From contig JAOBWM010000147.1 in assembly GCA_025463365.1 (NCBI GenBank), positions 1 to 56,957 of the forward strand: 56,957 nucleotides of DNA. The letters run 5' to 3'. The translations under genes and the position numbers were made by a program. This document shows, in pieces, positions 1 through 56,957 of this stretch. The stretch is from Acidimicrobiales bacterium. Its GTDB lineage: Bacteria; Actinomycetota; Acidimicrobiia; Acidimicrobiales; Iamiaceae. Each line of letters begins with the position of its first letter. Position 1 is the first letter of the stretch. The notes beneath the pieces were generated by a model. It saw nothing but the letters and a program-made list of their open reading frames with translations, ran no database searches and was not told the DNA's origin.

Positions 1-161
1 ACGGCGTGAAGGTCCTGGAGCCCTTCGTGCCCAAGTCGGTGAAGGTTGCGGAGGCCCCGGCCAAGGGCCGCTCGATCATCACCCACGCCCCGTCATCTCG
101 CTCGGCCATCGCCTACCGCGAGCTCGCCGCCCAGCTGCTCGGCCGAAACGGGCGCAGATGA
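1..161 (+). CDS. ParA/MinD-family ATPase, C-terminal fragment
   Basis: The gene enters from the left edge; only about the last 52 residues are present, read in frame from base 3 to a TGA at 159-161. The stretch GVKVLEPFVPKSVKVAEAP followed by a Gly-Arg-Ser and a Ser-Arg-Ser-Ala-Ile-Ala-Tyr motif matches the usual end of Soj/ParA proteins (P-R/K-S-V-K-V-x-E-A-P, then a tyrosine-containing last helix). ParA proteins are deviant Walker ATPases that position chromosomes, plasmids or other cargo. The Walker motifs lie outside the window, so the subtype cannot be settled. The stop overlaps the next ATG (ATGA), so the next gene is probably translationally coupled to it. Confidence 0.72.
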   Translation, partial: GVKVLEPFVPKSVKVAEAPAKGRSIITHAPSSRSAIAYRELAAQLLGRNGRR

Positions 162-514
162 CCGCCGACGATCCGTCGCCTGCCGACGCCAAGCGCCCCG
201 GCCGCCGGCGGTCCCTCGACCCCCAGGGTCGACGCGCCCTGTTCGAGACCCCGGTCAGCGCGGCGCGCGACACGATCCGCTCCGGCACGCCGCGCGACGG
301 CAAGGACGCCCTGTACTCCACCGGGCCGAGGCAGGCGGGCACCGTGGTCGTCACGTGCTCGAGCTGCCAGGCCCGGACCCGCATCAACCTCACCGACCTG
401 GGCCTGCGCTGGCTTGGCGGTTCCGTGTGGCTCCCCGGTCGGCGCAACGGCCACTGGATGCGCTGCCCGAGCTGCACGAAGCGCACCTGGTGCTCGGTGG
501 CCTGGCAGGAATAG
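158..514 (+). CDS. small zinc-ribbon protein of unknown function
   Basis: This 118-residue protein starts at an ATG overlapping the stop of the ParA-like gene by four bases. Two CxxC pairs are visible, C67-x2-C70 (CSSC) and C103-x2-C106 (CPSC), about 32 residues apart, which is the layout of a zinc ribbon; a further Cys lies at 112. The first 60 residues are polar and Arg/Pro-rich and probably disordered. I do not recognise a named family. The overlap with the ParA-like gene suggests that the two are co-expressed and perhaps act together, but this is inference. The C-terminal half, rich in Trp and Arg, could bind nucleic acid or protein. Confidence 0.68.
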   Translation: MTADDPSPADAKRPGRRRSLDPQGRRALFETPVSAARDTIRSGTPRDGKDALYSTGPRQAGTVVVTCSSCQARTRINLTDLGLRWLGGSVWLPGRRNGHWMRCPSCTKRTWCSVAWQE

Positions 515-523
515 GAAGCCCGC

Positions 524-1456
524 ATGAGCATCGACGAACGACCCGTGACCCACCCACTCCTCGTCGGCGAGCAACGCATCGCCGCCAACGGGATCGAGAT
601 CGCCTACCAGACGTTCGGCGACCCGACGGCGACGCCGATGTTGTTGGTGATGGGCCTCGGCACCCAGATGCTCGGCTGGCCGGAGGACCTGTGCGAGGAC
701 CTTGCCTCCCAGGGCCACTACGTCGTCCGCTACGACAACCGCGACATCGGCTGCTCCACCCATCTGAACCACCTGCCGACGCCCACCATGGCCGACATGC
801 GGGGGTACGCGACCCGCCGCAAGGCCCCGCCGTACGCCATCGCCGACATGGCCGACGATGCGCTCGCCCTGATCGATGCCCTCGGGCTCGGGACCGTGCA
901 CCTCGTCGGGGTGTCGATGGGTGGCTTCATCTCCCAGACGGTGGCGATCAAGCAGCCCGATCGCCTCCGGAGCCTCACCCTGATGCTCACGTCCACCGGC
1001 TCGCGTCGCGTGGGCCAGCCCCGGCCGGGCGTCCTCTGGAACATGTCACGGCAGAAGGAACCCAGCACCCGCGAGGCCGCCGTGGCGGCCACCGTCGTCA
1101 CGTATCGGGCCATCGGGTCGAAGGGCTACCCGTTCGACGAGGCCTACCTCCGCTCGAAGGCCGAAGCCAGCTTCGACCGGGATCACGACGACGACGGCTA
1201 CACCCGCCAGCTCGCCGCCGTCATCGCCCAGCCCAACCGCACGGCGGCGCTGGCCCAGCTCCGGCTCCCCACGCTCGTGATCCACGGCCTGGCCGATCCC
1301 CTCGTTCGACCGAGCGGGGGCATCTCGCTCGCCAAGACGATCCCCGGCACCAAGTTCGTCGGCTACGAGGGCATGGGCCACGACCTGCCCCGCCCGCTCT
1401 GGCCCGACATGGGCGCCCAGATCGGCGCCCTCGCCAAGCGAGCCGACCAGGCCTGA
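524..1456 (+). CDS. alpha/beta hydrolase
   Basis: This 310-residue protein has the alpha/beta hydrolase fold. The nucleophile elbow is GVSMGG with Ser131. The likely acid is the Asp in GLADPL near residue 258, and the likely base is the His in GMGHDLP near residue 286. The oxyanion strand is LLVMGLGTQ (about 40-48), followed by RYDNRDIG, an arrangement common in actinobacterial esterase/epoxide-hydrolase-like proteins. There is no signal peptide, so it is probably cytoplasmic. The substrate cannot be read from the sequence. It begins 9 bp after the zinc-ribbon gene and is probably in the same transcript, and it converges on purM. Confidence 0.9.
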   Translation: MSIDERPVTHPLLVGEQRIAANGIEIAYQTFGDPTATPMLLVMGLGTQMLGWPEDLCEDLASQGHYVVRYDNRDIGCSTHLNHLPTPTMADMRGYATRRKAPPYAIADMADDALALIDALGLGTVHLVGVSMGGFISQTVAIKQPDRLRSLTLMLTSTGSRRVGQPRPGVLWNMSRQKEPSTREAAVAATVVTYRAIGSKGYPFDEAYLRSKAEASFDRDHDDDGYTRQLAAVIAQPNRTAALAQLRLPTLVIHGLADPLVRPSGGISLAKTIPGTKFVGYEGMGHDLPRPLWPDMGAQIGALAKRADQA

Positions 1457-1462
1457 CGGTCG

Positions 1463-1486
1463 GGTCGCGGCGTCCGCGTCGCGACC
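1463..1486. terminator. hairpin between convergent genes
   Basis: The arms GGTCGCG (1463-1469) and CGCGACC (1480-1486) are perfectly complementary around a 10-nt loop. The hairpin fills the gap between the hydrolase stop and the purM stop, so it could end transcripts from both sides. No T-tract follows, as is common in high-GC actinobacteria. Confidence 0.4.
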
Positions 1487-2521
1487 TCAGCCTTCGAAGT
1501 GGACCTTGCCGTCGCCCTTGTGGACCTTGCCGATCTCGACGGCGCGGACGCCCTTGCTGCGCAACAGGTCGAGGGCGCGGAAGGCCTCGTCAGCGGGCAC
1601 CACGACGACCATGCCGATGCCCAGGTTGAAGACCTTGCGCATCTCGGCGTCGGAGATCTCGCCCGCTTGGCGGATCTCGGCGAAGATCCGCGGCTCCTCC
1701 CATGAGCTGGGATCGACGGTGGCGTCGACGCCCTTGGGCAGGACCCGGGTCAGGTTGCCGGCCAGGCCGCCGCCGGTGACGTGGGCGACCGCACGCACGT
1801 CGACCACTCGTTGGAGCGCGAGCACGGCCGGCGCGTAGATCACCGACGGCACGAGGAGCTCCTCGGCCAACGTGTGGTGGGCGCCCTCGAAGGCGGGTCC
1901 GTCGAGCGAGCGGCCGGCCTTCTCGAGCAGCGCGTGGCGAGCGAGCGAGTAGCCGTTGGAGCGGATGCCGGGCGACGGCAGGCCGATGAGCACGTCGCCG
2001 GGGCGCACGTGCTCCCCCGTGATGAGCTGATCGCGCTCGGCGACGCCGACGGAGAAGCCGACGAGGTCGAACTCGCCGGGATCCATGGCGCCCGGGTGCT
2101 CGGCCATCTCGCCACCGATCAAGGCACAACCGGCTTGGCGACAGCCCTCGGCGACGCCTTCGACCAGTTGTTCGATGTGATCGGGGTCGAGCTTGCCGAC
2201 GGCGATGTAGTCGAGGAAAAAGAGCGGCTCGGCGCCCTGGCACACGAGATCGTCGACGCACATGGCCACGAGGTCGACGCCGATCGTGTCGAAGCGGCCG
2301 GCGGCCTGAGCGATCAGTGCCTTCGTGCCGACACCGTCGGTGGAGGACACGAGCACGGGGTGGCGGAACCGGTGGTTGGCGAAGCTGAACAGGCCGCCGA
2401 ACCCGCCGATGTCGCCGATGACCTCGGGCCGGAACGTCGAACGCACCTTGTCCTTGATGCGCTGGACGGCCTCTTCGCCGGCCGCGATGTCGACCCCCGC
2501 GGCTTCGTAGGTCTCGCCCAT
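1487..2521 (-). CDS. purM: phosphoribosylformylglycinamidine cyclo-ligase (AIR synthetase)
   Basis: This 344-residue protein has the usual PurM length. It closes the imidazole ring of FGAM to AIR with ATP (step 5 of purine synthesis). Visible hallmarks are the N-terminal Y-x-A-A-G-V-D-I-x-A-G stretch, the GGFGGLFSF segment, the nucleotide-binding SSTDGVGTK, and VTGGGLAGNLTRVLP. The frame stays open upstream into purF, but the family start is the ATG at 2521 (MGETYEAAG), which leaves a 41-bp gap after purF. It is therefore probably the second gene of a purF-purM unit. It belongs to the same structural family as PurL. Confidence 0.96.
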   Translation of the reverse strand: MGETYEAAGVDIAAGEEAVQRIKDKVRSTFRPEVIGDIGGFGGLFSFANHRFRHPVLVSSTDGVGTKALIAQAAGRFDTIGVDLVAMCVDDLVCQGAEPLFFLDYIAVGKLDPDHIEQLVEGVAEGCRQAGCALIGGEMAEHPGAMDPGEFDLVGFSVGVAERDQLITGEHVRPGDVLIGLPSPGIRSNGYSLARHALLEKAGRSLDGPAFEGAHHTLAEELLVPSVIYAPAVLALQRVVDVRAVAHVTGGGLAGNLTRVLPKGVDATVDPSSWEEPRIFAEIRQAGEISDAEMRKVFNLGIGMVVVVPADEAFRALDLLRSKGVRAVEIGKVHKGDGKVHFEG

Positions 2522-2562
2522 GTCGTTCCTCGCTCCGATCGTCTCGTCTGGCCCGGGCGCGG

Positions 2563-4200
2563 TCAGCGGCCCTGGCGGGCTTCGTCGGCCGGCAGGAGGC
2601 TGCTGCCGAACAGTCCCTGCGTGGTGGTTGCAGCTCCCGCGACCGGGACCGGCGCGGCCTCGCCGCAGCACGGCGCGCCGGCGCCGCCTTCGAGCACACC
2701 CTTCGTCAGCGACACGGGCACCTCGACCGGGTAGTTGCCGGTGAAGCACGCATCGCAGAACCCGGCGCCGCTCGTGCCCGTGGAGGCGATGAGCCGGTCG
2801 AGGGTGATGAACGACAGCGTGTCGACGTTGAGGTAGTCGCGGATCTCTTCGACGGAGAGGTTGGCGGCGAGCAGCTCCGACCGCAGCCCCGTGTCGATGC
2901 CGTAGAAGCACGACCACTTGATGGGCGGCGAGGTCAGGCGGAGGTGGACCTCCTTGACACCGGACTCGCGCAGCATCTTCACGAGCTGCTTCTGCGTGGT
3001 CCCGCGGACCACGGAATCGTCGACCACGATGACCCGCTTGCCCTCGAGGTTCTCGCGCAGGGGATTGAGCTTCATGCGCACGCCGAGCGCCCGCATCTCC
3101 TGGCTCGGCGCGATGAACGTGCGGCCGATGTAGCGGTTCTTCACCAGGCCTTGGCCGTAGGGGATGCCGCTGGCGCGGGCGTAGCCCTCGGCGGCCGGGA
3201 TGCCCGACTCGGGCACACCCATGACCATGTCGGCCTCGACCGGGGCCTGCTCGGCGAGGAGCTCACCTTGGCGGACCCGGGCGTGGTGGACGCTGCGGCC
3301 GTACAGGCGGGCATCGGGGCGGGCGAAGTAGACGAACTCGAAGACGCAGAGCTTCGGGTCGATCCGCTCGACGGGGAACGGCCGCTCCGAACGGACACCG
3401 TCGCCGTCGATGACCACCATCTCGCCGGGATCGAGCTCCCGCACGAAGTGGGCGCCGACGACGTCGAGGGCCGGCGACTCCGAGGCGAGGACCCAACCAC
3501 CGTCATCGAGGCGACCAAGGCAGAGCGGCCGGAACCCGTTGGGGTCGCGGACGCCCATGACGCGGTGCTCGTCCATGAAGACGAGCGAGAACGCCCCGAC
3601 CAGGCGGGGCAGCACGGTGGCCACGGCAGCGGGGAGCGTGGCGTCGACGGGTTCGGCACCGGTGGCCGCGGCGTCGGCCTTGGCCTTCTCGGCTCGCTCG
3701 AGCTCGATCGCCACCAGCTCGGCAACGAGGTCGCTGTCGCTGGCGACGGTGCCGGGCAACATGCCGGCCTCCTCGGCCAGCTCGGCGGTGTTGACCAGGT
3801 TGCCGTTGTGCCCGAGGGCGAACTGCGTGTGGCCCACGCCCCGGTAGACCGGCTGGGCGTTGCGCCAGGTGCTCGAGCCGGTGGTGCTGTAGCGGGTGTG
3901 GCCGATGGCGAGGTGGCCCACGAGCGGAGCCAGCGTGCGGTCGTCGAACACGTGCGACACGAGGCCCATGTCCTTGACGACCATGACCTCCTCGCCGTCG
4001 CTCACCGCCTTGCCCGCCGACTCCTGGCCGCGGTGCTGCAGGGCGTAAAGGCCCAGGTAGGTCAGATGGGCGACCGGCTGGCCCGGTGCGTACACGCCGA
4101 AGACGCCACAGGCTTCCTTCGGCGAGTCGTCGCTCGGGTCCCGTGCCACGGTGATGGCGGTCGGGCCGTCGACGGGGGGCAGCTCGGGCACGGCACCCAT
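2563..4200 (-). CDS. purF: amidophosphoribosyltransferase
   Basis: This 545-residue enzyme makes phosphoribosylamine from PRPP and glutamine, the committed step of the pathway. The N-terminal amidotransferase nucleophile would be Cys31 (EACGVFGVY) after removal of a propeptide of about 30 residues. The PRPP loop is VIVVDDSVVRGTT. Cysteines in KLCVFEF, KWSCFYG and GFCDACF match the iron-sulfur-ligating pattern of the Bacillus-type, oxygen-sensitive PurF. The last 35 or so residues, rich in Ala, Pro and Gly after SLTKGVLEGG, look like a disordered tail. The start was set at ATG 4200 (MGAVPELPP); the frame is open far upstream but antisense to another gene. Confidence 0.96.
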   Translation of the reverse strand: MGAVPELPPVDGPTAITVARDPSDDSPKEACGVFGVYAPGQPVAHLTYLGLYALQHRGQESAGKAVSDGEEVMVVKDMGLVSHVFDDRTLAPLVGHLAIGHTRYSTTGSSTWRNAQPVYRGVGHTQFALGHNGNLVNTAELAEEAGMLPGTVASDSDLVAELVAIELERAEKAKADAAATGAEPVDATLPAAVATVLPRLVGAFSLVFMDEHRVMGVRDPNGFRPLCLGRLDDGGWVLASESPALDVVGAHFVRELDPGEMVVIDGDGVRSERPFPVERIDPKLCVFEFVYFARPDARLYGRSVHHARVRQGELLAEQAPVEADMVMGVPESGIPAAEGYARASGIPYGQGLVKNRYIGRTFIAPSQEMRALGVRMKLNPLRENLEGKRVIVVDDSVVRGTTQKQLVKMLRESGVKEVHLRLTSPPIKWSCFYGIDTGLRSELLAANLSVEEIRDYLNVDTLSFITLDRLIASTGTSGAGFCDACFTGNYPVEVPVSLTKGVLEGGAGAPCCGEAAPVPVAGAATTTQGLFGSSLLPADEARQGR

Positions 4201-4316
4201 CTTCGCATGCCCGCTCCCGGTTCCCACCAATGGTCGGCGACCGGCCAAGGGGATCGAACCGGAGGCTCGCCGGGCGCCCGGCGGGGCTCTGGTTGGTGGG
4301 TCGGCCGGCGCCCGCC

Positions 4317-5021
4317 TCAGGCTCGCCAGACGAAGTAGGCGAAGACGTAGCCGAGGGCATTGGTCGCCCAGTGGAGCGCCATCGGTGCGATCAGGCTGCG
4401 GGAGCGGTGGCGCAACCACCAGAACCAGACCCCGACAGCCGCCGTCGACACCACCGCGAGGGCCACAGGGATCCAACCCGGAGCGCTGCCGATGGCGCCC
4501 TGCGCGACGGGGTTGCGATGGCCGAGGCCCGCGGCAGGGAGGATGTGCCACAGCCCGAACGACACCGCGGCGACAGCGACCGCGACCCGACGGGTCGTGC
4601 GGGCGGCGACCATCGCCGGGAGGACCCCGCGGAAGGCGATCTCCTCGAGCAGCACCGTGCCGAACGGCACCCGGATGAGCGCGGCGTCGAGCGTGCGACC
4701 GAGGCTCCAGCCCTTCACCCGGTCGTCTCGGAACAGGTCGCGGGTGGCCGGGATGGCGACGCCGACGAGGTACACGACGAGGACGACGCCGATGAGCACC
4801 GCCCCCCAGCGCAGCCCCCGTCCGACGTTGCGCCGGTCGAGCCCGAGCTCGTCCCAGGTGCGGTGATCGACCAGCCGGGCGAACGCGAGCAACACCACCG
4901 CGGAAGCCACGGCCCACGGCACGTACCACCGGGCGTCGACCACGCGATTGGACACCACGTTCACGCCGGCCAGGGCCAGTACCATCGCCGCGATGGGCCA
5001 CCAGCGACGGGCTACGGCCAT
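4317..5021 (-). CDS. CPBP-family intramembrane metalloprotease (CAAX protease-like)
   Basis: This 234-residue polytopic membrane protein carries the CPBP/Abi signature: EEIAFR with Glu126-Glu127 and Arg131, FGLWH with His159, and a C-terminal HWATNALGY motif (H-x3-N). These residues would form the intramembrane metal site of the Rce1-like fold. About six to eight hydrophobic segments are visible, the first at residues 8-22. Bacterial members are tied to peptide maturation, immunity or surface-protein processing; the substrate here is unknown. The start at ATG 5021 lies 63 bp from the divergent acyltransferase gene, so the two share a promoter region. The long upstream frame antisense to that gene was discarded. 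Confidence 0.88.
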   Translation of the reverse strand: MAVARRWWPIAAMVLALAGVNVVSNRVVDARWYVPWAVASAVVLLAFARLVDHRTWDELGLDRRNVGRGLRWGAVLIGVVLVVYLVGVAIPATRDLFRDDRVKGWSLGRTLDAALIRVPFGTVLLEEIAFRGVLPAMVAARTTRRVAVAVAAVSFGLWHILPAAGLGHRNPVAQGAIGSAPGWIPVALAVVSTAAVGVWFWWLRHRSRSLIAPMALHWATNALGYVFAYFVWRA

Positions 5022-5084
5022 GGCGGGCGACGGTACCAGCGGGTCCGGTCGACAGGCCGAGCACCCGCCAGGAGCCTTCCGGTG

Positions 5085-6428
5085 ATGGGTCCCGTCGACG
5101 GTCCTGTCGACGATCCCGGCGACGGGAGCGGCGCCGGTGCCGGCGCCGGCCACGAGGATCGATCGGGCCTGCTCACCACCGGGTCCGCGACCACCGCGAC
5201 CACCGCGACCGCCGCCGCGCCGTCCGCATCGCCTGGCCCATCCGGACCGTCGGCGGATCGCGATGCGTTCATCGACTTGGTGCGAGCGTTCAGCCTGCTC
5301 GTCGTCATCGCCTGGCACTGGGTGTTCACGATCATCTTGTGGCACAAGGACGGGCCGCACGCCAGCAACCCGATCGGGTTCACCCGCGGCCTGTTCATCG
5401 CCACCTGGCTGTTCCAGGTGATGCCGCTCTTCTTCTTCGTCGGCGGCTACGCCCACACCGAGGCGTACGAGGCTGGCTACGCCCGCGGCAAGTTCCGCAG
5501 CACCCTGGGCTTCGCATGGAAGCGAGCCGGTTCCCTTGCCCGGCCGGCCCTGATCCTCGCGTTCTTCTGGTGGGGCCTCGGGTCGGTCGCGGTCACGCTC
5601 TACAACGTCCACGGCGTCCCCCGAGCCGTGAAGCTGATCCTCAGCCCGCTCTGGTTCATCGCCGTCTACCTGCTGCTGATCCTGCTCTTCCCGATCACGC
5701 ACTGGCTCCACGAGAAGTTCGGCGGCTTGGTGCTGGTGTGGGGTGTCGGCATCGGGGTGCTGGCCGATGTCGCCCGGTTCAGCCACCATGTCGAGTGGGC
5801 CGGTTGGATCAACATGGTCGTGATCTGGGGGACCTGCCACCAGCTCGGCTACTTCTGGGAGGAGCTCGTCGCCCTCGGCCGGCGGGTGGCCTGGGGCCTG
5901 GCCTGGACGGGTTTGTTCGCACTGGCCGGCCTGGTGTCGAGCGGCGTGTACCCGGGCTCGATGGTGGGCGTCCCCGGCGAGAAGTTCTCCAACATGGCGC
6001 CGCCCACGATCTGCATCCTCGCCCTGCTCCTCTTCCAGGCCGGTGTGGCGCTCCTCCTGCGCCCATGGGTCCTCGAGCGGCTGGCCACCTCGCGTCGTTG
6101 GGCCAGCACGAACGAGGTCATCAACCGGTTCTCGCTGCCGCTGTTCCTGTTCCACTCCACCGGCCTGGCCCTGTGGGCGGCGTTCGGCCACTTCGTGCTG
6201 CACAACCGCACGGTCACGCACCCGACGGGGTGGTGGTGGCTCGGGCGGCCCTTCGCCTTCCTCGGCCCCCTCGCCCTCACGATGCCCATCATCTTGGTGC
6301 TGGGCCGCGGCTACGTGAAGAAGCCCCGCACACCGTCCTCGGACGCACCGCCGCCCTCGTCGTCATCGTCGTCATCGTCCTCGTCGTCGTCTTCGTCGCC
6401 CCCATCCACCGCCACCGCGCCCGCCTGA
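5085..6428 (+). CDS. acyltransferase-3 family membrane protein with polyserine tail
   Basis: This 447-residue integral membrane protein has about ten hydrophobic segments. The first carries DLVRAFSLLVVIAWHW, the Arg/His signature of acyltransferase-3 (OafA-like) proteins, which move acyl groups to sugars or lipids across the membrane. There is no SGNH domain, unlike the four large paralogs at 42-54 kb. Residues 1-55 are a Gly/Ala/Thr-rich cytoplasmic leader. The C-terminus, after LGRGYVKKP, is a run of 14 serines and a Pro/Thr tail. ATG 5085 was chosen because the frame upstream is antisense to the CPBP gene; GTG 5082 is an alternative. The acyl donor and acceptor are unknown. Confidence 0.82.
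   Translation: MGPVDGPVDDPGDGSGAGAGAGHEDRSGLLTTGSATTATTATAAAPSASPGPSGPSADRDAFIDLVRAFSLLVVIAWHWVFTIILWHKDGPHASNPIGFTRGLFIATWLFQVMPLFFFVGGYAHTEAYEAGYARGKFRSTLGFAWKRAGSLARPALILAFFWWGLGSVAVTLYNVHGVPRAVKLILSPLWFIAVYLLLILLFPITHWLHEKFGGLVLVWGVGIGVLADVARFSHHVEWAGWINMVVIWGTCHQLGYFWEELVALGRRVAWGLAWTGLFALAGLVSSGVYPGSMVGVPGEKFSNMAPPTICILALLLFQAGVALLLRPWVLERLATSRRWASTNEVINRFSLPLFLFHSTGLALWAAFGHFVLHNRTVTHPTGWWWLGRPFAFLGPLALTMPIILVLGRGYVKKPRTPSSDAPPPSSSSSSSSSSSSSSPPSTATAPA
6357..6398 (+). repeat. TCG/TCA trinucleotide run encoding 14 serines
   Basis: Fourteen consecutive serine codons, mostly TCG with some TCA, TCC and TCT, lie at the 3' end of the acyltransferase gene. The tract is a trinucleotide microsatellite, so slippage would change tail length without breaking the frame. 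Confidence 0.9.
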
Positions 6429-6572
6429 GGGCCCGCGGTCGTGGCGTTCAGGAGGAGACCGGACGGCCAGGTAGGAGGGTCAGGTTTCGGCCCGACCCCT
6501 TCACGCCCCGAGCCCGGGGGACCAGCCTCGAGGTGGCGCCGGTCGAGCGGCCGTGGCCTCGACGGTCCCCCG

Positions 6573-7112
6573 ATGCCCCTCCGATCGGGTCGATGCGACC
6601 GTCCCGGAGAGGTCTCGCTCGTCGTCGTCGCAACCGACGATGCCGAGCTGCGCACGGCAACGCTCGCCCTCGCTCCCCGGCTCGACCAGGAGCGGTTCAG
6701 CGGCCGGGCCCGTGAGACCCTGCCGTGGGCCGATCGGGTCACGACGATGACCCCGTTCGCGGTGGTCGCCGACGGTGCGCCCGTCGGGTTCGGGATCCTC
6801 GACACGACCGAGCTGCACCTGCTCGCGCTCACCCCGCGCCCGGACCGAGCCGTCCTCCTGCGATCGTTCTACGTCGACGCCGCGCACCAGGGCCGGGGCA
6901 TCGGCCGCCGCGCCGCAGCCGAGATCGGGATCCTCGCCCGCGACGTCGCCGCCCAGGCGACCGAGGTCGTCCTGACCGTCGACGAACACAACCCGATCGC
7001 CGCGCACACCTACCGCGCTGCGGGATTCGTCGACGACGGCGACCGGTACCTCGGCGGGACCCTCGGCCCACAGCACATCCTCCGCCTCCCCCTCCCACCC
7101 CGGCCCAACTGA
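6573..7112 (+). CDS. GNAT-family N-acetyltransferase
   Basis: The conserved part spans about 165 residues. Motif A for acetyl-CoA binding is Q-G-R-G-I-G-R, preceded by the beta-strand LLRSFYVDAAH; the last motif is HNPIAAHTYRAAGF. The substrate could be a protein N-terminus, a small amine or an antibiotic; nothing in the sequence decides. The start is uncertain. ATG 6573 (MPLRSGR) gives 179 residues, while a GTG at 6441 would give 223, adding an Arg/Gly/Pro-rich leader that looks non-coding. No clear ribosome-binding site supports either. It follows the acyltransferase on the same strand and precedes the 61-bp repeat array. Confidence 0.8.
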   Translation: MPLRSGRCDRPGEVSLVVVATDDAELRTATLALAPRLDQERFSGRARETLPWADRVTTMTPFAVVADGAPVGFGILDTTELHLLALTPRPDRAVLLRSFYVDAAHQGRGIGRRAAAEIGILARDVAAQATEVVLTVDEHNPIAAHTYRAAGFVDDGDRYLGGTLGPQHILRLPLPPRPN

Positions 7113-7154
7113 CCGCCGACCACCCCCACCGACCCGATCACCGCCAGACGCCAG

Positions 7155-7566
7155 GTGTGCGCGCCACCACGCGCCCCACGCGCCACAACGCACACACCCC
7201 GCCGACCCCGTCCCTCCTGTGCGCGCCACGGCGCGCCCCACGCGCCACAACGCACACACCCGACCGACCGTCCCACGTGTGCGCGCCACCACGCGCCCCA
7301 CGCCCACAACGCACACACCCCGCCGACCCGTCCACGTGTGCGCGCCACCACGCGCCCCACGCGTCACAACGCACACACCCGACCGAACCGGCTCTCCCTG
7401 TGCGCGCCAGGACGCGCCCCACGCGCCACCACGCACACACCCCGCCGACCGGTCCCACGTGTGCGCGCCACCACGCGCCCCACGCGCCGCAACGCACACA
7501 CCCGGCCGAACCGGCTCTCCCTGTGCGCGCCACGGCGCGCCCCACGCGCCGGAGCGCACACACCCT
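7155..7566. repeat. tandem array of seven ~61-bp units with inverted ends
   Basis: Seven degenerate copies begin near 7155, 7217, 7277, 7336, 7397, 7459 and 7521 (period 59-62 bp). Each has a core of about 45 bp that opens with (G)TGTGCGCGCC, contains ACGCGCCCCACGCG and closes with CGCACACAC. The outer GTGTGCG and CGCACAC are reverse complements, so every unit can form a stem with a loop of about 27 nt. The 15-20 bp linkers alternate between two kinds (CCCGCCGACC-like and GACCGAACCGG-like), which points to a higher-order period of about 122 bp. The plus strand is strongly C-rich. All frames give low-complexity peptides, so I treat it as non-coding. Confidence 0.9.
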
Positions 7567-7638
7567 CGCTCCAGCGGGCGGGGGGCGGCGGGCGGTTCGG
7601 AGGGTGGACGTTGGGGTGGGCTCTGGCAGCCTGGTGGG

Positions 7639-9042
7639 GTGACGATCACCGCGACGAGCGAGGCGGGCGCCAGCGCGTCGGCGACAGTTGGCGTCACGCG
7701 CCTGGCCGACACCGCCAGCACCGCCAGCACCGCCAGCACCGCCAGCACCGCCAGCACCGCCAGCACCGCCAGCACCGCCAGCACCGCCAGCACCGCCAGC
7801 ACCGACACGGACCGCCCCAGTACCGCCAGTACCGCCAGCACGGCCCGCCCCAGCACCGCCAGCAGCCTTGGGAGGGCCCGCGCCGACGAGGTCCGCACCG
7901 GCACAGGGACGGGCGTCGGGCCGGGGCCGCTGCGGATCGGGCCGCATGAGGTGTGGCCACCCGTCGTGCTGGCGCCCATGGCCGGAGTCACCAACGCGCC
8001 GTTCCGGGCGTTGTGCCGTGCCCAGGGTGCCGGGCTCTACGTCAGCGAGATGATCGCGGCGCGGGGGTTGGTCGAGGGGCACGAGAAGACGCACCACCTG
8101 GCCCGGTTCGGGCCGGACGAGTCCCCGCGCTCGATCCAGCTGTACGGGACGAACCCGGTCGTGCTCGGTGACGCTGCCCGCAAGCTGGTGGGCGAGCTCG
8201 GCGCGGAGCACATCGACCTCAACTTCGGCTGCCCGGTCCGCAAGGTCACCCGACACGGCGGCGGCTCGGCCCTCCCGTGGCGTCGCAAGCTGTTCCAGGC
8301 CGTGGTGCGAGCCGCGGTGCTCGGTGCCGGCGACGTGCCGGTCACAGTGAAGCTGCGCAAGGGAATCGACGACGCGCACCTCACCTACCTCGACGCCGGG
8401 CCCATCGCTGAGGGCGAGGGCGCGGCCGCAGTCGCGTTGCACGCGCGGACCGCCGAGCAGGCGTACTCGGGGTCCGCCGACTGGTCGGCGATCGCCCAGT
8501 TGAAGGCCGCTGTCACGACGGTGCCGGTCCTCGGCAACGGCGACATCTGGGTCGCAGCCGATGCACTCCGCATGGTGGCCGAGACGGGCTGCGACGGCGT
8601 CGTGGTGGGCCGGGGCTGCCTCGGTCGGCCGTGGCTGTTCGCCGACCTTGCCGCCGCGTTCGACGGGCGCTCCGTCGACTCGGCGCCCGCCATCGGCCGG
8701 GTCGTGGCGACCATGCGCGACCACGGCCGTCGCCTGGCGGAGTGGCATGGCGAGTCGGTCGGGGTGCGCGATCTGCGCAAGCACGTCGGTTGGTACCTGC
8801 AGGGGTATCCGGTCGGGCCGGCGGTGCACCGCCGCCTCGTGCAGGCCGACACGCTCGAGCAGTTCGAAGCCATCCTCGACGAGCTCGACCCCTCGATCGA
8901 GCTCCCCCCCGGCGCGCTCGGGCTCCCCCGAGGCCACCAGCACGGGCCCAAGCCGGTCACCGTGCCCGAAGGCTTCTGGACCGACCGCGACGACCCGACC
9001 CCGCTCGGCGCCGCCGCCGACTCCTACACCAGCGGCGGCTGA
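7639..9042 (+). CDS. dusB: tRNA-dihydrouridine synthase with low-complexity N-terminal extension
   Basis: This FMN enzyme reduces uridines in the tRNA D-loop. From residue 111 on, the family signatures are clear: LAPMAGVTNAPFR, the catalytic Cys198 in NFGCPVRK followed by HGGGSAL, TVKLRKG, and the FMN-phosphate segment GNGDIW / GVVVGRGCLGRPW. From GTG 7639 the protein has 467 residues, of which the first 104 or so have no counterpart in ordinary Dus proteins: residues 25-55 are Thr-Ala-Ser repeats encoded by a 9-bp DNA repeat. A second possible start, GTG 7951 (VWPPVVLAPM), gives 363 residues and a more usual size. Neither start has a good ribosome-binding site. The catalytic part is certain; the N-terminus is not. 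Confidence 0.88.
   Translation: MTITATSEAGASASATVGVTRLADTASTASTASTASTASTASTASTASTASTASTDTDRPSTASTASTARPSTASSLGRARADEVRTGTGTGVGPGPLRIGPHEVWPPVVLAPMAGVTNAPFRALCRAQGAGLYVSEMIAARGLVEGHEKTHHLARFGPDESPRSIQLYGTNPVVLGDAARKLVGELGAEHIDLNFGCPVRKVTRHGGGSALPWRRKLFQAVVRAAVLGAGDVPVTVKLRKGIDDAHLTYLDAGPIAEGEGAAAVALHARTAEQAYSGSADWSAIAQLKAAVTTVPVLGNGDIWVAADALRMVAETGCDGVVVGRGCLGRPWLFADLAAAFDGRSVDSAPAIGRVVATMRDHGRRLAEWHGESVGVRDLRKHVGWYLQGYPVGPAVHRRLVQADTLEQFEAILDELDPSIELPPGALGLPRGHQHGPKPVTVPEGFWTDRDDPTPLGAAADSYTSGG
7711..7803 (+). repeat. 9-bp tandem repeat (ACCGCCAGC)x10
   Basis: There are ten head-to-tail copies of ACCGCCAGC plus a final ACC, then degenerate copies to about 7863. If the upstream dus start is used, this codes for repeated Thr-Ala-Ser. 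Because 9 bp is a multiple of three, copy-number changes would keep the frame. Confidence 0.93.
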
Positions 9043-9301
9043 CCGGCCTGCCGGCGAACTGGGACGCGAAACCACGACCCGGCTCGATCACCGCCCGGCT
9101 CGGTGTGCGGTGCATCGAGGTCGCCACAACACTCGGGCTGCCATGCCTGCAACCCCGCAGTGAAGGGAACGACGCGGTCGGACGCTCGGAACCCGCTCCC
9201 ATCTCGGGTCCTCTCTCCGTCGGCATGCTCACCTCGGAGGCGGGTCGAGGAGACGGAAGCCGGCAATGGGGATGGTCATGTCGTCGGGAGACCGAGTCCG
9301 A
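9043..9301. other. convergent intergenic region
   Basis: A 259-bp space separates the converging dus and maf genes. I find no convincing coding frame, RNA gene or strong terminator in it. Confidence 0.5.
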
Positions 9302-9985
9302 TCAGGTCAGGGGGCGTTCGAGACCGACCTCGGCCAGCATGGCGCGGGTGACGGCAAGGGGGAGGCCGACGACGTTGTCGTAGCTGCCGGTGATCGAGGT
9401 CACGAAGGCACCGCCCGACCCTTGGATGCCGTAGGCCCCGGCCTTGTCGAGCGGCTCGCCGGTCGCGACGTACCACGCAACCTCGGCATCGGACATGGCC
9501 GCGAAGGTGACCTGCGTGGTGACCACCTCGGTCCGCACCGAGATCGCGGGGGCCAGTGCCACGGCCGCTGATCCGTCGGTCGACCCGGGCGCGTGGCCAG
9601 GTGGGTCGGCTCCTTGGGGCGCGGCGCCCGACCGACGGCGCACGACGGCCAGTCCGGTCAGCACCTCATGGGTGCGACCCGACAGGGACCGGAGCATCGA
9701 TGCCGCGTCGGCTGCGTCCGCGGGCTTGCCGAGGATGCGCCCGTCGACGACCACCACGGTGTCGGCCCCGAGGACCACGATGTCGGCTTCGTCGGCCGCC
9801 GCAGCCACGGCCTGTGCCTTGTCCACGGCGAGTCGCTGGACGAGCTCCTCGGCGGGTTCACCGTCCCGCGCCGTCTCGTCGATGTCGGCCGGACGCACAT
9901 CGAACGACCTGACCAGCCGGCCGAGCAGCTCGTGGCGACGCGGCGACGCCGAGGCCAGCACGAGGAGGGGCTGAGCATCGGTCAC
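9302..9985 (-). CDS. maf: Maf/YhdE-type nucleoside triphosphate pyrophosphatase
   Basis: This 227-residue house-cleaning enzyme hydrolyses non-canonical or excess (d)NTPs to monophosphates. The N-terminal SASPRR (12-17) binds the triphosphate, Asp75 in LGADTVV is the expected catalytic Asp, and the C-terminal ITGSYDNVVGLPL matches the family. The subfamily (dTTP/UTP type or other) is not certain. Residues of about 116-148, between VLTGLAVVR and RTEVVTTQV, form a Gly/Ala/Pro-rich insertion of some 30 residues that is not typical and probably makes a surface loop. The start is GTG 9985 (MTDAQPLLVL); the upstream open frame is antisense or intergenic. Confidence 0.93.
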   Translation of the reverse strand: MTDAQPLLVLASASPRRHELLGRLVRSFDVRPADIDETARDGEPAEELVQRLAVDKAQAVAAAADEADIVVLGADTVVVVDGRILGKPADAADAASMLRSLSGRTHEVLTGLAVVRRRSGAAPQGADPPGHAPGSTDGSAAVALAPAISVRTEVVTTQVTFAAMSDAEVAWYVATGEPLDKAGAYGIQGSGGAFVTSITGSYDNVVGLPLAVTRAMLAEVGLERPLT

Positions 9986-10290
9986 CAGGCCAGCGTAGGG
10001 ACGGCCGCTCGAGTGGCGCGAGGCCGACGCCCGCGGACCGCCGGGGTCGGCGGCCGCCGGCGGCTCGGTGGCCACGTCGTCAGGTTCCCGGCTCGGCACC
10101 CCGCTGCGCGGGGACCGCTCGTAGCCATCGGTCGACCAGCAGATGAGCCGGCGGGCCCGAAGGTGTGCCCGTCGAGGCCCGAGACCGAGAGGTCCGCGCC
10201 GGCAAGGGGTACACCAAACCGCTTGGAGACCCGACGTTCGACGGTCGGCGGAGCGGACCATCCCGGACCTCCCCACACCCTTCGGCGCGG
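9986..10290. other. intergenic region between maf and secreted paralog
   Basis: This 305-bp space has no supported gene. It holds a tight GC hairpin, CCCCGC-TGC-GCGGGG (10099-10113), and a 12-bp palindrome CGGCGGCCGCCG (10048-10059). Either could help end the transcript of the minus-strand secreted gene that stops at 10291 or shape the maf promoter region. A 98-residue minus-strand frame here has no recognisable features. Confidence 0.4.
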
Positions 10291-11640
10291 TCAGCCGGCG
10301 AAGGTTGCGTTGCCGGGGATGGCCGCGGCAGGCGGCGAGGGCACGACGGGGACCGTGGTGGCCGGTGTGGTGGCAGGTGTCGTGGTCGGTGGCGGCGGAT
10401 CGACCGGGAGGGACTTCACGATCACGACCTGCGGGTCGTATTGGAACCCCTCGGCGAAGGGATCGCCACAGGTGGCGTCTGCGTCGGCGTAGCCGTCGTC
10501 GAACCCGACCACGTCGGTCAGCGACCATGCGCCGGTGGGATCGGGGGTGGTGGTGCCGTAGCTGAGGCCGCCGGCGGCGAGCGAGCGCGACGAGCCGCGA
10601 TGGCGGACCGGGGCCGGTCCGGCGATCGCGAGCGACCGGCCCGAAACCTGCCGCCGCGGCGGGGTGCGCCACCCCTCCGGGACCGCAAGGGACGGCGAGT
10701 CGCCCTCCTTGGCGAGGCCGTCGAACCCATCGAAGAACTGGGTTGTGGACTCGGCCTCGAACAGCACGTCGACCAGGCCGGCGGTGCACTCGGTCCCCGC
10801 GAGGGTGATCGAGCGCGAGCCCGGGCTGGCCATGAGGTCGAGGGACTGCATGGGCGCCCGGCCGGTGACCTCCAGCGGCTGGGACGGGAGGATCACGATC
10901 TGGCCGGCGCCGTCGGCGCAGTACGGCACCACGGTGTAGGAGCCCGGCTCGATGTCGGTCGGGAACTCCTCGACCTCGTCGATCTGCTCGTGGCCCTGGC
11001 CGTCGCCGCTGCCACCCACGCCGAGCCCCCCGCCGGCCAACAGGGTGAGGACCTCGGCGCCGCCGCTGACGACCTGACCGGTACCGCCGGCGATGGTGGA
11101 CAGGAAGTCGCCGTCCTCGGCCGGGAACACCACGGTGGCCGCGTACGGCCAGTCCGGCCCGGTGCACCCGGCCACGGTCGTGGTGAAGCCCTGGCCGACC
11201 AGCAGCGAGCTCCGGTCGAGCGCAGCCGCCTGCACGGACGGATCGACCCCCGGCGTGACGTCGAACGGGACCGGGTCGAAGGCGACCGGCGTCGGGTCAT
11301 CTTGCGCGTAGTCGATGCAGCTGGCCTCGTTGACCGCCGGATCGCCCGGGTCGAGCCAGTCTGGAACCACGAGCGTGGCTGGCGACGTGTCCCCGGACCC
11401 GGCGACCCCGGCGAGGACCTGGTCGGGCGCGGTGCCCGATAGGAGCTTCACGAACAGCGAGGCGCTGTTCTGGTCGCTGGCGACGCATGAAGCCGATGAG
11501 ACGTCGATGCGATCGCCTGGTGCACCGCTGTTGGCCGAGACCTGGAGGTCCTGATCGATGGCGCCGGCGGGGGTGACGTGGACCGCGACAGGGGCCAGGA
11601 GCCCGGTCGTGAGCAGTAGCGCGTGGGAGCGACGGATCAT
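10291..11640 (-). CDS. secreted Ig-like-domain protein, paralog A, with PGNATFAG tail
   Basis: This 449-residue exported protein has a signal peptide ending near residue 27 (TPAGA, then IDQDLQ). Three Ig-like modules can be traced, each opening with a G-x-x-I/T-x-V-x-x-A/S-x-C type strand: about 30-125 (SGAPGDRIDVSSASC), 140-250 (LVGQGFTTTVAGC) and 265-400 (SPGSRSITLAGTEC). An Arg-rich insertion lies in the third module. The end is a Thr/Pro linker followed by PPAAAIPGNATFAG at the exact C-terminus. It aligns over its full length with the neighbour at 11695-13080, so the pair is a tandem duplication. No LPxTG motif, C-terminal membrane helix or enzyme motif is present. A surface or extracellular role is likely; the function is unknown. 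Confidence 0.78.
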   Translation of the reverse strand: MIRRSHALLLTTGLLAPVAVHVTPAGAIDQDLQVSANSGAPGDRIDVSSASCVASDQNSASLFVKLLSGTAPDQVLAGVAGSGDTSPATLVVPDWLDPGDPAVNEASCIDYAQDDPTPVAFDPVPFDVTPGVDPSVQAAALDRSSLLVGQGFTTTVAGCTGPDWPYAATVVFPAEDGDFLSTIAGGTGQVVSGGAEVLTLLAGGGLGVGGSGDGQGHEQIDEVEEFPTDIEPGSYTVVPYCADGAGQIVILPSQPLEVTGRAPMQSLDLMASPGSRSITLAGTECTAGLVDVLFEAESTTQFFDGFDGLAKEGDSPSLAVPEGWRTPPRRQVSGRSLAIAGPAPVRHRGSSRSLAAGGLSYGTTTPDPTGAWSLTDVVGFDDGYADADATCGDPFAEGFQYDPQVVIVKSLPVDPPPPTTTPATTPATTVPVVPSPPAAAIPGNATFAG

Positions 11641-11694
11641 CGTGAAGGCCTCAGGGTGAGTGGTCCGGTCGGACGGAGACAGGCCCGCGTGGGT

Positions 11695-13080
11695 TCAGCC
11701 GGCGAACGTGGGGTTGCCGGGGAGGGCGGCAGCGGGCGGCGGCGGGGTCACCGGGGCCGGCGGCGTGGCCGTCGTCGTGGTGGTCGGCACGGGCGGGGCG
11801 ACCAGGATCCGGGCCACCTGCGGGTCGTAGTAGAAGCCCGCGGCGTTGGGATCACCGCAGACCGCGAACGCGGCGGCGACGCCATCGTCGAAGTTGGCCG
11901 TGTGGGTGGCGGCCCAGGCGCCGTCGGCATCGACCGTGGGGTTCAACTCCACGACCTGACCGGCGCGCGTCGAGCGCGCCGACCCGGAGCGGACGGCGGT
12001 GGCGTCGGAGGCCAGGCGCATCGTGCTCGAGAGCGTGGTGGCCGGGCGGGCCCGGCGGAACGGCGTGCTGTGAGTGCCGTGGCCGCGCAGGAAGCCAGGA
12101 GTCGGCCCGAACAGGTCGGCCGACGAGATCGCGTCGAGCTCCACGGCGACGGGCCCTCCCGGGCAGTCCGCACCGGCGACGTCGACCGTGCGGGAGTTGG
12201 GCGCGACGGTCAGGTCGATGCTGCCTGTCGGTGCGGCGCCGGTGATGTCGACGAGCTGCGGCTCGTAGAACAGCGACTGCGAGCTGGTCTCTCCCGCGCA
12301 GTAGGCGACGGTGAGGTAGGTACCGGCGGGGATGTCGAGCGGCTGCTCGTCGACGCCGTCGATGGTGAGATCACTCTGCGCCGTCTCGTTGACGGAGATC
12401 CCGAAGTTGGCGTTGGTGAGGGGCACGTCGACCGTGGCGCCGGTTCCATCCAAGGCAGCGATGCCAAACCCGATCTCGTCGATGAAGGCGGCGTCCAGGG
12501 AGCGGCCGGTGAGATCGTCGGTGGCGAAGACCTCGACGATCACGGTGTCGGCACCGGCGAGGTTGCAGCCCGACACGTCGACCTGGAAGCCCTGGCCGGC
12601 GAGGAGGGAAGTACGGCTGAAGGTGCGGAGCTGGGCCGGTGCGCCAGCACCGGGGAGGATGTCGAACGGCGCCGGGTCGTAGGACTCGCTGAGGTCTGAT
12701 TGCTCGCCGAACGTGAAGCAGGTGGCCTCGACCACGGCGGGCTGGGCGGGATCGGCCCAGTCGGGGACGACCAGCTCGGCGCCCGCGGCGCCGCCGTCGC
12801 TCGAGCCGGCCGCGGCCAACTCCTCGTCGGGGGCGGTTCCCGTGACCAGGTGCACCGACAGGTACTGGTCGACGTTGCCGGCACCTGCGCACGAGGCGGA
12901 GGACACGGTGATGACGTCACCGGGGACGCCGGAGGTGGCCGACAGTTGGAGGTCCTGGCTGATGGTCGAGCCCTGGGCCTCGGGCCCAGCGGCAGACGCC
13001 GGGCCCGACAACACGGCGACCGGAGCCATCAAGCCGATGACGAGGAGGAGGGAACGGGAGCGGCGGAACATGGGGTGCAC
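11695..13080 (-). CDS. secreted Ig-like-domain protein, paralog B, with PGNPTFAG tail
   Basis: This 461-residue protein is exported (basic MHPMFRRSRS, hydrophobic LLLVIGLMAPVAVL, cleavage near PASAAG). It has the same three-module plan as paralog A: SGVPGDVITVSSASC, LLAGQGFQVDVSGC and APNSRTVDVAGADC. It then has the shared F-DDG-A-A-x-A-x-C-GDP and YDPQV segment, a Thr-rich linker and the C-terminal PPAAALPGNPTFAG. Conserved single cysteines at strand ends suggest one disulfide per module. It lies 54 bp upstream of paralog A on the same strand, so both are probably one transcript. The tail may be a sorting or anchoring signal, which is inference. Confidence 0.78.
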   Translation of the reverse strand: MHPMFRRSRSLLLVIGLMAPVAVLSGPASAAGPEAQGSTISQDLQLSATSGVPGDVITVSSASCAGAGNVDQYLSVHLVTGTAPDEELAAAGSSDGGAAGAELVVPDWADPAQPAVVEATCFTFGEQSDLSESYDPAPFDILPGAGAPAQLRTFSRTSLLAGQGFQVDVSGCNLAGADTVIVEVFATDDLTGRSLDAAFIDEIGFGIAALDGTGATVDVPLTNANFGISVNETAQSDLTIDGVDEQPLDIPAGTYLTVAYCAGETSSQSLFYEPQLVDITGAAPTGSIDLTVAPNSRTVDVAGADCPGGPVAVELDAISSADLFGPTPGFLRGHGTHSTPFRRARPATTLSSTMRLASDATAVRSGSARSTRAGQVVELNPTVDADGAWAATHTANFDDGVAAAFAVCGDPNAAGFYYDPQVARILVAPPVPTTTTTATPPAPVTPPPPAAALPGNPTFAG

Positions 13081-13262
13081 TTCCTCTCGGACCTGGCGAT
13101 CCGTAACTGGGAGGCGGTGCCGAAGCCGCCGCCGCGCCGCCGGGCCCCTGGGTGCATCGACACCGGGAACCTGCCCCCATGCCGATCCACCCCCGGATCC
13201 GTCGCCACGTCGAAGCCCTGCCCCGCCGAAGTCCGGCCATCATGACAGACCGCACGCCCAGT

Positions 13263-13279
13263 AGCGAGAAATTCTCGCT
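13263..13279. promoter_or_regulatory. perfect 8-bp dyad AGCGAGAA-A-TTCTCGCT
   Basis: This near-perfect palindrome is AT-rich at its centre in an otherwise GC-rich gap. It lies 25 bp past the purL stop and about 180 bp upstream of paralog B. It could be a repressor operator or a short terminator hairpin (7-bp stem, loop AAT) for purL. The centre and symmetry fit a protein-binding site better, since no T-run follows. Confidence 0.4.
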
Positions 13280-13303
13280 CCGTGACGCTAGGGGTGACGG
13301 CGC

Positions 13304-15562
13304 TCAGTTCTGGCTGGTGCCCGCACCGAGCGCGTCGGGGAGCCGATCGCGCCAGCGCGCCGAGACCTCGGCGACCGGGCGGTCGACCATCGGCGCCGTG
13401 CCGTCGCCACGTTCGACCACGAAGCGGTCGCCCCCGGCGGTGCCGAGGCGCAACGCGGCGACGCCCGCGGCCGTGGCCCGCGCGACGAGGCCGTCGGCGG
13501 CGTCCGCCGGCACGCAGGCGACCACCCGTGAGGGCAGCTCGGCCAAGAGGTGAGCGGCGGTGGGAACGCCCGACACCCGGGCGCCGATCCCCGACTGGGC
13601 CGAGAGCTCGGCGAGCGCCAGTCCGAGACCACCCGACGAGCAGTCGTGGACGCCGCGAAGGGCGCCTTCGATCGCGAGCGAGCGCACCAGGTCTGCGACC
13701 GCGGTGTGGGCCGGGCCGTCGAAGGGCACGAGGCTGCCGCCCTTGTTCCCCACGGCCCAGGCGACGGCCGAACCCGCCAGCGACGGCGCCGGGCCGCGGA
13801 GATCGTCGCCGATCAGCACCAGCGCGTCGCCCTCGACGAGCGCGACGCCCGGCGGTCGGCGGAGGAGCTGATCGACCACGCCCAGCACGCCGATCACCGG
13901 TGTGGGATCGATGTCGGTGCCCCGAGATTCGTTGTAGAGGCTGACGTTTCCACCGATGACGGGGAGGCCGAAGGCGCGACACGCCTCGGACAAGCCGTCC
14001 ACCGCCTCGGAGAGCTGCCACATCACCTCGGGATGCTCGGGATTGCCGAAGTTGAGGCAGTTGACGACGGCGATGGGCCGGGCCCCGACGCAGGCCAGGT
14101 TGAGGACGGATTCGGCAAGGGTGAGCGCGGTGCCGACGCGGGGATCGACCGCACACCAACGGTGGTTCCCGTCGGTGGTGATGGCGAGCCCACGGCCAGT
14201 ATCGACGCCGGTGACAGGGTGCTTCAGGCGCAGCACCGCTGCGTCCCCGCCCGGTCCTTCGACCGTGTTCAAGAACAGTTGGTGGTCGTACTGGGACGAG
14301 ACCCAGGTGGTGTCACAGAGGAGCCCCAGGAGGGTCTCGGCGATGTCGGCATCGGCGGGCGCGCCAACGACCTCGGCGCGCCGCCCGGCCAGGTCGACCG
14401 GCTCGGCCATCGGACGGTCGTAGAGGGGCGCAGCGTCGTGGAGGCTGGACGCGGGAACCTCGGCGAGCACCTCGCCGCCGAACCCGTCGACGATCCGGAG
14501 CCAGCCCACGCCGCCGGCGTCGGGCTCAGTCACTCGACCGACCACCGTGGCCTGGACCTCCCAGCGCTCACAGAGCCGCATGACCTCGCGCAACCCGTCC
14601 GGGGTGACGATGGCGAGCATGCGCTCCTGGGACTCGGAGGTCATGACCTCGAACGGCTCCATGCCGTCCTCGCGCCGGGGCACGGCGGCCACGTCGAAGT
14701 CCATGCCCATCTTCCCGTTGGCCGCCGTCTCGCTGGCCGCACACGTGAGGCCGGCACCGCCGAGATCTTGGATGCCGACCACGAGGCCGGCGTCGAGCAG
14801 GGCGAGGCAGGCCTCGATCAGCCGCTTCTCCTCGAAGGGATCGCCCACCTGGACGGCGGGCCGCTTGTCCTCGCTGCCCTCGTCGAACCCGGCCGACGCG
14901 AGCACGCTGACCCCACCGATGCCATCGCGGCCCGTGCTCGAACCGAGGAGCACGGCCAGGTTCCCGGCGCCGGTGGCCTTGGCCAGGACCAGCCGGTCGA
15001 CCGGCAGGATGCCGAGGCACAAGACGTTGACCAGCGGGTTGCCCTTGTAGCACTCGTCGAACACGACCTCGCCGCCCACGGTGGGGACGCCGACCGAGTT
15101 GCCGTAGCCGGAGATCCCCGACACCACGCCCTCGGCCACCCAGCGGCTGCGAGCGTCTTCGAGCGGACCGAACCGGAGTGGATCCATGAGCGCGATCGGT
15201 CGGGCACCCATGGTGAAGATGTCCCGGAGGATCCCGCCTGCGCCGGTGGCGGCGCCTTGGTAGGGCTCGATGAACGACGGGTGGTTGTGGCTCTCGATCC
15301 GGATGGCGGCGGCGATGCCGTCACCGACGTCCATGACCCCGGCGTTCTCGCCGGGGCCGACGAGCACGCCTTCGCCGGTCGTGGGGAGTCGCTTCAGGTG
15401 GATGCGGCTCGACTTGTAGGAGCAGTGCTCCGACCACATCACCGAATACATCGAGAGCTCGAGCCGGTTCGGCTCCCGCCCGAGGATCGACGTGATGTCA
15501 CCCAGTTCTGCGTCGGTGAGCCCGAGAGCCCGGTGGATCGGCGTGGCTTCAGCGTCGGTCAC
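13304..15562 (-). CDS. purL: phosphoribosylformylglycinamidine synthase, PurL subunit
   Basis: This 752-residue protein is the small type of PurL that works with PurQ and PurS to turn FGAR, ATP and glutamine into FGAM (step 4). [15 protein letters not shown] (39-53) carries the conserved active-site His46. [26 protein letters not shown] binds nucleotide and substrate, and [13 protein letters not shown] lies in the centre. Length and motifs are complete. The start is GTG 15562. Unlike many actinobacteria, purL does not directly follow purQ: a plus-strand gene (15826-16245) sits between them. Confidence 0.97.
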
Positions 15563-15825
15563 GGAGCGAGGCTACCGAAGGACGTAGCGGGCCCCGCCAG
15601 CCGGGACGGTCTGCGTCCCCGTCATCGCGCCGCAGCACGCGCCATCACCGGCGCGACGATCCCCGTTCGGCCCCACTGACAGTGCTGTCGGTCGTCACGT
15701 ACTGCGGCCGCGACATGCGAAGGTCCCGAGAACCGTCAATTCGGGAATATCCCACCTTCTGCCCCGCCATTTCCAGCCCGCGGCGGGTGTGACTTGTGTT
15801 ATTTCCCCGTGAGTGATTTGCTTTC
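15563..15825. other. divergent intergenic region upstream of purL and the small basic protein
   Basis: This 263-bp space separates two divergent genes. The right part (about 15735-15825) is clearly AT-richer than the genome norm, with stretches such as TTGTGTTATTT and TTTGCTTTC, which is typical of a promoter for the plus-strand gene. A short dyad GACAG-TG-CTGTC lies near 15680. No firm -35/-10 pair could be assigned. Confidence 0.4.
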
Positions 15826-16245
15826 ATGATGGCAACGAAGAAGAAGCAGACACGAGCAATGTCCGATGAGCACAAGGCGGCGCTCGCAGAAGGCCGCACG
15901 CAAGGTCGAGCGGTTCGCGTCTACCTGGAGGCATTGGCCGCCAACAAACCCAAGCGGGGCCGAAAGCGGACCCCTGATTCGATCACCAAGCGGCTCGACA
16001 AGATCCGTGCCGAACTCGCCGAGGCTGACCCGCTGAAGCAGCTCCAACTCACCCAGGAGCAGCTCGACCTGGAGGCCGAACTGGGCTCGGGCGAGAGCAC
16101 CGTGGACCTCAGCGCGCTCGAGGCGGACTTCATCGCCGCCGCCGGCCCCTATGCCCAGCGCAAGGGCATCAGCTATGCCGCGTTCCGCTCGGTCGGCGTG
16201 ACGCCCGCCGTGCTGCGCGCCTCCGGCATCAGCCGCAGCGCCTGA
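15826..16245 (+). CDS. small basic conserved protein, possible nucleoid-associated protein
   Basis: This 139-residue protein begins MMATKKK. It has a basic segment PKRGRKRTP (about 44-52), then a helical, possibly coiled-coil stretch (SITKRLDKIRAELAEADPLKQLQLTQEQ region). The C-terminal region, ISYAAFRSVGVTPAVLRASGI, looks like a small helical DNA-binding fold and recalls the C-terminal parts of actinobacterial Lsr2-like proteins. I recall similar uncharacterised proteins from actinobacteria but know no assigned function. The RGRKR patch resembles an AT-hook-like minor-groove binder. A DNA-binding role is therefore inferred. The second Met (15829) is an equally good start. It sits alone on +, between purL and purQ. 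Confidence 0.75.
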   Translation: MMATKKKQTRAMSDEHKAALAEGRTQGRAVRVYLEALAANKPKRGRKRTPDSITKRLDKIRAELAEADPLKQLQLTQEQLDLEAELGSGESTVDLSALEADFIAAAGPYAQRKGISYAAFRSVGVTPAVLRASGISRSA

Positions 16246-16413
16246 CCAACCCGCACCAACCGCTTCGGGCGGGTCCGTGCTCCGGCGCGGGCCCGCCCGT
16301 GTCGCGTGTGGGTGCCGGCTCGGGCGCCGGCGGGCACGGCCGGGCACCAGGTCGGATTCGAGCGCGGCGCGGGCGGCGGGTACCCGGGTCGGGGCCGTCC
16401 AGACCGGGGCCGT

Positions 16414-17088
16414 TCAGGCCGGGGCGCCGGCCGTGGCGAGCAACGACCGCAGCAGCGGGAGCCCGTCTTCGGAGCCGAGCAGGGCGCTGCTGGCTCGCTC
16501 GGGGTGCGGCATCAAGCCGACGACGTTGCGGCCGGCGTTGGTGATCCCCGCGATGTCGTCGACCGAACCGTTCGGGTTCTGCACGTAGCGGAGGACCACC
16601 TGATCCTGGTCCTGCAGCTCGGCCAGCGTCTCTGGCGAACAGGTGTAGTTGCCCTCGAAGTGGTTGATCGGCACACGCAGCACCGCACCGTGCACCGCCT
16701 CGCTGGTCAGCACCGACTCCACCGACTCGACACGCAGCTCGACGGTGGTGCACAAGAACTTGAGGCCCCGGTTCTTCTGGAGCGCACCGGGCAACAGGCC
16801 GGCCTCGGTGAGGACCTGGAACCCGTTGCAGATGCCGACGACGGCACCACCGGCGGCCGCGAACTCCGACACCGCCCCCATGACCGCCGAGAAGCGAGCG
16901 ATGGCGCCCGGACGCAAGTAGTCACCGTGGGCGAACCCGCCCGGGACGACGACCGCGTCGACGCCGGCCACGGTCGCGTCGCCGTGCCACAAGATCTCGG
17001 CATCGCCACCGAGGAGGCGTACCGCCTCGACCACATCGAGCTCGCAGTTGGAGCCCGGGAACTGCACCACCCCGACGCGAGGCGCCAT
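16414..17088 (-). CDS. purQ: phosphoribosylformylglycinamidine synthase, glutaminase subunit PurQ
   Basis: This 224-residue class I glutamine amidotransferase supplies ammonia to PurL. The N-terminus VGVVQFPGSNCE is typical. The nucleophile is Cys87 in GICNGFQ, and the catalytic His/Glu pair is in PHPE near residue 195. Its ATG overlaps the purS stop by one base (TGATG), so translation is coupled to purS. The gap between its end and the neighbouring plus-strand gene is about 170 bp. Confidence 0.97.
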   Translation of the reverse strand: MAPRVGVVQFPGSNCELDVVEAVRLLGGDAEILWHGDATVAGVDAVVVPGGFAHGDYLRPGAIARFSAVMGAVSEFAAAGGAVVGICNGFQVLTEAGLLPGALQKNRGLKFLCTTVELRVESVESVLTSEAVHGAVLRVPINHFEGNYTCSPETLAELQDQDQVVLRYVQNPNGSVDDIAGITNAGRNVVGLMPHPERASSALLGSEDGLPLLRSLLATAGAPA

Positions 17089-17354
17089 CAGCGGGCGGCC
17101 GCCTCGGCGACGGTCACCGTCACGGTGGCGTCCTCGATCACGGGGTTGGTGAGGAACCGCCGGCAGAGGTCGTCGACCTCGGTGCGCGCCGAGCCCTCGT
17201 CGGCAGCCTCGACATCGAAGCGGATGGACTTGCCGACCCGCACGCCCCGGACGCCGTCGAAGCCCAGGTGTGGCAACGATCGTTCGATCGTGGCTCCCTG
17301 CGGGTCCGCGACCCCCTCCCGAAGCGAAACCTCAACCAACACAGAAAACAACAT
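17088..17354 (-). CDS. purS: phosphoribosylformylglycinamidine synthase, PurS subunit
   Basis: This 88-residue protein bridges PurL and PurQ in the FGAM synthetase complex. The start is ATG 17354 (MLFSVLVEVSLREGVADPQG), where PurS homology begins; the open frame runs 31 codons further upstream without similarity. Features are V-x-V-x-L-x-x-G-V-x-D-P-x-G, then HLGFDGVRGVRVGK and a C-terminal TVTVTVAEA strand. It is directly coupled to purQ. Confidence 0.95.
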   Translation of the reverse strand: MLFSVLVEVSLREGVADPQGATIERSLPHLGFDGVRGVRVGKSIRFDVEAADEGSARTEVDDLCRRFLTNPVIEDATVTVTVAEAAAR

Positions 17355-17661
17355 GCACTCATGGTCGCACACGCGATCGCCGCCCCAGAACCCCCCAACC
17401 CCGAGCCGAGGCACCGCAGCGAGCGCGAAGGGGTGTTCGCTCGACAACGCGGGATTCCGTCAACGGACCGATCGGCAGCGGCCACCGAGCGGAGCGCGCC
17501 CGGGGGGGGTGTCGGGGGGCGGAGCTCGCGGAGCCCCCTGACGACCGAGGAGGTGCGGCGAAGCCGTGCCGACGAGCGAGACCGGCGCGGCGTCAGCCGC
17601 TCAAGCTGGGGTGAGTTCGAGGAACGGAGTGAGGCGCAGCCGAACGAGTGACGAGACGCCG
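17355..17661. other. intergenic region between purS and purC
   Basis: This 307-bp non-coding gap breaks the run of minus-strand pur genes. It holds a GC hairpin at 17515-17538 next to a G8 run. Otherwise I see no gene. It probably contains the purC terminator and the purS promoter. Confidence 0.45.
17515..17538. terminator. GGGGGC/GCCCCC hairpin downstream of purC
   Basis: The arms GGGGGC (17515-17520) and GCCCCC (17533-17538) enclose a 12-nt loop that contains the palindrome GAGCTC. On the minus strand it lies about 120 bp after the purC stop and 160 bp before purS, so it is a plausible intrinsic terminator without a T-tract. Confidence 0.4.
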
Positions 17662-18549
17662 TCAGGCGACGCCAGGCCAGTCGCTGAAGCGGCGGCCGGT
17701 GATGCGCTCGTAGCCCTCGACGTAACGAGCGCGGGTGGCGGCCACGACGTCGGGCCCGAGCGACGGCGGAGGCGGGGTCTTGTCCCAGTCGAGACCGTTG
17801 AGGAAGTCGCGCAGGGGCTGCTTGTCGAACGAGGGCGGGGTCGATCCAGGGGCCCAGTCCTCGGCGGGCCAGAACCGCGACGAGTCGGAGGTGAGGACCT
17901 CGTCGGCGAGGATCAGCTCGCCGTCGATGAGCCCGAGCTCGAACTTGGTGTCGGCGATGAGGATGCCCCGCTCGGCGGCCCAGGCCGCGCCCTCCTGGTA
18001 GATGCGGATCGACGCGTCACGCGCCCGCTCCGCCAGCTCGATCCCCACCAGGTCGACGGTCTCGGCCCAGCTCAGGTTGACGTCGTGCTCGCCGATCTCG
18101 CCCTTGGTCGAGGGCGTGAACACGGGCTCGGGCAGCTGTGCCGACTCGAGCAGCCCTTCGGGCAACGCGGCGCCGTGCATGGTGCCGGAGGTCCGGTACT
18201 CCTTCCAGGCGGAACCGGTGAGGTAGCCCCGCACGATGCACTCGATGGGCAGCATCTCGGCTCGGCGGCAGAGCATCACGCGCCCGGCCAGATCCGGGTC
18301 GGGGTCGTCGAGGGGCAGGTCGGCCAGATCGGTCGAGATCATGTGGCCACCGATCACATCGGCGAACTGCTCGAACCAGAACGCCGACATCGCGGTGAGG
18401 ACCCGGCCCTTGTCGGGGATGGGTTCGTCCAGGATCACGTCGAACGCCGACATGCGGTCCGAAGCGACGAGGAGGAGGCGACCCTCGCCGGCGTCGTAGA
18501 TGTCGCGGACCTTGCCGGAGGACAGGTGGGGAAGGGGCGGTTCGGCCAT
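17662..18549 (-). CDS. purC: SAICAR synthetase
   Basis: This 295-residue protein joins CAIR and aspartate with ATP to make SAICAR (step 7). The N-terminus GKVRDIYDAG and SDRMSAFDV form the nucleotide site. RGYLTGSAWKEY, STKGEIGEHD and LIADTKFELG are family signatures. It is the longer single-domain form seen in fungi and many actinobacteria. It starts 70 bp after purB on the same strand, so purB-purC are probably co-transcribed. Confidence 0.97.
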   Translation of the reverse strand: MAEPPLPHLSSGKVRDIYDAGEGRLLLVASDRMSAFDVILDEPIPDKGRVLTAMSAFWFEQFADVIGGHMISTDLADLPLDDPDPDLAGRVMLCRRAEMLPIECIVRGYLTGSAWKEYRTSGTMHGAALPEGLLESAQLPEPVFTPSTKGEIGEHDVNLSWAETVDLVGIELAERARDASIRIYQEGAAWAAERGILIADTKFELGLIDGELILADEVLTSDSSRFWPAEDWAPGSTPPSFDKQPLRDFLNGLDWDKTPPPPSLGPDVVAATRARYVEGYERITGRRFSDWPGVA

Positions 18550-18619
18550 CTGCCGAAGCTACCGAACGAGCGGCTCGGTCAGGGAAGCCAGAGCCGGCGC
18601 CGACCCGCGTGGCCGACGG

Positions 18620-20044
18620 TCAGAGGATCCCGGCGGGCCGGTACGCCGCGGCCTCGGGGTCGGCGGCCACGACCTTCTCGACCGTGGCGACGAAGTCGGC
18701 CACCTGCTCGGGCGCCCGCCCGACGAACTCGGTCGGGGCCGAGACGATCCGTTCGAGGTCGTCCGCGGTGAGCTGGAGGCGTGGGTCGGCGGCGAGCCGC
18801 TCGAACAGGTCGTTGCCCTCGCTCCCCTGCTCCCGCATGGCGAGCGCAACGCCGACCGCGTGCTCCTTGATCGCTTCGTGCGCCTCCTCGCGCCCGACGC
18901 CGTGGCGAACCGCGGCCATGAGCACCTTGGTGGTGGTCAGGAACGGGAGGTACCGCTTCAGCTCCCGTTCGATCACCGCGGGGTACGCGCCGAACTCATC
19001 GAGGACGGTGAGGAACGTCTCGAACAGGCCGTCGATCGCGAAGAAGGCGTCAGGCAGGGCGACCCGGCGGACCACCGAGTCGCTCACGTCGCCCTCGTTC
19101 CACTGGTTCCCCGAGAGGTGCGAGACCATCGTCACGTGGCCCGAGAGGATGGCCGCGAAGCCGCACACCCGCTCGCACGACCGGGAGTTCATCTTGTGGG
19201 GCATGGCCGACGAACCCACCTGGCCAGGTTTGAAGCCTTCGGTCACCAGCTCCTGGCCCGCCATCAGGCGGATGGTGGTGGCGAGGCTGGCCGGGCCGGC
19301 CGCGGCTTGGAGCAGCGCGGCAACGACATCGAGGTCGAGCGAGCGCGGGTACACCTGGCCGACGTTGGCGAGGCCGGCTGAGAACCCGAGGTGGCGCGCC
19401 ACCGCCTCCTCCAACTGCTCGACCGCGTCGGGCGAACCGAGCAGGTCGAGCATGTCCTGCTGCGTGCCGACCGGGCCCTTGATGCCGCGGAGCGGGTAGC
19501 GGGCCAACAGGTCATCGACGCGCTGCAGGGCGACGAGCAGCTCCTGACCGGCGTTGGCGAACCGCTTGCCGAGGGTCGTGGCCTGGGCCGGGACGTTGTG
19601 GCTGCGGCCCGTGATGACCGTGGCGGCGTCCTCAGCAGCCCGCTCCGCGAGGCGAGCGAGGGCCGCCAGCATCCGGCCCCGGACGAGGACCATCGCGTCG
19701 CGGACCTGGAGCTGTTCGACGTTCTCGGTGAGGTCCCGCGAGGTCATGCCCTTGTGGATGTGCTCGGAGCCCGCCAGCGCCGAGAACTCTTCGATCCGCG
19801 CCTTCACGTCATGGCGGGTGACCCGCTCGCGAGCAGCGATCGAGTCGAGATCGACCACGTCGATGACCCGCTCGTAGGCCTCGATCACGCCGTCGGGCAC
19901 CTCGACGCCCAGGTCACGCTGGGCGCGGAGGACGGCGAGCCACAAGCGGCGCTCGAGCACGATCTTGTGCTCGGCGGACCACAGCTCAGCCATCTCCGGG
20001 CTGGCGTATCGGGACGCGAGGACGTTGGGCACGGCGGGCTTCAC
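18620..20044 (-). CDS. purB: adenylosuccinate lyase
   Basis: This 474-residue enzyme of the fumarase/aspartase superfamily acts twice: SAICAR to AICAR and adenylosuccinate to AMP, releasing fumarate each time. The signature loop SSAMPHKMNSR with its catalytic Ser is present. The second motif is TSRDLTENVEQLQ and the third is TGRSHNVPAQATTLGKR. The start MKPAVPNVLASRYAS is the normal N-terminus of the family. It is divergent from the small zinc-finger gene, with 130 bp between them. Confidence 0.97.
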   Translation of the reverse strand: MKPAVPNVLASRYASPEMAELWSAEHKIVLERRLWLAVLRAQRDLGVEVPDGVIEAYERVIDVVDLDSIAARERVTRHDVKARIEEFSALAGSEHIHKGMTSRDLTENVEQLQVRDAMVLVRGRMLAALARLAERAAEDAATVITGRSHNVPAQATTLGKRFANAGQELLVALQRVDDLLARYPLRGIKGPVGTQQDMLDLLGSPDAVEQLEEAVARHLGFSAGLANVGQVYPRSLDLDVVAALLQAAAGPASLATTIRLMAGQELVTEGFKPGQVGSSAMPHKMNSRSCERVCGFAAILSGHVTMVSHLSGNQWNEGDVSDSVVRRVALPDAFFAIDGLFETFLTVLDEFGAYPAVIERELKRYLPFLTTTKVLMAAVRHGVGREEAHEAIKEHAVGVALAMREQGSEGNDLFERLAADPRLQLTADDLERIVSAPTEFVGRAPEQVADFVATVEKVVAADPEAAAYRPAGIL

Positions 20045-20174
20045 GTCCCGACGCTACTGCCGCGCCGCCGTCGGGTTCCCCTCCGATCGACCCCGGCAAT
20101 CTGGCTGCGCACCTAAGGATCGTGGTGCGCGTGCCGATCGGGTCACGTCCGTCGAGTCGACCAAGGTCCCTGCC

Positions 20175-20567
20175 GTGGCCCACTGCCTCCGCCACTACGA
20201 AGAGCCGATCGCGGCCCTGTGCCGCAATTGCAACCAGCCGTTCTGCACACGGTGCCTGGTCTTCGCGTTCGGGCCGAAGAAGCCGCCCTACTGCGTGGGC
20301 TGCGCCCTGACCGCCTCAGGCGTGCGGGCCGGTCGCGGTCCGACCCCCGTGAAGGCCGACCCGGACACGGTCGCCCCGCAGGACAAGCGGGTCGCCCGCG
20401 CGCAGAAGCGGGCCGACAAGGCCGCCCGGACGGCCGTGAAGCCGAGCCGGTTCGGCCGCAAGTCGGCGCCGGAACCGGTGGTCGACGATGTACCGGGGCA
20501 TGAGCCGCGCCCGACGTACGTGCCCGCTCCCAGCAGCCTCAAGTCCCAGACCGCGCACCAGGTCTGA
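20175..20567 (+). CDS. small B-box-type zinc-finger protein
   Basis: From GTG 20175 the protein has 130 residues. The first 46 hold a dense metal-binding pattern: C4, H7, C16, C19, C24, C27, C43 and C46 (MAHCLRHYEEPI, CRNC, CTRC, CVGC), which matches bacterial B-box-like zinc fingers. The remaining 80 or so residues are Lys/Arg/Pro-rich and probably disordered; no membrane helix is visible. Many bacterial B-box proteins have membrane or enzyme domains attached, so this one looks minimal. AAGG lies a few bases before the GTG. The function is unknown; a protein- or nucleic-acid-binding adaptor is likely. Confidence 0.75.
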   Translation: MAHCLRHYEEPIAALCRNCNQPFCTRCLVFAFGPKKPPYCVGCALTASGVRAGRGPTPVKADPDTVAPQDKRVARAQKRADKAARTAVKPSRFGRKSAPEPVVDDVPGHEPRPTYVPAPSSLKSQTAHQV

Positions 20568-20610
20568 GCGACGCGCTCGCCACGGTCCACGGACCGGCCC
20601 GGACGCTGAG

Positions 20611-20646
20611 CCGAGCGAACCGAGCGAACCGAGCGAACCGAGCGAA
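20611..20646. repeat. 9-bp tandem repeat (CCGAGCGAA)x4
   Basis: Four exact head-to-tail copies lie in the gap between the converging zinc-finger gene and purE. The run is not inside a supported gene. Confidence 0.9.
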
Positions 20647-20703
20647 CCGCGCCCGGCCGTGTCGATGGACGGGCCGCCGTGCCAGGCGGGGTGATGCGCG
20701 GCG

Positions 20704-21165
20704 TCAAGCGGGACGGGCGCGGGCCGCTCGATCGGCGACGAGCTCGGCCTCGAGGCCGGCATCGGTGATGGCGAGCATCTGGACGACCAAGAGCGCGGCG
20801 TTCACCGACCCGTCCACCGCCACCGTGGCGACCGGGATGCCCTTGGGCATCTGCACCGTCGCATAGAGGGCGTCGACGCCGTTGAGCGCACCGCCCGACA
20901 GGGGAACGCCCACCACCGGCAGCGTGGTGTGGGCCGCGGCGGCGCCGGCGAGATGGGCCGCCATGCCTGCGCCGGCGATCACCGCCGAGTAGCCGGCCTC
21001 GCGAGCCCCACCGACGAACTCGGCGACGACCTGCGGGGTGCGGTGGGCCGACATCACCCGGACGTCGGCCACGATCCCGAAGGCCTCGAGTGTTGCCGCG
21101 GCCGGCTCCATCTTGGGTCGGTCGTTCGGCGATCCCATGATGATCGCAACCTTGTACTCACTCAC
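20704..21165 (-). CDS. purE: N5-carboxyaminoimidazole ribonucleotide mutase
   Basis: This 153-residue PurE converts N5-CAIR to CAIR (step 6). The N-terminal IIMGSPNDRPKME and SAHRTPQ, then AGAGMAAHLAG and GVPLSGGALNGVDAL, are the family blocks. Arg in SAHRT (not SAHKT) points to the class I enzyme, which depends on PurK to make N5-CAIR; purK is not in the window. The start is GTG 21165 (MSEYKVAII) with a good GAGGAG site upstream. The longer frame overlaps purD on the same strand and was rejected. It lies 53 bp after purD. Confidence 0.96.
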   Translation of the reverse strand: MSEYKVAIIMGSPNDRPKMEPAAATLEAFGIVADVRVMSAHRTPQVVAEFVGGAREAGYSAVIAGAGMAAHLAGAAAAHTTLPVVGVPLSGGALNGVDALYATVQMPKGIPVATVAVDGSVNAALLVVQMLAITDAGLEAELVADRAARARPA

Positions 21166-21218
21166 TGCACACTCCTCTGACGGCTGTCCGCGCAACCTAC
21201 TGCTGCCGCCGCGTGCCC

Positions 21219-22451
21219 TCAGCCGGGCGCGGCGATGTCGGTGCGGTGGTGCAGTCCGGGCCATGCGATGGCGGCGATGCCTTCGTAGGCGCGGGCCCGG
21301 GCGGTGGCGACGTCGGGACCCTGTCCGACCACGTTCAGGACGCGCCCGCCCGCGGTGATGAGGGCGCCGTCCGCTCCGCTCCCCACCCCGGCGCACAGCA
21401 CGGTCACACCGTCGACGGCCTGCGCCGCCGCGAGCCCATCGATCGCATCGCCGACGCGAGGCGCGGCGGGGTACCCCTCGCTCGCCGCCACGACCAGGAC
21501 GGCGGCATCGTCGGTGAACGTCGGCGCCTCCACGGCGCGGAGGTCGCCGTCGGCCGCGGCCGCGAGGAGCGCGGCCAGATCGGAGGTCATGCGCAGGAGG
21601 ACGACCTGGGAGTCCGGATCGCCGAAGCGGATGTTGTACTCGATGAGCTTGGGGCCATCGGGCGTGAGCATGAGGCCGGTGTAGAGCACGCCGCGGTAGT
21701 CGATGCCACGGTCGCGCAGGGCGGCAAGGGTGGGCCGCACGAACCGTTCGGCCACCACCTCGGCCAGGTCGTCGTCGACGAACGGCAGCGGTGACCAGGC
21801 GCCCATGCCGCCGGTGTTCGGCCCGGTGTCGCCGTCCCCCACCCGCTTGAAGTCCTGGGCCGGCGGCAAGCAGACGGTGCGCGTGCCGTCGCAGACGGCG
21901 AAGACCGAGACCTCGGGACCGCTGAGGCCCTCCTCGATCACCACCCGCCGGCCGGCGTCGCCGAAGGACGAGCCCGACAGCTTGTCGCGCACGTCGGCTT
22001 CGGCCTCGGCGAGCGAGTCCGTGACGAGCACCCCCTTGCCGGCGGCGAGGCCGTCGGTCTTGACGACGTACGGGCCCGGCAGGGAGCGGAGGAACGCGAG
22101 CGCGGGCTCGGGGGCGTCGAAGGCCGCGTAGCGAGCCGTCGGGAGCCCGGCGGCCGAGGCGAGATCCTTCATGTACGCCTTGCTGCCCTCGATCTGGGCT
22201 CCGTCGGCACCGGGACCGAAGACGCGCACGCCCAAGGCGCGGAGGCGGTCGGCCAGGCCGTCGACGAGCGGCTGCTCGGGACCGACGACCACGAGGTCGA
22301 CCGATCCGTCGGCGACGAGCTCCTCCACCGAGGTGGCCACGGAGCCCGGGATGGCCGGGTTGCCCGGCGTGACCACGACCTCGGCCGTGCGGCCCAGCAC
22401 CTGGGCCAAGGCGTGCTCGCGCCCACCCGACCCCACGACGACGACCTTCAT
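21219..22451 (-). CDS. purD: phosphoribosylamine-glycine ligase (GAR synthetase)
   Basis: This 410-residue ATP-grasp enzyme makes GAR from phosphoribosylamine, glycine and ATP (step 2). The N-domain begins MKVVVVGSGGREHAL. The ATP-grasp part has VVKTDGLAAGKGV and EEGLSGPEVSVFA. GDGDTGPNTGGMGA and the metal-site IEYNIRFGDPDSQ are the diagnostic blocks. It follows purA by 50 bp and is followed by purE, so purA-purD-purE form one minus-strand unit. Confidence 0.97.
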   Translation of the reverse strand: MKVVVVGSGGREHALAQVLGRTAEVVVTPGNPAIPGSVATSVEELVADGSVDLVVVGPEQPLVDGLADRLRALGVRVFGPGADGAQIEGSKAYMKDLASAAGLPTARYAAFDAPEPALAFLRSLPGPYVVKTDGLAAGKGVLVTDSLAEAEADVRDKLSGSSFGDAGRRVVIEEGLSGPEVSVFAVCDGTRTVCLPPAQDFKRVGDGDTGPNTGGMGAWSPLPFVDDDLAEVVAERFVRPTLAALRDRGIDYRGVLYTGLMLTPDGPKLIEYNIRFGDPDSQVVLLRMTSDLAALLAAAADGDLRAVEAPTFTDDAAVLVVAASEGYPAAPRVGDAIDGLAAAQAVDGVTVLCAGVGSGADGALITAGGRVLNVVGQGPDVATARARAYEGIAAIAWPGLHHRTDIAAPG

Positions 22452-22501
22452 CGTGGATGCCTCCGGAACCGCCCGCGCCGATCAGCCACCGAGGTCACTC
22501 C

Positions 22502-24989
<2,488 letters not shown>

Positions 24990-25001
24990 GACGCCTTCGC
25001 C

Positions 25002-27563
25002 GTGATCCGCACCACCCTCAACTCCCTCTGGTCGCACAAGCGCCGCCTGATCTCGACGTGCATCGCGGTGATCCTGGGCGTCGCCTTCATGGCCGGCACC
25101 CTCGTCCTCACGAGCACGATCAACCACGTGTTCGACGACCTGTTCGCGGGGCTCGGCAAGGGCACCGATGCCCAGGTGCGCGGGCCGGTCGTCCGCAAGA
25201 CCGAGCAGCAAGGCGCAGTCCGCTCGCTGCTCGACGCCAAGGTGGTCGACGAGATCCGCCGGGTGCCGGGTGTCGCCGCCGCCCAGCCGTCGGTCCAGAC
25301 CTTCCAGCTCGTCCTGCTCGACAAGAAGGGCGGGGTCCAAGGCGGCACCGGCCCACCGACCATCGTCGGATCGTGGGATCCCGACAAGCAGCTCAACCCC
25401 TACCAGGTGGTCGAGGGTCGCGCCCCGCGAGCCGACGACGAGGCGGTGATCGACCGCGCCGCCGCCAACGACGGGCCGTTCAAGGTCGGCGACAAGATCA
25501 CGCTCCTCACCGCCGACGGCCGCACCAGGATGAAGGTGGTCGGCATCACCAAGTTCGGCGACGCCGACTCCGCCGGCGGCTCGATCTACATCGGGACGAC
25601 CGTCGCCCGCGCCCAGAAGTTCACCGGCGAGCCGAACAAGGTCAACGAGATCAGCGTCCGAGCCGACCCCGGGATCGCACCGGCGCAGCTCGTTTCCCGC
25701 CTGCGCCAGGCCCACCTGACGGGCAAGACCGACATCGTCACCGGCGAGCAGGCCGCGAAGGAGCAAGCCAGCGAGATCAAGAAGGGGTTCTCCTTCTTCT
25801 CGATCATCTTGTTGATCTTCGCCGGGGTCGCACTGTTCGTCGGCGCCTTCATCATCTCCAACACGTTCGGCATCCTCGTGGCGCAACGCACGAAGGAGCT
25901 GGCCCTGCTCCGGGCGATCGGTGCCAGCAGGAGCCAGGTGCTGGGATCGGTGATGCTCGAGGCCGTGGTCATCGGCGTGTTCTCGGCCCTCGTGGGCCTC
26001 GTCGCCGGGATCGGGTTGGCCGGCGCGGCCCTCGCGGCCCTCAAGGCCTTTGGCCTCGATCTGCCGAGCGCGGCGCTCGTCGTCACGCCGGGCACGGCAC
26101 TCATCTCGCTGGTGGTCGGGCTCTCCATCACCCTCGTCGCCGCTGTGAACCCGGCACTGCGCGCGACTCGCGTCCCTCCCATCGCCGCGCTCCGCGATGT
26201 CGCCATCGACACGTCCGGCAGCTCGCGCATCCGGGCGATCGTCGGCGCCGTGCTGTTCGTGCTGTCGCTCGTGCTGATGGCTCCGGCGCTCGATGCCGGG
26301 CCCGGCAAGAGCGTCGTCAAGCCCACCGGTGCCGGCATGGCGTTGATGATCCTGAGCGTGCTCGTGCTCGGGCCCGTCCTGGCCCGGCCGCTCGCCCGCG
26401 TGGTCAGCGCGTTCCTTCCCAAGCTCAAGGGTGTCACCGGGACGATCGCCCGCGAGAACGCCATGCGCAGCCCACGACGCACCGCATCGACCGCTTCCGC
26501 GCTCATCATCGGCGTGACCTTGATCGGGTTCATCACCGTGTTCGCCAGCTCGGCCCAGGCTTCGATCTCAGCGGCCGTGGGCACCGGGTTCGAGGGGGAC
26601 TACGTGGTCCGCCCGGTCAGCCAGTTCGGCGGCGGGGTCAGCCCCAAGGTCGGTACGGCGATCGCCGCTCTCCACGACGTGGCCGAGGTGAGCCCGCAGT
26701 CGTTCAGCGAGCTCAAGATCGCATTCCCCGACGGCAGGGACGCGGTGAAGCAGATCACCGCCATCGATGACCACTACGGGGACCTGTGGCGAACCAAGAC
26801 CACCACCGGGAACCTCGAGCCGCTGCCCATCACGGGCGTGGCCGTCAGTGAAGACGAGGCCAAGGGTGAGTCGCTCGCCCTCGGCGACAAGATCACCGTC
26901 ACCGGGGACGACAACAGGCACGCGTCCTTCGAGGTCACCGCCATCACCAAGAACGCTGTCCTGCTCGGCGACTACGCCATCAGCAAGGCAGCGCTCGCCA
27001 AGCTGGTCGCCAAGCCCACCGACGTCCTCATCGCCGTGAAGACGAAGCCCGGGGCGAGCGACGCAGCAGCGCGCAGGGAGATCGACAAGGTCCTCAAGCC
27101 GTATCCCACCGTCAAGCTCCAGGACCGCGACCAGTTCACCTCAGGCGTGGTGAAGCAGATCAGCCAGATCCTCAACGTGATCTACGCGCTGCTCGCGGTG
27201 TCGGTGCTCATCGCCCTCATCGGCATCGCCAACACCCTCTCGCTCTCGATCCACGAGCGCACACGGGAGCTCGGGCTGCTTCGCGCCATGGGCATGACCC
27301 GGGCCCAGCTCCGTTCGGCCGTGCGGTGGGAGGCGGCGATCGTCGCCCTCATCGGAACGGCGGTGGGCCTGCTCCTCGGCGTCGGACTGAGCTGGATCCT
27401 CGTGAAGGCCCTCGTGACCGAAGGCATCACCGAGTTCAGCGTCCCGGTGAGCGGCATGGTCACCGTGGTGCTGAGCGGTGCCGCGCTGGGCGTGCTCGCC
27501 GCCGTGCGACCGGCGTGGAAGGCCGCCCGGCTGAACGTCCTCGAGGCGATCGCCACGGAGTAG
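25002..27563 (+). CDS. ABC transporter permease, FtsX/MacB-like, duplicated form
   Basis: This 853-residue permease starts at GTG 25002. TM1 is at about 17-38, followed by a large extracytoplasmic domain of about 220 residues. There is a block of three TM helices around 265-390 with the FtsX motif ELALLRAIGASRSQV, a second TM and extracellular domain unit, and a final TM block with the matching motif ELGLLRAMGMTRAQL. The two halves are thus repeats of the FtsX module. Such two-module permeases work with the adjacent ATPase to expel hydrophobic compounds or to act on the envelope. The substrate is unknown. Confidence 0.93.
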   Translation: MIRTTLNSLWSHKRRLISTCIAVILGVAFMAGTLVLTSTINHVFDDLFAGLGKGTDAQVRGPVVRKTEQQGAVRSLLDAKVVDEIRRVPGVAAAQPSVQTFQLVLLDKKGGVQGGTGPPTIVGSWDPDKQLNPYQVVEGRAPRADDEAVIDRAAANDGPFKVGDKITLLTADGRTRMKVVGITKFGDADSAGGSIYIGTTVARAQKFTGEPNKVNEISVRADPGIAPAQLVSRLRQAHLTGKTDIVTGEQAAKEQASEIKKGFSFFSIILLIFAGVALFVGAFIISNTFGILVAQRTKELALLRAIGASRSQVLGSVMLEAVVIGVFSALVGLVAGIGLAGAALAALKAFGLDLPSAALVVTPGTALISLVVGLSITLVAAVNPALRATRVPPIAALRDVAIDTSGSSRIRAIVGAVLFVLSLVLMAPALDAGPGKSVVKPTGAGMALMILSVLVLGPVLARPLARVVSAFLPKLKGVTGTIARENAMRSPRRTASTASALIIGVTLIGFITVFASSAQASISAAVGTGFEGDYVVRPVSQFGGGVSPKVGTAIAALHDVAEVSPQSFSELKIAFPDGRDAVKQITAIDDHYGDLWRTKTTTGNLEPLPITGVAVSEDEAKGESLALGDKITVTGDDNRHASFEVTAITKNAVLLGDYAISKAALAKLVAKPTDVLIAVKTKPGASDAAARREIDKVLKPYPTVKLQDRDQFTSGVVKQISQILNVIYALLAVSVLIALIGIANTLSLSIHERTRELGLLRAMGMTRAQLRSAVRWEAAIVALIGTAVGLLLGVGLSWILVKALVTEGITEFSVPVSGMVTVVLSGAALGVLAAVRPAWKAARLNVLEAIATE

Positions 27564-27636
27564 CCAGGAACGAGAGCCCGGCGACGCACCGGCACCGGCA
27601 TCGGCACGCGACCGGCGGCCATCGGTCTGTAGGCGA

Positions 27637-29343
27637 TCAGAACGGCCGGTAGACCCCGAGGATGGAGAACGCGATCGAGGCCACCGACCGGGTCCCGGGC
27701 CGGCCCCGCCATTCGGAGTCGGCCGCTGACCCGACTCCGTACCAAACGATGTCGTCGGCGCCGTCTCCGGAGTAGTCACCGGCCATCGGGAGGTAGTCGC
27801 CCTTCACCGTGACATCGACGGTCTTGTTGGCGAACGCCCCTTTCCTCCCCCACCGCACGCGGTCGGCTCCCGTCGCTGGGCCGTAGAAGAACACGTCGTC
27901 GGCTCCATTGCCGTCGAAGTCCCCGGCGAAGGGGCGGTAGAACCCGTTGACCGAATCGCCGGCATGGACGAACGAGCGCATCCCGACCGTGCCCCGCCAC
28001 CGCGAGTCCGGCAGGTAGCCGCGTCCGTACCACTCGATGTCGGTGGCGCCGTTGCCGTCGAAGTCGCCCGACACCGGCTGGTACACGCCCGACACCTGCA
28101 CGGTCGTGGTCACTGGCGCGGAGCCGTCGGTCGAGCCCCACTGGATGCGGTCCGGCAACGGCCCCGGGCCGTAGAAGAAGCGGTCGTCGGCCCCGTTGCC
28201 GTCGAAGTCCCCGACGAAGGGGCGGTAGGTCCCGTCCGCCCTCTGGCGCGTCGACACATAGCTCCTCGTGCCGGGCGTGAAGGACCACAGGTAGTCCGAG
28301 GCGGTGCCCCGGCCGTACCAGAACACGTCGGTCGTGCCGTTGCCGTCGAAGTCCCCGGCAAGGGGGGTGTAGTCACCGGCGATCGAGACCTTCGACGTCG
28401 CCACCGGTGCCGAGGTGCCCGACGGCGACCCCCACTGGATCTTGTCCGCCGCCGCGCCGACCCCGTAGAAGAACAGGTCTGAGAAGCCGTCGCCGTCGAA
28501 GTCGGCAGGAGTCCCGATGGGCGCGGTGGTGATCGGAACTCGGGTCGAGCCCGGCGACCACCACGACGTGGTCTGCTCGGCCCCGGCCCAACTGAGGCTG
28601 AAGTGGACGTGGTCGGTGTGGGGGTTCGGGCCCGTGTAGGCCTGCCACCCCGCGAGCGGCTCGTAGGACTTCCAGATCCGGTGGTTGAAGATCACGTACA
28701 TGATCCCGAGCCGCCGAGCGTTGGCCCAGAGGTGGCCGTGCGAATCGGTGTCGAGCAGCCAGGCCAGCAGCTGGTCGGCCATCGCCTTCTGCGTCGGGTC
28801 CGTGGCGCTGACCTTCCAGTCGAAGGCCCGACCCTCCTTGTGCTCGCTGGTGCCCCCGATCGAACACTGGCGGGTGATGCCGAGGTCGCCCGTCTGCGGA
28901 TAGGCGCGGAGGAGCAGGTTGCGCAGCGCGATCGCCCCCGGCTTGGCGTAGGGGCTGCAGGTGGACTGCCCCACATAGGGGGACAGATCGTCGATCCCGA
29001 ACCCGAAGCTCGGGCTGGCCGGCGGGACCGACCGGGACGACCCGCCCGGCCGGGACGACGGGAGCGGCAGGCCGGTCGGGTCGTTGGCGACGTCGGGTCC
29101 CCCCTCCTCGACGGGTGCCGGCGGCGGCGCGATGCGGCCGTTCGGGCGGGCGCCGGCGGACGGGGCCGCGAAGGTGCTGAAGGCCACCGTTGCTACGAGC
29201 GTCGCGATGGCCGGCCGGCAGTGGCCGCGGGGCCGTGGCGCTCCGGCGGTTCGGATCGGACCCGCCCCCCGCACAGATCCAGGGCGGGCCGCCTCCCCGG
29301 ATCGTCGCGTGCACATCAAGCTCGTGGTCGCTCCGAAGCTCAC
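27637..29343 (-). CDS. secreted M15-like domain with six FG-GAP repeats
   Basis: This 568-residue exported protein has a signal peptide ending near APSAGA (about residue 64). Residues of about 110-270 form an M15/VldE-like domain whose likely metal ligands are in SEHKEGRAFDW and HTDHVHFSLSW. It is related to D,D-/L,D-carboxypeptidase-like folds, though many family members are of unproven activity. Six FG-GAP blade repeats follow, each with the calcium loop D-F-D-G-N/D-G and a Y-G pair. The last two (DYSGDGADD) are slightly divergent. This suggests a surface protein that binds or trims peptidoglycan. A later start at Met10 (29316) is possible. Confidence 0.85.
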   Translation of the reverse strand: MSFGATTSLMCTRRSGEAARPGSVRGAGPIRTAGAPRPRGHCRPAIATLVATVAFSTFAAPSAGARPNGRIAPPPAPVEEGGPDVANDPTGLPLPSSRPGGSSRSVPPASPSFGFGIDDLSPYVGQSTCSPYAKPGAIALRNLLLRAYPQTGDLGITRQCSIGGTSEHKEGRAFDWKVSATDPTQKAMADQLLAWLLDTDSHGHLWANARRLGIMYVIFNHRIWKSYEPLAGWQAYTGPNPHTDHVHFSLSWAGAEQTTSWWSPGSTRVPITTAPIGTPADFDGDGFSDLFFYGVGAAADKIQWGSPSGTSAPVATSKVSIAGDYTPLAGDFDGNGTTDVFWYGRGTASDYLWSFTPGTRSYVSTRQRADGTYRPFVGDFDGNGADDRFFYGPGPLPDRIQWGSTDGSAPVTTTVQVSGVYQPVSGDFDGNGATDIEWYGRGYLPDSRWRGTVGMRSFVHAGDSVNGFYRPFAGDFDGNGADDVFFYGPATGADRVRWGRKGAFANKTVDVTVKGDYLPMAGDYSGDGADDIVWYGVGSAADSEWRGRPGTRSVASIAFSILGVYRPF

Positions 29344-29413
29344 CCATCCTCCTGGGGAATCGCAAGCCCGCTCGAAACCTTGGCGACCCTACCGTCGGCT
29401 CACGTCTCGATGA

Positions 29414-31351
29414 TCAGGCGTCGCCGAGGGCGTAGATGGCACCTCCGCGGGCACCTACGAAGATCTTCCCCTGGAAGACCGTGGGGGTGCTCTCGATGCA
29501 GCCGTCGAGCTGCACCGACCAGAGCTCGGGCGGGTCGATCTTCGGGTCGGACACGTCGTAGGCGTGGAGCACGCCCGAGCAGTCGCCCTGGAGCAGCACG
29601 TCGTCGACGACGACGGGGCTCTGCCAGGTGGGACCGGGCAGCTTCTTCTCCCAGAGGATCTTCCCGGTCTTCTGGGAGACGGCGAGGATCCGGCCGTGGT
29701 TCGTGTCGGCGTAGACCACGCCCTTGTAGATCGCCGGCGTGCCCCAGATGCCGTAGCAGGACGACTCCGTGCAGACGCTGTTGGGCCCGCCGCCCTCGGG
29801 GTCCTGGATCGACCACACCACCGGGGCATCGGGCTTGCGGGGATCGATCTTCATCAGCTGCCCGATCTCATCGTCGCGGGCGAAGCTGGAACTGCGCTCG
29901 CGCTCGGTCGCGACGTAGAGGAAGCCCTGCTTGTCGATGACGACGGACGCATCGGTGTCGTCACCGGTCCAGAACCGGAACGTGCGCTTCACGCTCGACG
30001 GGTCCTCCTTCAGGTGGGAGATGTCCCAGCCCTGGAGCAGGCCGCCGGAGTTCGAGAAGTAGACGGTGTTGCCGGAGATGGCCACCGAGTTCTCGATGGA
30101 AACGTCGTTGACCCGGGCGCCGGAGCCAGCGAGGTCCGACAGCTCTTGATCGTCCCAGCCGGGGGCGTGGAAGACGAGCTTCGGGTCGACGCTGACCTTG
30201 CCGTCCGCGCCCATCTTCCGGTTCAGCTTGAGGATGTGGAACTGGCCGTTCTCGCCGCCCTCGAAGAGGTAGTCGTCGAGCACGAGCGACGAGCCGTCCC
30301 AGTCGTCGTTCCACTTCACCGGCGACACGTCGTCGGCGGTCATGGTGAACAGCGACTCGGGCTTCTTGTCGCCACGATCGAGGGCCAGGATGTGGAAGTC
30401 GGCCCGGCTGCCCGTGTACAGCAACGGGAACCCGTCGGGGTCACGGGTGACCGAGCCCTTGACGATGTCACCGATGTCGTAGTCGTCGAGCAGGGTCTCA
30501 CCAGTCTCGGCGTCGAGGAAGTGGACGTGCTTGTCGTAGGCGCCGAGCGACACCCACGTCTTGCCGTCCTGCTTCCACACCGACGGCTGCCCGGTCCAGC
30601 CGCTGCCACACCACGAGTGAGGGGTGGTGCCGACGGGGGAGCTGCCGCACCAGCCACCGCTCTTGGGCTGCTTCCACAGGATCGTCGGGTGCTTGGGCAC
30701 CGGACCGAGGCCGTAGTAGCTCCGCGTCGGATTGCCTCTGAACGTGATCTGGCCGAGGACCTTGCTGCTCCACGGCTGGCCCGACGTCTTCGGGTCGACC
30801 CAGCCGTCGTAGGGCTTGGACGGCTCGGCGGCCAGCCCCTTGCCCGAGCCGCCTGCGAGGGTTGGCGCCACCGCACCGCGGTCGCGGCTCGTCGTGGTTG
30901 CGGCCCCGTCCGAGCCCTTGGTCGCCGAGTCGGAGCTGCCACCCGTGATCGCCGAGCAGCCCCAGGCGAGGAGCAGGACGACCGCGGCCGTGCCGCCACC
31001 GGCGACGATGCGGTTGCGGCGGATCTGCTGTTGGCGGGCCAGCCGCTGCTTGTCTCGACGGCTCGCCTCGGCCAGACCGGCCACGGTGCGCGACCGCTGG
31101 ACGCCGACGCCGACGCCGGTGTCGGGCCGCCGGCCCACTGACGAGTCCGTCGCGTCTGTGGGGCGCGGCGGCCTCGGAGCGCGGGAGGCCGAGCCCGACG
31201 TCGGACCCTGCGCCGCGGTGGCCGCTCGGCGCGGTTGCGCGCCGGACCGGTCCGGGCCGGGGCGCGGTGGTCGACGGGGGCCCGACGGCGCCGACCCGGC
31301 AGGTCGGGGCGGGCGGCGCGGGCCCTCGCGAGGCTGGTCCGGGGAGCTCAT
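29414..31351 (-). CDS. membrane-anchored PQQ-type beta-propeller protein
   Basis: From ATG 31351 (MSSPDQPREG) it has 645 residues. Residues 1-110 are cytoplasmic, Arg/Pro-rich and disordered, ending in a basic RRDKQRLARQQQIRRNR. One membrane helix lies at about 115-133 (AAVVLLLAWGCS). The rest is extracellular: WVSLGAYDKHVHFLDAETGETL, VVYADTNHGRILAVSQKTGKILWEK and similar strands are PQQ/YVTN-like propeller blades. Cysteine pairs in GWCGSS/SWCGSG, CTESSC and GDCSG/DGCIES suggest disulfides. There are no dehydrogenase residues or haem motif, so the propeller probably binds protein or glycan. A longer start (31438) lacks support. Confidence 0.82.
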   Translation of the reverse strand: MSSPDQPREGPRRPPRPAGSAPSGPRRPPRPGPDRSGAQPRRAATAAQGPTSGSASRAPRPPRPTDATDSSVGRRPDTGVGVGVQRSRTVAGLAEASRRDKQRLARQQQIRRNRIVAGGGTAAVVLLLAWGCSAITGGSSDSATKGSDGAATTTSRDRGAVAPTLAGGSGKGLAAEPSKPYDGWVDPKTSGQPWSSKVLGQITFRGNPTRSYYGLGPVPKHPTILWKQPKSGGWCGSSPVGTTPHSWCGSGWTGQPSVWKQDGKTWVSLGAYDKHVHFLDAETGETLLDDYDIGDIVKGSVTRDPDGFPLLYTGSRADFHILALDRGDKKPESLFTMTADDVSPVKWNDDWDGSSLVLDDYLFEGGENGQFHILKLNRKMGADGKVSVDPKLVFHAPGWDDQELSDLAGSGARVNDVSIENSVAISGNTVYFSNSGGLLQGWDISHLKEDPSSVKRTFRFWTGDDTDASVVIDKQGFLYVATERERSSSFARDDEIGQLMKIDPRKPDAPVVWSIQDPEGGGPNSVCTESSCYGIWGTPAIYKGVVYADTNHGRILAVSQKTGKILWEKKLPGPTWQSPVVVDDVLLQGDCSGVLHAYDVSDPKIDPPELWSVQLDGCIESTPTVFQGKIFVGARGGAIYALGDA

Positions 31352-31804
31352 GGAGTCGGGTGTTCCTCTCGGGCGCCGAAGCGCCGTGCCCGCGCATGCG
31401 TGCGCTCGGCTCAGCGTAGGAACCATGGCGGGGCCCAACGTGGCATCCGACCGGTCGCGTCGCCGCGATGGTCACGGGGAAGGGCGGGACCGGCGCGCAA
31501 CATCGAGGCGATGCGGAGGCCCCAGCACCATCTGCCCCCGCCCGGAAGCAGACAGTGCCTTTTGGGGCCTCCTGGCCGCTGGCTCGCCCGTGGGATGGAA
31601 CGGTCGGGCCAGCGGCTCGGATCGGCGCCCGCCCGGGCACCGGTCCGAGATCTTTGGTCATCGGGTCCGGAAGGCCCCGAGGGACCATGACATCCAGATG
31701 GTGACTCGTCAACTGTAGGCCTGACGACCCGCCAGTTCGGGAATCTTCGGCACCGGCCGATCGCGGCAGCCGATCCAGGCGCGCACCGCTGGTGACCGGG
31801 GCGA
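31352..31804. other. intergenic region upstream of the propeller gene
   Basis: This 453-bp gap lies between two minus-strand genes (clpB ends at 31805). On the minus strand a TTGACG occurs near 31700-31715, a possible -35, but no good -10 follows at the right distance. No coding frame with normal codon use, RNA gene or repeat was found. Confidence 0.4.
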
Positions 31805-34288
<2,484 letters not shown>

Positions 34289-34318
34289 GGGCACATCCTA
34301 TCGGCGCCTGTCACCAAA

Positions 34319-34339
34319 GTTGATGGTCAGGCGCTCAAG
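34319..34339 (-). promoter_or_regulatory. HAIR-like operator upstream of clpB
   Basis: Read on the minus strand it is CTTGAGC-N7-CATCAAC. The HspR consensus is CTTGAGT-N7-ACTCAAG; the first half matches 6 of 7 and the second only in TCAA. The same TTGA/TCAA spacing recurs at dnaK, which supports it as an HspR site. Confidence 0.5.
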
Positions 34340-34342
34340 TCT

Positions 34343-34939
34343 CTACCCGCTGGTGGGGCCTGAGCTGGTCGTCGTCGTGCTGGTCGTCGTCCCTCCACCT
34401 GGTGCCGCGCACGCCTCGGTGCCGACCTTGACGCCGATCCCGAAGCTGTCGAGGAACTTCTGGGGGAAGTCGGCGGGGTCGAGGTTGCTGAGATCGGAGA
34501 TCTGTCCGAGGGTGTCGATGACCTCCGACCGCACGTCGCGGAGGTCTTCGAACGCCTGCTTGACCCCCGCCGGCGCCGCCGCGATCACTGGCGCGAAGTC
34601 GAGGGTGCGGTAGACGGAGATGAACGCGGATGTGCCCGTGCCACCAGGGGACAGGTCGGCCTTGGCGGTCTGGCGGGCCAGCTCGGCGCACAACGGCGCG
34701 TAGTCGCCGGGCGGCAGCTTGGCGGGCACCTTGATGCTCTTGGCGAAGTCGGCAGGGACCGTGGGGGCCACCGTGGTGGTGGATCGCGCCGACGGCTCGT
34801 CGGTGGATCCGCCGCCGTTTCGGGTGGCCACGAGCACGACGACCACCAAGATCACCCCGAGACCGCAGCCCAGCGCGATGGCGGCGGCGGGCCGGCGGCG
34901 CGGAGCAGGGCGGGAACGGGGCCGGCGGGGCTCGGTCAC
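34343..34939 (-). CDS. single-pass membrane protein with Thr-rich tail, unknown function
   Basis: This 198-residue protein has a short basic N-terminus ([16 protein letters not shown]), one membrane helix at about 18-40 ([20 protein letters not shown]) and an extracytoplasmic helical domain. It ends in a [10 protein letters not shown] tail. Two cysteines (in LCAEL and TEACAA) could form a disulfide. The GTG start overlaps the stop of the upstream GT-C-like gene by four bases (GTGA), so the two are translationally coupled and may form a complex. No family was recognised. Confidence 0.75.
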
Positions 34940-36648
34940 CCGTCCCCCTGGAGCAGGTAGACCCGGATCACGTTCACCGCACCATCCTGGCGGTTCACCT
35001 GGAAGCGCTGGCGGGCGAGGAGCTTCGTGCCCTCCGGATAGCTCGTCGAGGCCTCGGCGGTCACCAGCAAGGTCCCGTCGACCTTCTGCCCCTTGTGGTA
35101 GCCGCGGTGGTCGGCGTAGGCACGCGAGAACGGGCCGATGTCGACCTTGAGGTCGTCGCCCCGGTAGTCGAGCGCGTGCACCAGGGCCGGGCCCACCGAG
35201 ACCACCACCGAGCCGCCGGCGAAGGTCACCCGGTAGCGGCCCTTGGGCAACATGTGCTTCACGCGCTCGACGAGCGCGGTCGTGTCGGGCGCGGTGCGGC
35301 CGTCACGATCGGTCTGGAGGTCGACGCTGCCCACCACCCCGGACGCAGCGAGCGCCAGGGCGAGGCCGCAGAGCGCGATCGCAGGCACGTCGAGGAACTG
35401 GCGCCAGGCCGGCTTGAGCGCCTGCCACAGCAGCCAGGCCAGCGTGACCCAGACGAAGGCGCTCACCGTCCACATCCACCGCAGGTTCGATGCCTGGATG
35501 CCAGCGCCGACGGGCAGCTTCACCGAGCTGTAGGCGCCGGCCACCGCCGCCACCAGCGCGATGGCCGCCATGGCCGCAAGGTCGGTGCGCTTGCGCCAGG
35601 CGAAGTAGGCACCGAGCCCGGCCACCGCGGCCAGCACGAGGTAGCCGCTGACGAGCTCGCGGGTGTCGGGCGTGTGGAGGTAGCCGAGCGGCCCGAAGCG
35701 TCGGGAGAACATCGGCCACGGCGCCAGCGCCTCGGCGAGCCGTTTGGCCGCGAAGCCGAGGCCCTCGCTCGCGGTGCGCTTGCCCGTGAAGGTGCGGAAG
35801 ATGGCGGTCAGGTTGTGGTCGCCGAAGGCTTCGTCGAACAGCACCGGGAACCACAGCACCACGCCCATGATCCCGCCGACGCGCAGGCTGCGCTTGAGCC
35901 ACTCGTTCGAGCGCGAGCGCTTCCAGACCTGACGGCTCCACCACAGCCCGGCAGCGATCGCCATGAGGACGACCGGCGTGCCCGTTCCGAGGTAGGTGAG
36001 GTGGTCCTGCAGGGCGAAGGTGCCGGCGAAGACGAAGGCCGGGATCGCGCGCAGATCACCGGCCAGCACCGACCACGCGAGGAACAGCAGGAGCAGCGCC
36101 ATGACGGCGCCGACGTTGGACGAGACGGGGTCGTGGAGGAGGTTGCCGCCGAGCGACCGGGCCATGGCCACGGTGCCCAGCGCCGCGAGGGTCATCAGCC
36201 CCAGGCCGCCGCGGCGGAACGCCGCCCAGGCGATGCCGGCCATGGCCGCCGCGTTGATGGCGGCCGCCCCGACGGCCAGGCCGACGATCGGGCCGAGCAC
36301 GGCCACGAACGGGGCCACCAGGTAGAACTCGATGGGGCCTGGGTGGCTGGTGGCGATGCCGCTGCCGAAGTTCTCACCGGTGGTGGGCTGCCCGATGAGC
36401 GGGAAGTGCGCGGTCAACACGTCGTGCACCCGCAGGCCGATGAGCGCGTTGTCGCCGGCGGGCCGCCATCCCTGCATGAGCACGATGACCGCGCTCAGGA
36501 TCGGCAGGAGTCCGAGGCCGACGAGGATGGCGGCGTACGCGGTCTGCTGGGCCGCAGGCAGATCTCGCACGGTGTGTGGTGTCGACGGTCGGAGGGTGCG
36601 AACCCACCCGCGCCAGCCTGACGCGGGAGCAGGTGCGGACCGCGTCAC
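34936..36648 (-). CDS. polytopic membrane protein, putative GT-C-type glycosyltransferase
   Basis: This 570-residue protein has about eleven to twelve membrane helices and a C-terminal soluble domain of about 130 residues (from DLQTDRDGRTAPD). The first extracellular loop, GDNALIGLRVHDVLTAHFPL followed by T-T-G-x-N-F and S-H-P-G-P-I-E-F, has Asp and His residues placed like the catalytic loop of GT-C enzymes that use lipid-linked sugars. The same loop pattern recurs in the protein at 44743-46911, so they are paralogs. No DxD or oligosaccharyltransferase name can be assigned. The start is GTG 36648, with GAAGG upstream; the longer frame is rejected because it reads through Arg/Gly-rich non-coding sequence. 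Confidence 0.78.
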   Translation of the reverse strand: MTRSAPAPASGWRGWVRTLRPSTPHTVRDLPAAQQTAYAAILVGLGLLPILSAVIVLMQGWRPAGDNALIGLRVHDVLTAHFPLIGQPTTGENFGSGIATSHPGPIEFYLVAPFVAVLGPIVGLAVGAAAINAAAMAGIAWAAFRRGGLGLMTLAALGTVAMARSLGGNLLHDPVSSNVGAVMALLLLFLAWSVLAGDLRAIPAFVFAGTFALQDHLTYLGTGTPVVLMAIAAGLWWSRQVWKRSRSNEWLKRSLRVGGIMGVVLWFPVLFDEAFGDHNLTAIFRTFTGKRTASEGLGFAAKRLAEALAPWPMFSRRFGPLGYLHTPDTRELVSGYLVLAAVAGLGAYFAWRKRTDLAAMAAIALVAAVAGAYSSVKLPVGAGIQASNLRWMWTVSAFVWVTLAWLLWQALKPAWRQFLDVPAIALCGLALALAASGVVGSVDLQTDRDGRTAPDTTALVERVKHMLPKGRYRVTFAGGSVVVSVGPALVHALDYRGDDLKVDIGPFSRAYADHRGYHKGQKVDGTLLVTAEASTSYPEGTKLLARQRFQVNRQDGAVNVIRVYLLQGDG

Positions 36649-37216
36649 CGGCCGCCCTTCTCCGTCCCGGCCGCCGCCCCGCGCCCGCTCGGCGGAGCCG
36701 TCGGATGGTGGGCGACCACCGCCCGAGGACGCCGGATCGCCCGGCAGGGTGCGACTGGGGACGGTGGGGACCCGACCGACGGGGGAGGCCACCTCAGCGA
36801 CCGGCCGATCGAACCCGAGGCGGCGGCTTCCCGACGTGGCGGCGCGTCCCGTGCGGCATGCCACCGACCGGCGGGTTCCACCGGCGCACCGGGGCAAGAG
36901 GGCCACAACGGGCCGGAGACGGGTCCTGGGCCACCGGCGCACACTAGTGGTCACCGGTCGGCGCATCGCTCCCGTCGTCGACGGCCGGCGGTCTCCACGC
37001 GGCGCGGCGTGGAGATGGGGTCCCATCCCACCGCGGCGTCTCGGGTCCTGGTCGGGGGTACGGTCACACGAAGTGGTGATGTCCTGGTGAGAGGCGCCCG
37101 CGGACGAGGATCGCCCCGCGGCCTAGAGTGGTGCCCCACCCCCTACCGGCACACGCAAGACGTACAACCAGTTGATCGGCAGCCGCCTGGCGCCGGCAGG
37201 CACAGGAGAGAGCACC
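36649..37216. other. long divergent intergenic region
   Basis: This 568-bp region lies between two divergent genes. A perfect 9-bp hairpin TCTCCACGC-GGCGCG-GCGTGGAGA spans 36992-37015, followed by a short dyad GATGGG-GT-CCCATC. TAGAGT at 37124-37129, with CGGACG 17 bp upstream, is a weak candidate promoter for the plus-strand gene. AGGAGAGAG at about 37205 is its ribosome-binding site. No gene is supported, though the length is unusual for this compact window. Confidence 0.5.
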
Positions 37217-38017
37217 TTGGTCGACGGCGACGGAGTGGACAAGGACGCCATCTGGACGGCGGGCGCGGATGAGGACGACGACGTCGACGCCCCGGCGGTC
37301 GCGCCCGACGAGGTCGGGACTGACGCCGAGGCCGATGCCGATGCCGATGCCGACGAGGAGGGCACGCCCCCGTCGTCGTGGAACGACGAAGACGACGCCC
37401 CACCGAACCGCACGGTGCTCATCGCTCAGATCAGCCTCGTGGTGCTCGTGCTGATCGGCGTGGGCGTCATCCTCGCCGTGAAGAGCAACAACAACGACAA
37501 GCCCACCGGCAAGTCGTCGCTCAGCTCCGATGGTTCCAAGACCTCCGACGGCGGTACCGGCAACACGGGGGGCAAGCCGAAGAAGGCCGCCTGGCCGCCC
37601 ACCGTCACCAATCGCCCGGTCACCCTCGGCAAGCGCAACGAGAAGGCGCCCGCCGTGAAGTCCACCGCCAAGCCCGGCGTGTACGTGTGGATCGACTACG
37701 ACGGCTGGCACATGTGGGTCGTCGGCGGCGCCGGCATGCCGAGCTCGATCACGGGCTCGATCATCAGCAGCGACGTCTTCGCCCGCGCCGACGTTGCCAC
37801 CCCTGGCGACGGCACCACGAAGCTCAACGGCAAGCAGGTCACCTTCGACGTGCCCACCGACAAGCCGATCACCGGCGTGGACTTCAACCCGGGCTTCTAC
37901 GCCAAGCAGCTCGTGTTCGACATCGAGGGCGACGCCGGCCCGCTCGACTCCAAGCTCATCCACCTCGGCGGCAAGGCAGTCGCCGCGCCCTTCCCGCTCA
38001 CCGTCTCCAAGGCCTGA
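37217..38017 (+). CDS. single-pass membrane protein with acidic cytoplasmic leader, unknown function
   Basis: From TTG 37217 the protein has 266 residues; AGGAG lies 8 bp upstream of this TTG, which decides the start over TTG 37172. Residues 1-65 are strongly acidic (EDDD, then alternating Asp-Ala, encoded by GATGCC repeats). One membrane helix lies at about 70-90 (LVVLVLIGVGVILAV). A Ser/Gly/Thr linker leads to a beta-rich outer domain of about 130 residues with WIDYDGWHMWVVGG and VTFDVPTDKPITGVDF. No family was recognised. It converges on hspR. Confidence 0.78.
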   Translation: MVDGDGVDKDAIWTAGADEDDDVDAPAVAPDEVGTDAEADADADADEEGTPPSSWNDEDDAPPNRTVLIAQISLVVLVLIGVGVILAVKSNNNDKPTGKSSLSSDGSKTSDGGTGNTGGKPKKAAWPPTVTNRPVTLGKRNEKAPAVKSTAKPGVYVWIDYDGWHMWVVGGAGMPSSITGSIISSDVFARADVATPGDGTTKLNGKQVTFDVPTDKPITGVDFNPGFYAKQLVFDIEGDAGPLDSKLIHLGGKAVAAPFPLTVSKA

Positions 38018-38025
38018 TCCGTCTG

Positions 38026-38059
38026 CAGGGTCCCGTCGGCGGCCGCCGGCGGGACCCTG
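38026..38059. terminator. long perfect hairpin between convergent genes
   Basis: CAGGGTCCCG (38026-38035) pairs with CGGGACCCTG (38050-38059). The inner CGGCGGCCGCCG is itself a palindrome, giving a 16-bp stem apart from one T/G mismatch pair. It lies just after the plus-strand gene and before the hspR end, as expected for a bidirectional terminator. Confidence 0.7.
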
Positions 38060-38156
38060 GCGACGGTCGTCGCCCAGCGGTCATCGGCGTTGGCGTTGGC
38101 GTTGGCGTGGCCCGGTCTCGTCGGCCTCGGAGCGGGGCCGCCGGAAGACCGCTGGA

Positions 38157-38537
38157 TCAGCGGCGGCGGCGACCCTCGAAGAGCACGACGGACTGGCTCA
38201 CGGGCACCAGGTCGTACCGGTTGCGGCGCTCGACCTCGGCGACCGCATCCTCCGCAGCGCTGCGGGTGCGAGCCAGCTCGGCGCGCAGGTGGCGGTTCTC
38301 GTCCTCGAGCTGGAGGACGCGCTGGACGCCGGCGAGGTTCAGGCCGTCGTTGGTGAGGTCCTGGATGCGGCGGAGGAGGTCGATGTCGGCGTCGCTGTAG
38401 CGACGGCTGCCGCCCGAGGTGCGAGCCGGATCGACCAATCCCTTGCGCTCGTAGATGCGGAGGGTCTGCGGGTGGACGCCCGCGAGCTCGGCGGCCACGG
38501 AGATGACGTAGACGGCGTGCTGGGGTGAGCGGGTCAT
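38157..38537 (-). CDS. hspR: MerR-family heat-shock repressor HspR
   Basis: This 126-residue repressor controls the dnaK operon and clpB in actinobacteria, using DnaK as co-repressor. The N-terminal winged helix-turn-helix is VISVAAELAGVHPQTLRIYERKG, followed by SGGSRRYSDADIDLL and a coiled-coil helix (QLEDENRHLRAEL). The C-terminal tail ends VVLFEGRRRR. Its ATG overlaps the dnaJ stop (ATGA), so it is the last gene of dnaK-grpE-dnaJ-hspR and autoregulated through the dnaK promoter. Confidence 0.95.
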   Translation of the reverse strand: MTRSPQHAVYVISVAAELAGVHPQTLRIYERKGLVDPARTSGGSRRYSDADIDLLRRIQDLTNDGLNLAGVQRVLQLEDENRHLRAELARTRSAAEDAVAEVERRNRYDLVPVSQSVVLFEGRRRR

Positions 38538-39727
38538 GACGTGGCCTCCTCGTGCGGTCGGGCCGGCTCGGGAGCCCGGAGGTGATCCCGGGGTGATTCC
38601 GTGGTGGCGGCGGCGAACGCCTCCAGAGCTTCGCGCTGCTCGGGGGTCAGCGATGTGGGTACGGCCACCTCGACGGTGACGAGCAGATCGCCGGTGCCCT
38701 TGGCGGCCACCACCCCGCGGCCCTTCACCCGGAACGTGCGACCGGCCTTGGTGCCCGCCGGGATGCGCACCTTGACGACGGCATCGTCGATCGTCGGCAC
38801 GTCGATGTCGGCGCCGAGGGCGGCCTCGGCGAAGGTGACGGGCACGGTGATGCGGAGGTTGCGGCCCTCCATGCGGAACAGGCGGTGCGGCTCCACGGTG
38901 CACATGACGAACAGGTCACCAGGAGGACCACCGTTGCGGCCAGGGTCACCCCGACCCTTGAGCCGGATGCGCTGGCCGGCGCTCACGCCGGCGGGGATGC
39001 GGACCTTGACCTCCCGCGGCCGGCGTTCGACCCCGGCGCCGTGGCAGGTGGGGCACGGGTGCTCGATCCGGACGCCACGGCCGCCACAGACGGGGCAGGG
39101 ACGAGACATCGCGAACATGCCCTGGTCGTCTCCCACCACGCCCCGCCCGCCACAGTTCTCGCACGTGATCGGCGAGGTCCCCGGTGCGGCGCCGTTGCCC
39201 TTGCAGGTGTGGCACACCGCGTCGCTGACGAGGTGGAGCGTGGTCGTGAGGCCGCGCACGGCGTCGACGAAGTCGAGGTGGAGCGTCGCTTCGAGGTCTG
39301 CGCCGCGCTGAGGACCGGTCGGCCCGCGACGGCCGCGCCGACCTCCCGGGGTCGCTCCACCGCCGAACAGGTTGCCGAAGATGTCGCCGATGCCACCCAT
39401 GCCACCCATGTCGTCGACGTTGAAGGTGAACCCGCCGGGGCCACCGAAGCCGCCGGGGCCACCGGGTCCCCCGCCGCTGAACGCGGCCGGGCCGAGGCGG
39501 CGGACCTCGTCGTACTCCTTGCGCTTCTCGGCATCGCCGATCACGTCGTAGGCAGCAGAGATCTCCTTGAAGCGCTCCTCGGCGGCGGGGTCGCCGGGGT
39601 TGGCGTCGGGATGGTTGGCGCGGGCCAGCTTCCGGTACGCGCGCGTGATCTCCTTGGCGTCGGCGGTGTCCGACACGCCGAGGAGGGCGTAGTAGTCCTT
39701 GTCGAACCACTCGCGCTGGGGAGCCAC
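38534..39727 (-). CDS. dnaJ: co-chaperone DnaJ
   Basis: This 397-residue protein stimulates DnaK ATPase activity and delivers substrates. The J-domain has the HPD motif in ARANHPDANPG. The Gly/Phe-rich linker is GGPGGPGGFGGPGG. Four zinc-binding repeats are present: CHTCKGNG, CENCGGRG, CPVCGGRG and CPTCHGAG. The C-terminal substrate domains include VRIPAGVSAGQRIRLKGRG. The start is GTG 39727 (MAPQREWFDKDYY), 11 bp after grpE. The upstream frame overlaps grpE on the same strand and is not homologous. Confidence 0.97.
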   Translation of the reverse strand: MAPQREWFDKDYYALLGVSDTADAKEITRAYRKLARANHPDANPGDPAAEERFKEISAAYDVIGDAEKRKEYDEVRRLGPAAFSGGGPGGPGGFGGPGGFTFNVDDMGGMGGIGDIFGNLFGGGATPGGRRGRRGPTGPQRGADLEATLHLDFVDAVRGLTTTLHLVSDAVCHTCKGNGAAPGTSPITCENCGGRGVVGDDQGMFAMSRPCPVCGGRGVRIEHPCPTCHGAGVERRPREVKVRIPAGVSAGQRIRLKGRGDPGRNGGPPGDLFVMCTVEPHRLFRMEGRNLRITVPVTFAEAALGADIDVPTIDDAVVKVRIPAGTKAGRTFRVKGRGVVAAKGTGDLLVTVEVAVPTSLTPEQREALEAFAAATTESPRDHLRAPEPARPHEEATS

Positions 39728-39738
39728 GGCCGACCGCC

Positions 39739-40334
39739 CTACCCGCGGACCTTGACCATGGCGGGTCGCACGACCCGACCCTTCCAGGAGTACCCGGCGC
39801 GCATCACCGCGGAGACGACGGTGCCGTCGTCGCCGTCGGCTGCGGGCTCGTGCATGACCGCCTCGTGCAGGTTCGGGTCGAACGGCTCGCCGGCCGGGTC
39901 GATCCGCTGGAGGCCTTGCTTCTCGAGGGTCCCCAGCAGGGCGGCGTAGATCGGCTCCACCTCGGTGGCGCCGTGGTGGATGGCGCCGTCGCACGCATCG
40001 AGCACCGGAAGCAGCTGCTCCACGAGACCTTCGGCGGCGCGGGCGACATCGTCGGCCTGCTGCTTGGACACCCGCTTGCGGTAGTTCTCGAAGTCGGCCT
40101 GGTTGCGGCGGAGCGAATCGAGGTAGTCGTCGCGCTCCGCGGTGGTGAGCTCGAGGGCGGCGATGAGCTCCTCGACCGATGCCGGAGTGGTGGCATCGAT
40201 GGCGGGCTCGCCCGCGTCAGCCGGCGGCGCAGCGTCGGGGGGCGCGGCGCCCTCGGCCGCGAGGTCGTCCGTGACGGCCGGCGGACCGAGGGGGTCTTCC
40301 ACCCCCTCGGTCGGGTCGACCGGATCCTGCGCAC

Positions 40335-40338
<4 letters not shown>
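39739..40338 (-). CDS. grpE: nucleotide exchange factor GrpE
   Basis: This 199-residue protein releases ADP from DnaK. The first 50 residues are acidic and Pro/Ala-rich; then comes the long helix with [19 protein letters not shown] and the beta domain ending in [16 protein letters not shown], the family signature. The GTG start overlaps the dnaK stop (GTGA), indicating coupled translation. Confidence 0.97.
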
Positions 40339-42197
<1,859 letters not shown>

Positions 42198-42247
42198 GGC
42201 TGCCTCTCCTGTGTGTTGCTGGTCTGAGAACGAAGTGAACGCTGGTC

Positions 42248-42277
42248 ACTATAAAAGTTGAGTGTGTGGTTATCAAC
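42248..42277 (-). promoter_or_regulatory. dnaK promoter overlapped by a HAIR operator
   Basis: On the minus strand TTGATA (42276-42271) is followed by a 17-bp spacer and TATAGT (42253-42248), close to sigma70 consensus. A HAIR-like dyad GTTGATA-N7-ACTCAAC spans 42277-42257 and covers the -35 box; its second half matches the HspR consensus in 6 of 7 positions. The start codon is about 50 bp downstream. HspR bound here would block RNA polymerase. The divergent acyltransferase gene starts 136 bp to the right. Confidence 0.82.
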
Positions 42278-42412
42278 TCGGTGCGGCGGGATCTTCGAGC
42301 CGCTCGATGCCCCCTGGCGGCTGGGCCGACCGGCGCCACGGACGGAGCCGCCGCGGTGCCGCTGCCCAGCCGGTGCGACCATCGCCAGGCCAGGGCCCTA
42401 GCCTCTCGCCCG

Positions 42413-44716
42413 ATGGGGGACACGCTCACGCAGCACGGCGGGCCGGCGAGCAACGGTCCTCCGGTGGTCGCGCCGACGGCGAGGCGGGCCCCGGCCGGTC
42501 AGCGCCACGAACGGATCCCGGCGCTCGACGGCCTCCGCGGCATCGCCGTCGTCGGCGTCGTGCTCTACCACGGCGGTCACCTCCGCGGCGGCTTCCTCGG
42601 CGTCGACCTGTTCTTCGTCCTGTCCGGCTACCTCATCACCACCGTGCTGTTGCGCTCGGTGGGCCCGGACGGGTCGATCGGGCTCAAGCGGTTCTGGTCC
42701 CGACGGGCCCGACGCCTGCTTCCCGCCCTCATCGTGCTGCTCGTGGTCGTGCTGCCCGTCTACGCCCACTGGTTCGCGACACCGACGGACCTGGACCCGG
42801 TCCGCTACGACGGCCTCGGCAGCCTCTTCTACGTCACCAACTGGGCCCAGATCCTGCACGGCCAGAGCTACTTCACGGTGACGCTCGCCGACTCCCCGAT
42901 CCGCCACCTGTGGAGCCTGGCGGTCGAGGAGCAGTTCTACCTGGTGTGGCCACTGGTGGTCGTCGCCGCGGTCCGCCGCGGGGGCGCGAGGACCGTCTTC
43001 GTCGTCGCCTCGGTGCTGGGCCTGGCGTCAGCCGGGATCACGATCGGGCTCGGCCTCACGCGAGCGGTGTCGTTCAACAGCATCTACCTGGGTACCCACA
43101 CCCGGGCCGCGGGCTTGCTCGCCGGTGCCGCCCTCGCGGCCTGGTTCGCCGTCCACGGCGCGCCGCGGTCCGAGGCTGCACAGCGCCGGCTCCAGGGCGC
43201 GGCGATGGTCGCCGTCGTCGTGCTCGGTGCGATGTGGATGACCCTGCGCGTCACCCAGCAGTCCCTCTACGTGGGCGGCCTCGCCATCTCGGCCATCGCC
43301 GGCACGCTCCTCGTAGCCACGGCGGCCACCTCCACCAGTGGTCCCCTCATCCGGGTCCTTTCGCTGCGCCCCCTCCGCCTGCTGGGCACGATCAGCTACG
43401 GCATCTACCTGTGGTCGTGGCCCATCACGCAGCTGGTCTCGGAGCGCCACACACCGCTGCGGGGCTGGACGCTCCTGATCGTCCAGGTGATCCTCACCGT
43501 CGACATCGCCGCCGCGAGCTGGCTCGTGCTCGAGCGGCCGGTCCTCCGGGGTGCGATCCGCCCACCGTGGAGCGCGCGCGTCCTCACCTTCGGCGCGGTC
43601 GCCGCCGCCGTGGCCGTGATCGCGGCGACGGCCGGAGCCGTGGCCGCTCCGTCCACGTCGGTCTCGACGGCGGGCTACGCCATGTCGAAGGTGGACGGCG
43701 CGCCACGACTGCTCGTCGTCGGCGACTCCTTGCCCGGCCGGATCGTCCAGGAGGGGATCCTCCCCCAGCGCGACGTGCTCGGGGTGTCCACCGTCGACCG
43801 GACCGTGCCCGGATGCATCCTGCTGCGGTCCGTCGGGATCGTGAGGGGCCGCGAGGGCAACGTCCGCGATGACGTCCACCCCTGCGACGACGGATGGGGG
43901 CACCTCATCGAGCGGTTCCACCCCGACGTAGTGCTCATGATGTTCGGCGAGTTCCCCAACGACGAGGTCGAGATCGACGGGCGCTTCAACCTCCCGTGCA
44001 CGGCTGCGTACCAGCGCGCGGAGCGGGCGAAGCTGGGCGAGGCGTTCGACCAGCTGACCGCCGGGGGTGCCCGGCTGGTGATCTCCACCGCACCGGGTTC
44101 GAGCGTCTCGTGGGTGCTGGCCGGCATGCCACCGGGCATGAACGACCGGGTCGCCTGCATGAACCAGTTGTACCGCGAGGTCGCGGCGCAACACCACGGG
44201 GTGGACGTCGTCGACCTGGCCTCGTACGTGTGCCCGCCGGGTGAGCGCTGCAAGGAGCAGGTCGACGGCATCAACCTGCGACAGGACACGATCCACTTCC
44301 GCGGGGCGGCGGCCGAGCTGGTGGCGCGCTGGCTGATCGCCAAGGTCTTCGGCACCAAGCAGGTCGCCCCGCCGCCAGCGGCCACCACCGCCCCGAAGCC
44401 GCCGTTCTGCGGCCAACTGGCGCTCTTGCAGAAGAACCTGGGCCAGTTCAGCGCGACGACGTTCGGCGCGCCCGGCTCCCCCGAACGCGACGCGCTGATC
44501 GGCGCCATGCGACCCCTGCCTCCAGGGTTCGAATCGTCCGCGCCACCGGAGCTCAGGGCGGACATCACGTCGTTGGTGGACGGATGGGACGCGCTGCTCG
44601 ACCGGGTGGCCGCCCTTCCCGCCAAGCCGACCGACGCGCAGTACGTGGCCGCGCTCGCGGCGGTGGGCGCCCCGGTGGCTCACCTCGGTAGCTGGTCCGC
44701 GACGAACTGCGGCTGA
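42413..44716 (+). CDS. acyltransferase-3/SGNH fusion protein with extra C-terminal domain
   Basis: This 767-residue protein has about eleven membrane helices in its first 420 residues. [18 protein letters not shown] is the acyltransferase-3 signature; [10 protein letters not shown] and [16 protein letters not shown] are also family blocks. A soluble SGNH-like domain follows, with VVGDSLPGRI (block I Ser) and DTIHFRG (block V Asp/His). OafA-type fusions acylate surface polysaccharides. Uniquely among the four paralogs here, it has a further 125 or so residues with two Cys after a Pro/Ala/Thr linker. The start is ATG 42413 (MGDTLTQ); upstream codons look non-coding. It is divergent from dnaK and co-directional with the GT-C-like gene 26 bp downstream. 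Confidence 0.9.
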   Translation: MGDTLTQHGGPASNGPPVVAPTARRAPAGQRHERIPALDGLRGIAVVGVVLYHGGHLRGGFLGVDLFFVLSGYLITTVLLRSVGPDGSIGLKRFWSRRARRLLPALIVLLVVVLPVYAHWFATPTDLDPVRYDGLGSLFYVTNWAQILHGQSYFTVTLADSPIRHLWSLAVEEQFYLVWPLVVVAAVRRGGARTVFVVASVLGLASAGITIGLGLTRAVSFNSIYLGTHTRAAGLLAGAALAAWFAVHGAPRSEAAQRRLQGAAMVAVVVLGAMWMTLRVTQQSLYVGGLAISAIAGTLLVATAATSTSGPLIRVLSLRPLRLLGTISYGIYLWSWPITQLVSERHTPLRGWTLLIVQVILTVDIAAASWLVLERPVLRGAIRPPWSARVLTFGAVAAAVAVIAATAGAVAAPSTSVSTAGYAMSKVDGAPRLLVVGDSLPGRIVQEGILPQRDVLGVSTVDRTVPGCILLRSVGIVRGREGNVRDDVHPCDDGWGHLIERFHPDVVLMMFGEFPNDEVEIDGRFNLPCTAAYQRAERAKLGEAFDQLTAGGARLVISTAPGSSVSWVLAGMPPGMNDRVACMNQLYREVAAQHHGVDVVDLASYVCPPGERCKEQVDGINLRQDTIHFRGAAAELVARWLIAKVFGTKQVAPPPAATTAPKPPFCGQLALLQKNLGQFSATTFGAPGSPERDALIGAMRPLPPGFESSAPPELRADITSLVDGWDALLDRVAALPAKPTDAQYVAALAAVGAPVAHLGSWSATNCG

Positions 44717-44742
44717 GGGGCCCACTGGTACGGTCCCGCGCC

Positions 44743-46911
44743 ATGGCGACGCCGGCGCAGCCCATCGAGCGCAAGGCGCCGGCCCGCGAGGGAGCGGTGA
44801 CCGTGCGCGGACCCGCCGTTCGGAGTCGATCGGGTTCCGAGCGGCCGCGAGGCGAGCGACCGCCAAGGCGCCCTGGCCCCGTGGCGGTGTTTCGTGCCGG
44901 CGTGGCGATCGCCTGTGCACCGATCGTCATCAGCGTCGCGTGGGCGATCCGGCATCGCCAGTGGCCCGCCGGCGACCGTTCGATCATGGGCGTCTTCACC
45001 CAGGACGTGTTCACCCGCCACACCCCGTTGGTCGGCACCGTCTCCACGATGGGGAACTACTCCGAGCACCTCGACGCAAAGTCCGTCCACCACCTCGGCC
45101 CGGCCCAGTTCTGGGCCCTGTCCATCCCGAACTGGCTGACCGGCGGCCGACCCGTCGGCATGCTGCTCGGCGCCCTGCTGGTCAACTGCGGCGCCGTCGT
45201 GCTCGTCGCGGTGTTCGTCCGACGCCGACTGGGCACGACTGCGGCCACCGGCGCGGTGTTGATGTGCACGGTCCTCGCCTACGGCCTCGGTCCGTCGATG
45301 CTCCGCGACGTGTGGACGCCGTTCCTCGGGTTGTGGCCCCTGCTCGCGCTGGGGGTGCTCACCTGGTCGCTGCTCGACGGTGACGCGCGCGCGCTGCCGT
45401 GGGCCGCGCTGGTGTCGGGGTTCCTCGCCCAGATCGAGCTGATGTTCGTGGCCCCCGCGGCCGTCTTGAGCGCGGCCGGCGTCATCGGGTTCGCGCTCCG
45501 GCGCCGAGCCGACCGCCAGGCGGCCGACGCCGTGGCCCGCCCGTCCGATGCCGAGGCCGATGCCGAGGCCGGTACCGGCACCCAGGCGTCAGGCAACGGG
45601 GCGCCGCGGTCCGCCGGCCTGAGGGCGCCGGCGCGCCCGGCACCGCTCGGATGGGTGCTGATCCGGTGCCAGCTGATCGCGCTCGCGATGTGGTGGCCGG
45701 TGGCGTACCAGGAGCTCACCGGCAAGCCAGGCAACCTCACCTTGTTGATCCGGGCCCTCCGACACCCCGGCGACAAGGCCGGGGCGGCCTTCGTGAGGCA
45801 CAACGTCGTGGCCCAACTCGCACTCCCACCCGTCTGGATCCGCCGAGCCACCTCGCCGTTCCAGATCGGCCAGTCCCCGAGCGTCGTCGCCGTCGTATCT
45901 GCGGTCGCCTTCGCCGCCCTGCTCGTCGTGGTCACCGTGGCGGCGTGGCACCGCCGCCACCAGGCCCCCACCGTGCTCGCGCTCCTGCTCACCACCTACC
46001 CCGTGCTGCTCGCCGGGCTGGTCAACCTCGAGATCACACCGGCCGGGGGCACGATCGGGCTGCAGTACCGGCGGTGGCTCTGGCCCTTCGGCGCGTTCCT
46101 CTGGTTCGCCGTGATCGTGGGCGTGGTCAGCTGGGCCGCCGAGCGGTCGTGGGCCTCGGCGGTGCGGGCCAGGATCGAGGCCAAGCAGCTCGCCGCCGGT
46201 GTCGCGACCCTCGCCCTGGCAACGGTCGTCGTGATCCCCGCCTCGCTCGGCCAGCTCACGCCCCCCAGCGACGACGTGCGGATCAACCCGCTCGTGCAGT
46301 CGATGTGGGGTCCGCTGCATCGCCGCCTCGACAAGCGGTCCACGTACCTGGCCGTGGACGGCGCCGACGCCGCGTTCGGCCTCGGGCCTGAGATCATGCG
46401 CCGCCTCGTCGTGGACGGGTTCACGATGCGCACGTCCACGTTCGGCGCGGACTCGTACGGCGACCAGCGCGTGCTCAGCGCCGACCGACCGGCAGCCCAG
46501 ACCCTCGAGCTCGTCACCGGCAAGGTGACCCTCGCGCCACCGGACCTCCCCGTCACCGTGCTGGCCGCCGGGCGGCGCGACGGCTCCTCGGCCGAGGAGT
46601 ACGTGACGCTCGCGAACCGGCTCGTGGTCCGCCTGCGGGGCGGGGCCGGCTTCCAACTCACCGCCGCCGGACTGCGGAAGCTGCACGAGCAGCTCCTCGA
46701 GGACGGCGACCGGCCCCTGCAGAAGACGCTCGACATGCTGGCCGACCCCACCCGGGCCATGTTCGACGTCACGCTCCTTCGACTCCAGGTCGCGGGTCAG
46801 ACCACCCGCTCACCGCTCAGCGACGACGAGGCCCGGCAGCTCCTCGCCGGGCTCCGTCCCGTCGGCGCGCTCGCCTTCCTCCGCGGCGCGCCGAAGGTCC
46901 CGTCGGCCTGA
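44743..46911 (+). CDS. polytopic membrane protein, putative GT-C-type glycosyltransferase (paralog)
   Basis: This 722-residue protein has a basic, disordered N-terminus of about 45 residues, ten to twelve membrane helices and a soluble C-terminal region from about 480. The first outer loop, GDRSIMGVFTQDVFTRHTPL then T-x-G-N-Y and HHLGPAQFW, aligns with the protein at 34936-36648. The Asp and His residues are kept, so the fold is probably the same. It follows the acyltransferase/SGNH gene by 26 bp, implying that glycan transfer and acylation act on one surface polymer. It is longer than its paralog by about 150 residues. The enzymatic role is inferred. Confidence 0.78.
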   Translation: MATPAQPIERKAPAREGAVTVRGPAVRSRSGSERPRGERPPRRPGPVAVFRAGVAIACAPIVISVAWAIRHRQWPAGDRSIMGVFTQDVFTRHTPLVGTVSTMGNYSEHLDAKSVHHLGPAQFWALSIPNWLTGGRPVGMLLGALLVNCGAVVLVAVFVRRRLGTTAATGAVLMCTVLAYGLGPSMLRDVWTPFLGLWPLLALGVLTWSLLDGDARALPWAALVSGFLAQIELMFVAPAAVLSAAGVIGFALRRRADRQAADAVARPSDAEADAEAGTGTQASGNGAPRSAGLRAPARPAPLGWVLIRCQLIALAMWWPVAYQELTGKPGNLTLLIRALRHPGDKAGAAFVRHNVVAQLALPPVWIRRATSPFQIGQSPSVVAVVSAVAFAALLVVVTVAAWHRRHQAPTVLALLLTTYPVLLAGLVNLEITPAGGTIGLQYRRWLWPFGAFLWFAVIVGVVSWAAERSWASAVRARIEAKQLAAGVATLALATVVVIPASLGQLTPPSDDVRINPLVQSMWGPLHRRLDKRSTYLAVDGADAAFGLGPEIMRRLVVDGFTMRTSTFGADSYGDQRVLSADRPAAQTLELVTGKVTLAPPDLPVTVLAAGRRDGSSAEEYVTLANRLVVRLRGGAGFQLTAAGLRKLHEQLLEDGDRPLQKTLDMLADPTRAMFDVTLLRLQVAGQTTRSPLSDDEARQLLAGLRPVGALAFLRGAPKVPSA

Positions 46912-46973
46912 CGCGCGACCGGAGGGGCGACCGGCTGACCGGGCCCCTCGGTCACCCGTGCCACCATTCCCCC

Positions 46974-47789
46974 ATGGCCGACCCGACCACCGACTTCGTC
47001 GCGATGCTCACCTTGGAGCCGCAAGGACCCGACGTGTGGGTGGGAGCCGGGCCTCGGTATCCGTGGGGCGGCCTCTACGGCGGGCAGATCGTGGCTCAGG
47101 CGCTGCGGGCCGCATCCCATTCGGTCGAGCCCCAGTACCGGGTGCATTCGCTGCACGCGTACTTCATCCGCCGCGGCGACCACACCGAGCCCGTGCGCTA
47201 CGAGGTCGACCGGGTCCGCAACGGCCGCTCGTTCGTGACCCGGACCGTCACCGCCCGCCAGGCGATCGGCGTCATCTTGTCGATGTCGGTGTCGTTCCAG
47301 GTCGACGAGGACGCACCCGAGGTCCAGGCGGCCGAGATCCCCGAGCACGTGCCGGCCCCCGACTCGCTCTCGCAGGACTCGTGGAGCTCCATGTTCGATC
47401 GGGCCACCGTCCCGACCGACGATCTCGTCGGACGGGCGCGTGGCTGGCTCCGCGTCCGGGCCGACCTCGGCGACGACCCCACCCTCAACGCCTGCGGCCT
47501 CGCCTACCTCTCCGACGACTACCCCACCGATGCGGTGGTCGCGCTCCGCCCCGACCGCCCGGGACCGGACACGCCGCCCGACCAGCACCCGTTCGTGGCG
47601 TTCAGCCTCGACCACGCGATCTGGTTCCATCGGCCGCTGCGAGCCGACGAGTGGCACCTCACGGCCATGGTCTGCCACGGGATCATCTCGTCCCGGGGCC
47701 TCACCGTCGGGCACGTCTTCACCGAGGCCGGCGTGCACGTCGCGACCGTCGCCCAAGAGGTGCTCCTCCGGCGCCGCCGTCCCGATTGA
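46974..47789 (+). CDS. tesB: acyl-CoA thioesterase II (TesB-like)
   Basis: This 271-residue double hot-dog protein hydrolyses medium/long acyl-CoA. The first hot-dog has RYPWGGLYGGQIVAQALRAA and LHAYFIRRGDH. The second has FSLDHAIWFHRPLRADEWHL, with the Asp of SLDHAIWFH in the expected catalytic position, and ends GHVFTEAGVHVATVAQEVL. It is probably cytoplasmic. It sits beside acyltransferase genes, but TesB homologs are usually general lipid-metabolism enzymes, so a shared pathway is not implied. The start is ATG 46974 after a 62-bp gap. Confidence 0.93.
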   Translation: MADPTTDFVAMLTLEPQGPDVWVGAGPRYPWGGLYGGQIVAQALRAASHSVEPQYRVHSLHAYFIRRGDHTEPVRYEVDRVRNGRSFVTRTVTARQAIGVILSMSVSFQVDEDAPEVQAAEIPEHVPAPDSLSQDSWSSMFDRATVPTDDLVGRARGWLRVRADLGDDPTLNACGLAYLSDDYPTDAVVALRPDRPGPDTPPDQHPFVAFSLDHAIWFHRPLRADEWHLTAMVCHGIISSRGLTVGHVFTEAGVHVATVAQEVLLRRRRPD

Positions 47790-47813
47790 CCGCGGCGGGC
47801 CTGCGAGCGGTGG

Positions 47814-49835
47814 TCAGCCGCCGTGCGCAGGAGTGCCCGGGGCGGGCGACAGCTTTGCGTCGCGCAGGATCTGGTCGACGATCCACTCGGCCACCTTGTC
47901 GCCCCCGGGTCCGGAGTCGAAGTGGAGGCCGTCGCTGCGCACCGGGCCGCCATCGAGGTCCTCGATGCACGGCTGACCATCGGGACAGAGCAGCTCGTTG
48001 GTGTCGACCACGAAGGTGTCGGGCACCGACTTCGCCACGGCACGGATCACGGCGTCGACGCAGTCGATCCGCTGCTCGGACCCCTCCACCCCGAAGGCGT
48101 TCTTCGAGGAGTGGGCCACGGTGCCGAGCCCGACGGGAGCACCCGTGGCGTGGAGCTCCTCGACGAGCGAGGTGAGCGAGCGCCGGTAGCTGGCGTCGAA
48201 GCCGGGGTCGCACGCCCGGACGTACTCGCCGCTGATCCTGATGTAGTCGTTGGGCCGGGAGCCCGTGAGCAGGTACACGGCCGCGGGCTTGATCGTGGCC
48301 AGGTCACGCAGGGCGAAGTCGGCACAGGCGTCGGGCGCCTTGCTGACCTTGCCGCTGAAGTCCTTCACCTGCTGCCCGGCGAAGGCCACCGAACAGCCGA
48401 CCCGAGCGCGGTTCACGGGGTTCACCCCGTAGCGAGCCGGGTCGGCGGCGACCCGCCCCACCACCGACAGGGCGACCGAATCGCCGGCGAACACGATCTC
48501 GGGGGCACCGGCCAGCTTGACCTTGGCCACGCCGTCGATGTTTCCCGGACCTGGAGCGGACACCGCCCCCATGGTGGAGACGAAGACGAGCACGGCGGCG
48601 ATCTCGATGCCGCCGATGGCCGAGAAGGCGCCCCACGGGCGGCGGATGGCGCCGTGGCGGATGGGCGATTCGACGAACCGGTACGACAGCAGAGCGACCG
48701 CGAGCGAGAGGCCGAGCTTGAGCACGAGGAGGACGGGGTCGTGGAGGAAGCGGTCGCCGAGGAACGGGAGGCGTCCGTTGCGCGCGTCGAGGGCCTGGTA
48801 GATCGGCCAGTGCCAGAGGTACAGGCCGTAGCTGATCTTGCCCAGCGCCCGCAGCGGCGGCGCCGAGAAGATCCACCCGACCAGCGGCGAGACGGGACGG
48901 CTGGCGACGGCCACCACCCCGACGGCGAGGAGGCTGGCGATGGGGAGACCGCCCCGGTAGAGCCAGGGCGACTGGCCGTCGAGGCGGACCCACAGGACCC
49001 CGAGGACGACCACCGCGGCCAGGCCGGCGCCCTCGACCATCCAGGCCGTGGACGAGAGACCGCCCGACGCGCTGGCGGGAGCGGGCGACCGGCGATCCGG
49101 GCGGAACCGCCACGCGGCGAGTGCCGCGCCGACCAGCAGCGCGGCGGCACGGGTGTCGGTTCCCTCGTAGACGCGAGTGTCGGAGGCGCCGAGGACGTGC
49201 AGCCCGACGAACAGGACCGCGGACAGCCCCGCGCCGACGGTGGCGATCCGCCACACGACCCGCGCCGCGTCGGTGCGGCGCCGGGTGAGCACCACGACCA
49301 CGAATGGCCACACCAAGTAGAACTGCTCCTCGATCGCCAGGCTCCACACGTGCTGGAGCGGCGAGGGCGCCAGCGAGAGGTCCCAGTAGCTGGAGCCGTG
49401 GAGGATCGTGCGCCAGTTGGCCACGTAGGCGAGGGTGGCGAAGCCGTCGGCGCGGATGCCCGCGAGGTCGACCGGCCGGGCGATCAACCACGCGTACAAC
49501 GCCACGCCACCGAGGAGGACCAGCAGCGCCGGGAGCAGGCGGCGGGCCCGGCGCGACCAGAAGGCCCTGAGGCCGATGCCACCGGTGGCGCCGTGCTCGG
49601 ACAACAGCAGGGAGGTGATGAGGTAGCCGGAGAGGACGAAGAAGAGGTCGACGCCCAGGTAGCCGCCGGTGAGGTGGCCAGCGTGGAACAACAGCACCGC
49701 CACCACCGCGGCACCCCGGAGGCCGTCGAGCGCCGGCACGTGACTGAAGCCCCACCGACCGTGAGCGGCGGCGTCGGACGTGGCAGATCCGGCGGGCGCG
49801 GTGGCCGCTGGCGTCGGCCGTACCTCGGTCACCAT
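47814..49835 (-). CDS. acyltransferase-3/SGNH fusion protein
   Basis: From ATG 49835 it has 673 residues. The membrane part carries [20 protein letters not shown] and [19 protein letters not shown]. The SGNH part has [18 protein letters not shown] (block I) and [14 protein letters not shown] (block V). Cysteines in GCSVAF, DACADF, ACDPGF, IDCVDA and LLCPDGQPC probably make disulfides outside the cell. It is very close to the protein at 52236-54329, including the C-terminal HGG. GGGAGG precedes ATG 49835; an in-frame ATG at 49880 is an alternative. The probable role is transfer of acetyl or another acyl group to a cell-surface glycan. Confidence 0.9.
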   Translation of the reverse strand: MVTEVRPTPAATAPAGSATSDAAAHGRWGFSHVPALDGLRGAAVVAVLLFHAGHLTGGYLGVDLFFVLSGYLITSLLLSEHGATGGIGLRAFWSRRARRLLPALLVLLGGVALYAWLIARPVDLAGIRADGFATLAYVANWRTILHGSSYWDLSLAPSPLQHVWSLAIEEQFYLVWPFVVVVLTRRRTDAARVVWRIATVGAGLSAVLFVGLHVLGASDTRVYEGTDTRAAALLVGAALAAWRFRPDRRSPAPASASGGLSSTAWMVEGAGLAAVVVLGVLWVRLDGQSPWLYRGGLPIASLLAVGVVAVASRPVSPLVGWIFSAPPLRALGKISYGLYLWHWPIYQALDARNGRLPFLGDRFLHDPVLLVLKLGLSLAVALLSYRFVESPIRHGAIRRPWGAFSAIGGIEIAAVLVFVSTMGAVSAPGPGNIDGVAKVKLAGAPEIVFAGDSVALSVVGRVAADPARYGVNPVNRARVGCSVAFAGQQVKDFSGKVSKAPDACADFALRDLATIKPAAVYLLTGSRPNDYIRISGEYVRACDPGFDASYRRSLTSLVEELHATGAPVGLGTVAHSSKNAFGVEGSEQRIDCVDAVIRAVAKSVPDTFVVDTNELLCPDGQPCIEDLDGGPVRSDGLHFDSGPGGDKVAEWIVDQILRDAKLSPAPGTPAHGG

Positions 49836-49998
49836 CGCGGTCGCAGTCCTCCCGTGTCCGGTGGCTGACGCCGAGACCATCGGGTCCCCATCAGCACGAT
49901 CACGAGGGAGCCCCCAGTCCGGTCCCTCACCATCGCTCCCACGCTAGTAGGGCGGGTCGGGGCACCACCCAAGGGCCCGCCGGCACGCGGGCTCGGCA

Positions 49999-51960
49999 CT
50001 AGCGCCTCACGACCCGCAGGATCTCGGGGACCAGCCACGTCGCCAGGTCCCGTGCGGCGGCGCCGCGGAAGTGGATGCCGTCGGCCCGGTTCGAGGCGTC
50101 CGCGCCGGTTGCGTCACATGAGGTCTCGCTGCTGCACAGGTGCGCGTCGAGGTCCACGACGCGGGCGCCGAGTTGCGGAAGCTCAGGCGCCAACGATTGC
50201 CAGAGGCAGCCGTTGCGACGGGCGCCGTCGTCCATGCCCTTGAGCCGGGAGATCCGGTCGCTGATGACCGGCGGTCCCTTCACCACCACGACCGGGATGC
50301 CACCTGCTCCGGCCCGACGGATGGCGAGCACCATTCGGCTGCGGTACAGGTCGCGGTAGGCGGCGTCGCAGGGGTGGCGCCAGCTCCCGGCGATCCGGGC
50401 GTCCCACTGGACCCCGCCGAAGAAGATCACGGCGACGTCGGGTCGCTGGGACAGCCCCGAGCGGTAGGTGGGGAGGGTGTCGATGCAGTCGATCCAGGCC
50501 TTGTCCCACACCGGCTCGCCGAGGCCGTCGCGAGCGGCCGTGACGCCACCGAGCGGCTCGCAGCCCAGGCGAGCGGCGTCGACGACCGACACGTGCAGCG
50601 CATCGGCTCGCGGCGCCAGGCCCTCGAGGCCGAGGAGGTAGGCCACCGAATCGCCGTACAGGGCCAGGACGGGCGCCTGCCCGGCGGCGCGGGTGAACGT
50701 GGGGCCCGAGCCGGCCGACGCGAAGACGTTCGGCGGCGCACCGACCGCCGACGCCACCAAGGCGACCGCGGCCAACCCGATCGCCACCACCGAGCGGCGG
50801 GCAACCTTGGCACCGCCCCACGAGCTCCGCCGGATCGGTTGTTCGAGGAGGTGGTACGACACCCACGCCACCGTGAGCGACGCGACAGCCCGGACCGTGA
50901 AGAGGACCCAGCCATGCAGGCCAGTGCGGTCCTCGTCGAGGAGCACGAACAGCGGCCAGTGCCACAGGTAGAGCCCGTAGGAGATGAGCCCGAGGGCCCG
51001 GAGCGGCCGAACCGAGAGCACGCGATCGAGCGGCCCTCCTCCGGGCTGGACGACCGACCAGATCACCACCGCCGCCGCGAGACCACACGCGGTGAGCCCG
51101 CCGCGGTACAGCAGTTGGTCGTGGAGGCCGACGGTGCACCACGCGACGAGGAGCAGCAGGAACGCGGTCGGGGCGACCACCTCCAGGGTGCGTCCCAGTC
51201 GGGGCGAACGATGCTCCGTGCGCCCCGCCTCCCACGCCGCAACCAGCGCGCCGAACCCGATCGACGCCATCCGGGTGTGCGTGCCGAGGTAGAGCGTGTT
51301 CTGCGAGATGCCGGCCAGGGATCCGCCGACGAGCGCGATCGTGCTCGTCGCCACCACCGCTCCGGCCGCCAGGACGATCGTGCGCGGTGAGCGCCGGAGC
51401 GCCAAGAGGCCGACGACCACCAACGGCCACACCAGGTAGAACTGCTCCTCGATCGCCAGGCTCCACGTGTGCTCGAGCGGTGACCGGGCCACGAGATCGG
51501 CCCCGTAAGCACCGCCGGCGAAGATCGTGTGCCAGTTGGCGACGTAGCCGAGGGTGGCGAGGCCATCGCCGCGGATCGCGGTCCACTGACCAGGGTCGGC
51601 CACGAACCGGTTGAACGCAGCGACCACGACGACCAGCGCGCAGGCTGCCGGCAGCAGGCGCCGGGCTCGACGGAGCCAGAACTGCCCGAGGTCGACGCGC
51701 CCGCGATCTCGATCCTCGACCAGCAGCAGCGCGGTGATCAGGTAGCCGGAGAGGACGAAGAAGAGATCGACGCCGAGGAAGCCGCCGCGCAACCGGTCGC
51801 CGTGGAACAGCAACACGGCGGCCACGGCCAGGCCTCGAAGCCCGTCGAGCGCGGGCCGGTGCGCGAGCCGTGACCGGGCCGGCTCGGCCTCAGGTCGGCC
51901 CGCGAGACGACCGGACGCGGTGGTCTGTCGCCTCGACGGCGTGGCCACCTCAGCCGTCAC
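49999..51960 (-). CDS. acyltransferase-3/SGNH fusion protein, divergent member
   Basis: From GTG 51960 it has 653 residues. [19 protein letters not shown] and [16 protein letters not shown] mark the acyltransferase domain; LALYGDSVAYLLGLEGLAP and RADGIHFRGAAARDL mark the SGNH domain. It is less similar to its two neighbours than they are to each other and is nearer the 42413 protein in block V (HFRGAAA). The frame is open to an ATG at 52239, which overlaps the upstream gene's stop by ATGA, but codons before 51960 have many A/T third positions and look non-coding, so I prefer the shorter form. The start remains uncertain. Confidence 0.87.
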   Translation of the reverse strand: MTAEVATPSRRQTTASGRLAGRPEAEPARSRLAHRPALDGLRGLAVAAVLLFHGDRLRGGFLGVDLFFVLSGYLITALLLVEDRDRGRVDLGQFWLRRARRLLPAACALVVVVAAFNRFVADPGQWTAIRGDGLATLGYVANWHTIFAGGAYGADLVARSPLEHTWSLAIEEQFYLVWPLVVVGLLALRRSPRTIVLAAGAVVATSTIALVGGSLAGISQNTLYLGTHTRMASIGFGALVAAWEAGRTEHRSPRLGRTLEVVAPTAFLLLLVAWCTVGLHDQLLYRGGLTACGLAAAVVIWSVVQPGGGPLDRVLSVRPLRALGLISYGLYLWHWPLFVLLDEDRTGLHGWVLFTVRAVASLTVAWVSYHLLEQPIRRSSWGGAKVARRSVVAIGLAAVALVASAVGAPPNVFASAGSGPTFTRAAGQAPVLALYGDSVAYLLGLEGLAPRADALHVSVVDAARLGCEPLGGVTAARDGLGEPVWDKAWIDCIDTLPTYRSGLSQRPDVAVIFFGGVQWDARIAGSWRHPCDAAYRDLYRSRMVLAIRRAGAGGIPVVVVKGPPVISDRISRLKGMDDGARRNGCLWQSLAPELPQLGARVVDLDAHLCSSETSCDATGADASNRADGIHFRGAAARDLATWLVPEILRVVRR

Positions 51961-52235
51961 GCGAGCGATCCAGACAGCACCGACACCGTTGACCTCAGCG
52001 AGCAGGATCCGGCCTCGGGTCCCACCCAGGGTTTCGGCTGCGCTGCAGGGCCGGTGGGAGGACGGAAGCTCGTTGTCGCGAGCAGCGCGGACAAGCGGAA
52101 CCCTAGGTGACCGATGCTCGGCAACCTTCGCACGGTCTCGGGCGACGGCGGGCGACGGCGGCTCTGCCATCAGGCCGCCGTGGGTGTCGCTTGATGCATC
52201 GGTCCATCCCAGCCGAGCCCGCTCGCTGAGGACCC
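51961..52235. other. gap or N-terminal extension between two acyltransferase genes
   Basis: This 275-bp stretch can be read as an in-frame extension of the gene at 49999-51960. GC at third positions is visibly lower than in the gene body, and the translation has no signal peptide or domain. It is probably an untranslated spacer. Confidence 0.4.
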
Positions 52236-54329
52236 TCATCCGCCGTGGACCGTGGCACCCGCCGCGGCCCGGAGCCCGCCGGCGCGCAAGACGTGGGCCA
52301 CGATCCAGTCGGCGGCGCGATCACCGCCGGGCCCGGCGTCGAAGTGGAGGCCGTCGCTGCGGACGGGGTCGCCGCCGAGCTCCTCGATGCACGGCTGTCC
52401 GTGCGGGCACAGCAGGTCGTTGGTGTCGACGAGCGACGTGTCGGGCACGGCTGCGGCAACCCTGCGGATCTGGCGGTTGACGCAGTCGATGCGATCCTCG
52501 GCGCCCTCCACGGGGATGGCCGTCGCGCTCGAGTGCAGGACCGTGCCGATCACCACCGGCGCGCCCCCTGCGTGCAGCTTGCGAAGGAGAGCCTCGGTGG
52601 AGGTGCGGTATGCCCGATCGAACGCGGGGTCGCACCCTCGCACGAACCGTCCGTGGATCTCCACGAAGTCGTTCGGACGGGCGCCGACGAGGAGGAACAC
52701 CAGGTCAGGATGGATCGCGTCGAAGTCGCGCATGCCCTTCGCCTCGCACGAGGCGGGGCGGTAGGACCGGCCGGCGAAGTCCTGCGCGTTGCGGCCGTCG
52801 GCCACGACGGAGCACCCCGGAAAGGCGCGGTTGACCGGGTTGATGCCGTACCGCTTCGGGTCGGCGGCCACGCGGCCGACCGTGGAGAGCGCGACGGAGT
52901 CGCCCACGAAGAGCACCACCGGAGCGCCATCGACGTGCGCCGTTGCCTGCCCCACTCGACCGGGCGCAGTGGGAGCGATGGCCCCGGTGGTGGCGGCGAA
53001 CGACACCACGGCGACCACGCCGATGCCCACCATCGCGAGCGGCGGGCCGAACGGGCGACGGATGGCGCCGTGGCGGATCGGCGACTCGATCACGACGTAC
53101 GACACCACGGCCGCCAGGAGGGAGAGCGCGAGCTTCACCACGAGGAGGACAGGGTCGTGGAGGAAGCGACCACCGAGGCCGGGCAGCCGGCCGTTGCGGA
53201 GGTCGAGCGCCTGGTAGATCGGCCAGTGCCAGAGGTAGAGGCCGTAGCTGATGGCACCGAGCGCGCGCAGTGGCCGGATCGACAGCAGGCGGCCCAGGAC
53301 ACCCCCCGTGCCCCGCGACGCGGCCGCGACGACGACCACGGCGAGGGCGCTGGCGAGCGGGAGGCCGCCTCGGTAGACCCAGCGCGACTGCCCGTCGAGT
53401 CGGAACCACAAGACGCCGAGGGCGACCGCGGCCACGAGCCCCGCCGCCTCGAGGGCCCGGGGCGGAAGGATGCGGCGTGACGTGCCGGCCGCGGCATCCA
53501 CAAGATCCGAGCCGACAGGGTGCGGCGAGCCGACGAGGTGCGGGCCGACGGGTCGGTCAGCGGACCGGTCAGCGGACCACCGGCGCCACGCCGCCAGGGC
53601 CGCGCCGAGCAGCAGAGCGACGGCTCGGGTGTCGGTGCCCTCGTACACCCGTGTGTCTGATGCGCCCAGGTGGTGGAGGACCACGAAGGCCACCGCCGAC
53701 GCCAGCGCGCCCACGACGGCGATGCTTCCGACCACCCGCGCCGCGTCGTGTCGTCGGCGCGACACCAGTACCACCAGCAACGGCCACACCAGGTAGAACT
53801 GCTCCTCGATCGCCAGGCTCCACACGTGCTGGAGCGGCGACGGCGCCAGCGAGATGTCCCAGTAGTTCGACCCGTGCAGGATCGTGCGCCAGTTGGCCAC
53901 GTAGGCGAGCGTGGCGAAGGCATCGCCGCGGATCTGCTGGAGGTCGACCGGGCGAGCCAGCACCTTGGCGTACACGGCCACGCCGCACAGCAGGAGCAGG
54001 AGGGCGGGCAACAGCCGGCGGGCGCGGCGGCCCCAGAACGCGCCGAGGGCGATGCCGCCCGAGCGCCGGTGCTCGGCCAGCAGGAGCGAGGTGATCAGGT
54101 AGCCCGACAGCACGAAGAACAGGTCGACGCCGAGGTAGCCGCCCGTCAGGTGACCTCCGTGGTAGAGCAGCACGGCCACCACTGCCGCGCCGCGGAGCCC
54201 GTCGAGCGCGGGCACGTGGGAGAAGCCGTAGCGGCCCCGGCTCGACGGCTCGGCGACGGCCGTCGTGAGGGCAGCGGCGTCGCCGGCCTGCCGCAGGGCG
54301 ATCTTCGCCGTCACGACCTCATCGACCAC
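52236..54329 (-). CDS. acyltransferase-3/SGNH fusion protein
   Basis: This 697-residue protein starts at GTG 54329. Signatures are [53 protein letters not shown], block [19 protein letters not shown] and block [15 protein letters not shown], ending HGG. It matches the protein at 47814-49835 over its full length, with an extra Pro/Gly/Asp-rich loop in the membrane part (the region after [15 protein letters not shown]). The two close copies flank the divergent third member, which suggests duplication with an older gene between them. It is divergent from gpmA (212-bp gap). Confidence 0.9.
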
Positions 54330-54541
54330 GTCTGCTCCTCGGCGGCGCCAGCGGGTGGGCGGAGGGCGGTTGCCGGCACCGGTACAGGAGACCGGATCGT
54401 ACCGGTGGGTCCGGGGCCGGACGAGATCGGCCGGGTGGTGCCTCCGGCGCCGATCCGGGAATCAAAGCCGCACGGTCGCGCGCCTGTCGAGGGCGTCACT
54501 CCTTGGGGTGCCGCCAGTCGCCGCCACTACCCTCGCCCGCC

Positions 54542-55309
54542 ATGACGTCGACCCTGATCCTGCTCCGCCACGGGCAGAGCACATGGAACGCCGAGAACCT
54601 CTTCACCGGATGGTGGGACTCCGACCTCTCCGAGCAAGGTCGGGCCGAGGCGAGCGCGGCGGGCGGGCTGATGGCCGAGGCGGGCCTCGCCCCCGCCGTG
54701 GTCCACACGTCGCTGCAGACCCGGGCCATCCGCACCGCCAACCTGGCGCTCGACGCCATGGGCATGTTGTGGTTGCCGGTGCGTCGCCACTGGCGGCTGA
54801 ACGAGCGCCACTACGGCGACCTCACCGGCATGAACAAGGCCGACGCCACCGCGCAGTTCGGCGAGGACCAGGTGAAGACGTGGCGGCGCAGCTACGACAC
54901 CCCGCCGCCGCCCACCGCCCCGGGCAATCGCTTCGACCCCAACACCGACCTCCGCTACGCGTCGATCCCCCCTGATGTCCTCCCGCGCTCGGAGTGCCTC
55001 GCCGACGTCGTCGACCGGATGCTCCCGTACTGGTTCGACCAGATCGTCCCCGACCTCGCCGGCGGACGCACCGTGCTCGTCGCCGCCCACGGCAACAGCC
55101 TGCGCGCCCTGGTCAAGCACCTCGACTCCATCGCCGACGCCGACATCGCCGGGCTGGACATCCCCACCGGCGTCCCGCTCGTGTACGAGCTCGACGATGC
55201 GGCCCGGCCGACCGAGACCAAGCCGCCGCTGGCCCGGGCCCTCGGCGATCCGGAGGCCGTGGCGGCGGCCGCCGCCGCTGTTGCGAACCAGGCGAACATC
55301 TCGAAATAG
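54542..55309 (+). CDS. gpmA: 2,3-bisphosphoglycerate-dependent phosphoglycerate mutase
   Basis: This 255-residue glycolytic enzyme interconverts 3- and 2-phosphoglycerate. The phosphohistidine is His10 in [47 protein letters not shown] and the second catalytic His in [14 protein letters not shown] follow in the standard order. The start is ATG 54542 ([11 protein letters not shown]); the 13 codons before it are not conserved. The Ala-rich C-terminus is somewhat longer than in E. coli. It is possibly in one transcript with the cyclic-nucleotide-binding gene. Confidence 0.97.
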
Positions 55310-55386
55310 GCGACCGTCGCGACCGGCTCGAAGCCCGTCGAGCGATCCCCGGCACGGCCGACGCGACCTCCGTACACTTCGGCGCC

Positions 55387-55812
55387 ATGGCTTCCCGCAC
55401 CAAGCACCTCGAACATCTCGCCGAGATCCCGCTGTTCTCCGCGTTGGGGAAGAAGGACCTGGCCCGGATCGCCAAGGCGTCCAACGAGGTCACCGTCCCA
55501 GCCGGACACGTCCTGGTCGACCAGGGGGATGCCGGGCGCGATGCCTTCGTGATCATCGACGGCACCGCCACGGTCAAGCGCAACGGTCGCAAGGTCGGCA
55601 CCTTGAAGCCCGGCGACGCCGTCGGCGAGCTCGCCCTCCTCGACCACGGCCCCCGCACCGCCACGGTGGTGGCCGACACCGACCTCACCGCGCTGGTGCT
55701 CACCGCCCGTGAGTTCAGCGGTGTGCTCGAGGAGGTCCCGGGTCTGGCCCAGAAGCTGCTCGGCCAGCTCGCCGCCCGCGTCCGCGACCTCGACCGCCAG
55801 ATCTACGGCTGA
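55387..55812 (+). CDS. stand-alone cyclic-nucleotide-binding domain protein
   Basis: This 141-residue protein consists of little more than one CAP-like cyclic-nucleotide-binding domain. LFSALGKKDLARIAKAS opens it, FVIIDGTATVKRNG forms the beta-barrel, and GDAVGELALLDHGPRTATV is the phosphate-binding cassette with the expected Gly-Glu and Pro-Arg. The C-helix ends LLGQLAARVRDLDRQIYG. No DNA-binding helix-turn-helix follows, so it is not a Crp-type regulator; it may sense cAMP or cGMP and act on a protein partner. The start is ATG 55387, 77 bp after gpmA. Confidence 0.88.
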   Translation: MASRTKHLEHLAEIPLFSALGKKDLARIAKASNEVTVPAGHVLVDQGDAGRDAFVIIDGTATVKRNGRKVGTLKPGDAVGELALLDHGPRTATVVADTDLTALVLTAREFSGVLEEVPGLAQKLLGQLAARVRDLDRQIYG

Positions 55813-55943
55813 CCGCCCGCGGGCGGCCAGCTGACCGTCCCCCGCCTTCCGACCCGCCGCCCCGCGCCGCGCACCACCCGCGCCCACACCCCAGGCGTGC
55901 GGGGGCGCAGGAACTCGGCGGAACGGGGACGAATCGCAAGGCC

Positions 55944-56777
55944 GTGTCACGCACCGGGAGCCGCACCGTCACGACGCTGCTGCTGGTCGCGGCGGCCGTG
56001 GTCATCGCTGCTGTCGCGACACGCCAGGCACGCTCGGAGACCGGAAGCGGGGACCGTCGCTCCCCGGGCCGGTCGACCCCATCCCCGTCGACCACATCCC
56101 CGTCGACCACATCTCCCAGGGCGAGCACCTCGGTGGCGCGGCCGCGGCCGCTGCGGCTGACGACGCTGGTGCTGACGGTCGACGGCCTCGATCACTACGA
56201 CGTGTCGTCGAAGGGCGACGACCTCAGCTTCGTCGCGCCGAGGACGAACTCCGGCCGGAACCTCCGCGACATCGCCTGGGACCCCGACGTGGCTCCGTCG
56301 CGCGACCAGGAGGCGTGCGCCACCTGGACGTTCGAGACCGACTACGAGGTCCAGCAAGGCCTGACGCTGCGCACGCGGCACGACGGCAACCGGTGGCGGA
56401 CGATCACCGTCACCAAGAACATCGTCATGGACGTCTACAGCAACATCAACGTCCACACTTGGGACTCGACGCGGGCCACCGCGATCCAGAACGTGGGCGC
56501 CGCCCACATCATCGGCCTCGTGCGGCGGGACATGGACGTCCTCCCGCTTCCGTGGCGCGTGTGCGCCCGAGCCATCGGCGACCACGTCGACATCAAGGCA
56601 TGGCCGGTGGCACGACCCGAGCCTTCGTGGTCCGACCTCCGATCCACCGGCACGATCCAGCTCCCGGCGGGGTGGGACATCGAGGGACACCCGGGTTGGT
56701 ATGCCGGTCACCTGCCGCCAGGTGGGACCGCGGCGGCCACCGCGATCAGCGCCCGATCACTCGACGCGGGGAGCTGA
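55944..56777 (+). CDS. secreted or membrane-anchored protein of unknown function
   Basis: This 277-residue protein starts at GTG 55944. A signal peptide or membrane anchor covers about residues 8-27 (VTTLLLVAAAVVIAAVATRQ). Residues 30-65 are a Ser/Thr/Pro linker partly encoded by 15-bp repeats (CCGTCGACCACATCC, about 56087-56117). The remaining domain has beta-rich motifs TLVLTVDGLDHYD, VTKNIVMDVYSNINVH and WPVARPEPSW, with two Cys. No family was recognised. Its architecture (anchor, S/T-rich linker, outer domain) resembles the proteins at 34343 and 37217 without clear sequence similarity. Confidence 0.75.
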   Translation: MSRTGSRTVTTLLLVAAAVVIAAVATRQARSETGSGDRRSPGRSTPSPSTTSPSTTSPRASTSVARPRPLRLTTLVLTVDGLDHYDVSSKGDDLSFVAPRTNSGRNLRDIAWDPDVAPSRDQEACATWTFETDYEVQQGLTLRTRHDGNRWRTITVTKNIVMDVYSNINVHTWDSTRATAIQNVGAAHIIGLVRRDMDVLPLPWRVCARAIGDHVDIKAWPVARPEPSWSDLRSTGTIQLPAGWDIEGHPGWYAGHLPPGGTAAATAISARSLDAGS

Positions 56778-56838
56778 CCATCGTCGCCCCGACCATTTGG
56801 CAGGTGGCGGGGGTGCAACGAGTAGGTTTCGCCCTGTT

Positions 56839-56957
56839 ATGGCAAGCGAAGAGACCACCAGCTCAGGCCGGATCAAGCCCCACCACCTGGTGATCGGGCT
56901 GGGTGCCGGCGTGGCCACCTTCACCGCCGCATCGGGCATCGTCCCGCTGCTCACGAA
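56839..56957 (+). CDS. start of a membrane or exported protein, truncated by window edge
   Basis: An ATG at 56839 opens a frame with no stop before the right edge: MASEETTSSGRIKPHHLVIG, then a hydrophobic stretch LGAGVATFTAASGIVPLL. Only 39 full codons are visible. The hydrophobic segment at about 17-38 suggests a signal anchor or first membrane helix. No product can be named. Confidence 0.5.
   Translation, partial: MASEETTSSGRIKPHHLVIGLGAGVATFTAASGIVPLLT

What the first reader, a model, noticed from the sequence alone, without database searches (positions are those of the whole stretch)
7155..7566. Seven-unit 61-bp tandem array with self-complementary unit ends
Each unit carries a ~45-bp core bounded by GTGTGCG and CGCACAC, with two alternating linker types giving a ~122-bp super-period. 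It lies in a gap ahead of dus, is not coding in any convincing frame and is not CRISPR-like, because its linkers repeat. It could be a structured RNA series, a protein-binding array or a recombination hot spot.
Basis: seen in the sequence. Interest (0 to 1): 0.6.

Follow-up and report, generated by a model that had tools for sequence, protein, structure and literature searches.

The report
Genome-wide tandem arrays of palindromic repeats
The seven-copy array beside dus is one of at least 24 places in this bacterial genome where the same 44-base palindrome has settled between genes and multiplied in tandem; it resembles the REP palindromes of other bacteria, but neither their usual transposase nor their terminal tag was found.

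Summary
In detail: seven units lie at 7155-7564, each a 44-bp imperfect palindrome plus a 16-18-bp linker; two linker types alternate A-B-A-B-A-B. It is not local. The same core (family F1) occurs at 24 or more loci of this genome, in about 110 units, nearly all intergenic. A sister family, F2 (TTCTGAGCG..CGCTCAGAA, also 44 bp), shares its interior and four of nine outer-stem pairs; other stem pairs differ by double compensatory changes. Neither pattern occurs in 297 other genomes of the order. F1 arrays favour gaps between convergent genes (8 of 18, against 15% background; p=0.004) and show no strand preference relative to transcription. No Y1/RAYT transposase gene was found in this genome or 11 congeners. 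In several arrays the linkers resemble the adjacent flank, so growth in place is likely. Best reading: a species-private REP-like extragenic palindrome, seeded singly and expanded in tandem, probably mostly selfish or neutral. Unexplained: the source of its mobility, and a near-constant 61-62-bp spacing despite locus-specific linkers. RNA function was not shown: pairs within F1 do not covary beyond column composition. It is not CRISPR and not a known Rfam family.

The parts
7155..7198 (+). F1 core, unit 1 (C-rich strand on +)
7199..7216 (+). linker type A
7217..7260 (+). F1 core, unit 2
7261..7276 (+). linker type B
7277..7319 (+). F1 core, unit 3 (1-bp deletion)
7320..7335 (+). linker type A
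7336..7379 (+). F1 core, unit 4
7380..7397 (+). linker type B
7398..7441 (+). F1 core, unit 5
7442..7458 (+). linker type A
7459..7502 (+). F1 core, unit 6 (best covariance-model score in the genome, 67.6 bits)
7503..7520 (+). linker type B
7521..7564 (+). F1 core, unit 7
6573..7112 (+). upstream gene, GNAT-like acetyltransferase (name from sequence reading; start uncertain); its stop lies 42 bp before the array
7639..9042 (+). downstream gene dus (tRNA-dihydrouridine synthase-like); orthologues in 10 congeners

Best explanation
The array is one expanded copy of a species-private, REP-like (repetitive extragenic palindrome) element. The unit that spreads is most likely the 44-bp quasi-palindrome F1. 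It settled as single copies between genes, most often next to gene 3' ends, and then grew in place into head-to-tail arrays of core plus neighbouring DNA, by replication slippage or unequal recombination. Larger duplications, such as the two-unit A-B block here, gave the super-period. Shown: dispersal, palindromy, intergenic position, more similarity within than between loci, a related sister family F2 with compensated outer-stem changes, and no match in relatives. Inferred: mobility of the core as a hairpin by an unidentified or lost enzyme, and growth in place. Cellular role: probably mostly neutral or selfish and tolerated at 3' ends, with at most a secondary effect such as a bidirectional hairpin at transcript ends or a binding site for a DNA protein (about 30%).
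For: The same core is at ~20 other loci by DNA similarity and at 24 or more by covariance model. Single copies (L028, L030, L081, L026:4745), pairs (L017, L022, L080) and arrays of up to about 10 units coexist. Core identity is 87.6% within and 75.5% between loci (label permutation 0 of 2000). Linkers are locus-specific (within-locus score 0.40, between -0.04, shuffled -0.10), and own linkers match own flanks better than other loci's do (left p=0.024, right p=0.024), clearest in L017, L019, L014 (left) and L016, L022 (right). F1 versus F2 global score 11.75 against -1.4 +/- 3.2 under a palindrome-preserving shuffle, p<1/3000; 89% of cells paired and pairs 2-44 (C-G/G-C) and 5-41 (A-U/U-A) changed on both sides. 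Convergent-gap excess, 8/18 versus 56/367, p=0.004. Published precedents: REP clusters of singletons reiterated in tandem with flanking DNA, mostly downstream of genes (PMC3733652), and tandem REPIN clusters that include flanking sequence (PMC3116915).
Against: No Y1/RAYT transposase gene found in this genome or 11 congeners, so the mobiliser is unknown. No fixed GTAG or CGTC tag beside the core. The spacing is nearly constant (61-62 bp in 42 of 75 spacings) although linkers differ between loci, which independent random duplications would not predict. The flank-linker test is only moderately significant, and some flanks do not match, including the window's own. No target-site duplication was seen by eye at the single-copy loci, and no clean empty site exists because congeners are too divergent (about 70% protein identity for menD).
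Confidence: 0.74

Rival explanations
1. A functional array of protein-binding sites: each palindrome is a dimer site, and a fixed spacing of about six helical turns lets a nucleoid or topology protein (gyrase, a SMC loader, a ParB-like protein) bind cooperatively at many loci.
For: The outer stem is nearly invariant (8-38 G-C in 99 of 99 units) and the spacing is tightly 61-62 bp over unrelated linkers. Two families keep the palindrome through compensatory changes. E. coli REPs are reported gyrase targets (PMC3733652).
Against: Copy number runs from 1 to about 10 with no sign of a needed minimum. F2 has other spacings (69-71, 81-82, 88, 91, 96, 107). A conserved essential site would be expected in congeners, but both families are absent there. 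No candidate protein was identified.
Confidence: 0.13
2. A series of structured RNAs: the G-rich strand is transcribed and the hairpins act at RNA level (3'-end stabilisation, termination, or processed small RNAs).
For: G-rich strand folds better (mean -27.6 versus -20.4 kcal/mol over 112 units); stem mismatches are G-U rather than A-C on that strand (268 versus 39); arrays are often at gene 3' ends. PMC3733652 uses the same arguments for REPs.
Against: The G-U excess is fully explained by column composition (shuffled 267 G-U, 33 A-C), and C-A is not avoided at pair 7-39 (12 seen). In co-directional gaps I counted 4 loci where genes read the G-rich strand and 4 where they read the C-rich strand. 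No T tract or terminator-like site and no Rfam hit.
Confidence: 0.09
3. A purely local minisatellite beside dus, with chance resemblance elsewhere because the sequence is GC-rich.
For: Tandem arrays of unrelated sequence also occur in this genome, and the neighbouring (CACCGCCAG)n expansion shows local repeat instability.
Against: 24 or more loci with E-values to 1e-17 in this genome, against 0 matches in 297 other genomes and 0 control matches in this genome.
Confidence: 0.02

Closest known systems
REP elements, GTAG and CGTC superfamilies (PMC3733652)
   Same: Short extragenic palindromes in many copies; several families per genome, some species-specific; mainly in co-directional and convergent gaps; G-T pairs in stems; clusters reiterated in tandem with flanking DNA; CGTC families also lack a dedicated transposase.
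   Different: 44 bp rather than 20-40 bp; no fixed GTAG or CGTC tag; [quoted passage not shown] a search of that paper's text for 'actinobacter' found nothing.
REPINs and their tandem clusters with RAYT (PMC3116915)
   Same: Ordered tandem repeats of near-identical units that include flanking sequence, scattered over the genome.
   Different: A REPIN is two inverted REPs with a RAYT gene in the genome. Here the unit is one palindrome and no Y1_Tnp gene was found in the genome or in 11 congeners.
MIRU-VNTR loci of Mycobacterium tuberculosis (from my own knowledge; not tested here)
   Same: Dispersed intergenic tandem arrays of roughly 50-100-bp units.
   Different: No sequence comparison was run; MIRUs are not defined by a hairpin.
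BOX elements of pneumococcus (PMC3049150)
   Same: Variable numbers of boxB modules in tandem, predicted stem-loops, dispersed small repeats.
   Different: BOX is composite (boxA-boxB(n)-boxC); no constant end modules were seen here.
CRISPR arrays
   Same: Regular spacing of partly palindromic repeats.
   Different: Linkers repeat within a locus and units vary; cas genes were not searched for specifically.

Membership tests
Repetitive extragenic palindrome (generic) | short palindrome in many copies | tested here: met
   44-bp quasi-palindrome, about 110 F1 units at 24 or more loci; F2 52 exact matches
Repetitive extragenic palindrome (generic) | extragenic position, mainly convergent and co-directional gaps | tested here: met
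   8 convergent, 8 co-directional, 2 divergent among assignable loci; 1 locus (L081) falls in a predicted ORF of uncertain start
REP GTAG/CGTC superfamilies | unpaired GTAG or CGTC motif at one end | tested here: not met
   no fixed bases beside the core over 18 listed left flanks
REP/REPIN with RAYT | REP-associated Y1 tyrosine transposase in the genome | tested here: not met
   PF01797 absent in this genome and 11 congeners, found in 5 of 14 control genomes including E. coli
REPIN | two REPs in inverted orientation as the unit | tested here: not met
   arrays are head-to-tail single palindromes; orientation is hard to call in L029 because cores are near-symmetric
CRISPR | near-identical repeats with unique spacers | tested here: not met
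   linkers are repeated within loci
CRISPR | cas genes nearby | not tested
   no family search for cas genes was run
Known RNA family | Rfam covariance-model match | tested here: not met
   no match up to E=1 in 6400-9300
Intrinsic terminator series | GC stem followed by a T run | tested here: not met
   0 sites in 7050-7700
MIRU-VNTR | copy number varies between strains | not testable with these tools
   one genome per species is held

The most novel reading that the evidence does not exclude
A transposase-free way of writing palindrome arrays with a built-in ruler: an unknown enzyme or cooperative DNA-binding protein of this genus recognises the F1/F2 hairpin and sets a unit spacing of about 62 bp (F1) or mostly about 71 bp (F2) at unrelated loci, while each species renews the stem sequence (other palindromes were seen in two congeners).
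Probability: 0.12. Interest if true: 0.72.

Novelty: new variant of a known kind. Interest (0 to 1): 0.42.

Why it matters
REP elements are usually explained by RAYT transposases. A genome with at least two related, species-private palindrome families in arrays, in a genus where no Y1 transposase was found, is a natural case for asking how such elements spread without one and what keeps their spacing constant. In practice, several contigs of this assembly end inside these arrays, and such arrays could serve as strain-typing markers.

Tried and rejected
Chance similarity: rejected. Relatives' weak covariance-model hits: G025 (L052) and G017 (L054) look like coding sequence, G005 (L053) is a weak intergenic hit. 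The only named hit of the pattern scan, Streptomyces tricolor (L079), looks like a chance match in coding sequence; that collection may withhold this genome. Viral contigs: none. RNA function by covariation within F1: not supported, WC+GU pairs do not exceed shuffles. Interior similarity F1-F2 by simple shuffling was marginal (p=0.012); the whole-length, palindrome-preserving test is much stronger. Y1/RAYT mobiliser: not found. Empty sites: dus and menD loci of congeners carry no F1 array but are too diverged to show insertion boundaries; several of those loci were read in contig orientation. Literature on this in Acidimicrobiia: no paper held both terms.

Full report
Observation. The array is real: Tandem Repeats Finder gives 7156-7565, period 62 and 123. 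Seven cores of 43-44 bp start at 7155, 7217, 7277, 7336, 7398, 7459 and 7521, and two linker types alternate strictly. It lies between a GNAT-like acetyltransferase ORF (ends 7112) and dus (GTG at 7639). There is no Rfam match and no terminator-like site.

It is a genome-wide family. A 106-nt query found 74 matches in this genome, and a covariance model of the core found about 110 units at 24 or more loci. The count is a lower bound: only 150 candidates were scored, and several arrays sit at contig ends (C185, C110, C177, C108). C177 and C108 share linkers and are probably one array split by assembly. Copy number runs from one (L028, L030, L081, L026:4745) to about ten (L014). Nearly all lie between genes; L081 falls inside a predicted ORF whose start is uncertain.

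Anatomy. On the G-rich strand the core pairs almost end to end (pairs 2-44 to 20-26, five-base loop); positions in the outer stem are nearly invariant, for example 8-38 G-C in 99 of 99 units. The G-rich strand folds better (mean -27.6 versus -20.4 kcal/mol). However, pairing and G-U excess within F1 are no greater than when 3' letters are shuffled among units, so within-family covariation gives no support for an RNA function.

A sister family. An own-genome sample of contig starts revealed F2, TTCTGAGCG..CGCTCAGAA, 44 bp between TCTGAGCG and CGCTCAGA, also in tandem arrays; 52 exact matches in the whole genome. F1 and F2 align end to end. Under a null that keeps the palindrome, the similarity is beyond all 3000 shuffles. 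Four of nine outer-stem pairs are identical, and pairs 2-44 and 5-41 are changed on both sides in every F2 against every F1. This shows that the palindrome was kept while its sequence changed, though it represents only a few independent events. It does not tell DNA hairpin, RNA hairpin and dimer-binding site apart.

Distribution. F1 and F2 patterns have no match in 297 other genomes of the order, with zero control matches in this genome. The 84,980-species pattern scan gave one match, in coding sequence of Streptomyces tricolor. Congeners carry other palindromes: G004 has GGTTGGGGTCCGACCCC at many loci and three tandem copies after menD; G003 has AACTTGTGGG..CCCACAAGTT and GAACTTTGGGTCC..GGACCCAAAGTTC. 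Whether these are related to F1/F2 was not tested. The relatives are distant (best menD 72% identity), so absence there is expected for a fast-evolving repeat. The class of the organism was not verified here.

How it grows. Cores are more alike within loci than between (87.6% versus 75.5%). Linkers are alike within loci and nearly unrelated between them. Own linkers match own flanks better than chance on both sides (p=0.024 each), most clearly in L017, L019, L014, L016 and L022; the window's own flanks do not match. This favours growth in place from a single core, as described for REP clusters and REPIN clusters that include flanking DNA (PMC3733652; PMC3116915). Against a purely random process stands the spacing: 61 or 62 bp in 42 of 75 cases over many loci. 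An inherited 62-bp unit whose linkers have diverged beyond recognition would also explain that, and I could not exclude it.

Where it sits. By the simple codon-usage gene caller, 8 of 18 assignable F1 loci lie between convergent genes against 56 of 367 gaps in the sample (p=0.004). In co-directional gaps I counted four loci in each orientation. This fits tolerance near gene 3' ends, or a bidirectional effect there, rather than a strand-specific RNA.

Mobility. No Y1_Tnp (PF01797) gene was found in this genome or 11 congeners, while 5 of 14 control genomes scored. Some of these genomes are incomplete. Either another enzyme moves the palindrome, or the mobiliser was lost, or the elements spread by a recombination route without transposase.

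Verdict. REP-like by position, palindromy, copy number and clustering; not a member of the tagged REP superfamilies and not a REPIN, since tag, RAYT and inverted pairing were tested and not met. I file it as a new variant of a known kind.

Noticed in passing
L022:1524-1885, L084:7550-7843, L180:11235-11626, L196:11588-11855, L206:2787-3012, L148, L160: Second palindrome family F2 (TTCTGAGCG..CGCTCAGAA) in tandem arrays with spacings mostly 69-71, also 81-82, 88, 91, 96 and 107 bp.
   Followed up: yes
L148:12506-12804: Third tandem hairpin array, CCAGCGCC..GGCGCTGG, period about 70, 4.2 copies; its relation to F1/F2 was not tested.
   Followed up: partly
L094:3269-3422 (G004, after menD) and other G004 loci: A congener has its own dispersed palindrome (GGTTGGGGTCCGACCCC), in three tandem copies at this locus.
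   Followed up: partly
L216-L235 (G003 pieces): A congener's intergenic palindromes AACTTGTGGG..CCCACAAGTT and GAACTTTGGGTCC..GGACCCAAAGTTC, several copies in 400 kb.
   Followed up: no
L053:1500-1650 (G005): Weak F1-model hit flanked by two copies of ATCTGCGCAGATTCTGTGCG between genes.
   Followed up: no
window 7623-7634: CTGGCAGCCTGG just before the dus start; CTGGCACGCTG-like motif also just before the dus start in L109, L111, L112 and L113, possibly a conserved leader or promoter element.
   Followed up: partly
window 7710-7864: (CACCGCCAG)n expansion inside the predicted N-terminus of dus (AST repeats).
   Followed up: no
L160:1896-2562: A 143-bp tandem repeat, 4.7 copies, in a predicted intergenic stretch; may be coding.
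   Followed up: no
L030:2961-3123: Single F1 copy and an F2-like inverted repeat within about 160 bp, near an integrase-type transposase ORF (L030:3277-4431, named from sequence reading).
   Followed up: no
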